Below, in pieces: positions 1 through 64,000 of a stretch of 64,000 nucleotides of DNA (position 1 is its first letter; every line of letters begins with the position of its first letter). The notes beneath the pieces are model-generated. The model ran no database searches and had not been told where the DNA came from. It was given only the letters and a program-made list of their open reading frames with translations. The DNA lies in assembly GCA_023078555.1 (NCBI GenBank), contig CM041202.1, forward strand, positions 6,124,522-6,188,521, read 5' to 3'. The translations under genes were made by a program, and so were the position numbers. This DNA is from Ulva prolifera (lineage: Eukaryota; Chlorophyta; Ulvophyceae; Ulvales; Ulvaceae).

Positions 1-2054
1 CTGCACCACTGTGGCCAGGAGTGATAACTAGGCGTGTGCACCACTTGGGTTGCCTGAAATGCCTGAAGGGCGCGAGAATTGACATCGCAGGCTCTTCACA
101 ATGTGCGCAGAGCACACTGAATGATGACGAAATCAACAGTAGCAAGTACTGGTATGTGTCAACTGCTTCACGGGCTGGGTGTGTGATGTGACCAGGAACT
201 GTGGTTGTGGAGTCACGAGGTTGACAGTGAATCAGCAGTCGGCAAGAGTAGACAGTGCAGTTGCCGCAAACAGTCAGAGTTGCTAAATCTGTCACATTAG
301 AACTTGAACGGAAGGATCCGTCAGCAAGGCCAGAATTTTACGCATCAACACCGCTACAATTGTACAGTTCCCGAAAGGATGGCACATTTGTTGAGAGTCG
401 TTTGCGCTAGGAGTGTCCCAGGCAAGATGATACAGCGGCCCTTCTGCTGCATTCTCGCTCCAGTCCAAATTCTGCATCTTCGTCACTTCAGGCACAAGTA
501 TGGGAACCCAGCATGCGTGAGCTTGTCATTGGTTGAGGCCTACACAAGCTCATGCATCGGCTTCCACGCCCTCAACCATGCTGCAACTCACTAAATTATC
601 GAATGTGAACATCACAGAACCCTTGCACAAGGCCGCCGGTCTGTGACACCAGAGGATTGGCAGTGAGATCACCTATCTTGTGAATTGCACATATCGAACG
701 CTTTCTGTGCCAAATTACACCCCAGATGTGTGCAGTCGCACCATGCCGCCATGGTAGTCTGGTGCATGCAGCTGGCCAGTCCTCTGGTTTCTAGACAATG
801 GTGAGTCACAACTGTTGCGGTGCCCCACACTCTTTGCAGCACTCACTTAATGTAGCAAACAGATCCCAAAACAATGTCGTCAGTGTGTGCGTGTGAAGTC
901 ATGCGCAAGGAGGGCATCCCAGACCACAACTGACCAGGCCAGGCACAGCATCTCAGCGAGGTACCCGGGCCCGGCCAAGCCCAACATCGACCCGGCAAGC
1001 TCCCAACAGCTCAGCCATCAGCGAGAGAATCTGTCCGTGATCTGTCGTGGGGCAAGCATGCTTCTGCAATGCAGCCATGGCGCCCCGTGCATGACATTGA
1101 ATTCACAGACCGACCATGCTCTGGCAACAAACCTGCTCAGAACATCCACGTACTTCGAGATACACCAGCAGTTTGAACAACTGTGCATGTGTAGTACTCG
1201 ATTGACAAGCCACGGCAGAGCATCAGAACATCAGCACGGCCCAGACTGATCCTGCAATAAGCAGACCATCTGATGCTCGCAGATGGATCTACAGCATCTG
1301 CACCACGTAGACGCTTGTGCAGCCACTAAAATTCCCGCATACAGTGGCCTGTTCACACAACAGCAATCATGGCACAGTCCATGCGTACCAACTCTAACAA
1401 AACACTGGTGGCGTTTCAGACAACTCAAGGACGTGAGCATAAGCGCAAAAGACCACGCTATCAGTAGATACTATGACTCGACGAGCGTGGAGCTCGCTGC
1501 TGTTGCTCGCCTGGGGTCCACAGCATGCGAAACTGGTGTGCTTGTGCACGATGTGCCGGACGACTAAGTACGCGATGCGCACCAGTGTAGCCATGTAGCC
1601 ACAAGCAAACGAGGCGCGACGAGGAACTCCGATCAAACGAACAGCTGGACACATTTCGCAACACCTTCGCATTTCGCAACATTAAGGGTGTCGGTGTGGT
1701 TCCTGTACTATCAATTGGTCGATTTGAAGCATCTGATCACTGCTGACGTGGGACGCGTGCTCTGTGTGAACTGCATTCGTGTGTGCGTCTGTTTGAATAT
1801 CATACCATAACATACGTGTTGATAGCCCAACAGTGAAGCCTGCAGATTCACCGCACTTTTGCGCATTTGCTTGCGCTTGGCAGTGGTCGTTCTAGGGATC
1901 CACCACCAGTGGTCGTGAACAAGCCATGCCAATCTTCCACCGAGCAGATGAAGGGGTCGACAGAGCTTCACTTCGGCACATCCTTAAAGTATGCGCCACA
2001 TCCACCTTGTGCATGTAGCGGAAATGGCTCGTTGCAGGTCACGCACACGTGCAG
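1..2054. other. Left flank with no supported gene
   Basis: I see no exon here that combines a plausible reading frame with splice sites like those used elsewhere in the window. Open frames up to 120 codons occur on both strands, but their translations look random in composition and none is closed by matching donor and acceptor sites. The stretch is treated as intergenic or as intron of a gene outside the window. Confidence 0.4.
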
Positions 2055-2473
2055 TTCTCCGCAATTGCTGATGAAAAACAATCTGCTGCGCAGGACCTGA
2101 TGGAGGAAGTGCAAAAGCGCAGCTCATTTACAGGCAATGATGTTATGGTCATGGACAATATTCGTGAAGGTGCGAAGCACTGCATTCATGCAGGCCACAC
2201 CCTTGCAGTGGCCAACCACAATCCTTCCCAGGCAGCTACGCTTCAAGCAATTGCGTATCCACTGAATACTCTCATCTGCCATACATAAACTCGTGATTTG
2301 CAGCGTATGTGCGCACAGCTACCCCGACAGTCATCTCTGCTGCGCTGCTCGGCTGTTGGCCGTACCTGCCACAAGCATTTCAGACGAGGTTCCTACCAAA
2401 GTTTATGAGATTCCCAGCAACGAAGTCGATCACGGGATGGCTGAGCAAATCCATGTTCTCTTCCATACAGACC
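2055..2473 (+). CDS. Two candidate exons of an unidentified gene
   Basis: Exon a (2055-2169) follows a CACACGTGCAG acceptor and ends at a GAAG|GTGCGA donor in phase 1. Exon b (2384-2473) follows CATTTCAG and accepts phase 1 in frame, so the two join without a frameshift into a hydrophilic, charged segment (…SAAQDLMEEVQKRSSF… then DEVPTKVYEIPSNEVDHG…). Residue composition looks protein-like and the donor matches the local GTGCG consensus. No family is recognised. They may be 5' exons of the gene whose large exon starts near 2947, but I could not find a phase-compatible junction to it, so the link is only positional. Confidence 0.33.
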
Positions 2474-2946
2474 GTAGCGTTGGGAAGCCTGGCAGCGGAG
2501 AGTGTTGCCGAGCACGCCTGGTTCAACGGCCTGCAAGTGGCTGTGGAGTCCCAGACAGAGTGCGCCCCGTGATCCAGGCGATTGCATGAATCCACCCGGG
2601 TGCATCAGACACATTTCCGCCCCAAGCCTGCACCATGTGAGCTCTCAGGGCAGGTGCACCGGGAACATTGTATTCTGTAAATCCCAAAGGCATGAGCAGC
2701 CATGCGTGCCCACGCTCGCATTGCGTTGCAGTCGAAAGGTGCACCGCGAGGTGCAAGACCTGCTATGTGATGGTACAGGCGCCATGTCTGGCCCTGCACC
2801 ATCACACAGCATCTCTCGCACCTCGTGGCTCACGTCCTTGCGCGTGCCAGCTGCCGGACACGGCATCCACATGCAGGGTCGGCGCATGCATCACTGCGCT
2901 GCTCAGCAAGCACCAGCCACAGAGCATCCTCCTCAAGAACATCCCC

Positions 2947-4446
2947 ATGTCCGCGCAGCCCCTCTACTCCTCGCTCAACTCCGAGGGGCCGGCCCCGCAA
3001 CAGATCCCATCCGACCGCCCCCCGCAGCCTCAACCTCCGCCCGCACCCACCGCCCCGGCAGACCCGTCGCACCGCCGCGGCCGCACGGCCACTGGAGAGC
3101 TCGGCCGCGTGGAAGTCAAGGCGGATGACGTCCCGGAGTACGTGCTGTTTGCGATGATTACGAAGCAGGTTGAGGCGCGGGTGCCGGAGGAGGAGCTGCG
3201 GCGGCTCGACCCCCGGCGCCGCCGCCGGTATCGTGGCGACCAGGAGGCGGGGGCCGCAACAGCGCCCCGCCGGGGCGCACTTGCCCCCACGGCACCCGAC
3301 GCATGGGGTGGGGTGGAGGCCGCGTACGGTGGAGCGCAGGACAGCGCGCAGCCCTCCACGGGAGCCAGTAGCCCGCACACAAACGATGTCCCAGCATATG
3401 GCGCGGGGCCCTCAGCGGGCGGCGGTGAGGCCGGGGAACAGGCAGAAGGTGGCAGCGGCAGCCCCCGGCGGGCCCGGGGGAGTCCGCTGCCGCCGACCGC
3501 CGAGGAGCTGGCAAAGCGGGAGGAGGAGGCCGTGTGGGGGTGGAGCGAGGCGGGGGAGCCCTCTGGGCAGGCCGCGGATGCGGCCGCGGGGCGGCGGCGT
3601 CATCACGGCGCAGGGCCGCGCTCGGGCGCCGACGCGGCGAGCGCCACACTGGCGGACGAGTGGAGCGATGCGTTTCCCAAGGATGTGCCCCGGACTTCGG
3701 ACGACTGGAGTGCCGTGGAAACGGGCGCGTTGCCGCACCGTGGCCGTGGAGGGGGCCGCGTTGGCGACCCCGTCACTGTGCGCTCCTCTTGCTCTGCTGT
3801 GTGCGTGTAGGCGCGCTGACTCTCTGGGCTCGACTGCGGGGATTGTGTGGCATGGCTCACCCTGGCAGGACCTGTTTGCCCATCGCTTCCTTTTGAGGAG
3901 AAGCCTTCCAGCCGCAGGTTTCACGACACACGTCATGCAGCAGTAGTGTTACTGACAAAAGCAAGGGCTATGAGAAGCACTTTTGTCGTAGGTGAGCAAA
4001 ACAGCAAGGGAAGACGTGTTCCACCGCCAACCCGGCCGCTTGCCTGCGAGCCATTCGTGCGGATGTTTGTCAGACGCACTGTGTACCCCATGAGCATGCC
4101 TTTCTTCTCTCGTGCATGTGCCGATCAGCAAGGGAAGCAGATGGCCTTGTTCCATACGTGTGGAAATGATATCCCGGCAGCGCACTAATGCCTGGCTTTC
4201 TGCACTTTGCAGGGTGGTGGCTATGTCTCCGCGGGTGGTGCGCCTGTGCCGCGGCGCCGCCACCACGTGCAGTCAACCGATGACGGCGGTTTCGCGCATG
4301 ACGCGGGGCTCGACGAACTCGAGACTGCTCCAGCGCCTCACCAAGGGCGGCGGTCGCGGCAGCATGCGCCAGAGACGCGGCCCGCCACCCGCGGCGGGGA
4401 CACGGACTCTTTCGGCGACAGTTACGGCAGCTATTCCGGGCGGTAG
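2947..4446 (+). CDS. Unidentified Pro/Arg/Gly-rich protein, last two exons
   Basis: Large exon 2947-3777 (277 codons if the ATG at 2947 is the start; the frame is open further upstream, so an earlier exon is possible) ends at CACT|GTGCGC in phase 0 and joins the exon 4213-4446 after CTTTGCAG, phase 0, giving about 354 residues. The N-terminal 60 residues are Pro/Gln-rich. Residues about 58-95 (VEVKADDVPEYVLFAMITK then an Arg-run) are the only stretch that looks folded. The remainder is low-complexity Gly/Ala/Glu/Arg, and the protein ends in a Gly/Ser/Tyr-rich tail (SFGDSYGSYSGR). This composition suggests an RNA-associated or scaffold protein, but no domain is recognised and no function is claimed. 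A TGTAA motif lies 47 bp after the stop, supporting the 3' end. Confidence 0.5.
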
Positions 4447-4492
4447 CATTGCAGTTTCATTGTGCAAGATGTGGCGCCTGGAGGTGGTTGTA

Positions 4493-4497
4493 TGTAA
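4493..4497 (+). promoter_or_regulatory. Putative TGTAA polyadenylation signal
   Basis: TGTAA lies 47 bp after the stop codon of the 2947-4446 gene; a second TGTAA follows near 4557. TGTAA is the usual chlorophyte poly(A) signal. A pentamer is common by chance, so the support comes from the position. Confidence 0.35.
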
Positions 4498-6585
4498 TCT
4501 TGCTGCAACATGTGTTTCGGGTTGCGCCTGCCGCTGTCACAGGCAGCCCCCCCCAGTGTAACGTGAGAGCGATTGCCCTTGGGTCCTTAGAAGCGATTCC
4601 CATCGGGTCTATAAAGCCTGCGATTCTTTGGTTCTTACGCGTGGCACTGTTGCGAAGCCATGTAAGGACCACATGAGGCCACTTGTCGAGAGGCCTGCAG
4701 TGCTCTACGCAGATGCTTCTGAAGAAACAACAGTCTTGCAACAGCTTGGCCAAGAGTGCAGTGCACATGCGCGCGAGTGCCAAGGTCGTGGCGCTCTGAT
4801 GCCGGTGCTGCCGTGCCCTGTCACCCGACCGCTGTCCAGCGCTGGCGGTTGTGAATGCCTAGGTGTCTACCATCCGTCTATCCACCGCTGCACGCACTTC
4901 AAGGAGGCCATAGCAGTGTATCTTAGTGGAGCTTGTACACGGGCAGCTCCTTCATGCCATTGCACAAGATAACCTCAGATTGCTGCTGCTCATGTCGGTG
5001 ATTAGGTCCAGTGGCAACGCTGGTGGTGCCTAAAGTCCTTTGTAATGGCCATCATGGTTGCCATCAACAACTTCCACACCAATCATCAGACACTTGGCGG
5101 ACACGGCAGCTCAGGGGGTGGGGGTGCGGATTTGATTGTGGGTGTGGGGTTGGGGGGCCTGTGTGTGTATGGCTGCGGCCCGGGCGGGTGCTGACATGTG
5201 CGGTTGCGTGCCCTCGAGTGTGTGTGTTGGTATGTGCTGCATGTTGCTGCTTGCGTGGGTGTGCGGTTCCACTGGTTGTTGCCCGAGGTGCTACCTGCCT
5301 TGCTCGCTTTGTCCTTGCAACACTCAGGGCGGCTCAATGCTGGAGGTGCGCCACAGGTAGATTTTACCACTCCAGGCAGTCACATGCTCGCACCAACACT
5401 GAATTGCTTTGACACTGTACACTTGACAGCCCCGATCTGCTGGCTGTGTGCATTCTGAGACAGCCCCTCGCAGCGCACGCAAACAGGACATTGCGAATCC
5501 ACCATTTGAAGACCAGGTTTTGGTTCTGGCAAGGTGAGAGGCTGATCAAGCCTGTCATTGATTTTGGGCTCGAACAGGTGCAGCTGGGTGGTCCATGGTT
5601 GCATCCATGTGCGGCCCTGTGCCACCCAGCAGCCTCTCCTTCGCCCTCGAGTGTCGGGAGCTGAAGCATCCACAATGGAACACCAAGATTATGATCTATG
5701 TATCGAACTGCTTTGGACTCGGAATGGAAGCAACTCCGGGCGCAGTCTAATTGCCATGGGCTCATTACATAAACCAGCAGTAGTGGCAGTGATCACCGCG
5801 AGACTGCGGTTTACAGTGTAGCCTCTGCACGCTGGTCTGTGTGACGTGAGGCATGAGGCTTCAGAATGCAGGCCTATAGGACATTGCAAATGGCATTATG
5901 TAGTGGGGGCTGCGACCAAGCACAGCGGTGACTCAAAACTGCCAATGAGAGGGGCTGTCTGCAGGATGTCACCAATCAACACACAGTGCATTGCTGCCCA
6001 GGGCAGCCATCAGTGAATGTGACAATGGTGCGGCTCACGCTGCAGTTCCGTGGTGATATATAGATTGAGCATTCGTGCCTGAATTGTCTTGTGGCTTGCT
6101 CTCCAGTTTGCTGGGGGTACATTGCATACCGCCCCCTGGTGTTCAAATGAAGGTGGAGATTTACAAAGAGACGTCAACCGTGCCAACTCCCGGCAATCAC
6201 AGAAATTGATGACTAAAGCGAAAATCGAAACTCTTCATCGAATACTGGAATTTTGCTGTGAACCCTACATTGTTACGGGGGCCACACGGGGTCACTGAGA
6301 TCCCACGATGTCAACACAAGCACTAACTGTTCTGGCAATCATAATTTGTAAAGCCCTACTTGTATCCCACATTATCTGATGTCTCACCCGTATCGCCTGA
6401 CTGAGCACACAGCAGGAACCAAAACGAGCACAGCTGTTTCACAAGAAATGCTAGCAATTTGATCAACAATTCCTCCATGGAGCCATCTACTTGATGAGAT
6501 ATGAATGAGAGCCGGTGATTTGGCGGTGATGCCGGTGCTGCCGGAGATCTGTGTGACAGCCATGCGATGGATGTGGCTCATCTAA
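4498..6585. other. Intergenic stretch, nothing assigned
   Basis: A GT-rich low-complexity patch lies at about 5110-5260. Frames on both strands are short and lack splice-compatible neighbours. I see no gene here. It separates the converging 3' ends of the 2947-4446 gene (+) and the 6586-7507 gene (-). Confidence 0.35.
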
Positions 6586-7507
6586 TCAGCGTGTGTCTCC
6601 TGTCAACTTCTTGATTCGCGCAATCCTCTCCAATTCCTTGGCATCTACAGCTTGCTGCTGCCTGCAGCACAATCACTGAGAACTGGAGGGATCTGGCATG
6701 AACTTCGCTTTCGCACGAGCTCCCGAGTGTCTGCGCGCAGAACATGTCGAGGATAGACATGACGAAAGGCGTTCAAGACGATGAAGACGTACAGGTCACG
6801 GCGTTTCTTCACATCCATGTCCATCATCACAGCACTGATGCCAACGGCAAGTCCTGCGCAGGCTCCGACAAACGCGCTTGGGTCCAAGATGGGCTGGAAC
6901 TCCGTGACGGGCATGGCGGGTTGAACGATGACGTACACTGATGAGATGGCGATATCAGACAATCAGCCAGCTGAACTGTGCAGAGGTGTTTGTACCGCCT
7001 GCAGAGACAAAATTAGCAGGCGACGGGGACTTCGCTGTCGACACAACAATCTGAGCAAGCAGCACCGACGATTTGATGGTCGTTGCGTGCAGCGCAATTG
7101 ATATGTACAGGTCCAGTTCACATAAAGTGTCACAACAGCAGCTATATGTAGCGGCGCAAGCGATGGCAGAGCATGGCACGCGCAGTGGCGCAGGTGCGTG
7201 TTCGCACACGTGTCGCGCACGTCGCATTGCGCCCATGGCGCGCCACAAGGACACGGTATACATGAGCTGGAGATGCGGTTGCGCGTTTGCACAGCACTTC
7301 CGCTCAGCTGTATCACCTGCTCTCGCGAAAAGCGCCCAAAGATGTACACAGTAGCAGACTGGCCAGAGCGCCGGGAAGCGTGTCGACACTGCTGCAAGCG
7401 GGGAGCAACAGACTGGCGATCACGTAGTGCCGCGATCACAGCCTGCACCTGGATTGAACGAATTGATGGCATAGTCGACCTGCTCGCCGCGAATGTATGT
7501 AACAGCT
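6586..7507 (-). CDS. Small unidentified protein with a hydrophobic segment, three exons found
   Basis: Three exons join in phase on the minus strand: about 7507-7449 (ends CCAG|GTGCAG, phase 1), 6937-6717 (after CATCAG; ends GAGCTC|GTGCGA, phase 0) and 6657-6586 with the stop. The joined C-terminal part is about 115 residues. A first part carries GEQVDYAINSFNP; a central part has a hydrophobic stretch (AFVGACAGLAVGISAV, possible membrane segment) followed by MMDMDVKKRRDLYVFIVL; the last exon is a charged helix (DAKELERIARIKKLTGDTR). The start codon is unresolved; the 5' end lies within about 100 bp of the RimM start on the other strand, so the two may share a promoter region. No family is recognised. 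The gene call rests on agreement of phase at two introns. Confidence 0.45.
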
Positions 7508-7618
7508 GTGCTGCACGGATTACCGAATGCTTGTCGACATGATTAACGCACAAAAAAAAAACATCAGCCGAGAACTTGATTCAGTGTAATATGCTTTCTA
7601 GCACGTGATATCATTGTG
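7508..7618. promoter_or_regulatory. Short divergent intergenic region, possible bidirectional promoter
   Basis: About 110 bp separate the most 5' exon found for the minus-strand gene from the RimM ATG. It contains a run of ten A at 7552-7561. No TATA box or other element can be named with confidence; the call is from gene arrangement only. Confidence 0.3.
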
Positions 7619-10600
7619 ATGGTTCCTCGAAGTCAGGTACCACGTCAACAACGCGCATCTCGTCTATTCCGCGGCCGTGCTGTTCACGTTAGACCTGAAA
7701 GTGGCACTCGTGTGAGCATACTCCCAAGCCTACAAAGGGATATATCAACCACAGTTATCAACAGCTGTGCATGCACCTCCGATGATGCGTCGGCACTACT
7801 CAAGGCAGAGCCAGTTTCGTGCATCAAGCTGCCGCTGTCGGATAACGGAACAGAGCGCGCCTTCTGGAGCACCTTGGCTCAAAATGTCACTTACTGTCCA
7901 GATGACATGATAGAGATAGGCTACGTGTGGAAGCACTTGGGGATACGCGGGGAGGTGGCAATCAGGACACGCACATCGTTCGAGGACATGCGCCTTGGCC
8001 TAGCCGGAACAAGGTGTGAAGGCAGCAAGCTTCGCCGCCTACTTCTCTGTGTCAATTATTCGTCTACATTAAGGCCAGCTCATTTGTTACCGCCTCACGG
8101 TCACACGGATGGTTGCCGTGCTAATGCATGGCCTTGCACTGACCTGCCACCTGCTTCAAAGCATGTGCTTTGATGTGATCACTGCGAGAGGCAGTCGATA
8201 ATCACTCACGGAGCCCTCTAGCGTTTCAAGATATCAGCTCACGGGGTTCAGGTACCTCATGCCATGCGACAGCCATGCCCTCAGCCTCCCTGGAGATCCC
8301 CTGGAAGGGAGACCACCACTGTTTCAACTACACCAGAGGCTCGCTCGGCAGAAAGTGCAGTCAGAAAAGACAGTGTGGCTGGCGCTTTTTGTCGGCTGCT
8401 GTGATCGTGACGCTGCAGAGCAGCTGCGGTATGCGCGCGTTTTCATGCACAGAGATGACTGCCCACAGTTCAGTGTCCCCAGTGACATCGCTCATGGCAT
8501 TGAAGACTCCGCCACACCAGGCTCCTCAGCTGACGCAGGAGGTATGCGTCATCCCTTCTGTAGCCCCGTGTCCGCTGCCCTGCCACGAGCAGGCTGCCCC
8601 AGAATGCGAGGGCACCGGTGGCTACGGGTGCACATCAGGCAGCAGCTGTTAACCACATGCCCGGCAGGCACGAGTCACTTGCGCAGCCGGCATCCGCACA
8701 CATGCGCATGCTTGATGCAGGGCGCCAATGCGACATGCCCACTGGCGCCGCAGTGCATGAATGCTGCATGAACGACGCTCGCGTTTTGAGCTGCCGGCTA
8801 GACTCACGGCAGATCCGCGGCCTGGGGGGGTGCTCACACCCTACACCCGCACATCTGCACCAAACTCTACGCCTCTCTACATGGGCCTGTTCTGGTGCCA
8901 CCATGGTATCACATGCATGCGTGGCGTAGGTGTGCCACGAGGCAACCCATTTGCCAGCAACTGAACGCATGCACTGTGCCAGATCAGCAGCCCCCCCCCG
9001 CACCTCCGGGCCCCCCTGCGTCCACCGTGCCGCCAGAGGCCCTCCGCCGCATGAGCGCCGAGGAGATCCGCGGCTTCGCGGCGCTCCTCACCGCCCCTGC
9101 AGCCATGGCGTGCGGCGGCGTTCGCGTCGGCGACGGCGCCGCCGAGGCGCTGCTGCGGCCGGGCGGCGCGGTCTGCGTTGGCCGCGTCATGGACGTCTTG
9201 CATGACGAGGGCCGTTTCTACGACACGAGCGAGTACGTGCGCGCGCGCGGCATGGTCGACCTCCCGGGGGCCTGCCCCGTGTTCCGCGTGGCATTCCACC
9301 GGGGCCTAGTGGCCGCGCCGGACGGGGGCCTCGCTGATGTGGACAGCCTGCTCACTGAGGAACTCCTTCAGGCACGCACCCCCCCTTGTCCTGCCGAATG
9401 TTCGGGCAGCACGGCGTGTCGTTGGAGCGTGGGTGGGGCCGCACTACTCTCGTGCCCCCCACCATGCATGCGTGTCTCGTCGAGGGCCCCACCCGTCGCG
9501 TCCTCGTCCCTGCCGGGCTCGATGCCGCACGCAGTGGAACCGCTTATGTCAGCATGCACGCATAGCTTAATGTAGCCCATCTCAATTGGCCGGCGCGGAC
9601 TGATGGTGCGCCATTGTGTACCCTGCTCAGTGTGGGTGAAGCGCGTGGCCGCGTGGAGGTGGTGGTGGTGGCTGAGGTGGGGCCAAGGCGCGGTGAAGCG
9701 CGTGGCCGCGTGGAGGTGGTGGCTGAGGTGGGGCCAAGGCGCGGTGAAGCGCGTGGCCGCGTGGAGGTGGTGGCTGAGGTGGGGCCAAGGCGCGGTGAAG
9801 CGCGTGGCCGCGTGGTGGTGGTGGCTGAGGTGGGGCCAAGACGCGGTGCAGGCGGAGGGTGCGCAGGAGCTGCGGGAGCACGGCGTGCTGAGCAACGGCG
9901 CGACGCCGCTGTGGATGCCCAATGCGCGCAGCGGCCTGCTGCCGCTGCTGCCGGAGCACGTGCTGCACATCGACTACGTCGCCGAGACCGTCGAGTTCAC
10001 CGCGCCGGAGCGGTGGCTGAGGGACCACCTCGCGCCCCGCATGGTGCGGCTCCCGCTTTACCCCCCCCCCCTCCCCCCCCCCCCCCCCCCCCCCCCCTCA
10101 TCCTCCCCTCTCCAGGCTAACCTGCCGGTAGCACAGCACTCATGTTCCCTAGGGCGCACGGACTCGTGAGACAGCAAGTAAATCCCAGGCCTGTTTTGAC
10201 ACTCGATGGGGTCAGTTTGGGCGGCATAGAGCTGCTGGCCACCGGTCCTGCCCCGGGGTGTTATATCTAACTTGCGGGCTATAGCTGTGCCTGGACTACA
10301 GTTCCTCACCGACAGCACCGTGGTTGAGGTATCGCCTGCTGCCTGTAGGAGGGTATCCCTCTCCAGTGGTGAACACTAGGCAGTGCCTCGGACGTGGTAC
10401 AGAGCCCCGGCCGTGCGGTTCACATGCCCGATATGCCCCGACCATGGCTGCGCATCGCCCATGGCGGAGGCCCTTGTGCCTGCTGCAACTGCTTTGCAAA
10501 GATCCGGTGGCGGCTGTGCCACACGGACAGAGTCAGACAGGCAGGTCACACCCTTGGTGCTGCACATCACAACATGATCGTAGCGCTGCCCCCAAAATAG

Positions 10601-10779
10601 ATAAAATTGCATTGCGTAACGGCCATGTGATGTGTGCGCAGATCAAGCGGCGGCCTCCGCGGCGCTCAGAGAAGGTGAAGCAGACCATGGGCAACAAGTA
10701 CCGCAAGCGCCGGGACAAGGCCTTCATCCGCCGCAAGGGCAAGTTCGCTCGCCTCGGCCGCAACATGCGCAAGACCTAG
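7619..10779 (+). CDS. RimM-type 16S rRNA processing / ribosome maturation factor (organellar)
   Basis: Five exons join in phase: 7619-8013, 8252-8541, 8983-9371, 9852-10043, 10642-10779 (467 residues). RimM assists assembly of the head of the bacterial-type small ribosomal subunit, so the site is probably the chloroplast or mitochondrion; the first 40 residues are Arg/Ser/Val-rich and acidic-poor like a transit peptide. The RimM N-domain is clear: IGYVWKHLGIRGEVAIRT at about residue 99, GTRYLMP created exactly at the exon 1/2 junction, and DRDAAEQLRYARVF in exon 2. The C-terminal PRC-barrel-like part is spread over exons 3 and 4 (…PLWMPNARSGLLPLLPEHVL…), with a Pro-rich insert. The protein is more than twice the bacterial length. 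Exon 3 ends at a GC donor (CAG|GCACGC). Exon 5 adds a 45-residue Lys/Arg tail absent from bacterial RimM. Exon 1 and 2 are near certain; assigning exon 5 to this gene rests on phase. Confidence 0.8.
9636..9848 (+). repeat. 51-bp minisatellite in RimM intron 3
   Basis: About four copies of a 51-bp GC-rich unit (core GCGCGTGGCCGCGTGGAGG) run up to the 3' splice site of the intron; the first copy has two extra GGT triplets. Because 51 is a multiple of three, one frame stays open through the whole array and into exon 4 as a 17-residue repeat (AVKRVAAWRWWLRWGQG). Confidence 0.9.
10061..10097 (+). repeat. Poly-C tract
   Basis: Thirty-seven bases that are all C except one T, starting 17 bp inside RimM intron 4. 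A G-quadruplex could form on the opposite strand. Length is likely to vary between individuals or assemblies. Confidence 0.9.
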
Positions 10780-10941
10780 CACCCCCTCCAGCATGCGGGA
10801 GTACCACCACAGTAGAGTTGGGCTGCATCACAGGGGCTGGGGGGATTCGAGATTGTCGAATGTGTTGGGCCGAGGCTGACGGGGGGAGGCGGTGCTGTGT
10901 TCCTGTGAGATGCCTGCGGTGGACACTGCCTACTTCGTCCT

Positions 10942-10946
10942 TGTAA
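10942..10946 (+). promoter_or_regulatory. Putative TGTAA polyadenylation signal of the RimM gene
   Basis: TGTAA 163 bp downstream of the RimM stop codon, a normal 3'-UTR length for a green alga. Positional evidence only. Confidence 0.35.
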
Positions 10947-11844
10947 CACACAGCAGGGAGCATTGCGGCTGGGCAGGTGCTGTGGATGCATGCTCCGTGG
11001 GCGGGTGCTGTCTTTGATGCCCTGTGCATGCAGGCAACGCCCACACGTGCGGGTGGAAACGAGTTTGCAAAGAGCTGCAGGCTCCACGTGCTGACACAAG
11101 CTGCATTAGGAGAAAGCATTTCTGCAATTCGTCAGCTGCTCAGAGGACTGCAAGGGCGTGCTGTGATGGGATTCCCTGCCAGCCTGAGTTGTGTTGTCTA
11201 GTTGTACCCGTCACAGGGGTTGGTCATCCCGCTCCGGCGGGTGACTGTGTGGCTCCATCAAGCGCTTGCGCTGGTGGGGTCACCGCTTATCGCAGATCGT
11301 GATACGGTCATACCACCAGGAAAACAAGCGATCCCATCAGAACTCGCAACTTAAGCCTGGCTTGATGTATTTGTTTGCTTTGCCATATAATGGCCCGGAC
11401 CGGGCTGAAAATTAAGGCACCCGAAGTTGCAATTAAGGGTTAATCAAGAACACTTAATTAAGGGTCAAATTTCGTGTAACTTACTCGAGTGCAAAACCGT
11501 CAAATTAAGGGTTTTTAAGTGCCTTAAACTGTGTTCCTGGCACCAAATTAAGGGTTTTTTACAGATTAATTTTAACTTGCGGGACATGTACATGTGTGTA
11601 CACGTGTGCCTGCTTGCAGCCTTGGCTGCCCTGCAACTCCAGCCAAGGCTGTCACGCTGATGCTGAAGTGTGTAGCACATCTCCAATGCAGTTTTCTGAT
11701 AGTGCACGGAAATTGGATACCACATTCATACGTTATGCTTGCCTAGATGGGTAACGGAAGACATCATGTGAACAGCAGTTGCAGCACAGCAGTCTGTACA
11801 TGTACAAATCCCTCAGAGCACTCGTTACACATATGTGGTCCCGT

Positions 11845-11905
11845 TAATTCGGAGTTGTCATTGTCCAATCGGATACGGCTCAGTAAATTTAGAATTACTT
11901 TACTT
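11845..11905 (-). repeat. Dispersed degenerate repeat, copy 1
   Basis: On the minus strand this reads …TTTACTGAGCCGTATCCGAT followed by TGGACAATGACAACTCCGAA. It shares the core AGCCG(T/C)ATCC…TTG(G/A)ACA(A/T)T with copies near 16630 and 35965. It has a short AAAGTAAAGTAA stretch upstream, also found at the 35.9-kb copy. Confidence 0.6.
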
Positions 11906-12008
11906 TCCTTCCTTTCCTTCCAAAACCGCAATGCTGCACTACAACTCAATTGCTTGCTTTCCCTTGTCTAGCACAACGTCACTGCTGCCTTGCTTTATAG
12001 TACCATGC

Positions 12009-12194
12009 CTATAAATCAAACAAATCTACAAGCTGCTCTTCTTCATCCTCGCTGTCCTCCTGCCCCTCCCCGCCATCATCATCTGAGCTACATTGTTGTG
12101 CACCTTCTGCTGCATTCTGTGCAGCCAACTCCTCTTCCTCATAGTCTGCAAGATCATCAAAGATGCTGTTGATTGCGGTGTCGTCCTCCATGAC
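12009..12194 (-). CDS. Acidic terminal exon, gene unknown
   Basis: On the minus strand a good acceptor (AAATTCTGCAG) is followed by a 61-codon frame beginning VMEDDTAINSIFDDLADYEE and ending DEEEQLVDLFDL then stop. About 40% of residues are Asp/Glu. It could be the acidic C-terminal tail of a gene whose upstream exons I cannot find, or the N-terminus (Met is the second residue) of a decayed transposase, since it sits inside the 11.4-12.6 kb repeat island. No family is recognised. Confidence 0.35.
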   Translation of the reverse strand, partial: VMEDDTAINSIFDDLADYEEEELAAQNAAEGAQQCSSDDDGGEGQEDSEDEEEQLVDLFDL

Positions 12195-12613
12195 CTGCAG
12201 AATTTACCAATTAGTTATAATTGACACACGGGGCGCATACGCAAGCGGAAGCTATCTGGTGGCAGAGTTTAGGTAGTGAGACAAAGAAGTGACAGATACA
12301 GCATATATCTATTTGCCACTATGAACACACGTATTCACGTATCCATGCTGCAGCAAGCAATCGTGTTCATAGATGTGCATTCATGAGGCGTTCATGCGCA
12401 GCCATGAGGGCAGCACGCCAAGGTATGTGAGTTAAACAGCCCGAAAAGCAGATTTTCAAGTTACAAGTTTATCATTTAACTTGCAGCAAGTTACATATTA
12501 ACGTGTCCAAGTTAATCGTCAAAAGCACAATTAAGGGTTAATTAACAGGGCTTAATTAACTCCAAATTAAGCTTCTGACAGGCTTAACTTGTAATTTGCA
12601 GCCCTAGGCCCGG

Positions 12614-13593
12614 TATGTGTAACTTGATTACGTCACCGGGGTTGGTGTGCTGCACCTATCTGGGACGCCTCAACTGGTGGTTGAGACGGTGCTGGCTGTT
12701 CGCAGTGCCTGGTGCACTGCTGGCAATGAGGAAACCATATGATGAGTCTTATGTGGTGGTGCATAAGAGTGAGGCAATGCACATGTCCACTAGGATGTTT
12801 TTGAAAGAACACACCAGTACAAATTGACCGGAATGAATGGCAGGGCGATGAAGCAGGACAGTCCAGATGGGGACGAGCCATCCATCAAGCCATCGAATTC
12901 AACCACACGGTGTACCTCACAAAGAAGAGTGATTTACATGGAGCAGCATGCGTTCACTCCGCAGCATTCACTCATAGCATACCCACTGCAGCGAGGCGCC
13001 TCTGCATCGACCCCACCATCACCAGCTACCATCACCAGGTACACAGATATCCATTTCTTAACCTTCACGACACGTGTGCACCCATGCCGGTCACAACTGT
13101 ATATGCCTCTTTGGCCGTGCTCTACTGAGTCGCCAGCCACCACTACGGCCATATCCGCATGCCCTGGCTGCCCTATCACATTCACTTCACTCACACCAGA
13201 CTGCCTGTATCTGCCCTCTTGACCCCCATCTGTCGCTCTGCCCCACTACAACACCCGCATCAGCTCACAAACCTACATACTGCCACCTGCCCAAAATCGA
13301 GCCCGGCATGCCACACACTAGACATGCTCCTCCCGAACAGCACACTCCTCCCCCAACCTCCTCCTTGTCCAGCCCGATGTCCATGCCACCACCACAGGCC
13401 CTCCGACACAAACAATCGAGGTGCGGCACCACGGCCCGCAGCGGAGCGCCCACACTCACCAGTGCCCACCGCCGCTGACATCCGTGAATGTATCACCTCG
13501 CGACCAGAAAACGAAGAGCACCTGGCCACGGCAGTACGCTCACTGGCTGCAGCCCCATAGCGGACAGAGGCGCGGCCAGTGTGTGTTTTTTCA
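12614..13593. other. Spacer / K+ channel 3' flank
   Basis: Contains the presumed 3' UTR of the K+ channel gene (minus strand). The 12.9-13.5 kb part is C-rich on the plus strand and gives long but low-complexity Pro/His/Thr frames that I do not regard as coding. The only TGTAA noted on the minus strand lies about 660 bp after the stop, so the poly(A) site is undefined. Confidence 0.4.
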
Positions 13594-16500
13594 TCACCGC
13601 CTCCGGTCGCCCTCCAGGCTGCTCTCCGACAGCGAGCTGTCGATGATGCCGCTCGTGTGGATCGACGGCGTCAGGTCCGACGTCGCGGAGTGGAAGCGAG
13701 TCGGCGTCGGCGGCATCCCGTCGCTCTGCATCGAGTCCTGCAGCCGCTCCCCGCTCTCCGCCTCCCGCGCCAGCTCCCCCAGCAGCTGCTCGGTGTCCGG
13801 CTGCTGGAACTCCGGCATCGGGAACTCGAACGACTGCGTCGGGTCGGTCGTGGTGACGGCGGCGCCGTGCTCAAACATTGCCGTCGACGCGCGCCACACG
13901 CGGCCCGGCCGGGCGTCCGGGCTGGAGCTGCCGGAGGAGGGGCGGTTGCGGGGAGAGGTCTTGGGGGAGGTGCGGGGGCTGCTGCTCCGGCCGGGGGCCG
14001 TCGAGGGTGTGGTGTGGACGCTGGCGCCGCTCGCGCCGCTGATTGCGCGCGCCATGCGGCTTGCCTCGGAGCGGCGGGTCGGGGACGCCGAGGCGCGACC
14101 GGGCGCGGCGCCAGGGCGCGGGGGGAGCTGCAGGGACGCGGAGGAGCTGCTGAGCGTGTCATGCAGTGCGCATGCCTTGGCGGCGCCAGGAGACTTGGGT
14201 GCCGTGTGGCGGTGCGGTGAGCTCGCTTCAGACCACACGGCCGAGTTGCCGGCCGCCGCGGCGGCGGCGCTCGGCGAGCGGCCGGAGCTGCGCGGCCGCG
14301 CCTGCATCACACGGTCAAGCGCCTGCATGCGTGTCTCGGCGACGGTCCGCATGCCACGGCGGCCGCGGCCGCGGCCGCGCGCGGCCGCGCCGCGGCCGCT
14401 GCCCGCAGTGCCGCCGCCGCTGCCGTCACCCGGCAGCTGCCCGCCGCTGCCGAAGGAGCCGGTGTTGTGCTGCGAGAGCGACCCAAGGCTCGCGGAGCTG
14501 CCAGCCCCACGCGCCGCGCCGCTCTGGAAGTCCAGCGCGTTGATGCCGCCAATCGACAGCGTGATGCCTGCCTCCTCGATCATCTCCCCGTACACCCCCC
14601 GCTGCCCGATGCTGCGCTGTGCGAACAGCGCCGCCCCCCCGGGCTTCCCCGCCTCCACCACGTCGTCCGGCAACCCAATCGTGTCGCTGTCGGCCATCGT
14701 CGAGAACTGCGACCCGCCGTGCCGCCCGGCCGCCCCCAGCAGCCGGTCGCCGCCGCTACCCTCACTCAGCGAGCCACTCTGCCGCTGCGCGCTCTCGAGA
14801 ATCGCTGCTGCGACTTCGTCTGCCGACGCGGCCACGCTGCCGTCACCAGTGCTGCGCGACGTGCGCCGCGCGGGTGCGGACCGCGGCCGCGCGTCCGCCG
14901 CCGGCCGCCGCCGGCTCTGCCTGCTGCTGCGGCTCTGCCGGCTGGTGTTGCTCTGTAGGCTGTGCTCGCTGTGCGCGCTGCGGGGGGTTGTGCCGCATAG
15001 ATAGTTCTCATCGCTGATCGGCCGGGGCCGCTCCGGGCTGCTGCCGGCGCGCTGCCGCGATGTCGGGGAGGGGGCTGGCGCGGGCTCCGGCCAGGCGGCG
15101 ATGTGGCCGGGGGGGTGCTCGGCAATCGGAGGGTGTGCGGGGACCGCAGCGACGTGGACCGGCATCGCGAGGTTCGTCTCTGATGCAAACCGCCGGCTGC
15201 GGTTGAGTGCTGAGCTCAATGTGGACGCGGGGGGCAGAGCGTCAGGGTCTGGGGCCAGTGCAGCGCTACCTGTGGCCACCGCCTCGTCAGCGGGACGCCA
15301 CGTGGCACTTCTTTTCACCACTAGGTGCACGCTCAGGCCACAGCAGCACATCCACAGCAAGTGACCTAGGAGGATTGTCAGCCAGATCAGACATCCGCAC
15401 CAGTACAGCGACAAGGCCCACGCTGTATGCTTACGCACTTTCCTTTCAACAGACGGATGAGTTGCCAACGGCCTCTCTCGGGATACGCAGTGGATCTACC
15501 TTTATTTCATATTACAGACACCCTCATGTCAACACACTGCAGCTGCGCGCGGCCATGGCTGGCCAGCAACGCGAGCGGCCCGTGACAGCTGCCCGTGACA
15601 GCGCCCTCGCTGCGGGTGGTGCAGCCCGGGGCAGAGTGGGGATGAGGGCGCACTGCTGACGCCACCCTGGGTGACTTCCGCGGCGCGCTCCAGCACGTGC
15701 AGCATGCTCTCGCTGCCGGCGAAGCGCTCCGCCTCAGTGACCGCCGTGTTGCCCCACGCGTCCGCCGCGCCGACGGCCGCTCCCTTGCTCAGCAGCAGCT
15801 GCACCGCCTGCAGCCACAAGCAAAGCTGCAATACCGCTCCAATCGATGCACAATGTGTTCTGATAGAGGCCCGAAATACAGAAGTCTATCCCGTTGACAG
15901 CGTAGACTGCTCCTTGTGGGCAGGCCACAACCGCCTGCTGCTGGAATCACCACGTCGTGTTTGAGCATCCGCTCTTGTACTGTTACACAGAAATGCATAG
16001 TATCGTGGGGCTTTGGGCTCCGCAGTTCCAGTCAACCAGCCGCTTGCACACCACATGCAGGGCGCGTGCCGTGCACCAGCGGGCACGTATGCCACGTTCC
16101 GAGCAACGCAAATGCCTCGACGCAAACGCTTGCCTGCATTGCATGCCGCAGCAGAGGACGGCTGGATGGAGGTGAGTGATGTGTCGGGGTCCATCGGGCC
16201 GGACGTATGTATGTAGTTACAAAGGACAGAGGCCGGGCGAGTCCGGCCGTATGTAGTTACAAAGGACAGAGGCGGGGCAGCGAGCCGATGCCAGGACGGC
16301 CGTATGTAGTTACAAAGGACAGAGGCCGGGCAGCGAGCCGTTGCCAGGAATACACACGCAAATCCACTCACGCAGTCATGGCACTAGGCCGGGCACGAGC
16401 ACGTACCACAGCTCGGCCGGTGATGCCAGCCAAAGATTGAAGCCCCGCACGGAGCACAAGAGCATTCCCCTTAGACAACGCCACACTCAACCGGCGCAGA

Positions 16501-19500
16501 GCATTCGTCACAAACAAAGCACGGTTCACCGTACCACACCGAGACGCAACCTCCGCCAGCCGATTCAAGTGATTCATGGCAGGCCGCCCCAAGCGACCAT
16601 GACACGGCCGTATGTATGTATGCATGGTTACATAGCCGTATCCGTTTGGACATTGACAACTCCGAAATCTGGGACCGCGCCGGACCAAAGTCCGGGACGC
16701 GGAGCCGCGGGTGGCTGAGGTGTGGGTGGCTGAGGTGTGTGCGCACCGTGCGGTCCTGCTCACGCACGGCGGCGTGCAGTGCGGTGCGGCCGTCAGGGTC
16801 CGCCGAGTTGACGAGCCCGGCGTCCCCTCCTGCCGCTTCCAGGTACGTCTCGAGCAGCGGCAGGTCGTGGCGCCGCACGGCGTCGATGAGGCGCGCCGCA
16901 ATGGCCGCGCGGCGCCGCCGGGGCGCGTCGCCGCACAGCGGCGCGCCAGCCGCTGCGAGGCCCGCCACGATCGTCCGGTGGTGGCCGTGGCACGCCAGCA
17001 TCAGCGCCGTGCTGCCGGTTTGATCCATGCTGCACATGCATGTGAGCGTGGTCACGGCGGCGGCGCCATGTCGCGTATGAAGCACGGCTGGCGTCGGCCG
17101 CGGCTTGTCCGAGGCGGTGAGCCGAGAGCATTCAGGACAACACGCTACGGCAAATGCCATTGGAACGTTCTAGAACTGATACAAGTGCAGCTGAGTAAAT
17201 GGAGCAGCGGCTCACATCGTGCGCTCGCAGTGGGGACCGAACAAGAGCAGACTCACTGCAGCAGATGAGACAGGGTGGGTGAGTCGCGGGCGGAGGCAGC
17301 CCCCGTGGGCGGGCTCATGCGCTCCCAACCGGCGTCGGTGGCATGCATGCATGCACGCCTCCGGAGTCACAGAACCTATAGCGCCACAGCTGCAGGGCAG
17401 CAAAGAGCAGGGGGAGGGGCGCGCACAGGCGGGAGCCGAACTCGGCGATGTCATGGTCGCCGCAGTCGAGGAACTCCGCAACGCATGCCTCGTGGCCGCT
17501 CGCGCATGCATGCATCAGTGCCGTGCGACCGCACACATCCTGCCTGCACAGCACAGCACAGCGCGTTGCGCACAGATCCCAGCCCTTCGGCCCCTGCTTG
17601 CATGTTGCCGTGAGGCCCACCCTGAAGTTGGTCCATGTGGATTGCCCCGGCAACGGTGGCGTCACACATCCCAAGCAGCAGCAGTGGCAGATGATGGGTG
17701 CTCCTGGCTAGCAGCGCTGGGCCGCCCTTCTTGATGCATGCAAGGTATTGAGGCTTAGGTACGCTTTCCGGGCGGAACTTGACTGATCACCGATGTCCAT
17801 GCAACGTAGAGTTCCTGATGCACAACAATGAGATGGGCGAGGTCGTGGCAAGGGACTCTGACAGCTCGACAGCACATCAGCAGCAGCAGAGGAGAGGGGC
17901 ACACAGGTGGGCGCCGAGGGTGGTCGGGGCGTCGCGGACAGATAGCAGCCGCCGCACGCACAGTGCGTGGCCACCAGCGCATGCCTGCATCAGCGGCGTC
18001 TGCCCGAGGCCGTCCCGCCTGCACGACGTCAGCAGCCACCGTTATGCTGGTCACCAATACATGCCCAGGGCTGAAGCCTGGGCTGAGCTTTTCAGCAGGC
18101 TGGCAAGGATGATGCCCTCTCGACTGTGATGCCCTCTGGACCGGTGATGCCCCCGACATCACAATGAGATTGCCAACGCGCATGTGGCCATGCCTACAGA
18201 TTCCATCATATGCTTGCACGTTTGCTACAGCCAATGCAAACGCCTGCATGCATGTGCCCAAACGCCTGCATGTGCGCCCAAATGTAGAGCAAGCAACAGG
18301 GCAGCACGCACTTGGTGAGATCTGTCGTCGGGTATCCCTGTTTGTCACGCTGTGCAAGCAGTTTCGCGAGGACCTCGGTGTGGCCCAGCGTGGCCGCCAC
18401 GGCTATAGGGGTCCGGCCCGCGCGGTCCTCTCGGTCGCCCGCCGCCCCCCGCGCCAGCGCCTGCGCAACCCCGGCTGCGTCCCCTGTCGCCGCCGCCTCG
18501 ACGCACCGCTCCTGCTCTGCGTGCTGCTGCCGCCGCAGGGCGGAGCGCGCGACCTGCAGGCCGATCTCCGCTGAGACGACCGACGCGGCGATCGCGGCCG
18601 TGTGTGCTGGCAGCTGCGTGGCCAGTGCCCCCTCCTTGATCGGTGGCAGCTCCGCCATCGCGCCAGTGTACACGACCGACTGCTTGTCGGCCGCGGAGCG
18701 CTCGTCCAGGGTTCGGGTGGACAGGCACGGCAGGCAGGCGCGCCACGCGGCCCGTGCGCCGCGCGGCGCAAGCGGGGGGTCCTCCCCAGCTTGCGGCAGT
18801 GACGGCATGCTGGGCATGCGGTGCCGGGTGGAGCCGCTCGTCGGCCGCGGCAGCAGCTGCAGGAGGTATGTGATCGCGAGCGGGTCGGCGGGGTTCTGGT
18901 TCCGCGTCAGCCCCTGCACGCAGCGACTGTTATGCATGGCATGCATGCATGCCTGCATCTGAACTTCTCTCATTCCTTTCGGGTTCACAGCCGCTTACAA
19001 TTTGGCCGGCGGAATCTCGCCTACACAGCCTGAATCCCGTGTGAAGCACAGCACACCGTGTGGCGCACGTGTGCCATGCGATTGCTACGCAGACAGATAA
19101 AAGACGCGATGGCACGCACCACGTGCTTGATCGCCTTGCGCAGGGCGTCGCGCGTCTCGTCCTCCGCCACCAGCGCCGCCGCGTCCATCGCGCCGACGAT
19201 CGGCGTGTAGCTCGAAAGGAAGATGTCGTCCGCCGACTCAAGCTGCGCTGCAAGCAGCGCGGCGCTCGAGCCCGCCCGCGCCGCCTCAGCCACCGGCGCC
19301 GCCTCCGCCGCCTCAGCCACCGGCCCCGGCTGTGCCGCCTCAGCCACTGCGGCAGCCTGGATCACCGCCGTCACCTCCCCGTCCACACTGCCGCGCTCCA
19401 TGCTGCTCTTCCCGCTGCGCCCTCGGAACCACGACCGCGGGCCGCTCCTCGGCCGCGGGGTCTCTTTCGCCGAGGTGTCGTCGGCGCCGCCGATGCCGCG

Positions 19501-22500
19501 CGGCGAAGGCATCCATTGCGCCGCGTAGATGTCCATTGAGTTGACGGCCATGCCGCTGAGCGGCGACGCCCGCTGCTTCGGGGGCGCGGCGGGTACGGCG
19601 CCGTTGTGGACGTGCGCTGTGATCTCGGCACTCGTCTGCGGCGACATGCCGCCGCTGTTCGAGCTACGCGTGCGCATGAAGATGCCCAGCGTGTCCTGCC
19701 GTGGAGTCGAGGTGTCGGAGGCCACCGTGCGGGCGGACGACGGGCGGCCGTCCACGTCCAGCCGGTACGCCGCCCCCGCATGGCTCTCATGCGCGACGGC
19801 CGCCGCAGCGGCAACGACGTCGCAGCTGCGTGGGCTGCCGCGCTTGCTCGCTGCGCTGAGCTCCGGAGACCCCGGCCGGTCGATCAGCGACGTCGCGTGG
19901 AACCCTGTGCGTGCCGACGCGGCGGAGGAGGGCAGGGGGCCGCCAAAGGCACCGCCGAGGCCAGACCCCGGGTCGCCACGGTCGCTACGCGGGCTGTGGG
20001 AGCGGCTGCGGCTGCGGGCGGGGGGCGAGCGTCCGGCGGGGGGGAGCGGCGCGTCGAGGAACGCTGACGTGGCGGCAGTGATGGCGGCGGTGGCCTTGGC
20101 TTGCGCGTGGAGGTTGCTGACGATCTCTGCCGTGCACTCCGGGTAGAGCTCGCGGAGGCGCATGAAGTCGTCGTGGCCGAGGGCGAGCACGCGGCACATC
20201 GTCACCGTCTGCACCGTCTGCAGCCAGCCAGATATTTTTTATTTCCCGCAAGTGAACTATGGCAGCGCATGTGGGGGGGGGAGTGGCTGTGGGGTTGCGG
20301 CTTGTGATTCACTCAGCCCAGCATGCGTTTCCAGCATGGGGACGACGAATGTAACAAGCGCGCGTAGGCGGTGAGTTGTGCTGCACTGGTACTGTAAATT
20401 CCTGCTGTAGGCAGGTCACAAGCCGGAAACGGTCGTGTGCTTCGAAGCTTGAGCGAAACCATCACATGTGGGCATGGCAGAGCGTCCAGCATGCCGCAAA
20501 GCACTGCATGTTCTATCATTCATTTTCGTGCACATGAGTATTTTGTTCCACATCGGCCCTCACCGCAACCGCCCATTCTGTAGCCCTCCCACTCGTCTTC
20601 CGATGTGTTTTGGCCACGTCAACGAGCACACGGGGCGCACCGTGTGGGACTCGGTCTCGCCGAAGAACGCCAGCTCTCCGACGGGACTGCCAGGACACAG
20701 CAGCACCTCCTCCTGGCCGTCCGCCGCCTCCCGCACCGCGTACTGCGCGGTACGCCCCCCCGGCCACATCGCCAGGATATCTTCGCCGTCGTCTGCGGCC
20801 TGCAACGAGCGCCGCTGGCGGTGGACCTGCGCCTTGGCGCAAAGCCGCGCGCCCTCCTGCGCGAGCCGTGCCGGCGCCGTCGCCGCCGTCACCGCCGTCC
20901 AGCTCGTCTCGGGGGGCAGCCGAGGCATGATGCTGCGGCGGCGGGGGTAGCGCTTTGTGGCGGTGCTGACACTCGGCCGGGATGACACTGATAGGTGGCG
21001 CAGCGCGGCGGCGATGCCGGAGGGCCGCTCGTCGTCGACATCATCGTCATGTACTACCACCTGCACTCCCGAGCGCACTTGCCGAAGTGCTTTATGTTGC
21101 ACGGCGTCAGCGTGCGGGAAGAGGCAGCCCTCATCAGTGTCATCGCGACACACCGCCGCCATACCTGAGAAGAGCCCTGTAGGGTTGCTGTGGTAGCCAG
21201 AGCAGGTTGCCAGTGGTCACCCATGCGCCATGGTGGTGACATACGCCCACCGCGGCGCCACTACCGACTTGCAGGCCGGGGGCATTGAAGTGCCACACAC
21301 GAGGCCGGTGCACGGACGCATGGGCCACGTCCACAAACAAGTCCCGCACGCGTCAAGGCTTGCACCAGCAAGAGGGTAGCAGCACATGTAATGCATGCAC
21401 TTCATGCATGCATGACATGCGCGCGGCGCGCACCCGCATTTCGCCGTCGAGGAGGATGAGGAAGTCGTTGACGCGGGCGCCGGCCTCGATAACGGCGACG
21501 CCGGGGACGTATATGTCCACTGTGCCGAGGTCGAGCATGGTGAGCAAGAAGTTTGGCTTGCGGGCGATGAGGGGGGACGCGAGGAGGTAGCAGCCGTGCA
21601 GCTGCTCGAGGTACAGCGCCCGCAGCACGCGCCGTCGCACGGCGCGCGGGAACTTGCTCAGCACCTCGCTGTCGCGGATCTGCACCACGCATGCATGAGT
21701 CGTGCCGACGTAACACGTGTGGGACATGCGCATGGCGGACACTGCGGCAGAGGTTGGAGGGCGGGTGCGCGATTCTGGGGCGCGCAGGGGCTGCCAGGGG
21801 CTGCCAGGGGCCGCAGCGCAGCGGCCGTGGGGAGTGCCGCTGCGAGGGGGTGCGCTTCGTGCACCGCAGGCCTGCTCTGCCAAAAATTCAACCAGCAGCC
21901 ACCAAGGCGCTGTCCTCCTCTGTGTAACATGTGATACCCACCGCCACACGCACGCCCTTGCGCCTTTAAGGATGACACACGCACATGCATGCCGCAGCGG
22001 CGGCCATGCATTGCAGAGGAGAGGCGCCGGGCCGTGCCTGCTCGTGCTCGAGGTGGAGGTCGAGGTGCTCCTGCATCTCCCGCAGCAGGCGGCCGCCGCC
22101 CGCGCTGCCGTCGAGGCCGTTGAGGCGCACAAACTCCTTCAGGTTGCGCACATTGTCCCGCCGCTGCCCCGCGGCCTCGTCCTGCTTCGTGACGACGAGG
22201 GTGATCGTGCCGACGATGTACGCGACGACGCCCATGTTGATGATCATGTACACCTGCAGCCACCGCCCGCTTCAAGCGTATGCATCCGGAGCACGCGTGT
22301 GCTCCTCGGCAACAAGGTCGCACTGTTGCGCCAGGAACAGAGCCCAACACACGTCCCGAGGCGGGGCAACGGGCAGGCATGAGTGTCTGTATCATCACGC
22401 CGGGCAGGGCGTCTGTGTCTCTGTCAGAAGTCCGCGCCGCGGTGCCGCAGTGCGAGACAGACGGCCCTTGGGGGGGGGCGGCTTAGATGTTGGGGAGCCG

Positions 22501-24046
22501 CACCGTCACAAAAACCTGCTCGTCGACGGTCACCGGCGAGAAGTCGCCGTAGCCGACGGTGGTCAGGGTGGTGACGCTCCAGTACAGCGAGCGCACGTAC
22601 CGCTCGTACGTGCTCCAGTCGCGCAGATCTGCCGGCGTGAGCTGGAACCACACGAGGTCCGAGGCGTCAACCGCGCGGGCCGGGTCGCCCGGCGGGAGGT
22701 TCGCAAAGTCGGAGTAGAACTGGTAGTCGGCCATGAAGTAGAAGAGGCACGCGAAGAGGTGCGTGATGCCGAGCACGAGCTGGACGTTGCGCCAGATGGT
22801 GAAGCTCATCAGCGACACGATGCCGGTGCGCTCGAGCGTCCACATCAGCGACCACACGCGGTACAGCCGCAGCTGCATGCATGGCCGCACCGTCACTGAC
22901 CGCCACAACGGCCAAACAAAGCCGGCTGACACGACCAGGTCTGCCACTGCTGGTGTGCATCCATGCATGCTGAGACGCAGGTACAGCGGAGCAGCCAGGC
23001 TGCTCAGCTGTACCTGCATCTGCGCATGCATGCCTCCACACCGGCGTTTTCAGACCTAGTCGTCTCAGCCAGCTGGCAGCCAACATCCACTTTGAGCGCT
23101 GTCGTGTGTACGCATGCCCCACATGCATGCGGTGCGTCTAGGGGGCACCACGCAGCTCCTGCCGAGACTGCGGACATCCAGCGCAGGCATGCCGCCGCAC
23201 AGGCCGCCGGGCGCCGCCGCCTGGCGCAGGTACGACGGGCGCAGGCAGCGGTGCTCCAGTACGGACGTCTCATGCAGGCGGGCGAGCCCGCATGCATGGG
23301 ATGCATGCGGCGGCGGAAGCGCACCAGGCGGAGGAGGCGGAGGAGGCGCAGCAGGCGCACGAGGCGCGCGGCCTCGTTCTCGCTGACATCGGCGCAGCTG
23401 TGCGAGTTCCCGAGGACCCAGTCAAAGGGGAACACGGCGACGACGTCCACCCAGAACATGCCGAGGTGGGGGAAGACGTGGCCGAGCACGTAGCGGCGGG
23501 CGATCACCCGGCGGTCCGTGACCCACTGCCTCGTCCGGCGGTCCCACACGGCAACGTTGAAGTTGACAAAGATGTCGATGAAGAAGAGCAGCGACAGGAC
23601 GAGCTGGATAAGGTCGAAGCCTGAGGAGGGGTCATGACAGAGATCTGCAAGGGCGGGAGTGGGTGGCAAGTTGCAGCAAGTCGAGCATGAGGCAGGAAAG
23701 GCGTTGGCTAGCACAATGGTGCTGTGATGGAAACAGGCGTGATGGCCACGGTGCGGATCTCAGAACTATAGCAAATGCCGGCAAATTCTGGGGCTCCACA
23801 ACTTCACTGTTGGTGTTTGGAAGCAGGCGCGTGTGTCCGTGGATCGGTTGGTGTCGACATCGCTGCCCTGAAAGGCGCACCGCCACGGTCCTTCGAGAAC
23901 GCGATGTCAAACGGCACGAAGATGACAGTGAAGTACGTCGCCATGACTATCACGATCCACCAGGAGTTGTAGGGAGTCCAGCTGATACTGCCCGTGAAAT
24001 CCTCTGCGCCAATGGGCAGGAACACCGGGAAGCGCTGCTTAGCCAT
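13594..24046 (-). CDS. Voltage-gated K+ channel with CNBD and ankyrin repeats (AKT/SKOR-like)
   Basis: Thirteen exons join with every phase matching: 24046-23881, 23620-23325, 22872-22504, 22253-22038, 21679-21434, 21060-20641, 20217-19120, 18913-18312, 18018-17905, 17543-17427, 17029-16747, 15807-15654, 15320-13594 (about 1,935 residues). S1 is at about 24-46 and S2 in exon 2. The S4 voltage sensor (RLVRLLRLLRLLRLLRLYR) spans the exon 2/3 junction. The pore has the K+ filter TVGYGD at about 259-264, followed by S6 in exon 4. A C-linker and a cyclic-nucleotide-binding-like domain follow (about 350-590), interrupted by an insert. Then come a 330-residue Ser/Pro linker, ankyrin repeats in exons 8-12 (about 1085-1350; TPLMQACAGGH, TALMHACASGH, TALHAAVREQD) and a 575-residue Ser/Gly/Arg-rich tail. 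Domain order matches plant Shaker-type channels, which are about 650-900 residues. Exon 4 ends at a GC donor. An upstream coding exon may be missing because only about 20 residues precede S1. Confidence 0.93.
16207..16348 (+). repeat. Tandem repeat, about three units, in K+ channel intron 11
   Basis: The unit GTATGTAGTTACAAAGGACA plus GAGGCCGGGC… occurs three times, with spacers of 10-24 bp that are partly repeated too (CAGCGAGCCG(A/T)TGCCAGGA). It is noncoding. Its start resembles the GTATGTATG(C)ATGGTTACATAG segment of the dispersed repeat copy 270 bp downstream. Confidence 0.8.
16614..16680 (+). repeat. Dispersed degenerate repeat, copy 2
   Basis: Reads GGTTACATAGCCGTATCCGT followed by TTGGACATTGACAACTCCGA, the least degenerate copy seen. 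It lies in K+ channel intron 11, on the strand opposite to transcription. Confidence 0.65.
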
Positions 24047-26040
24047 GCCTGGCTGTCGTCAATAAGACTTGACGGTTGCTAGATCTGCAGTGCTGAACGC
24101 CTCTAAGATTCGATGCGCGGTTTGTTCACGGCCAGAGCCGATGCGTGCTCAGCAGCTGAGTGCCCATAGTGGTGCTCATCACGATGCCATCAGACTGAAG
24201 CCAAAGCGGCATCTTCGCCGAGGCTCAGTAGCAAGCATACTCACGTTCCCTTCTGAATCGGATAACAGTGCCGAACAGTGCCGAACGGAGGCACCGCCAT
24301 GGTGCACGTTGAGACGTTGTTGCGGGCACCATCTGCGCGACATGTGCGGGCTGACGCCCAGCTGCCGCCTCAAAAACAAAGAGCAGGCATCAGACATAAA
24401 CACAATAGAGTATCGCACAGTTTATGTATGGGATGGGACGAGTTTAGCAAGGCCGTTTGCGCTCCCCAATCGTCACTGCAACGAAAGCGAACGGCTGCAC
24501 ATGCCCCCCCGACCCGCGGGCCACAGAGGACAACAGAACAGAGAGCCCACGCTTACTCAAATACAGTACGTTGAGAAATTGAAGCTATGGTACGCGGATC
24601 AACCACGCCTTGGCGCAACTGCCTGTACAAGATGTAACAGACACAAAGCCAGAGATGTACTACACCGCAGGATGCAGAGCAGCTCTTGCTTGTCATCGCT
24701 GAGGAGATGTTGGCTGTGTCGCACGCTTCGACTGCAACGCGCGCAACGCTGCAGACGGGCCGGCACCGTCGCTCAGCGAGGTCGACTGGACCCGCATACA
24801 TCCGTAGGCATGACCTCAAGTTGTCCGTTGCATGACGCTCGCCCCGACCAAATCGAAGTGCCCAGCGCGCGCGCACTGTGTCTGCATCAGAGACGGTCGA
24901 TGCAACCATCAGCCGAGCGTGAAGTCAATAACGCGCTTTGCTGTCGCCGTGCAGATGGGGAACAGCCGTGATTGGACGACTGGGGCTTTACCACGCCAGG
25001 GCCGTGGCGATGGCACGGCGAGCAGTCTGGTAAGAGTACGCAACAACCTGGATGTCGCATCTGCACTACCTGCTGTCCCTACGCCCTTCTCCGCCGTTCG
25101 AGCGGGCCAAGGTGACGTTCCCATGGCAAGCGCCAGCCAAGTATAGCCGCGAGAAAAGCGACACAAGCGCACATCTCGGGGCTCAAGGAAACGTGCAGCT
25201 GCGTTACTTGGAAATATGCTGCTCACCAGTCCCCATGGCGCACAGCTTGATTTTACGTTGCTGCGCCCGCCCAACCCCCCGTCCGCCCAGCCCCCGTCCG
25301 CCCAGCCCCCACCCGCCCATCTGCAGCCCCGCCCGAGTTCCTATAGGAACTGATATATCAGCGAGGATGCGGCTGGCAGCTGGGAGGGGGTGAATCCGGC
25401 AGGCGCCCGGAGCGTGCTGCTGCGAGGTGACGCTGCCACGGCAGTACAAGCGGCCCCAGGCGGCAGACAGCAGAGCCGCCTGGCAGAGCTACTCCCGGGG
25501 AGCCGCAAGCCGCGCGCAAGGCTCAGCGCGGGCCTCCCAGCACACACCTGGGCTGTGACCAGGGCCCACTGCAGCGCCTACGCATGCATGTGCATGGAAC
25601 ATCATGCTGCGTGAGCAAACCCGCGTGTGTGTGGGGGGGGAGGCCGTGCATGCAACACCCCGACGAAGTGCATGTCGATGTACGGAGTGCAAGGCAAAGT
25701 TTAAAATCTGGCATTTCTTCAACGGGGTGTAACAAGGATAAGGGTGGCGAGGCGCGCAGCAACGCAAAAGCTAGCAGGCAGCAGATCAAGACCACACCCG
25801 GCTGCCCGGTGCCAACGCACCCGCGCCAACGCTCCCGTCACGCCCCCGCAAAACCCACAACGCCCCCAACAATGACATCGACTCCCAGAGCTCCCGACCG
25901 CCCCAGACACACCCACACCCACACCGCACTCCACACCCCAAAGCCTGTCCCCGCACAAGAAAGCCGCGCCCGACTCGGCACCGCCCGAGGCCGCCCGTCC
26001 GGGCCACGCGGCTGCCGCGGACCCCCTTCGGCGGGGTGAC
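24047..26040. other. Upstream flank of the K+ channel, no gene assigned
   Basis: This should hold the promoter and possibly a 5' exon of the K+ channel, but none can be fixed. A minus-strand frame around 25274-24909 and a plus-strand GC-rich frame around 25390-25612 are open without recognisable content. A C-rich array with a 15-bp unit (CCGTCCGCCCAGCCC) lies at about 25258-25325, and a Pro/Thr/His low-complexity stretch at 25795-26035. Confidence 0.35.
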
Positions 26041-26150
26041 GCTGGCTCCGCACCCACCGCGCTGCCGCACCAACATGCCGCGCAGGCATGCATGGACTGC
26101 GCTGCCGCACCAAGATGCCCCGCAGGCACGCATGGACCACCGCGCTGCCC
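26041..26150 (+). repeat. About 40-bp tandem repeat, 2.5 copies
   Basis: GCGCTGCCGCACCAA(C/G)ATG followed by CC(G/C)CGCAGGCA(T/C)GCATGGAC occurs twice in succession, with a truncated third copy before 26150. Confidence 0.75.
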
Positions 26151-26159
26151 ATGTACCAT

Positions 26160-26620
26160 GGCCTCGTCATTGGTCCAAATGTGCTGTGAGGGATCTCTAA
26201 TTTCAGTAGTAGTAATTATAAGCTGAAAAGCATATTTGGGTAATAATGCATGACAAAAGGTGTCCAGATAGTCAGCCCCACATTAGTGAGAGACTTACGT
26301 GACGACATGACAGCAACAGTAAACCTTGATTTGCTCTATTGCATTTACAGTACATGGGGCTCTTGATCTGAGACCGTATAGCGTACTTAATTAAAAGCAT
26401 GGACATGCAACGCGTAACGCTGGGTTTTCTAGGTACACAGCTAGGTATACTTGATCATGATGTTTCGGAGCGACAGACCCAACAAAGACTAGACGTTTCA
26501 GACGTAGACCCCATGTAATGCTGGCCTAGATGTCCCTGCTTCTAATTTAGTACGGTATAAGGATATAATCTGATATGTCATAGGGGGGGCAACACTGCAC
26601 TCTGGTCATGTCAGTTCACC
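26160..26620. other. AT-rich stretch without coding signal
   Basis: Composition falls well below that of the flanks. No frame, repeat unit or recognisable element was found. Confidence 0.4.
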
Positions 26621-26864
26621 TCACAGCAAGACGGCCCATTGATGCAACATCACATAGCGTAATGGGCAGCTCGCTAGACCCCGAGCGCTCATTAAGAGAG
26701 AGCTGCTGGTGTAGAAGGTAGTGTGAGCATGTCTGGGACAGCAAACCATGACGCAGCCGCCTCCTGCACCGCTCGAGCATGATAACGTACATGGTGTGGA
26801 CAGGGGATGGCCGGCAGCAACGCAGGGTGCTCCAGGTGCAGACACTGGTCCAGAGCGCGTGAGA

Positions 26865-26905
26865 GAGTGTCACGGTTACATAGCCACGTCCGTAGGGGTA
26901 TCGAC
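26865..26905 (+). repeat. Dispersed degenerate repeat, partial copy 3
   Basis: GTCACGGTTACATAGCCACG followed by TCCGTAGG matches GGTTACATAGCCGTATCCGT of copy 2; the 3' half of the repeat is not preserved. Confidence 0.4.
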
Positions 26906-27983
26906 TATGCCGTGTGCTGCTCACACGATTCGGCTCGGTGCCAGGGCCCGGCCAGGTCTCCGGTGGCGGTCCGTTGCATGAGGATGTACAAACAGGGGAC
27001 AAGTGAGAGGGCAGCGCTGACCAAGCCGCAGCTGAAGCTCAGTCTCGTGTGGAGCAGGGACCGCCCGCAGCTCATTGTACATGTGTGAGGCATGTGTACA
27101 TGGCCTGGCATATGCCATGCAGAATTTTGCGGAAATTGATGTGCAATATGAAACTGGCATGCATGTTCACAAGGAGTATGTTGCAATACGCTGGCTCGGG
27201 GTACCTCATACGCTGCACCAAATCTGGAAAAAATCCCCTCAGGTCAGATCCTACACTGCTATGGGCTCTCCCCGTCCATGCAGGTGTCACCTACTAGAAT
27301 CAGTGTAGACATTCGAAAAAGCGTGACCATTAATTGCTATTCTGCAGTGGGCTAGTCGTAGCTGCCATCACTTGTGATCGATTGGGCACCAAATGTCCAT
27401 AGCCTCTGCACAGAACAAGTAGCATTCTCATCATACACGTACACACGCTCATTCCCAGTGGCCTCTACTATAAACACTGCATGTGAGATATCAGCAAGAA
27501 CCCGATTCTGTAAAAATTGCCGACGCCATTCGTCTCATGTGTAGCTCATGTGTCCGTTCCTGGACCACCTGATGCGTGGCGGACTACTGCAGACGCGCTG
27601 CCTTTGCAATTCCGCAGAGACAAAAAGGTGACGAAGGCATCTGTTGCAGCCTCACACGCATTCAAGATGGGCCCAATGAAAGGGATGAAGCTCCTGGAAT
27701 CAGGAGCCTGGCGCGGCAATGCCTCAATTGATACGCAGCGAGACACATTCTGCATCGACTGTGAAATAGATAGAAACGAGCATTTGCGTCGACGAGCTCG
27801 TAACTTTCGATGTTTCTTCACTCCAGAGGCTGCGTCAGGGGGTTGCGCCTGCAAGCAACTCCGGGATCATGATGCAGAACTGACACTCACTGATCCTCAC
27901 CAAGCAGCTGTGATCAGTTCAGACAGAGGCATGCTGCACCCGTACCTCCCTCTGCACAACCACTGTCTGTCTGTGTCCCGCAG

Positions 27984-28257
27984 CTAGCTGACGGTAGTTC
28001 GGACGTCGACCATGTCCAGCCACTCGGGCAGATTGGCGCACACGCGATACGCCCTGGCGTGATCGGCCGGACTGAGCTACCTTTGATGTAGATGCTGCTT
28101 CTTTATTTGCTCCAGTTTTAGTTTGACCTGCATTTGAAGGGTGTGCGGCTCCGCCTACGGCAGCCTTTGGCCTGCGTGACGTTGCTTGTGGTCGCGCAGA
28201 TGGCCTACCACCAGCCTTTGTGCGGTTGGTCTTGGCTGCCTTCTGAGACTTGGCCAT
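27984..28257 (-). CDS. Candidate small basic protein, two exons
   Basis: From an ATG at 28257 the frame starts with a Lys/Arg/Ala-rich tail (MAKSQKAAKTNRTKAGGRPS). Splicing GCC|GTAGGC at 28159 to GGTAG|CTCAGTCC at 28076 (82-nt intron, typical of this window) adds a more folded-looking part (ADHARAYRVCANLPEWLDMV then DVRTTVS-stop), 63 residues in all. Without splicing the first frame runs on as a 112-residue basic protein ending at 27919. The N-terminus resembles histone-tail composition, but no histone fold follows. Function unknown; the intron is a guess from phase and length. Confidence 0.3.
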
Positions 28258-29190
28258 AGTCTAGCAGCAATTCCGCTGCTTTCTCAGGCTGTCCTGTGCA
28301 AGACAGAGCTACAGTGTTGCCAGGACGGAACGGACAAGGAAATTCTCGATGCACGTGAGCTGCCTGCGAATCAGGTACACCCGCAAATGCAAATGCTTCC
28401 AGCCTTGTTCAAGAGGGCGTATGGCACGGACTGCCGCTCTCCGCATGTGATGTTGACAATGCTTTCTTGGCTCTTTGCAAGTAGCATGCATGGTACTCAC
28501 GCACTGCTGTCAGTTACCAGCTCGATCACGGCGCAGCTGTCCTGTATGAAAGAGGCGTTCAGCGCGGGACCGGAAAACACAAAGACTGAATCCGTGTAGG
28601 CAGCTTCGAGTGTCGCTGTCGTCGACTGGTGGCACGCTGCAACCTTAATGTATGATGCACCTTCACCATAAACAGCTCATGACCCACCTAACTACTGTAG
28701 ATGGAGCACTTGATTCATGCATTCACAGAAAATTTTCCAAGGCCGAGGAATCCTGAAGGACGACAGCTCTGCAGCTAGTTGACAGCGATAGCCTTTGATC
28801 CCTGGTATGATGTGCCTTGCAAAAGTCTCTGCCAAAATTTGGCAACAATGCAGCTGGCAGAGTCTTTCAGAAGGGCATCTACAGCATTCCTCTCGGGCTG
28901 AAACACTCTGACGTAACGTATGCATAGTTTCAGCAGTTGTTCATTGTCCTCGTGCGTTGATAGTTGCCATGTACAAACGGGCCTCACGATTGAGTCAACT
29001 GTATCCGCTGGAGCCCTACGCAAGCGAAGTTCATGAATTGGAAAACAACATCGTAAAGAACACCGAATGGCGTAGGCCTCAAATCTCACAAACGTCGACA
29101 GTTCATAGACCTACAGGGGTAGCAGGCCTGCACGCGTCCTGGCGGGGTTTGTATGTATTCAGGTGATGTTGATCTCATGCATTTGTCCAG
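28258..29190. other. Unassigned stretch
   Basis: Plus-strand frames at 28286-28596 and 28957-29166 have some protein-like segments (for example EILDARELPANQVHPQMQML) but no supported splice junctions. They could be 5' exons of the 29191-29391 candidate. Confidence 0.25.
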
Positions 29191-29391
29191 AGAGCAGAGG
29201 CGCTGAGGTTGCTGCTCACAGGGGCCAGGCTAAGCCAGCCTTCTACCCTTGAGGTGCATCAAGCTCTGCTGCAGAACTGCCTCGGTGCTGGACTACCAGC
29301 ACGAGGCCTGGTGTTATGGAATGCCGTAGCAGTCCCGACATACTGGGACAGTGGCCAGAGGGCACACCTGGTCATGGTGCTGACATGTTAA
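29191..29391 (+). CDS. Candidate terminal exon with a helical repeat
   Basis: After TTTGTCCAG a 66-codon frame runs to TAA: it begins RAEALRLLLTGARLSQPSTL and continues with LEVHQALLQNCLGAGLPARG. The pattern of two amphipathic helices with Leu/Ala spacing resembles a TPR/PPR-like repeat, but one repeat is not enough to assign a family. Possible upstream exons in 28.28-29.16 kb could not be joined in phase. Confidence 0.33.
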   Translation, partial: RAEALRLLLTGARLSQPSTLEVHQALLQNCLGAGLPARGLVLWNAVAVPTYWDSGQRAHLVMVLTC

Positions 29392-29618
29392 CATGTATTG
29401 AATAACGTTACTGTTTATAAGGACTAGGTCCGTCACAATCTACGGACAGAGCTACCTTGTAACCGAGGTACACCATTCGATCCGTTTCACCTGGCCTGAA
29501 GTGATGCGCACTGAAGGAGTGGTGCTCTGATGTTAGAACAGTAGAAACCATTCTGTATCATTACTAATGACTCATTAGCATCATTGAGTTGGATGTGGAT
29601 TCAGTGCATGCGAGTGTG

Positions 29619-29698
29619 TTCATCTTCCAGCATTGGCTGCCAAAGGCCGAAACTGCAGTTCATCTTCCGGCAATGGCTGCCAAAGGCCGAAACTGCAG
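29619..29698 (+). repeat. Tandem duplication of 40 bp
   Basis: Two adjacent 40-bp copies (TTCATCTTCC(A/G)GCA(T/A)TGGC then TGCCAAAGGCCGAAACTGCA G) differ at two positions. Confidence 0.85.
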
Positions 29699-30778
29699 CG
29701 ACAGCAGGTCACCACCACAGAGAGGTCCGCCACACTGAACTTCCAAGTCGGAGACGCACACTGTAAACACAGCTGCTGGATGGGAACCTGTGTGACACCT
29801 CAACAGCAGCTCATGCAACATCGGTGTGTAGCACAGCTGCGGGACATGCACACCAGTGTAACGGGCGCAACATGGGTGCGGCTTCAGGCATATACCTGTG
29901 AGCAAGCAGCAACGCGTAGCGCTGACCTCAGCACCAGCACCTTCCTGGAAGTTACATCCACACGCAAGTATTTGTGGCGCCTGATAGCAGCAGTGGCCTG
30001 GGGAGACAATGCTCCATCCACACTCGCCAGCTGGCCTCCACACCTGTTGTCGATCGTGCATGCTGCCAGGATTGTGCACTCGCAGCGACGACGCAGGCGT
30101 GGACGTCAACGACGCCCCCAAACAAACGCTGCAGTTTTTGTTGTAGCTCGAAAACACCCAAACGCTCCACGGCGGTGCAGGACCTGCCCCCTAAGCCATG
30201 CACTTTCCATGGCATCAAATCATGTAGGCCGCTCCGCAGCCACCGACCATCTACTCCCGCGGCTTGCTACAAATGCGAACTGCTGTCGCACCTCACAGGC
30301 TGAAACACATGAGCCCCAACAGAGGCCCTTCTTGCGACTCCGCCGCAGCCGTCGGGCCTTGCAGGCATCTGCAGCCGCCGCCCCCTAACCCCTAACGCCG
30401 CCCCCAAGGCAGACCGATCCTGCTGGCTCCAGCCAGGCCGAACCATCATATGTGAACGCACACAAAAGCATATTCATAAGTCCCCACAGTACAGTAACAG
30501 TAACGCAGACGCCACCGCGGCACCGCGGCTGTGCGGGCGGCCGCATCGCCTCGTGCTGAACATGATCAACACACATGCACACAAGACTCTGCGACGTTGT
30601 AGCGTTGCACACACGCAGCGCCTCGCTCCCCACCCGCACCTCCCCTCGGTCAACGGCACACCAGCCCCATTCCCTGTCAATACAGGGCGCTGCTAGGCAG
30701 ACGCCAAGCGGGGATTCTTGCAGCAGCCGCTTGCAGCCCCTCGGCGGGCTGGCCCATCGGCCGGGCCAGGCGGCGACG
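29699..30778. other. Spacer downstream of the bZIP gene
   Basis: An open plus-strand frame of 251 codons (29633-30388) overlaps a minus-strand frame of 88 codons (30218-29952) with a more protein-like centre (ERLGVFELQQKLQRLFGG). Neither has supporting splice sites or a recognised family. The part next to 30779 should be bZIP 3' UTR. Confidence 0.25.
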
Positions 30779-33700
30779 CTAGTTGCCGATCGCCATGATC
30801 GACGAAGTCGTGAAGACGAACGGCCGCAGCAGCATCATGCGCTTCTCCTCCATCGCCGCCGTCTGCGCCAGGCGCAGCAGGTCCACCAGAGGCACACACG
30901 ACCGCACGCACGAGTCGCAGAAGAGCGCGTGCTGGCACGCGGTGAGCACCGCACCGGGGGCTGTCATGAAGGCGACGATCTCCTCGAGCAGCTGCGCGTC
31001 GCGCTCGTGCACGTCGAGAACCTTCCGGAAGGCCGTGTCGGCCGCCGCGGTGCTCTCCGCGCCGACGCCGAGCAGCCGGCAGCCCCACCGCGCCGCGGCC
31101 TCGAGGATGCGGGGGGCATCCGGCAGGTTGGGCGGCGCGGCGGTCGCGCCCGCGCACGCCGCGATGTACAGCACGGCATCCGCGGGGATCTCGTCGCTGC
31201 CGGGCAGCTCCGCGAGCTGCGTGAGCGTCGCCGCAAGCTCCTCGTCCAGCGTCGAGCGCCCCGTGAGCCACTGCCGCCAGATGCACGCGAGGCTGACCTT
31301 CTGCTGCTTGCCCAGCCGCAGGCTCGCAAACAACTTGATGTTCTTGTCCTCCGCCTGCACAGACCCGCTCCTGGTCCATGCATACGCACATGTGACTAGG
31401 GCGAGGGAGCGGTGCAAGGGGACGTTGGTGCAAGGCGAGGGAGCACCCGGCAGCGGCAGCTGGTGCAAAAAACAAGGGCTGCGGTGGGGCGTGCACCGCA
31501 CACGCTGACCAGGAGGCTGCTGCCACGCTCGGCATGGGCCGCAGACAATGGAGTGAGGGCAACCGTTGTGGCCTGTCAGGTGGGGGTGAGGGAGCGCTCA
31601 CCGAGCAGTAGGAGAGCTGTGCCGGGCCGGACACGGTGAGGCGGCGGATGAGGTGGCGCGCGTCGGCAAAGATCTGGCCGAGCGCGAGGCTCCACGTGCC
31701 AAACACCGCGGTCACCCTCGCGTCGCCCTGCGTCTCCCCGGGCACGAGACTGCCGTGGCTTGGGCCCTGTTGCAGCGACTGCATGGCTGACAGTGACGTG
31801 AGCACATGCATGTAGTTGACATAGCGTTGTCGCGGCCCGCCGGACACTCGCGCCGCACGCGTTCCACCATCTGAGCAATTCATCGCATGCGGCATGCGGC
31901 TCGATTTGGTGACACACGCTTGACCCACACTGGGGGCTAGAAACACCGCAACGCAGTGCGCGCCAGAGCAGGCACGGGGCATCTGACGCGATATACAGCA
32001 ACGCGCGATCTGCTCAGAACGCGTCGCCCAGCCGCATGCAGGCGCGCACCGAGCTGCAGGGATTCCGAAGCGCGTTGAGGATAGCGCGAGCTGTGTAGAG
32101 GATGACCGCGAGCTTCGTGGCAACGAGGCTCGCCTTGAAGGTGTCCGGCGGCGCGTCGCTCGGCGCGTCGGCGTCCGGGCTGCTCCGGAAGCCGCGGACG
32201 GTCACGATGAGCCGCGCAAAGTTGACGCACACGAGCAGCCAGTGGCGGAAGGGCATGCAGGCGTGGTACTGCTGCAGCAGGCGCGTGAGGACGTGCGGCA
32301 CGGCGACGTGGAGCAGGCAGGCCTCCTGCACGTTCACCGAGGCACGCATGCTGCGCTGCTCCTGGCTGCCGCCGCCGCTGCTCGCGCACAGCGCCTCGAG
32401 GCGCGCGAGCAGCGCCTCGTCCGGCGTCGAGCCGCAACCAAAGTCCGGGGAGGACTCTGCACATCAAGGCAGCCGCTCAGGGGGTTGTCAGGGGGTTCTA
32501 CGGCGCGGCATGCAGCCCCGCCTCCACACCACAGGCGGCGAAACGGAAGCTGCCCATGGTCGTGCCGGCCGTTGTTACCACAGCGATAAATCTACACGTG
32601 GCTACAGCAGCTGCAGCCTACGCCGGGATTGTTCCAGGGTACAGGGGCAGGCAGTGCCGCCACAACCTTGTGTGAGGGCGGCAGTCGGCGCTGCGGCCAT
32701 GCGCTGGGCCAGGCAGTTTCACGTAAACGACAGCATCGGGGCGCCCGCGCGCCCGTGGTGCGTCACGCTAACAGGCGTCGCAGTGGCCGCACAGGGTGCG
32801 GACGGCGCGCACCGGGAGTCGCAGAGCCATCGGCGAGCGCGCGCTCTTGCGCGATAAACGCGCCTTCCAGCGTCGTGGCAAAGTAGAAAACAAGGAACGA
32901 CGCGCAGCACTCGAGCGAGCTGAGGGTGGTCGTAAAAGACAGCGTCGCCGCCGGCGCGGCGTGGTACGGCGTCTGGATGAACCAGCATATATCCGCCACC
33001 GGCCGCCGCACCGTCGCAGCGACGTCCCCCTTGTAGCCGGCCACCATGGCCGGCAGGTTGTCCGTCGACGCAGCGGCGCCCCCGCCGCTGCCCGGCGACG
33101 CTGAGCCCGGCTCCTGAGGATCGTGCGCAAGCACCGCTTCGAGGGTCAGCGGCATGTGGGCCGCAAACGCGTCGACTGGTCGCGGCCGGGGGACAGGCAT
33201 GTAGACCGAGACGGCCGGTGTGAGTGCGGTGGCTGGGGCCGGCGCGCCGGTGGGCGCCGGGGGGGCCGCAGGCGGCCGGCTCGCAGGGTCGTTGGCCTGG
33301 AGGGCGCGGCGGACGTCGAGAAGCGCGGCGGCGGCGTCGCCGGCCCGGCGCACGAGCTGCTGGTTGTTGGCCGCGAGGGAGCTCAGGCGCTCCTTGGCGG
33401 AGTCGATACGGGAGGCGGTGTTGTGAATGCGTGAGCCAAGATCATCACGCTCTTGCTGCACACACCCGCCCACCACTTCAGCACACGTGAGGCTTACTAT
33501 GTGGCGACTGGTCGCCATGAAGGTGCCGCAGGGGCACATGCAGCTTTGCACGTGGCACATGGCTGCGGACCCTCTCGGAAGCGCATGGTCCCCAAGAAAA
33601 TCTACATCGCAGCATGCTCTGCAGCGCATATGATACTATTATGATACGCAGTAATGCTATTATGCACATGGCTGCGGAGGTGCGCAGACTGTGCTAAGTG

Positions 33701-34635
33701 AGGCCATTGGTGACAGACGCCCACATACACCCCAAGCATGAGCGTGCACGGCCTGACACGGGCATGAGATGCCTCTGCACTGATACGGCATCTGCCAACT
33801 ACTGAGAGCTGTATATACATGTCTATATTGTTTTCCTTACAGTGGAGGTTGTAGATTAGGTGGACGCCCAATGTGGCACGGCACAACAGCAGAACCTCAG
33901 ACTAACCTGCCTCCATCTTCCACATCCAAGACGGCAAAAGGTGCGACAGCACGAAACGTTCTACAAGGACACGCAGCCATGCAAGAAATTGAGCGATTGG
34001 TGAGGGAACAGAGGTGGAATTGGAAGTCTGCAAGGTTACGCAGGGAATGACGAAGCGATTAGGTCATCGCAATCACAGAGTATCACACTGATGTTGCCTT
34101 GTACAAAGAATTGCTGCCGTCTTGCGGACCAGGCCGGCTTGAGTGAGGGGTACCGTCAACCATGTCGACAGGAGGTAAGGGCCACCGGCAGCAGTGCGAC
34201 AGATGCAGAGGCCAAGATGCCATCGACGTGGGAAATTAAAAAATGAATATGATGATATCGATGGTACAGGAACCGGATGTATACCTTTTGCCTCTTCCTG
34301 AATCTCGCTTGCGCCTGCCTATTCTTCTCACGCATTTTGCTAAGCTTGTCGTCGTCTGCGTTTCTTGACTCCAGAGAGACCATGGGATGGGAGGAAGATC
34401 TACTGCGTCTCATGCAAGGCCTCTCAGAGCCGGATGCCGAGGCGTCCACATGTGCGGACTCCGACGACATGTCCTCCCCCATCAGATCTGCTACTACCTC
34501 ACCCATTTCATTATCCTCGTCAACAGGTATGTCAAGGGACTCTATGTATCGCATGAACTCATCATTCGCTCCGGCATCGTCTTCTCCTAGCTCGTCAAAT
34601 GCGACCCCGTCGATAGGAGCGTTCTGGCCGGCCAT
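30779..34635 (-). CDS. bZIP transcription factor
   Basis: Five exons join in phase: 34635-34285, 33455-32813, 32456-32050, 31778-31602, 31354-30779 (717 residues). The N-terminal 90 residues are acidic and Ser-rich. The basic region is at 98-117 (SKMREKNRQAQARFRKRQK) with the diagnostic Asn105-x7-Arg113. The intron removes 829 nt exactly after it, and the next exon continues QERDDLGSRIHNTASRIDSA. The first heptad Leu falls at Arg113 + 10, as required, with Ile/Ile/Leu/Asn at the 'a' positions. The zipper is weak at 'd' (Leu, Thr, Ala, Leu, Leu). After a Pro/Ala-rich linker the C-terminal 450 residues are mostly helical-looking, with hydrophobic stretches (CASFLVFYFATTLEGAFI; MLLRPFVFTTSSIMAIGN end) and no recognised domain. 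It acts in the nucleus on DNA as a dimer, by family. Subfamily and targets cannot be told. Confidence 0.85.
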
Positions 34636-35635
34636 CAGAGAGCGACGGTCGTACGTTCGAATAGAGTCAGTATCTTTGCAACATGTGCTTCATGCAGCGG
34701 AGGAGCTAGCGACTGTACATGTCATTGTGGACAGCACCCGCTTGGTTCGCAGCTGGCCTTGCATCAGAATCAGCAACACGATTGCAACACTGTACGATGA
34801 GCAACATGTACGATGACCGTAGTGTGACCATACACGCTTCTCCTGTTCTCCGGCTAATGCGATGCTGCAGGCATCTCGCGCCGAGCAGAAACCGTATGCG
34901 AAAGGCAACGCGTCAGCAGCCCTGAACGCAGCGTGGACGAATGCTCAGACACGGCCGTGCGCGGCCGTATCCCTCCTACCTGAATATCCTAGAAAATCAC
35001 AAAACAACCATGATACACTGCGGCTTTCGCCAAATGGTTCGTTTGGTGCTCGCAGCGCTACGAGAGCATGACGTAGCTGCATTGCGTTGCTCAAGCGGCG
35101 AGAGCTGCGGAGACGATGATGCCGTTAGTGTGTCCAACATCAGCTGTAGCCACCGTCGAGTGTTGACATCCTACCACGCATGGCCACAATGCACGACCGT
35201 CATGACGCGTCATAGCAGTGCTGCGTCATGCATCACATGTCCCGTCAGCTTGGATCACGGCTGCGAGCAAACAGGTTATGAGAACACAGGTCCCGTGCGC
35301 CTCTACGTATGGAAACTCGAACCTGACGGCGTTCCTACACCATCTGGAATCGCCGAGCTTCACCGTGCGGCGGCTCCAGATGCATTTCCGAGGCAGAGCA
35401 GCTCTGGGAATGGTGCCACAGCAGCTGCGAGGTGGCACAAGCGCAGCATCCTGCTCACCGGCGGCAACAGCACCACTGGATGACAGCTGATTGGCTGCAC
35501 CAGCGAAAGCTGGCATTGATCAAGCACAGACATGTGGCCCAGCCTCATGCACAGCTGTCCCAATCTCTGCAGAAATCAGTACGGCCATTCCATGCTGCAG
35601 TGCGCACAACACCCCATCTGATGCACTGCGCACAG
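34636..35635. other. bZIP upstream region and an uncertain ORF
   Basis: Presumed bZIP promoter region. A plus-strand frame of 180 codons (34941-35483) is open, but its composition is ambiguous and no family is seen. Confidence 0.3.
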
Positions 35636-35832
35636 AAGCATGCCCGAGCCGGCCCTAATGGTGATGCACATGCTGAGTCTCTGCCCCGTCAGCACGTCCT
35701 CGGGGTCCTGCCCGGTCAGGTGCCGGGCCGTGCCGGTGATGACGCGGCCAGGCTGCGGATGCCGTCCATCTGCCGCGGCTGGTGCAGCCCGCGGCCGGTG
35801 TGCGGGCGGTGCGCCTCACCTGCACACTTAAC
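35636..35832 (-). CDS. Candidate exon of an unidentified gene
   Basis: A GC-rich island bounded on the minus strand by a GTGCAG acceptor near 35822. One minus-strand frame reads GRVITGTARHLTGQDPEDVL then TGQRLSMCITIRAGSGML, which looks like a folded domain; the plus-strand frames do not. No partner exon was found, and the acceptor phase does not fit the frame without another site. Weak call. Confidence 0.22.
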
Positions 35833-35939
35833 CAGGCAACAAGGGGCCCACATTTGGCCACAGGGGTATGTGTGCCAACGTGCAGGTGGGCGGGGAATTT
35901 GTCCCCCATATGCATGGGGTCCAGGGAGGTGCCCACGGT

Positions 35940-36005
35940 TGTAAAGTAAAGTAAAGCAAATCTGGACTTACTGAGCCGCATCCCATTGAACATTCGGTTG
36001 TGTTA
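35940..36005 (+). repeat. Dispersed degenerate repeat, copy 4
   Basis: AAAGTAAAGTAAAGCAAATC then TGGACTTACTGAGCCGCATC then CCATTGAACATTCGGTTG. It matches copy 1 (AAAGTAAAGTAA…TTTACTGAGCCGTATCCGAT) in both the upstream AAAGTAA run and the core. Confidence 0.55.
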
Positions 36006-37095
36006 CCACATGGAAAGCCCCCTTCTGTTGTGACTGTGCTCTTCGGTGACGCATGGAAACCATATAGGCTGCGGGAGTGGGGGTGGCGGCCGCACGCGTC
36101 AAGCCTGGTTCAGCGCCTGTGTCTCCGCGACGGCGTGTGGCACACCTGAGGGCAGCCGACGACACGTCTGCCCAGGCAGAGCGGCAGGCTGCGCAGGCTC
36201 CATGTGTGCTGTGTCACGGATCAGCGACGTACATGGTCCGTTGGCATGACTGGATTGACACAAGGTTTGGGTTGACGTTGGTCAGGTTGCCACAAGTGGT
36301 GTCAGGGGAGCGCCTGCAGGCATGGCGGGGCGCCTAGGCCAGGGGCGGCGGAGGTGCGGCAGCGGCGCGCAGAGGTGCTCGGGCTTGGCCTGTTGACCGC
36401 CATACCCACTGCTGCGATGCCTGCAGATGTATCCCACAGCTGTTGTATACCCTCGAAGGCAGTGCCTCCGTTGCAGCCTGGTCCCCCTTCATGCCTGACT
36501 GTTTACAACTCGTACGTGGTGTCAAACGGGGACTGCAGAAAGGGCCAGATCAAAAAAAGCTCGGCACATCCCTCAGCAGCATCTCATAGGTGCACCAGCT
36601 GCGGTCCTCAACAGCCATCTAATCAACGGGGGTCTTCTCGATTGCACCACTAGGTGTCAGAATATGGCACCACCCGTGCAGCTCTACCCTCAAGGGCGGA
36701 TAGTCTAAAAGTGAAACATGCCCCAGTGTCAAGCGCTGCCCTATCGCTGTCCTGGCCTTGCAGCCAGGCCGTCACCTTCACTTTCACACGTAAAACCTTG
36801 CATCACTGGCACCATGCTCGATGCGATGTCTGCTTCCAGCGCCCCGCAAAGACCGTGCACAGCACACATCTGCAACGGTGCGGCACACATGCCATCGGCC
36901 CCCCACGCTTGGCCGATCTGGAGAACTTTGCAAGAGGGGAAAGCGACTAATTATCTACCTACGGTGTCTACGGTGCGCAAGCATTCATACGGCCGCGCCA
37001 CGTGTGCCGCACTGCCAGGGCAGCAGCAACTGTGGTAGGCGCTCTCTGAGTGCGGCAACGGCTCTGCATGCAGGGGCGCACTGCGCTGCCCCGGG
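36006..37095. other. Unassigned, partly GC-rich
   Basis: Plus-strand frames at 36077-36337 and 36654-36950 have protein-like pieces (CVLCHGSATYMVRWHDWIDT; RCDVCFQRPAKTVHSTHLQR) that may be exons of an unidentified gene. Junctions in phase were not found. Confidence 0.25.
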
Positions 37096-37769
37096 CTACC
37101 TTTGCTTCTGCTCGCCAGAGGCTTGGTCGGCTGTTTCCACTGACTGCTCTGAGTTGTCGCTAGCCTGCTCAGCAAGCAGAGCCGTCTCCTCCTTGACGAT
37201 CTCCTTGAGTTTCGACCTTATGCACTCAAATTCGTGTATTTCAGTGAGCATCTGGGCATTTTCTTCTTCCAGGTACTTCTTCTTCTCCTCATAGGTCTCA
37301 GATGCGCTCTCTATTACCTGCATCGCTACGGTACTGTAGAAGCAGTCAGACGGAACACAGTACAGCCATCGCGAATCGGCGTTGGCACGCACATGTACTG
37401 CCTCCCTCAGTTGCTCAAGCTCGCCGGTGCCTCCGTCAGATGCCGGAGCATCTGTATCCTCTGTGCAGTCACATTCTCGGAGTTGTGCCTGCACAGCCTG
37501 TGTGCAGCAATTGTCAGCCACAAGCCCAGGCCACGAACAGCGCTGGGAATCAGCAGTGGCGCTGAACAGCATGCTGACTACACAGTGCACCAGAGACTTG
37601 AAACGGACACGCAGAACACATCGGCGCCCACCACAAGCGGACAATAGCGTTTCATCAGACCTAATATAATCAAGGCACTGTCTAGTACAGAGGTAAGCAC
37701 CTCGAATTCAGCCTTGACAGCAGCAATCCGTGTCAGAATTGGTTGGTCAGCCTCCGGAGCCTCACCCAT
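37096..37769 (-). CDS. Short coiled-coil protein, unidentified
   Basis: Three exons join in phase 0: 37769-37701 (GAG|GTGCTT), 37497-37393 (after CACACAG; CAT|GTGCGT) and 37317-37096 (after GATGCAG), 131 residues. The middle intron is 75 nt. The N-terminal 25 residues (MGEAPEADQPILTRIAAVKA…) and the last exon (ETYEEKKKYLEEENAQMLTE…) are strongly helical, with heptad-like Leu/Ile spacing; an acidic linker separates them and the C-terminus is polar. Size and two-helix plan are reminiscent of small adaptor subunits (prefoldin-, kinetochore- or BLOC-type), but no signature is present and no family is assigned. An alternative acceptor 9 nt downstream would drop three residues. Confidence 0.55.
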
Positions 37770-39499
37770 GATGAAACGAAGATTCCCTGAAGAAATATGT
37801 AGTTTGACACCAGCTTACATGCAGCTGTACTTGGTGGTCATACCGTCGATGAGCCACGCAAACGGAACACGGGTTCCTGATCAAACACAAGCTCCCGAGA
37901 GAGTATAGGAATGGGACAAAATACCAGCGCGATCAATGTACATAATATGAATTTTACATCAGCCACTCGTGGACATTACAAACCTGTGGAGCTCTACAAC
38001 AGTCTCTTGTGAGGCTTGCATTGCATGGAATTGTTGCCACGGCGACACAGAGGCCCACTGGTTACAGAAGGCAATCACCGTGGACATTTGGACATCGACA
38101 CGGTTTAGCAGACGTTAACGCATATGCTACAATTGTACGGAACACTGAGATTGGTCCGCTGATGCGATGTCCCGGTGGATGTCACGTTTAAATAGAAGTC
38201 GCCAACCACGCGTTGGTTATGTAGATCGGGTTCTCGTAGTCATCGGTTACGTGCACTCACCTGGACAGGTGCTACCCCAACACGGAGAAGTGTCAGACGA
38301 TGCCAAGAGAATTTCTACCCATTGCTGAGGCGCTGGCTCGCCATTTGCTGTGTTCACAGCGCGCTGGACCGTTCAAATGCGCTAGTACCAGGCCCGTCTA
38401 CAGGCTAATCGTCCGACAGGTACGCACTGTCGGTAGAAGTGGCAAACAGCTGACATGAAGCGAAGTCTGATAAACTAGCGCAGAAGCTTTCCATACCTAT
38501 GCTATGCAGATTGCACGTCCTGGTCCGGAGGCACCTTGGCTTGAGACTCTTCGTGTTGTACACTTGCTTCGCAATGCAGCCATGAGACACACACAATCAC
38601 GTCTAAAGTGGTCACCGCGGGCGCCTGCTTCGTGCAGTTCAATTGTAACCTGCCGAAACTACCCTCCTCAGTCAGCGGCGTGACTTGCCAATGCGGCCGT
38701 CTCGAGTGGCTGAAGCGTCCATACTTCCATGCCGTACAACGTTGTCATGGGAATACGGGGCAATCGGAAGACTTTGTGGACGAGGAAAACATCACGGCAC
38801 AGCAATGGTCGCGCCACCCGTGTGCGTATTCTGACATGCACAGTGGCATTTGAAGAGGGGCACTGCACGCAAGCACCACCCCTCCAGCATCAGCCACGAC
38901 GTCCATAGTCCACACTACGTCCACATCCCGGAAAAGGCCAATCTCGATGTACACATGAACGTCAGCTGGGATGAGTTTGCCAATACAGCAACAGTACTAG
39001 TCATCCACAAAGTGGCCGCGCATGTCATAGTCAAATGGCTCACCACCAGTGAGTTCATCACATCATACCTCACAGGTCAACATGGCCTGCATGCACACAT
39101 TACTGCACATGGGCTGCATGCACACATTACTGCATATGCCAGTGCATACCAGCCTTCTGCCTGCAATGCTTCTACAGCAACTCTTGAACTCTGCGTCAGA
39201 AGTTCCCACTGGCATTTGATTGAAGCATCGATATGAATATCAGAACTCAGATCCGGAGCTGACCCGGCAGAGTGTCAACAGCTCACTGCTGAGGAGGAGC
39301 ACGTGTGACTGTGGCTCCAGCTGCCCCAAACATACACATCATGTGCATGCTCTATGTGGACGCTCTAGTGCCTTCACACCCGAATTGCTCCAGCCACAAT
39401 TCTCCGAATTGCTGAAAGAGCGGTCAGGCAGCTGAGCACTGCAACAGGTGGCCTGGTCGTTGAAGCACGCCATGTCACCGCGGCACGTCACGACACCCA
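37770..39499. other. Unassigned spacer
   Basis: No supported exon. Short frames on both strands without splice context. The part next to 39500 should be SART1 3' UTR. Confidence 0.35.
39084..39137 (+). repeat. 27-bp tandem duplication
   Basis: Two adjacent copies of GG(C/G)CTGCATGCACACATTA plus CTGCA(C/T)AT, containing the TGCATGCA palindrome common in this window. Confidence 0.8.
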
Positions 39500-42400
39500 T
39501 CATGCCATCGGCGGCGGAGGTGGTGGCATCTGAGTCCGCTTACGCGCCTCTGCCGCCGGTGCCGGAGCATCTGCCACAGACGTGACCACAGGGGCCGCCT
39601 TGCTCACCGCCACCCGCGCCCCCCGCACCGGCGCCTTCCCAGCCGCCGCCGCCGCGTTCCCTGCCGACCCCGCTGCCGTGATGCTACTCAGCCCCTCGAA
39701 CCCTCCACCACCGACGTCCCGCTGCGCCTTCACTACCTTCTTCTTACCCCCCTTCTCCGCGGCTGCGGACTTCCCGTAATTTACCCACTTCGGCCGCCAC
39801 TTGCGGGCCTTCCAGTCGTCCAGCAGCTGCGACGGGTTCCGGGACTCATGGTAAGGCACATTCGTCTCGTCGAGCAGCCCGTCCTGAGCGCGGCCCTGCA
39901 TCAGGGACTTCAGGTTCTTCTCCTTCTTGCTCGCGGCGCGCTTGTAGCCGTGAAATGCGTAGCTGACATCTCGGAACGCCTCCTTCGGCGTCAGGATACG
40001 GCCAAACTCGTCCGTGCGCTGCAGCGAGGCGCCGACGCGGTGCGACAGCGCCGACGCGTCGCTCAGCAGCGCATCTTCCACCTGTGGGCAGGGCAGCGTA
40101 TCATCAGCATCGGGCTCCGGCGTGTGCTGGGCTCCGCCACTGTGCATGGCACACAGGCTGCTGTGGGTCGGCGGCGTGAGCATGGGGGGTGGCTGGGAGA
40201 GCTCCCGGGGCCCCGCGGCAGACAGTCACTGCCACCAGTGCCTACCTCCCACTACAAATGCATGGCTACACCGTGCTGTCGAGATCACCAGGAACGTTGC
40301 AACAACCAGGCACAGGCTGTTCGCACCCCCTCCGAGCACAAGAAACTGGATGCAGACTGTCATCAGTGCTACAGCTGTATGCCAGGCGGGCCCCGCTGGC
40401 TGCCGTGGCCGATCGCAGGTTGAATGGCGTCCAATACATGGGAAAACCTGTTCGACGTTCAGTCATCGACTGACAGCTACACATGAGCGCCGCATGTGAT
40501 GCATGTGATGCATGCGAGGCACAGCGGCTTGAGCAGGGCGCACCATGGTGCGCTGGTTGTGCTTGAAGTCGCTGATGCGGCCCCGGTAGTCCACGACCCC
40601 CAGCCACCCCCGCTCCCGCACCATCAGCAGCGCCTCCGACAGCCCGCGCCCGAGCCCCTTCTGCAGCTCAAACATCAGCGCCCCGTCGGGCTTCACCTCC
40701 TCCTCCTCCTCCGCGCCCCCCCCCTCTGCCACCTTTGCGGCGGGCCGCTTCCGCATCCGCCGCTTCGCCGCGGCGCCTTCCGCGGCTTTGAACGCGACCC
40801 CTTCTCCGCCGTCTGCCTGCAGCCGGGGGGCGTCCGCGGCAGCACCGGCGCCGTCGGCGGCCCACATGTCGTCATCCGGGTCCACTTCCCAGCCTCCTGA
40901 CTTGACGGCCTGTGGAGGGGGAGGGACGCCGACGTCCTCCTCCTCCTCTGCCTCCGCCTCCGCGTCGGCCATGATGGCGTCGATGTCGCCTTCGACCAGC
41001 CCCGGAGGCTTGTCGTCCTCCTCTTCGGGCTCCTCCTGCACAGCGCTCCCGGCAGGGCTTGTGAGTCACGAGCGGTGGCTGCTGTCCTGCCGATCAAGAG
41101 ACAGCACATGCAGGTGCAATGGCATGACATGGTCACTGGAGGCAGAACGCGTGCATTCGAGCTGCAGCTGCACACAAAGGAAGCGCGAACGCCGCCAGGA
41201 TCCCATGAGTGTGCAGGTGTATCTGCAACAAGTGAGTAGCCTATGAAGTGGCAGGCAAGAATGCAGCATCGAGGCGGGGTGTCACGAATGCATGGCAAGA
41301 TCGCTCCAGGCGACTACGTCATAGCGTGTCAACTCCAGGAAGCATGTTCGTTGCCGAATCCACAGGACGAGAAACTTGTCGCCGCACGCCACTGCAACAG
41401 TGCGTGCACCGAACGGCGCGTTTGTGCCCGACACAAGCAGAGTAGGAGGCGGACCTTGACAACGGGCGTGGCGGCCTGGGGCTCCGGCTGAGCCAGCACG
41501 GACAGGCTGTCAATGAAGGCCTGCGTTTCATTCGTCTCGACCTTGCCCTCCTCAGCCATCCACCCCGACTCGGCCTTGTCTGCCTCCACTGCGGCAGCCA
41601 CGCTGTCCAGCGCCGCGTCGCCGAGCGCCTGGCCCTTCTGCAGGGCGGCTGCTCGAACCTGCTGTGCCTGCATGCAGGGGCGCCTTCACTCGCCGCTCTC
41701 GTCTGCACAGCACAGAGGCAAAGCCACCGTGGAGAGGCCCGTGCGGCCGCAGCACCGGTGCAGATGAGCAGCCTCGCAGCTGTGGGGCCGCATGCGGCGT
41801 CAGCATGCGGGCGGCGTCCCTGTGTACAGCCAACAACCGCAGCACGCCAGATGGTTTCCCCTACAAGCGAACCAGGCTGCCCGGGGCGCCAATGTCAGGC
41901 GACACGCCCGCAGAAAAAAATGGTTCTCTCGCTATATGCACAAGCTCAAACAAAAAACCACAGCACAGCCGGCACCACATGCAAAAACTCGACTTGGATG
42001 CAGCAAAGGTGCACAGGTGGGCGGGGAGGGGTGTGCCTGGAGGAGGTTGCGCTGCAGCTGCTCGTCTTCGTCGTCGGCGCCGATCGCGCCTTCATCGCCG
42101 CTGCCCCCAGCGCCCTGCGTGCCCCGGCGCGCGAGGTCGGCGGCGCGGTTGGCCTTCTCCAGCGCGAGCTCGTAGCGCGAGCGCTTGTCCTCCGCGGCCT
42201 GCGCCAGCGCGGCCTCCTCCTCCGCCTCCCGGCGCCGCTTCGCCGCCCGCGAGCCCCTGCACCCACGGCTGCGCTCATGCCGTGACTGCAGCGTGGCGGC
42301 ACACCGTGCCCCCCAAGCCACGCTCCGCATCGATTTATGCACTCGCTCTGCCGTTGCAAAGCGTCTCAGGCGGAACGCCTGCTGCCAGCCCGCACCACAC

Positions 42401-44303
42401 CGCACCAGCCCGCATCACACAGTGCCAGCACAACTGTGCCATGAGGAGTCAGAGAGTTGCTCTAGGGTCTGGAGGCCCTGCATGCGCCACGCCGAAACGC
42501 AGCGCTGGCATCGCAGGCGAACGGCTATACGCGCAGAGGCGATACAGCCCGAGTGTGTTGTTTGTGAAAAATCCAACTGCGTGAAGTCACCAGTAGCACA
42601 TGGCTGGAAGGCACTGCCTGCGCCCGGCACCAGCACACCAGCGCCGGCATCTGCGGCACGAGCTGAAACTCCATGCATGCCCCAGCCAGCAGTGCAGGGA
42701 AGCCACACCGATCGCCGAGGTCCGCGCCTCCCGTCGCCTCGAGTTGTGCAAACACGTCGCCGCCGCCGCCGTCCGCTTCTGCAGCGTCGGGCCGCGCCGC
42801 ACGGCCGCCGTGGCTACCGCGCGCCTCGTCATCGTCGCCGGCCGCGGCGCGCCGCGCCCGCTTCTTGCGGCCCTTCTTCTTGAACCCCGGCTGCTCGTCC
42901 TGCTGCATGTACTCGCGGGCTGCTTCGAACGGGAAGGGCTGAGCCTCGCCCTTGGCGGCAGAGTCCCCGGGTCCGCGCATCGCGGACGCGTCGTCTTGTA
43001 GCCGAGAGACGATGGCTGCTCGAACCTGCGTGCCTAGGCCGTCACGACCACCTCTCGAGGCAAGCACAAGCTGGTAGCCCCCCAGGGGTCAAGGGAGGTG
43101 CTATGCGGGGCGACAGTGACTGGTCGCTGATAGAGCAGCACAGGGACACCAACACTTGGTTGTTTATGGTTTTTAGGATACTGGTGAATGCCGCATGACT
43201 GTCGAGACGCTGTGGGTCTGGAGCCTTTCGTGGGGCACATGGCCGCAGGCACGGCACAGCAGGCCAGCAGGCGTGCTCTCCGGCGCACGCTGCCGCACCC
43301 CCCACTCGCCACTGCTCCTCCGGAGCATATCCGCCATCACTTGCCCTTGACTCAGCGAAACGATTGTGGTAGAGTCACCGGTGGGCTAGACCGCAACAGC
43401 ATGTGCAGATCAGGTGCGCGACGTGCGGCTATGTGCGGCACTGGCGGCTGCAAGTAAGCTGACGCCGAGCGGCGCCCTGGCGGGAGGTGCATGCATGCCC
43501 GGTGCATCATGAGGCAGTGCCCTGGGGCTCCGCACCTGTTCGTCCAGCGTCCCGTCCTGGCCCATCGAGATGAGGGCCTCCTCCTCCTCGTCGTCATACT
43601 TGCTCAGCATGCCCAGCCGCTTGCTGTCCTCCTCAAAGTGTAGCGCCTGCTTCTTTGAAGCCCTGCATGCCTGCGACGTGACAAGTGATGAAACCGAACG
43701 AGACAACGCCGGCACAGAGGCGTCGGCTGGTTGTCTGGGCTGCACCGCATGATGTGCGGCTGCAGGCTTCAGGGGCGTACTGCTTCTTGCGCTTGAGCTC
43801 TGCCTCTTTGGCTCGCGCCGCGTCTTCGAGGACATTGTCGTCGTCCCGGATCTCGCCGGCATCGTCCAGGATGGACGCATCTGCCAGCGTCAGGATGCGA
43901 GTCTCTCCATCGTGCATGTCCAGCGCTGAGCCACGCACTTGGACTGCACAAGGCAACATTGTGACGGCAATGGCCCTGATAGAGATGCATCGCAACATTG
44001 TGACGGTAACGGCCCTGATAGAGATGCATCGTTTGGCGCTGTATGAATTTGAGGTGCACTGATGATGTATGCCACATGTGGTGCAATAAGACGTCTATGC
44101 TCATCATGGAGCATGGCTACGACTCCAGTAATGTGAGCGCACCGCCAGGCTCTGCATCATCAGCCGCGAGGCCGCCAGCTTCTTTGGGGCCTCGTGTGGG
44201 CTCATCAGTATTGCCATGTGCAGTTTGGGCAGGCAGATTCTTTGTCTTGTCCAACCAGCTCTGTACCACAGCTTCGTCTACCCAGGAGCATACGTAAGTA
44301 TGT
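39500..44303 (-). CDS. SART1: SART1 / Snu66 U4/U6.U5 tri-snRNP-associated protein (5' end missing)
   Basis: Eight exons join in phase: about 44303-44143, 43943-43781, 43662-43536, 43025-42709, 42256-42037, 41667-41455, 41035-40544, 40081-39500 (about 755 residues found). SART1 links U4/U6 to U5 in the tri-snRNP and is needed for spliceosome assembly in the nucleus. Family signatures in order: a WVDEAVVQSWLDKTKNL segment; GETRILTLADASILDD (the 'ILTL.D..VL' motif); GMLSKYDDEEEE; a Lys/Arg-rich GFKKKGRKKRARR; LGRGLSEALLMVRERGWLG; and RILTPKEAFRDVSYAFHG near the C-terminus. The usual ending is replaced by an Ala/Pro-rich tail (…RTQMPPPPPPMA). The N-terminal exon with the conserved 'LSLEETN…LGLKPL'-type motif was not found upstream of 44303; a tiny GC-rich frame at about 44597-44540 (MAPTRTRARKADEGQAED) is one candidate. 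The exon 42256-42037 ends at a GC donor (CAG|GCACAC). Confidence 0.88.
43954..44031 (+). repeat. 39-bp tandem duplication in a SART1 intron
   Basis: CAACATTGTGACGG(C/T)AA(T/C)GG followed by CCCTGATAGAGATGCATCG occurs twice back to back, ten bases upstream (in SART1 sense) of a 3' splice site. Confidence 0.85.
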
Positions 44304-44362
44304 AGCTATGCGTGATTAGTCGCATCCATCGTGACATTGACTACTCCCAAACCGGGGACCGA
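44293..44362 (+). repeat. Dispersed degenerate repeat, copy 5
   Basis: GTATGTAGCTATGCGTGATT then AGTCGCATCCATCGTGACAT then TGACTACTCCCAAACCGGGG aligns with copy 2 (…AGCCGTATCCGTTTGGACATTGACAACTCCGA…). It abuts or overlaps the acceptor of the most upstream SART1 exon found. Confidence 0.5.
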
Positions 44363-45796
44363 ACGAGGCATCCAAGCTACAAGCTGCCGCGGACTGAGTA
44401 TGGGCAGACCGAGTGTGGACGACGAGAAACAGAAACACCACTACACCAAGTAGATGTAAGTTCCAACGGAGCGTTGTGATGCATGGAGAGCATTTCAGGA
44501 GTGTTACTGCGTCTGAGACATGTCGGTGGAACCCCACCAGCACATCTTCAGCTTGGCCCTCGTCAGCTTTGCGGGCTCGTGTCCGCGTCGGCGCCATCAA
44601 GAATGTCCCAAACTACTTGAGTGCTATAAGAGCCTGATATCGCTGTTGCAAGGGCACTGTGCAACGCTGCTGCACTCCTACGAACTGCCTTGAAAGGGCC
44701 CTTTCGTGGCCTCTGCAAAGTATGCCACGTTACGAAAAGGCACGTCAAGAATCCTGAATGACAGCTTGTTCTGCATATGATACATATTATCGCAGACAGC
44801 TTGGCCGCAGTAGCCGGGGACAGGCTTGTGGTTTGGATCAAGCAGGCTACCAAGCCGGAGAGCTGTTGCCTGAAACTTCATTTGGCTGCCAGAATGTTGA
44901 AAACGATACACGAAGGAACTCCAGAAAAGTCATGTAGATGTATGATCTGTTCAGCATGACGTGCGAAGGAAGGCCGCAGATGAGCACGCCCGTGATGGGT
45001 AAGTCGCTAAGCCATGCCACAAACAATTCTCGGCACACAGAGGCCCTGAAGTGCAGATGAGCGGAAGAGTACCGCACCTACCACAGGGGCTGCCCATCAC
45101 CAATTCGTGAAGCCTTTGGGGAGACTGCAGCTGCAGGATGGCTACAGTCGGTGATCTCAGCGGTAAAATGCCATTGCGTCATCTAGTACAATTCTACATA
45201 ACAGGGACTGGTGACACACGCATGTCGGCGCAGCGACACAACGCAATTCGCCAACGATGTAGCGCAATCCGGAGAGGCGACGCACATGAAACAATGAAAG
45301 CGAAGTCAAGGATAAAACTGACGGGGACATGCCCAAGGAGAACTTGTTCACTTCACTATTGACCCAATTTGTATTTCGTGCCGAAGTCACAATATGGTAC
45401 AGCATGGTCTCAGACTTGTGGAAGGGACGTGGCGAGGGTGCCACAACTGGTGGCTGCCACCGAGAGTGAAAATTTGCAGGTTGAAGAAACATGTCGACAT
45501 GGGCGAGGGCTACTCCACTACTACATTACAGATGGTAGCTGTGTCTTTGACAAAAATCTGTTTTTTTCACCACTGATCACCACCCCCGCTCTTTGAGTGC
45601 TCAGTGATGCAGACAGCCTGGTAACCACGTTCATGAGACGCGCGTCCGGACGGATTCGTGTGTTTCCACCACAGCAGCTCGCATTAAATCCATAGGTCTA
45701 CCTGGTGATACATTTTTGCACAATGGTCAACCGTTGACCTTGGCCGATGGAACCAGGACGGCCAGCACCATCCAGATCCATGTAATCCGGCAATTC
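44304..45796. other. Between SART1 and VDAC
   Basis: Should hold the missing 5' exon(s) and promoter of SART1 and the VDAC 3' UTR (a minus-strand TGTAA lies at 45530-45526, about 270 bp after the VDAC stop). Nothing else was found. Confidence 0.35.
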
Positions 45797-47823
45797 TCAA
45801 GGGGAGTGGTCCAGTGCAAAGCCAATGCGTGGCTCCTGTGCGAGGTCGAGGGCATTGAGCATCATGGTCATCCCAATTGTAGTGTCGTTCCGCACCGAGA
45901 GTTCCCGGAGCAAATGGACCTGGCCAGAGCTTGCCATCTTGAACTTCGTGAGGTTCCCTGCACGGATCTGCCGTCACAACGTGTTGGACAAGACGTTCTA
46001 CCGATAACCAAATCCAAAAGCCTAAATATGGCTGCACATGGCATGCGTTCATCCGCTTATGCCGACTGGTTGAACACCCTGGAGCACATAGTACCACGAC
46101 TGGTCAACATACCGGCAAACCACCATGTAACAACATGGATGCGTCGCTACTGCACCACCCCGACAGTGTGTGAAGGACCGCTTCAGCAGGCCTGTGACAA
46201 CTGTGCGAGACAGGCAGGTGACGCAACGCTCCCAGCCGGAGAAGGGAGCTCACACAGACAAGCTAACAAAAAAAAAACAGAAGACATTTGCGGATCAAGT
46301 TGATGTACCGTGCAACACCGTGTTGCTTATCAAACGGATGTGCACCCAGACGGAACGCAGTCCGGGGTAGAGAAGCTGGGCACACCTTCGAGGTCAACAT
46401 GAGAGTATCCCATGAGCAGAGCAATCTTGTTGTCACTGCCTTGATGCTGGACTTCAACTGCCACGCTTGTCTTGGGGTCAAGCAGCTGCCAGTATGATCC
46501 TGTGACCTTCTCGAGGTTCTGTGTGGCGTGGCCGCTCACGACAAAGTTCGGTCCGAGATATGCGGCCTTGAGCTCCCAAGAGGCCAGAGTCGTGCGAGGC
46601 ACATCAACAACACCTCGAACGGCCGCTACAAAGCCGTCATAGCCTGTTGCTACCGAGGCGTCTAGAAGCGGTGACGATGTCAATGACACAGAGGTCTTAG
46701 CAGTGAGATGGGGCTGCGTATAGTCTGCTGTTGCCTGCAAGACCCAGGTAGTTCAGAGTACACTAAACTATGCAGCATAGCTGCTGCGCTTTGGAATGTC
46801 AGTCATGGCTGTATAACACGCTCACAGCACCATATGCTGTTTTGTGGGACGCCAAGACGGTGAACACCTCCACCTCGGCAGTCGAGGGCAGCAGTAGATT
46901 TGTGAAGGGCCCTCAAGAACGGCAGTGGAATACTGGAGTATACACGGGACAGTAGAACTCTGAGTGCAAAATGGATGAAATGTTGCAAGCTCCGCACTGC
47001 ATCCCTCAGCACACTGCGCCAGGCCTGATGCTGAGTAGACTATTTTATGAAAAAAATATCTCATCCAACGCAGACCTGAATCACCTAGATGGCCAGAAAA
47101 CACACTTACACGACGTGAGATGCGACAATCATTGCCTCAGCGAACCATCGTATGAGGGTGTGCCTGATGTGAACCGTGGCACACCTTTCCCTTGAGTTGC
47201 GGGTTAGGTACTTCGTCACTGATGGATACTTTCAGTCCATCGAAGACGGGGTGAGTGATCTTGACCGCCGCCTGCATTCGAGTGTGCACTTGCTGCAGAA
47301 TCCTGTTCACGGCGGAAACGCGCTCTCTGTCCCCACCTGCTACCAAAGTGAAGTCCAAACACGCACATTAACAGAGCAGATGAATGCTAAATTCGCAATA
47401 CATACCTTTGGGATCATGGGGTGCACGTCGACGGTCATTGCGCCGTTCGCCCAAGAGCCTTTGACATCTGTTCCCAGGCTGCCGGGCAGTCGCGTCACTT
47501 TTGTGGAGACAGCCTGTAGGAATGAAATATTAATGTGTGGCTCCCGAAGGTTTCTGAACACGGCCTCGCACAGATAAGTGCATGAGCTTCCGAATACAGA
47601 ATGCAACGGTAGGAAAGAGCATACCACGCCCTGAGCGGCTTTCAGATTCACGGCTAGCTTCTGATCATACTGAAAGACGCCAGACTTTTTGCCAAACAGC
47701 ACCTCTGCATGATCGTGCATCGTTACGGCGTGACCCATTGTTGCGCAGAACGAGGCGGGAAAGAAGTACGGCTTTCGCACCCTTGGCCTGAGTTCCAATG
47801 TCGTCAAACGCAGGAACCTTCAT
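45797..47823 (-). CDS. Mitochondrial outer-membrane porin, VDAC
   Basis: Seven exons join in phase: 47823-47781, 47704-47625, 47513-47406, 47271-47185 (or start 47292), 46873-46826, 46734-46386, 45957-45797, giving 291 or 298 residues (VDACs are about 275-285). VDAC forms the 19-strand beta-barrel that passes ATP, ADP and small metabolites across the outer mitochondrial membrane. The start MKVPAFDDIGTQAKEVLFGK is created by splicing out a 76-nt intron and matches the VDAC N-terminal helix followed by the first strand (YDQKLAVNL). PVFDGLKVSIS, LLDASVATGYDGFVAAVRG (the conserved 'GYeG' strand) and VTGSYWQLLDPKTSVAVEVQ follow. The last exon supplies the terminal strands and ends EPRIGFALDHSP, the position of the usual 'PKxGxxLxxxP' ending. 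The exact start of exon 4 and the short exon 5 are the least certain points. Base composition is lower in GC than in the neighbouring SART1 gene. Confidence 0.88.
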
Positions 47824-48454
47824 GCTGTGATTGTGGGTATATGTGTCCGGATTGAACAGAATCTGGTAGCGGACCAGCTTGAGATGTCAAACGCGAACCT
47901 CACTTTGGTTTCTACCAAAAATACATCCAGGAAGGTGCCCGTTACAGAACATTTGCGTCTGCATTGCAGTATCCTGCTGTCCGTGCTGCGCTTGACGCTC
48001 GATCAAAACCTCAACGCGGCCAAATCAGTCGCGACGTGTCGTGATCTACGTGGCGAGGTGCGTGCATGCAAGCCACACACCACACTGGTGCATTTCCTTG
48101 ATCGCCATTGTTGCACGTTCCTTTCAACGGATGCGTATCCCGCGGATTTAAAGCTGCCACATGTACGCGACCTGTAAATTATGTAGAGCAACGTTCATGG
48201 ACAGCAGCTGCATGAAACCAAGTCTACCTGCAGCTAGTCACCATGTTGCTTAAGGGCAATCGCTGCGCTTTTTACAACATGCTGTGATCAAATCAGGCTG
48301 CTAATATTAGGCCACCAGGACTGTGAGCATAAACGGAAGAGTAGCCTGACATGCGCTACGCATCAATGTCAGCTGGAGTTCCCACCAGGACTGACTAGGC
48401 TTCTGTGAAGTGAGCTATTGGTGTCTTACATCAGCACATTCAGTCTCGTGTATC

Positions 48455-48515
48455 CAAAGCTGTCACTTTTGGAAAGGATACGACTGTGTAAGTCTAGTTT
48501 CAGTCCACTTCAATT
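48455..48515 (-). repeat. Dispersed degenerate repeat, copy 6
   Basis: On the minus strand: CTAGACTTACACAGTCGTAT then CCTTTCCAAAAGTGACAGC. Matches copy 4 (CTGGACTTACTGAGCCGCATCC) with many changes. The weakest full-length copy. Confidence 0.4.
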
Positions 48516-48548
48516 TGGGCGCTCTGCCGAGCTTCGGAAGGGACAGAC

Positions 48549-48885
48549 TGGGGATAAATATTCAGCCAGGCCATGCATAAGGTCAACCTCTTGGTTGCTG
48601 AAAGATGCTGGACCGCGTGTGAGTTTCCAGGCCTGAGCAGACCAGGCATTTGTGATGGACTCGTCGTATGATCTGTAGTCTGGAGCTGCAGTGCACACAG
48701 GCATGATTGTGAACATCCAAGGGGCACCATTTCAAAGGCGCACAGCATCAACACCTCGGCAAACAGGTATAAGGTAATCCACCGCTGCAAGTGTTTCTGC
48801 GTAGAGCGGGGAATAGCGGTTTGTAATCATGTGCCGGCGGTCGCCGACGCTTTGGTATTGTATGAGGTACACGAGGAGAGAATTT
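48549..48885 (-). CDS. Two exons of an unidentified gene
   Basis: Exon X (from about 48885 down to 48755) reads …LLVYLIQYQSVGDRRHMITN then RYSPLYAETLAAVDYLIPVC and ends CGAG|GTGTTG in phase 1. Exon Y (48685-48549, after CACTGCAG) continues APDYRSYDESITNAWSAQAW… to TTATCCCCA|GTCTGT in phase 0. Both translations look like a soluble folded enzyme or domain, and the junction preserves frame. The 5' limit is unresolved; an ATG (MITNRYS…) inside exon X could be the start, and a minus-strand frame at 49184-48903 may be upstream coding. No family recognised. It sits between VDAC and the kinase gene on the same strand. Confidence 0.4.
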
Positions 48886-49529
48886 GCAGGAGATGGTCAA
48901 CATCAACCGAGACAGCACTCGCACAGACAAACATCACAATCTATTTTCGCCAAGTGTGTGAGTGATGTGCCCAGACTTGCATTCATGTATGTGATGCTGC
49001 AGGCAAGCCCTGCCTTCACCACAGGCCTTGTTAAAACATGCCGTATGTTGTGAATGTCATTGCGGAGGTTATAGAAGAATCTAGGAATACATGACGTGGT
49101 GTAAATATGACGTGCAAAGGAAATGCATTGCCGGTTCACATGGCTTAGAAACAGACCCCATATTCGCATGACCATCAGTGACAAGATTTACAACTCTGGG
49201 GAAAGCTACTCACAAAACTGCCCAATAACTCGACTGTGGACGCTGCCAGCACAATGAAAACGATTGTGCGAGCCTTGCAGGCATCTCTTTATCTACTACA
49301 ACAGAATGTGCATGCTCTTACGAGAGTTGCATTGATATGCCCAACCTGCGGAAAATGGACATGGCATCGAATTAAATCAGCTAAGCATCTGCTGCCTGAA
49401 ATGGCAGTGGAATATGTCACATGGCATATGTGTGCGGAGCTGGAATGCCCCATGAATTGTATCAGCGAAACCTGCCCGGCAACTAGATGCAAGGACGCTG
49501 GAGAATGACGAGGACCTGTTGGCAGCAAC

Positions 49530-51869
49530 TCATCTCAGCGCAGTGTCAGGCTGTGTCTCTTGAGGCAGCTGCACATCATGGAACCAAGGATGTTGCAGTG
49601 CCTCATCTGCGGAGATGCGCTTCCTGGGGTTATACACGAGCATCTTAGAGAGCAAGTCGAGCCCATCCTCGTCCAGAGTTGGGGACAACTGCAAAAGTGG
49701 TGAATTTGAATGACAGTTTTCAGATATTTGTGACAGCATCGTAATCATCACATAGAGGTGCGCACATGCGTCAATGTAGATGGGCGGGGCCATCGGGGAA
49801 AGCACGTCTGAAAGTTCTCCCCTTGTTGGACTTCAGGCCATTCTTCTGGACAGGGACGCCCCAGCTTCTCAAATATTTTCAACAATTGATCAATCTCATT
49901 TTCGCCCTTGAACGGTGTGTCGCCTCTTGCCATCTCAGCCATGATGCAGCCGACGCTCCACATATCAACAGCTGCACTGTACTCCCGAACACCTAACATG
50001 ATTTCTGGAGCCCGATACCTCAGAGTCATGACCTGCACGGCACATGCTCAATCACCGGTGACACAGCTAATACATACATTGTTCAAATTCTATGCTGTCA
50101 CAGAATCCATAAAATCTGGAAACTATGCAAGCACAGCCTTGGAAAACATAACGATTTTGCTGGTGATACTTTCAGACAAACAGTACAACATGATCATGGC
50201 CAACTGCGACTACATACCTGCCTGGTATACTTCCCACCACTGAAGTCGTATGCACGACCCAGACCATAGTCAGCGAGCTTGACAATCCCCTGCCTTGGAG
50301 CCACCAAAATATTCGCTGGCTTCAGGTCTCTATGGACACAGCGCTTGGCCTTTGCATAGGCCACACCTTGCAAAATTTGATGTGTGAACGATTTCACCAA
50401 CACAATATTAAGAGGCCCGCTGCTCCGCAAGAGCTCTCTCAGGTTACATTCCATGTATTCTAACGTCAACACGACTTCTGTGTCCCGGTACAGTACGTCA
50501 TGCAACCTGCAGAGCATTCATTGGATCACGGGTCTCTAGGAATGCTCACTGGCACAATTGCAACCCCCATCCAACCACGTCATTGTCACGAGGAAATATC
50601 TAGATACCATCATTCTCGAGTGAGTGAGATAGCGCAGGCATGCCAAAGATTGCAAGATATCTACACAGATATTTCCGAAGACAGTGACGCAATGACTAAT
50701 TTGCCTCCCAGAAACGCAGCCCAGCACACAGCCAAACCCGCAACAAAAACGAAAGCAAATTGTATAGCTGACGATTGCGGGTGTCGCATGGACGGTGGGT
50801 TTTGCAGCCACCTTGTTTATGGTCACAGCAAAGCACGCGCATCGGACAGTCTAACGCTGCAACCTTCATGCGCCTGGGTGTGCAGTAGCGCTCGCACCTG
50901 ACAATGTGGGGATGCCGCATTTTTTGAAGGATGGCAAGTTCTCTAAGGACGTGAAGAGGGAGTCCGTGCTCCGGCGAATCGATTTGGACATGCTTGTGCA
51001 CGACAACCTCGTCTGTCAGCTGGCTCCTGGCCAGAAAAACCTTCGCATAGGCTCCTTTGCCTAGAGGCCGTTCGCACTTGAGTCTGAAGCTTTTGAGCGC
51101 CGACAACAGGTCAACTGCACTGACGTCTTCGGCAAACGCTCTGCCATTCCAGCTGTGCTGCATGAGCAGCTGCTTCAGCTCAGTTGAAAGGTCAACGGTT
51201 GCATCGTCATCTGCGTATATTCCCGAGAGCTTGTTGACCGCCTCCCAGATTCTAGGCGAGACTACTTGGTGGAATGTGTCGTGCGTAGTCGTGAAGTGGA
51301 CCCAGTCGACCATTTGCGAGACTGTAATGAGCAGTGATGTCCAGCTTTTACAAGCATCTCTATTTTGAAGCAATGCCATGCTCAAACGACACGGGCAGAC
51401 GTTCTTGGACTCACGTCACGAGCTCGGGGCGACTCAAGAGCAGGGCGGTGAACTGTCGGCAGCTTCAGAATCAATCTGGTGATGAACACTGGAGGGAGCC
51501 GTTTGAGTATAAATGGTGTATTCACGAGAGCCGCCATGAGTGCGACGGCCCGGACACGGTTTTCGGGCATCGGCTTCAACTGCAAAAGTTGGCATGTCGC
51601 ACCAGTTGCTCGCCACGACAGCACCAAGTCAAAGATCCCGCGATAGGTCGTGAGCGTCACACGGTAATATTAAGGGAGCGACGCATCATCGACGCGCGGG
51701 AATAAAGAGAAGTGTACAAAAGCAAAGTTTGCACAAATTGAAGGCAATTGCCTCTGAGCAGACGTTGACGCCCATCTTCGGCCTTGCCTTCGATGAGCCG
51801 TTGGACTGTTCTACTGTTCGAACGAAGAATTCTCGAGTTCTCCGGCCGAGCACTGTTGCTGGTCGTCAT
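49530..51869 (-). CDS. CDK-like Ser/Thr protein kinase with N-terminal extension
   Basis: Six exons join in phase: 51869-51735, 51579-51420, 51321-50898, 50506-50218, 50032-49766, 49688-49530 (477 residues). The last four carry the kinase and are certain; if translation starts at the ATG at 51379 the protein is 398 residues and the first two exons are not used. Kinase motifs in order: Gly loop GKGAYAKV (the Tyr of the CDK inhibitory pair present, the Thr replaced by Ala); VVHK with the ATP Lys; a PSTAIRE-like helix [23 protein letters not shown] catalytic loop; DYG instead of DFG; activation segment [15 protein letters not shown] with the phosphorylatable Thr; [37 protein letters not shown]. 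It is a member of the CDK group that should need a cyclin-like partner. The altered helix does not match CDK1/2, and class is not assigned. About 170 residues of helical, unrecognised sequence precede the kinase. Confidence 0.82.
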
Positions 51870-51933
51870 TCCGACAATAGGAATCCCGGGGTGTCTGCGT
51901 TGACGTCGTGTTCTTAGTGTTTGTGTTTGGATT

Positions 51934-52449
51934 GTGTTTGGATTGAGCGAGGTTGACCAGGATCAGGGAATGTTTTGCTTTGTGTTCTGCTATGCCGTGG
52001 TCGGAGCACATGGTGACTACCAGCACCAAAGACAGCATATTCCCAGTCCGCGCACAGCTCGATTTGTGCCCCCCCCTTCCTTTGAAGACCCTCCAAGTGC
52101 CGTTGCACATCGGTCATCCGCGTGCAGCGTGCCGTACAACACGGTCCACAGCATATCCGCACTCCGGTCTGTTGCTGAACAACACTATGCCGCTGATCAT
52201 CTGCATGCTGTCGAGAGATACAAAAACGGTCGAAGTGGCCGTTTGGGTTCAAGGCGACTTGGACCAAGGCACTTGGTGCGGCAATGGAACACTGCGTTCC
52301 CTACGCCCAAGGGCCTCGGCAGCGTTTCCAAGGTGGTCTCTGCGGCAGAGCATGGCACAAGACTGACACGAGGAACTCTTCTCAAATTTGTGAGGGCCAC
52401 CTCGTTCGATGTGGACGTTCCCGTACAACCTCACTACAAGGCCCAATGA
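51934..52449 (+). CDS. Uncertain ORF divergent from the kinase gene
   Basis: A 171-codon open frame in moderately GC-rich sequence. The last third (GSVSKVVSAAEHGTRLTRGT… to a stop at 52449) looks coding, and the rest is ambiguous. Minus-strand frames overlap. No ATG-led, spliced model could be built and no family is recognised. Confidence 0.22.
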   Translation: MFGLSEVDQDQGMFCFVFCYAVVGAHGDYQHQRQHIPSPRTARFVPPPSFEDPPSAVAHRSSACSVPYNTVHSISALRSVAEQHYAADHLHAVERYKNGRSGRLGSRRLGPRHLVRQWNTAFPTPKGLGSVSKVVSAAEHGTRLTRGTLLKFVRATSFDVDVPVQPHYKAQ

Positions 52450-54764
52450 CGATTGTTTTCCACTATCGCAAAGGCTCCGTTCCATGACATTGACTTGTAC
52501 AACGAATTGAATTCATTCGCATTCGGACATGCAGTTCTATGAGCCATTCTAGATGTAATTGTACCTGTTGGAAGACAAGACGCGGCCTTTGCCTTCGACA
52601 GCTGGCACAAGACCGCGTCGCCGGAAGCCCGGGCTGTTATATGCAGTTGCGCTCAAGTCATTTAGGCAGTAAATAGGTTATGCTGTACAACAGCGGTGCC
52701 GTGTTCATTGGTGCGGCGGGCTTTGTGATTGATGTACATCTCGTTTTGCTCGTCCAGTCTAATGCCAACGGGGACTGCACCCTGGTTGCACTTGCATCCC
52801 AACACTTGCAGCCCAACTGCAAATGCACGTGGGCATGCCAGTGCTCGTCATCGTTCAGGTTTGACTGAAATCCTGGCTGGAACTGCTTTAGGTGATGCGG
52901 TTCCGCATGCGTATGGGTGCCTCAGACGTATCCTGCGTTTGCTGACAGTTGCTGTGCAGCTTTGTAGTGCCCTCTTCCAGTGCAAGTCCTACGTTGCCAC
53001 CTGCTTTTCTGAACTGGCGGCAGACATTCACAATCCGCAAGCCTCGGTCTCGAGGATAGGTCCTTCCTGACCTGTCTTGAGTAAATGGGTGGGGCTACTG
53101 ACCCAGGCATCCTGGACCCCAACACGCCCGACAGCGATGCACAACGGCATCAGCCTGTTGTCAACAAAATGGCGCAGGTTTTTCTGCTTGGTGCAATGTG
53201 GGCTTGTGGTCAGCTGCCCCACAGTTGACCAGGAAATATGTCATTTGTGTGTCCACTACTTTGTGGGTGCATCCAGAACTCGCCACACACTCACCATCCT
53301 GCCTGCTGTGCAACCTGCGCCAGTGTCTACCCTTGTGGTTTGGTTCCCATGCATCTTTTCAGTTGCGGTTGGTACTATTCAAATGCAGATCTGACCAGCT
53401 GTGCCAGGTGTAGACATGTAGAGTGAAGTTCGTTCAATCTGAATCGACTCACCTGCACCCTGTGTGAACGTTGACATTTCCAGACCACCTATGTCAAAGG
53501 TATGGACCACCTGGAAACACATCCTGATGATCACACGCAATTAAAGTGTTTGTTGCTTCTTCTGTACGCAATTCACAGAGCCTCCACTGGGCCTGACCGA
53601 TGTAGTCACGCACGCGCGGACGCCCTAGTGCGCCCGCAGAATAGAACACACGACCGCTCGAAAGAGGGGTCACCTTTCATAGCGCCCTGAATCCATTGTC
53701 AATGTTCGTGGATGTCCATAGACGAGCATGCAAGGAGGTGGCAGCTGGAGTGCAGATGCCTGGGAGCATAGCAACCAATACATCTGCAAGCCAGCCCAGA
53801 CACCCAGACATCTGCAAGCCAGCCCAGACATCTGTAAGCCATGGCAGCCAGCCCACAGGGTCAACCTGCTTGTTCTGTGCTCAACCGGGGACTGGCAGGC
53901 GTGCTGTAGATCCGAACAGCAGGTGGTCAGAGCACAGATGCTTGGCTCATGCTGCGTCAAGGTACAATCAGCCTGTGCTGGCAGCAGCCCCAATCAGAAG
54001 GTCTTGTGCAGAAATCATTCCGAGGGGTTGCAGCATGGAAGAGGCTGGAAGCAAGAGAACAGAAGTTAATATGCTGCAGGCACAATATGAAGCAGAACGA
54101 ATCACGGCACACTGATTCGAGGCGCACCAAGGAAAAAAGCATTGCAACCAAAAGGATCGATTCGAAAGCCTGACAGACAAGTTCAAAAGAAGATGAGATA
54201 AACCTAGCACAATACGTAGAACACCTCAGCGAAGGCCACCACGAATCACCACGTCTGGTGAAACATTATGGCAATGTGTGCACGCACCTGCGTGCACCTC
54301 CAACCTGCAACTAGACATTATTGTAGAGCCGCCACGGGCGACAGCAGTGGTGGAATTTACGGTGTCATACCTGGACTGAAGTGCTTGGCTGACCAAAGTA
54401 GTGGCTGCGCCGGCGCTCGCATGACATGCGTCGCTGCTCGGCTACACATGTCCAAGACTCTCAGGCCTGGACTGCATGACCAATGACCTGCCGGCAGCGC
54501 TGCCTTTGGCTTGTGGACTGTTCCGGACGGCGCGTTCTTTGTTAGCTGAAGCCAGTTGTTCTGCTCGTGCCATGGAGGCGATTCAGGCGATGCGTAGGCT
54601 ACACTTGCGCAATTTGAAGTGGACAGTCCACTGGGTGATGCTAGACACATGATGATCGGGCATGTTGCCGAGGCTGGCAGCCGAACGTATGCTTCCGCGC
54701 CAGCTTCTGCTCGCATCTCGGAGATGCCGCGTGTATGTCCACGCGTGTGAAGGCCCACCTGACC
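52450..54764. other. Unassigned stretch
   Basis: No supported exon. Short open frames on both strands. A small tandem repeat lies at 53781-53835. Confidence 0.3.
53781..53835 (+). repeat. Short tandem repeat, 22-bp unit
   Basis: CATCTGCAAGCCAGCCCAGA+CA occurs at 53781 and 53809, separated by CCCAGA, with a third partial copy following. Confidence 0.75.
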
Positions 54765-54837
54765 GACCTCCTTATCGAGACCCCCCGCGGATCGGTCACA
54801 GCGTCATGCTTCGTACTTGGCGAATCGAGCATGACGG
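54765..54837 (+). repeat. Inverted 73-bp duplication, plus-strand arm
   Basis: Matches the reverse complement of 56088-56160 over 73 bp with four substitutions and no gaps. In one frame it reads DLLIETPRGSVTASCFVLGE and stays open to a stop at 54926. Confidence 0.9.
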
Positions 54838-55442
54838 TGTCTCCGTCGGGCCAACAGCGCGCAGGCAACAACCCGTTGGGGCCCCATGGGGGCGCCTTTG
54901 CCATGGCTGCAATCACAAGCAAGTAGTACGTTGCTCATAGCGGATGTGACGTTGCATAGTTGACTAAATGAAGGCTATGTTGCCGTGCTATTTGCAGCGG
55001 CATGTGCTGTCTCATCTTCCAGGCTGCGTATGCTCTTCAACAGAGCTGTGAGATACTCTAGACACACTCAAGTATGATTGAATTATTGTCGGCCCAATGC
55101 TTAGCGAATAGCTGCGTACGAGCGGCAGTATCTCGATATAGTTGCGCTAGTGCTAACAGCAACGGTTGCCTTTCCTCAAGCCGGACAGCATCGGCAGATA
55201 TACGACATCGAATCACGCCTTCATACATGTTATCCTTGCTGCATCACACGGGGCTTGTTGTATACCGATTGCCGCAGCCTGCGAGATACTCCAGCCGCGA
55301 GATTGTACATGCTTCATGGAACATGAGACCACATATACATGGCCTCTGAAACATCATGAACTTTGTTATCATTGCTGCTCTTTCAGTTGTTGATATCATG
55401 GGTGATGTCCGCTGGTGACCACGTCTTGTTCGAGGTACTTAC

Positions 55443-56672
55443 ACGTTGGATCATGCCAACTATTCGCTGCAATGGCCGATGAGACTATGAAGTTGGCAAG
55501 AAAAATCTCTGCCATATCACGGCTGCATTAGCGCTTGCTGAGCTGCGTAGAAGCGAAACCAAGCCTTTGTCAAGCAATCAATCTTTGTCTTGCAGCCCAC
55601 GCCGGCCAGAAAGTGCAACACAAGCATAGACGTAATGCTGCATGCCGCTTGGTTCAATGCCTCCAAAGATGAATCTAGCGAAATCGCAATAAGCAATCGT
55701 CTTGTGACGATAAGTTCAATGGATGGTAAGCATCGACTTTGACTACGCAAGGCTGCGGGGCTGCAATGTACATGTGCGACGGTCCCTGAAAAGCACACGC
55801 AACGCAGAAAATCATGCACAGATAAGTAGCTGTCAAGATACCCCGAGCTGGTTACAGGATATCATTGTGTTTGAAAGCGGGCCGTTCCAGGCTGCAGGCT
55901 CGCGGAGCTCCGCCGCTGAGGGCTCGGGGTTGCATTTGCTTGACCAATGCAGTCGCGCGGCGCTGACAACACCCGCGATAGCAGTACGGATCGTTTGCGT
56001 TGCGTGTGACTTGAATTGTTTCTGTAGCGCACAGCCACGGCGCCAGGGCCACCGCGATGGCGAGTCGAAACTGCGCGCGAGGCCATGCCGTCATGCTCGG
56101 TTCGCCAAGTACGAAGGATGACGCCGTGACCCATCCGCGGGGGGTCTCGATAAGGAGGTCGCCACCTGACCGGCAAACGGACGTCAGCATGGCAGGCTGA
56201 TTCTGCATGCATGCGCAACTGAGCTCGAGTTGAACCGTTGACTTGCCCGGCACCAAGATTCACAGCAGGATGCTTTCGTAATTGAGACAGGCACGCAGAA
56301 GCAGGAAGTCGCTACCGTTTCACTCGACGCGTGACATCGGAGTCATGACCTTTGTCTTGACATCGGTAGGGCGTGTTTACATCTGTGCGAACGAAGTCGA
56401 CGGGGCCGCATGGACTTGTGTACACGTCACTGCGTCAACACAGCAGGCGACCGGCGTTTGTCGATGATCCACTCCCGTATACGCTGATATTTGATTAAAA
56501 GAGATTCGTGGTTGTCTGCAAGAAATTTCTTTTGAAGCTTGAGGCTGTATGACATGTTGCTTCTTTCAGTGACAGTGCCGATACGTAACATCTCCACATT
56601 ATGAAAGATATATAACGGATGCTTTCCCAACGCTCTGCTGGCTGGTACCGCGGTCATCGGTTCTCCAGGCAC
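55443..56672 (-). CDS. Candidate exons of an unidentified minus-strand gene
   Basis: Three minus-strand pieces look coding: 56672-56430 (LGKHPLYIFHNVEMLRIGTV… KKFLADNHESLLIKYQRIRE…), 56256-56030 (…QPAMLTSVCRSGGDLLIETP…, which includes one arm of the inverted duplication) and 55740-55517 (SIELIVTRRLLIAISLDSSL… ending in a stop). A further short piece, 55501-55443, ends at a consensus GTAAGT donor. I could not join them in a single phase-consistent model, so they may belong to one gene or to different relics. No family recognised. Confidence 0.28.
56088..56160 (-). repeat. Inverted 73-bp duplication, minus-strand arm
   Basis: Partner of 54765-54837, 69 of 73 identical. The same frame reads DLLIETPRGWVTASSFVLGE and is open on both sides (upstream …MLTSVCRSGG, downstream …PSMTAWPRAQFRLAIAVA). 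Confidence 0.9.
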
Positions 56673-57486
56673 CAGCGGTTGGCGTGATCTGGCGCACAGG
56701 CAATGCCTGACAAGGAGACCAACAGCAGCTCGATGCCCGCAGTGTTTCTACCAGGTGTGGGAATTGATGTTTGGGTGTGTAAGCATTGCTCGTCTACGCG
56801 AGTCCGTGTACGTGAAAGCCTCTGGTTGCATCACGCCAGCATGTCAGTGCAATCGTCGACGGGCTGGCATGCCTTTCGCAAGGACCGTTGCGGTGTGTCA
56901 TATATTACCTTGATTTAGAAGTCTCAAGGCTGTCCGCCACGACTTAATGCAGCGTTGATCATGCTGGCTGGTGTCGCTATCATCTACAGATCCAAGCGGT
57001 GTGCGAAGTCACAGCTGCGTTTGCGCCATGCACCAGTAACGCTTTTAACAGCTACCTCACATCGTATGTGGGCCTCATGGTGCTCGGTTTCGCATGACAT
57101 TGGTACCGGCAGCAGCCCAGCTCCATGGAGCGGTGACGGACAGTGTACAGTTTGCGCCGAATGATTCGTCGGCTACCTTGTCACCGTGATAGCATGGCAT
57201 TTCCCTCCTCACCGGAGCTGATCTGGGACCAGCCCGTGTGGGTGATCCTATGCGCACCGGCACCACTCCACCCAGCTGTTCTCACCTGTAAGGACTGGTC
57301 AGTAGGTCGTGTGCGCTATCTATGACGATAACTCGCATCATTTAGGGATTCCAAAGTGTGCAGATCGTCTGCTTTGAGTGTGTTGCCGGAGGCAGCATTG
57401 TGTACCTGGCACCATAACAAGCAGTGGCATACACCCGCCTACATCAGCACGAAAACCCGTATACATCGATTGCATTTATCTGAAGT
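56673..57486. other. Unassigned spacer upstream of the 57.5-kb gene
   Basis: Short frames only. It may hold a 5' exon of the 57487-60513 gene, since that frame has a TGA two codons before its first ATG and a possible acceptor (CATGTGCAG) at 57528-57536. Confidence 0.3.
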
Positions 57487-60400
57487 ATGCTTGTGGAGAC
57501 TAGCTTGTGGCAGTTCACATCTCGATCATGTGCAGACAAGCCACTTGAGGCCAACTCATCCAAGGACTGCAGCTCCACGGAGTCAGAAAACGCCACAATC
57601 TCAGACAGACCCCCCGCATCACCTCCTCACGATGCCTGCAATCAGACGCCCGGGCTTGTTAGGCGTACAGCTGAAAGTGCGGAGCGTCCGCGATTGATAA
57701 ACGCAGGCAGCAGTGTAGCATCGAGCACCCCTTTGCCAAAGCAGTCTAATCCACAAGGGACCGACGCGCCCACTGCAGCACCGTTCACGCTGGCGCGTGC
57801 GGCTCAGGCTGCGGGAGTGTGGAACCCACGGGGCTCTGCAGCAGGCCTCAGGCCCTTGCCAAGCCTGGTGTCAGGCACTCATGGCCTGGGGGCGCACCGT
57901 GGCTCTGCTGACGGGGCCCCGGCAGCGACGACAGCTAGCCCGATGGTGATGCCGTTTCTCGGGTCCGGGGATGCGGGGCAGGCCCTCCGCAATGGCGCAG
58001 TTGCCACGAGTAATGCAGACATCGGCGTACAGGATGGCCTGTCACCGGACCCACCATCAGCACCAGGCCCGGTTTCAGCTGCTGCACCTAGTTCCAGCGA
58101 GCCTCCGGGTCACGGCCCGCCAGGAAGTGCCGCTGAGCTGAGACCACTGGCAACAGACGAGCCGGCGAGAGACGCCCATCCGGGTAGCGGGCGACCCGGT
58201 GCCTGGGACGGGCGTAGTGCAGCTGCATCGGCGACTGTGGCCGACGTACCTGCTCCTCAGTGCGATCAGCCTGCTGCACCCTCAGGAGGCGGTGCGGACG
58301 GTCGCAATGGGGCCGTCGCCGGCCGGGCGGGCGGCAGCGCGGAGCAGGATCGGGGGAGCCCCGCCTCTGAAGCCGACGCCGCAGGTGGCCGCCCCGCGCA
58401 CCTGCCCGGGGGCCTGGCAGTCGACGGCAGCGCATACATCAGCGTCGAGGACGCCGCGGAGCTGCGGGCTGCGCTGGAGGGCTGCGCGGCTGTGCCCGAG
58501 GCAGAGAAGGCGCTGCAGCTGGAGCCGGGGGGCGCGTCCGCCGTCATCGAGAAGTGCGCCAGCGGCACGCTGCAGGTCGCTGACCTCATGCAGCTGGTGC
58601 GCCTGCCTCACCGCCGCTGCTGCCCGTTCCTCCTGCATGCATGAACTGCCCCTTGCTGCAGCCTGCTGCCGGCAGCGTCTCCTGGGGCTCGCATGAGGCT
58701 CGCTCTGCCTCAGAGCAGCTTGAATCCGAGGACGGAGCATCATCACGCCGTGTGACGAGACGAGGGCAGAGTCTCGCATGTAGTGCCGCATATCGCAGTT
58801 GAACTTGCGATGTCCCCCTGCGCTGTTGGCGAAGATCCTCTAGCATCACTGCTGCTGCCAGCATGCAGTTGACCTATGTCATCACATGTGCTCATGTGGC
58901 GCCACCCACGTGCAGGTGCCCTGGACACGGCCTCCCGGCCACCCAGACCGAAGCCAACCCACTGAAGGGGATGGGAGCGACCGGGCCGATGAAGCTGGCG
59001 CAACACGCACCGAGCAGCTGGAAACCACCGCTGCCCTTGCCAACGGTTCGCCAGACGGGGCACCAGAGCAGCCGCCGCGACCGCAGGGAGTGGCAGACAG
59101 CAGCACGCTGGCCGCCGCTGCAGCAGCGGTGGACGGCGCGGCGGCGGTGAAGGCCTCCACCAAGATGTCGACTGCAGAGGAGGTGGCGCAGGAGGTGGAA
59201 TTCCGCGCGCGGTCCCTCTTCATGCAGCTCTCCGACTGCGGGGCGCTCCCGCGGGTGCCGCTGCAGCGCACCGCGACACCGATCGTGCCCGTCCCCGCAC
59301 CTGGCACGCGTGGAGGCCGATGGCCAAAGCTGGTCAGGCATCCGAGCTCCGCATCAGACAAGCCTCCCGTCGTCGGCCATGCGGTGCGACCTTTATGATT
59401 CTCTTTCGGATGCATGGCTGCATTGGGCCGCTGGGCCTGGTCCAGATTCGTTCCAAGTGAGCGTGTTTGCTCGACGTGATTGTTGGATGCCGTCTCAGTC
59501 ACGGCAGGCCGTCACTTCATGCGACCTTGCGGTGGGAACAGTTGAGTCTCGCTGGCATCGGCATTCGAGAGTGTACGCACCTCCGCAGTGCCCGGTGGGA
59601 ACAGCCCTGCAGCGGTGAGGCCTCATGCATCGTGGTGCCCATCACGGCACACAGCAGACACTCGACTACTGTCTTCAGGTCCCTTGGGGTCATACGCCCA
59701 ATTCCTTGATAAATATATGCTGCACTGCTTCTTCACACGTGGCCAAAAATGTGCATTTGGCAGATGACTGTTTCCCGCACAGGCCTCGAGTTCAGAAAAT
59801 CGATACGATGGCGTCTGGGACAATGGCAACATACCTTGCAGCAGGGCTGATGCGTAGCATGTGAGGTGCAGGTGCCTGTGCTGTACCCTGACCGCAGCGG
59901 CGGGGGCTTGAAGTCACAGCCCAGCCTCCTTAACCACCAGTCAGCGCTCTTCAACAATCCCTTCAGCAAGACCCGACCCCTATTTCCGTCCCGGCCAAAG
60001 TCTGAGGCACCGGCCCAAGCATCTGGTGCAACACCTGCAGTCGACCCTCAGGCACAGCACCTGCGAAGGCAATCGTCCGCTGAGCGGCCCGTGTTGCAGC
60101 CTTCGGACAGCGTCGGGCTGCAGCGTACTACCACAGCAGGTGCAACGTCGCTGCAAGACCGTCCTGTGAAACTTGCCAGGCAAACCTCACACCGCAAGGT
60201 TGGTGCTTGCAGCGTGGAGGTGCAGGGGGCGGGTGAGCGGGAGCCATCAGCCGCTCGCCCACCTCCGCCTCTGCCGCCTCGGCACCGTGCGGAGGTGTAC
60301 CTTGCTTTGGTGGGGCAGGTGGCCGTGGTGGCGGACGGCGGGGAGGTCGCGATGTGGTGTCGTAGCTTGCGGTACGCCAAGAGCGTGCTGGCTCGAGCAT

Positions 60401-60513
60401 TGTTTCGCAAAGCGCTAGAGCTGTATGAATGCGGCACTCGACCGCATCACTTGCAGCCGCTGTTGCGGTTACAACACACAAAGCACCAAGCTGTGATGGC
60501 TGACCCGGGTTGA
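57487..60513 (+). CDS. Unidentified low-complexity protein
   Basis: Three exons join in phase 0: 57487-58596 (ends CAGCTG|GTGCGC), 58916-59284 (after CACGTGCAG; ends ATC|GTGCCC) and 59872-60513 (after GAGGTGCAG), 706 residues. Most is Ala/Pro/Gly/Ser-rich and predicted disordered. Three islands look ordered: near residues 315-370 (ISVEDAAELRAALEGC… IEKCASGTLQVADLMQL), around 440-475 (TAEEVAQEVEFRARSLFMQL) and the C-terminal 75 residues (HRAEVYLALVGQVAVVADGG… YAKSVLARALFRKALELYEC). No domain is recognised. The donor of exon 2 is the least certain boundary; a downstream GTGGAG and a GC site lie within 25 bp. The start ATG follows an in-frame stop by two codons, but a 5' exon spliced to about 57537 is an alternative. 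TGTAA lies 145 bp after the stop. Confidence 0.55.
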
Positions 60514-63166
60514 AGGAAGGGGCTGGCGAGGGTTGTCCCAGCCTCACAGGTGCTGACACCTGAATATTGGATCTGATTTTGCGAGTCCATTTGGTTGCTG
60601 AAGTGGTTGTGATGTCGAGCGCTGAGCATTTTTGTGTAGTAAGATCGGTGAACGCAATGTAATGATCTTGCCATGTTGTCTTGATCGGTGGCAATTCGTG
60701 TGGAAGGTAATGGATGCGTAGACATCTTCCACGGTGTCACTCACCCCTGCTGATCATCTCAAAGCCTTGGCACACGTGCAATCGCCGTGAAAATGGTCCC
60801 ACTCTGGCATGCCCCGAGAGCCCCCAGAAGCTATGAATGATACAGAATGTTGTCACTGTATCATACACCATGCAGTATGATGAATGACACAGCATGATGT
60901 GTTCTGATACATGCCTCCGGGTGTGTGCATGTACTGTAACTAGCGCATGTGTGGGGGGTGTGTGTGCACGGGCAGCCTTGGGCTATGGTGAGGGATGATC
61001 ATGTCGGTCAGCGCCCGGGACTAGCACGTCTTGGAGCAGGTAGCGTAGCACACCCACCTGGCAGTTTGTGGCGTGCACAAAGCTCAGTGCATTCCAACAT
61101 GATGGCTTGCATGCATACTATGGGCATTGAGTGGCACATCGTTGAAGCTGGTGGGCGGCTTCAGGGTCAAGGCCCCAGCAACAACATGCAGATTGTGTGG
61201 AAGCGCTGTTGTGGATCCTATGCACGACCTCCTCAAATGTAACTCACGTCTGCCCTTGTGACATCTACCACATCTGACGTGCCTTTGCTCTGAAGTGTTC
61301 CACGCCATTATTTCTGGTTCATGTGACTTCCAGGATCTATACAAACCACCTTGTAATCAATTTGGCACAGCATGCCTCAGTTGCGTACACATCTTACTCT
61401 CCGATCGTTTTCTGCTATCTCTCAAGCAAGGCATCAAGTTCTCACCAAACCCCAACACATGGTGCAGGTGTTGCCCGCTCAGTACTCATGGAAGCTGTTA
61501 CCCTAGAGTTCTTCACAGCACATGCCATGTGACAATCATCATGCATGACGTCTCCGTACTTGACCACGAATTTTCAAACCAGACAGCTGGGCGAGTGTTT
61601 CTGGTCAAGCTGTGCAGTGTGATAGCCTGACTGTCGCCTGACATGGCCACATGCACTCCCGGTCTCAGCGCATGATGCTGCTCACAGGCATACAATCTGC
61701 GCCTTTACACATTGGAGTGATTTACGCGTACTGCCATGGTTGTCATGTGTCTGTGTGGCCGGACTTCAGTTACCTGAGCGCCCCACACACATCGTCTCAG
61801 CTGCACAACAGTCGTATGGGCCCTTCTCTGCTACGATACTGAAGACCTGTGTGAGGCGCTTCCTTGCAGCATAATAATCGATACCCTCCTAGACGTGGAG
61901 TGCCTTCGATGTTTCGACCAGCAGAGGTTCATATGAAGGGATCAAGGCCAGGTGTGCGTGCATGCAGCGCTGCATGCCACGCCGAGCATTGTCACCGCAG
62001 TTTGCGGCATTTTCCATCTCAAATTAGCAGATAAGCGGCCATGACACACTAGCGTACAACTTCATACTCCAATAGCAGCCATCTAGCTTGGACCACCGCC
62101 GCGGACGTCTCTTGCAATTGGTGCATGTTCACGCAAGGCTGCAGACCATTCGGAAAGGAGACGGCAAGTGCGGAACCCCGACTACGATGTAGATTTGTTC
62201 TTTGAAATGTTTCTGAGACGTTGATAGTCCCCGACTATCGCAGGAGTGCCACCGTTTTGCATGCCCATTCGCTCTCCGCACACAGGCCTAGGTCAGACTT
62301 GCTACTTGCGTGCGCGTCGGAGCGGTCAGGAGCTGTAGCTACTAGGAAAGCCTTCGCAGCTCGAGAACAAAATGAGCAATACAGATGCCGCTTTGTTGTA
62401 TATTAGCTAAGAAGAGGGCCGTTACGTGCGTGGGTCGACCGAATCCAGCACCGGTCCGCTTAGCGGCCTCCGCTATGCCGTGCTGCCTTCTTGAGTATTG
62501 CGCGTCGGCCGAGCAGCATCTGCAAAATGTATAGAGGTGTTTAGCATATCTCATCATTGGTTGGCCGTCCATGGGTGATCCGGATGGCACGATCGGTGTA
62601 CACGGGCCTGGTGCTGATCAGTTGGTGATGCATTACACTTCTGCTACATCTACCTTGCCCCCACGCGCTATTCATCACTCCAGAGCGCTTCCAAAACCAC
62701 GACATGTGCTGTACATCAGCTCGAGCTCTCAGCGTACAGTTGATAGGAATTGCGAATAATGAGCACACGAATGGGCATCTACGCTTGTGCACGTGTGTAT
62801 ATCGACGTCGCTGCGGTTCATAGCAACGAGGTCGTGGCTGCGCCGGTTCGCCTGCAGCTGTTGGCGCAGCATGCTGTTCGGATGCTCGAGACTCTCGACC
62901 GACGAATCATCGGCGACTGCGTACGCCGAGCACATGCATGCTGTCTCTGGCACACCAATCTCACTGTCCACCAGTCGTCACCACGCCATCATCGTACTGC
63001 ACGAGTCGAGAATTTCAGCATGACTCCAAGGCACTGGTGGCACGTTGCAGCAACATCGTACATGCGTTTGCATGCTTTGCGGCATCGTGCACATTTGTGA
63101 AGAAGCCAAATTGCACATGATCGTGGCACGCCAGACATGCATGCATGCACTTAATGAAGTGTGCAG
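60514..63166. other. Unassigned stretch
   Basis: Contains the 3' UTR of the previous gene (TGTAA at 60658-60662). The plus-strand frame 62800-62920 (VRLQLLAQHAVRMLETLDRR…, followed by a GTACGC site) could be an exon of the gene at the right edge, but phase does not fit the next exon found. Otherwise nothing is supported. Confidence 0.3.
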
Positions 63167-63796
63167 GCCTACCGGTAGATACTCCTCACCGCGGCTGTCG
63201 ATGTCTGGCAGCACTGCACTTCGGCTGCCAGCAGCGCAACCCTTGCCACCAAAGGATGAGCCCAATACTGGCTTCATAAAGGAGGAGCCAGCACCAGATC
63301 TAGACACGGAGCTGCCGCGGGCCGCTGCAAATGGGCCAGAGGAAGTGCGGCCTGAGCGTCGCGGAGACGTATATGCAATCAGGGATCACCTAGTCGGCAT
63401 TGTAGGTGCGGCCATGTACTGTACTTTGCAGCAAGGCGCACGTGCGCTGGCGGACGTCGTTGCAGCTATAGTATATATATAAACTCTGTAACTAGTGACG
63501 TACATGTAGTGCACTGTATGGCATCGGTCTTTGTGTCAGCCCAAATATGTGCATGACGTCAATGTAGATATCTGGTCAACTGAGCTCGAGCATGAAGCTG
63601 CTATATGTCACATTTTCTTGTTTCAGGTGCTTTGTTTGTTGTCATTATGCTGCTCTTCTGGCAGCTGACCAGCGGGGCTGCAAAGCTGCATGCATGCAAG
63701 TCCCAGAATGAAGAGCTTAAAGCAACTGCCCAAGCGTGCAGCACAGTGTGCAAAGGACCGGTGCCACTGCAAGACGATACAGCAGCAGATCTGCAG
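63167..63796 (+). CDS. Unidentified single-pass membrane protein, incomplete at the window edge
   Basis: Exon 63167-63405 (after GTGTGCAG; ends GTAG|GTGCGG, phase 1) joins exon 63627-63796 (after TTGTTTCAG; ends CTGCAG|GTGTGG, phase 0). The joined protein is Pro/Glu-rich (DEPNTGFIKEEPAPDLDTEL), then at the junction forms a clear membrane segment (HLVGIVGALFVVIMLLFWQL), then a short polar helix (CKSQNEELKATAQACS). If the last donor is used the gene runs past 64000; if not, the frame ends at 63916. Upstream exons are unresolved; an in-frame ATG (MSGSTALRLP…) in the first exon could be the start. A tail-anchored or single-pass protein of endomembranes is possible; no family recognised. Confidence 0.45.
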
Positions 63797-64000
63797 GTGT
63801 GGGTGGCGACAGAAGTCATGAGACCAACCTGCCTGCGTGTATATCATGTGCGACTGGATGTAGCTTATGTGCGCGCGGGCATCAACTTTGGGCCCCTGCT
63901 AGCCACTAAACACTGACAGACCAGCCTCATGTGTGTATGGAGCCACATGTGCAGCGCTTTTGATCAGCCGATTGCGTTGTATTGATCAAATGCGCACTTG

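Follow-up and report, generated by a model that had tools for sequence, protein, structure and literature searches.

A predicted plant-type voltage-gated K+ channel of the chlorophyte Ulva prolifera with long segments added within and behind its conserved core

The window, a stretch of 64,000 nucleotides from Ulva prolifera, most probably carries a chlorophyte gene homologous to the SKOR/GORK/AKT-type voltage-gated K+ channels of land plants and extended by added stretches, as judged from its sequence. The predicted protein appears to be more than twice the usual size of these channels, since long, probably flexible stretches are added inside and after the channel parts. The additions are an insert of about 106 residues in the CNBD, a linker of more than 400 residues that separates the CNBD from the ankyrins, a pair of further ankyrin exons, and the tail. 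Since GC-rich algal genes often encode oversized loops and tails, size alone is unremarkable.

The predicted gene lies on the minus strand (24046-13594) and consists of 13 exons in one frame, with 1,918 codons followed by a stop. Because splice sites were picked by eye to hold frame and homology, their phase agreement is no independent test of the model. Acceptors are CAG in 12 of 12 cases; donors read GTGCGN in 10 of 12, the other two being GTGTGC (intron 9) and a GC donor (intron 4). An earlier note on this DNA had proposed an in-frame 13-exon model of about 1,935 residues that ends in a 575-residue tail on one exon. Exon number and frame were recovered at 1,918 residues, and the modelled tail is in frame on a single exon, with a length of 557 instead of about 575 residues. 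The N-terminus, the CNBD insert and the join of exons 12 and 13 are predictions. The exons are as follows (z, codon signal described below):

Exon 1, 23881..24046, minus strand: putative start Met and S1; in-frame stop just upstream at 24059-24061
Exon 2, 23325..23620, minus strand: S2, S3 and most of S4; Pfam match, collinear with SKOR
Exon 3, 22504..22872, minus strand: end of S4, S5 and pore with filter TLTTVGYGD; Pfam match
Exon 4, 22038..22253, minus strand: S6 and start of C-linker; GC donor at its end
Exon 5, 21434..21679, minus strand: remainder of C-linker and first half of CNBD
Exon 6, 20641..21060, minus strand: predicted CNBD insert (21060-20743), then the second CNBD half
Exon 7, 19120..20217, minus strand: end of CNBD and Ser/Pro/Ala-rich linker (linker z 7.8)
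Exon 8, 18312..18913, minus strand: remainder of linker (z 4.5) and first ankyrin repeats; Pfam match, SKOR alignment
Exon 9, 17905..18018, minus strand: single ankyrin repeat, phase 2-2; considered an addition to the SKOR set
Exon 10, 17427..17543, minus strand: single ankyrin repeat, phase 2-2, resembling exon 9; likewise considered an addition to the SKOR set
Exon 11, 16747..17029, minus strand: ankyrin repeats; Pfam match, SKOR alignment
Exon 12, 15654..15807, minus strand: last ankyrin repeats; ending resembles the WGNT...EA repeat of SKOR
Exon 13, 13594..15269, minus strand: predicted 557-residue tail and stop codon (z 9.2); 5' edge uncertain

The sole candidate upstream exon tested (24246-24421) is without coding signal (z -0.4).

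Pfam search of the translation, a check proposed in the earlier note, returned Ion_trans (4e-24, 85.6 bits against a cut-off of 25), Ank_2 (5e-30) and cNMP_binding (1.6e-8). The last covers only the second half of the CNBD (residues 541-593), which we attribute to the insert. NCBIfam search added only K+ channel matches below cut-off. S4 of the predicted protein is arginine-rich, with seven Arg at three-residue spacing (R141-R159). The model contains most of the elements by which plant voltage-gated K+ channels are recognized: a 6TM Ion_trans domain with voltage sensor, a K+ filter, C-linker with CNBD, and ankyrins after the CNBD. The filter, TLTTVGYGD, fits the TxxTxGYGD motif of plant voltage-gated K+ channels described in PMC4565715.

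For comparison with PDB, the added segments and also exons 9 and 10 were removed from the query. The best match is SKOR (E 1.7e-46, 162 bits, query 26-716 to chain 82-733), and the alignment is collinear from S1 through the last ankyrin repeat; together with Pfam, it bears out the conserved order S1-S6, C-linker, CNBD, ankyrin. Other plant matches of this reduced query are GORK (3.1e-44), AKT5 (2.7e-37), AKT1 (8.3e-36) and KAT3 (2.1e-32), with 126-132 bits for AKT1/AKT5 and 99-116 bits for KAT. The SKOR score is 120 bits before and 162 bits after inclusion of the ankyrins, which is consistent with ankyrins and channel belonging to one gene. The ankyrins alone do not place the family, since 60 of 62 among the matches listed are designed or ankyrin-family proteins. 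The best non-plant channels for the reduced query are SthK (72 bits), EAG (70) and HCN (68.5), far below SKOR, and an animal EAG/HCN identity was rejected on these scores. Residues 1-431 alone gave 96 bits for the best plant rows, 69 for EAG and 53 for HCN. An identity as a cyclic-nucleotide-gated channel was rejected as well: the CNBD of such channels has a phosphate-binding arginine, and where a PKA CNBD has this Arg, the Ulva sequence has Ser.

No close second copy of the channel gene was found in the Ulva genome. Two channel-like, ankyrin-bearing genes of the same genome (L030 and L032, contig C6) encode, in matching order, 6TM, a partial CNBD that stays below the Pfam cut-off, and ankyrins. 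They differ in their filter (STASLVGD or STAGLVDA against TVGYGD), are 29% and 26% identical to the channel over the matched part, and do not match its tail or linker at E<=0.01. Chlamydomonas KCN11 (PMC7372795), likewise a chlorophyte K+ channel and involved in osmoregulation, can be likened to the Ulva channel by description only.

Sequence features point in both directions as to rectification. The outward rectifiers SKOR and GORK (PDB chains of about 828 and 820 residues) are the best sequence match, and like SKOR the model has a degenerate middle ankyrin repeat and a final WGNT repeat. In contrast to them, none of the Kout marks (S6 DMI, S1 SFFT and TMATVGYGD) is present in the Ulva channel, whose S6 reads IINMGVVAY; SFFT and DMI are outward-rectifier motifs according to PMC4565715, and the Kout filter reference was taken from the SKOR rows of the PDB search. 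It further differs by the seven regularly spaced S4 arginines, more than 400 residues between CNBD and ankyrins, the CNBD insert, two more ankyrin repeats and the 557-residue tail. Among the inward rectifiers AKT1, AKT5 and KAT, the KAT3 filter TLTTVGYGD is identical to that of Ulva, and an S6 asparagine is shared (NLG, in Ulva NMG). AKT1 and AKT5 alignments extend through the ankyrins, as with SKOR. In contrast to AKT/KAT, however, the AWxx motif is missing from S1, scores are lower than with SKOR, the same segments are added, and KHA was not found. Since filter and S6 asparagine are inward-like and the overall score is best to outward rectifiers, the direction of rectification is not readable from these features.

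Coding potential of the added stretches was assessed with a positional codon signal model. Because it was trained on the channel gene's own conserved exons, its values measure likeness to the codon habit of this gene: z is 9.2 for the tail, 7.8 for the exon-7 linker, 4.5 for the exon-8 linker and 4.0 for the CNBD insert. The best frame of each of the 12 introns gave z between -1.0 and 2.1, under a null made somewhat stricter by taking the best of three frames. Thus the added stretches carry coding signal, whereas introns do not. A leave-one-out control covered 12 core segments and picked the true frame for 11 of them; for the remaining one, which holds the first ankyrins of exon 8, the best frame was on the plus strand, 8.4 bits ahead. 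The overall claim of the earlier note, a plant-type K+ channel core with ankyrins, linker and long tail, is supported by the model, Pfam, codon signal and SKOR alignment.

The 106-residue CNBD insert might be normally spliced out, or both forms might occur. Intron 5 would then end just before 20742, where an alternative acceptor lies in phase, giving a protein of 1,812 residues, and the joined sequence aligns almost gap-free with the SKOR CNBD (by eye). However, the insert has exon-like GC (0.723), and both its halves carry frame-specific signal (z 2.8 each, 4.0 combined). Removal of the insert is therefore regarded as a rather unlikely alternative to the 1,918-residue model, in which it is retained. 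Exons 9 and 10 are similar to each other at the DNA level (78 of 121 aligned columns identical, z 7.5), and their removal from the query leaves the SKOR alignment in register. Neither the insert nor these two single-repeat exons appear in the earlier note.

The tail could also belong to a different gene on the same strand. The channel would then end after exon 12, by read-through past the donor to a TGA at about 15530 and cleavage within intron 12, where TGTAA (15516) and AATAAA (15506) are found; after the tail stop, the next TGTAA is 656 nt off, at 12938. Coding signal is weak at the 5' end of the tail exon, its first 265 nt giving z 1.4 against 1.9 for the 226 nt upstream of the acceptor. 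Against this, little signal is seen in the tail frame before the acceptor (z 1.6 and 1.9 in two analyses), and none in the exon 12 read-through (z -1.4). TGTAA would be only about 13 nt past the stop, and with 40 occurrences on the minus strand of the window, one per 384 nt is unremarkable. Exons 12 and 13 join exactly in phase, though at hand-picked sites. We consider such an early end improbable and continue with the tail as part of the channel.

Within the tail, the evidence on strand is divided. Taken as a whole, the tail scores 12.5 bits better in the minus frame of the model than on plus; among six segments, plus is better in two (by 19.2 and 2.4 bits) and level in one. The 19.2-bit segment is 13876-14154, where another minus frame is also better, by 7.3 bits. 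Coding signal drops sharply at the minus-strand stop codon. That the tail frame is a mere shadow of a plus-strand gene (open frame 13322-15001, 560 residues, with the same GC-rich third positions) is very improbable, since third-position GC is 0.985 (z 6.0) on the inner side of the minus stop and 0.70 (z 1.7) directly beyond it, although the plus frame continues to 13322. Where GC3 is high, open frames on the antisense strand are to be expected.

The tail would occupy the position of the land-plant KHA region, part of the plant channel C-terminus according to PMC8644596. Pfam search with a 558-residue tail query found no family at E<=1, KHA included, and the Ulva channel is accordingly filed as a family homologue rather than a canonical member. 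No second tail copy was found in the Ulva genome at E<=1. The disorder attributed to the tail in the earlier note agrees with its few order-promoting residues (14.9% against 46.7% in the core) and with AlphaFold2, where mean pLDDT is 42.5 and 452 of 557 residues are below 50, which is weak evidence as the run had no alignment; the charge-hydropathy test, however, called the tail ordered. AlphaFold2 gave one helix of moderate confidence (tail residues 492-514). Six kinase motif types were compared with composition shuffles in tail and linker. None is enriched in the tail, where RxxS/T occurs 12 times (composition predicts 13.6) and SP/TP 14 times (11.4 predicted). The suggested role as phosphorylation platform is thus not supported. 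In the linker, RxxS/T (P 0.024) and SxR (P 0.029) stand out, uncorrected for 12 tests.

Four subunits of the predicted channel would form the pore, with voltage gating, and the CNBD may act as structural coupler, not as cyclic-nucleotide sensor. In GORK, according to PMC12318183, a short bridge between CNBD and ankyrins sets the pre-open state and is tied to gating. Linker and tail of the Ulva protein might instead serve as flexible tethers, so that ankyrin array and tail would be mobile docking arms. Tentatively, and with considerable doubt, we propose that the array is freed from the gating ring: the GORK-type bridge would be interrupted by a probably flexible stretch of more than 400 residues, and a tail of about 560 residues would take the place of the KHA end, making the cytosolic half a tethered recruitment arm (for place-holding or partner loading), not a direct gate controller.

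One survey (PMC7336388) reports the full TxxTxGYGD filter in streptophyte but not in chlorophyte algae, in contrast to its presence in the Ulva channel. Should the model prove correct, the complete SKOR-like layout of pore, CNBD and ankyrins is retained in a chlorophyte, which bears on the age of this layout in green plants. The large insertion at the site of GORK's gating bridge would then be a natural test of whether the bridge, as portrayed in PMC12318183, needs to be short and rigid.

The channel gene runs from 24046 to 13594 on the minus strand and comprises 13 exons, 1,918 codons and a stop. The coordinates given in the earlier note (13594..24046) were recovered exactly and its lengths nearly so, about 1,935 residues becoming 1,918 in total and about 575 becoming 557 in the tail. 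Acceptors read CAG in all 12 introns, while donors read GTGCGN in ten and GTGTGC in one, with a GC donor at intron 4. Since splice sites were picked by homology and phase, the matching phases were to be expected and carry little weight alone. Four segments are discussed below:

21060-20743, minus strand: CNBD insert in exon 6, ~106 residues (432-537), between two CNBD strands
Residues 627-1042, minus strand: CNBD-ankyrin linker in exons 7 and 8, over 400 residues, limits set by eye
Exons 9 and 10, minus strand: one ankyrin repeat each, both of symmetric phase 2-2
15269-13594, minus strand: tail of 557 residues, exon 13

The genome holding the window comprises 88.9 Mb in 44 contigs. Overlapping heptamers from the run TGCATGCATG number 190 in the window, versus 9-15 in five shuffles. 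Within the channel gene, 64 lie in 4,696 intron bases and 7 in 5,757 exon bases; they are found in 8 of the 12 introns, in some near intron ends. Thirteen other 10-kb regions with paralogous channel stretches (L030-L042) contain 12-33 each.

Pfam search of the model matched Ion_trans, the second half of cNMP_binding and ankyrins, which agrees with the core order put forward in the earlier note. Among the best 60 of 202 matches of residues 1-431 to PDB sequences, KAT3, SKOR and AKT1 score ~2e-26, EAG ~3e-18 and HCN ~3e-13. When the CNBD was completed and most of the insert omitted, SKOR came on top of the PDB sequences with 120 bits. A fuller query, also lacking residues 618-1061 and the exon 9-10 repeats (their choice as the two extra ones being our own) and including the other ankyrins, aligned to SKOR from S1 through the last ankyrin repeat (162 bits, E 1.7e-46), followed by GORK, AKT5, AKT1 and KAT3. 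Because adding ankyrins in register raised the SKOR score, they fit the same gene lineage as the core. The 23 matches in the own genome are seven own exons and 16 distant channel stretches, with no close second copy found among them. The channel gene is well supported, with ordinary fold and unusual length. Published work reports diverse voltage-gated K+ channels, including plant-type homologues (PMC3410407), and CNBD channels (PMC7576140) in chlorophytes, so this kind of channel is already known. Pfam search of the model did not find KHA, the region that closes the C-terminus of plant channels (PMC8644596), and the gene is therefore classed not as a canonical member but as a homologue carrying additions.

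The filter, TLTTVGYGD, is that of KAT3, whereas SKOR has TMATVGYGD; judged by it, the channel should conduct K+. The full TxxTxGYGD filter, which one survey assigns to streptophyte but not chlorophyte algae (PMC7336388), is present here. Compared with the motifs of PMC4565715, S6 carries Asn-Met-Gly at the place of NLG in inward and DMI in outward rectifiers, and S1 carries neither AWxx nor SFFT. S4 contains seven arginines, one at exactly every third residue from R141 to R159, and SKOR shows fewer in the alignment. Its Arg-hydrophobic-hydrophobic triplets, mostly Arg-Leu-Leu and hence a nine-base DNA repeat, span the exon 2-3 junction (23325-23366 and 22858-22872, minus strand). In the CNBD, serine aligns with an arginine of a PKA cyclic-nucleotide domain; as this arginine is the phosphate-contacting residue, cyclic nucleotide control is unlikely.

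Ankyrin matches were found in only two of the 13 paralogous regions. These hold adjacent genes on contig C6 near 3.531 and 3.549 Mb (L030:4350-5534 and L032:4255-5484, both minus strand) with 6TM, partial CNBD and ankyrins. Their pore filters, STASLVGDATPK and STAGLVDAMTPK, lie in open frames and lack GYG; the products are possibly non-selective or silent channels. Elsewhere in the window, 11300-11391 (plus strand) gives one 5S rRNA match (48.2 bits; Rfam gathering score 38). Two contigs carry a nuclear-encoded Rubisco small subunit. With its exons joined, one copy matches seven PDB sequences (4e-48 to 1e-44), among them the Chlamydomonas entries 1gk8 and 1ir2, ahead of a second group (3e-37 and weaker) that includes spinach; the organism is therefore taken to be a chlorophyte. 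As rbcL was not found in the assembly, the plastid genome is seemingly not part of it.

Coding potential was scored with a positional base model for which 822 codons of the conserved exons served as training set, z being relative to shuffles. The tail scored 9.2, the linker 7.8 in exon 7 and 4.5 in exon 8, and the insert 4.0. The 12 introns, each in its best frame (null: best of three frames in shuffles), gave -1.0 to 2.1, and exon 12 read-through into intron 12 gave -1.4. The expansions are predicted to be coding. The conserved exons of this gene have a GC fraction of 0.90 at third positions versus 0.54-0.65 in six paralogue exons (L030-L033), a strong difference in base composition between genes of one genome.

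Antisense to the tail, a plus-strand frame stays open over 13322-15001 (560 residues) with the same GC-rich third positions. High-GC genes cast such open antisense frames, and we read this one as a shadow frame. Overall, the minus frame leads by 12.5 bits; among six tail segments one prefers plus by 19.2 bits, one by 2.4, and one is level. In the first of these another minus frame also outscores the model frame, by 7.3 bits. Of 12 core segments used as a control, 11 gave the true frame the top score. At the minus stop codon, third-position GC drops from 0.985 (z 6.0) over the last 200 bases of the tail to 0.70 (z 1.7) over the next 272 bases, where the plus frame still runs. This edge is the clearest evidence that the tail is coded on minus. 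At the exon 13 acceptor the edge is soft (z 1.4 in 265 bases after, 1.9 in 226 before), which leaves the exact exon start uncertain.

Exons 9 and 10 are identical in 78 of 121 aligned DNA columns (z 7.5 versus shuffles) and likely arose by exon duplication. Around the linker, the 162-bit alignment shows just that the residues ending at 617 and those starting at 1062 fall on adjacent parts of SKOR; judged by eye, the CNBD-ankyrin bridge may retain its helices on either side.

No Pfam family was found in the tail. The disorder proposed for it in the earlier note is supported in part: single-sequence structure prediction gives a mean pLDDT of 42.5, places the best helix at tail residues 492-514 and suggests a mostly unfolded segment, though the charge-hydropathy test does not call it disordered. 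Kinase-type motifs show no excess over composition, and the suggested phosphorylation platform is accordingly not supported. Long disordered stretches are not odd as such in a green alga, given that among 682 Chlamydomonas heat-resistant proteins one predictor saw a disordered region of more than 100 residues in 127, and a second predictor in 6 (PMC5931566). Since the tail is mostly predicted unfolded and lacks a kinase-type motif excess, we infer that flexible tethers are more probable than a phosphorylation platform. The most interesting point of this channel gene is the position of its linker rather than the length of its tail.
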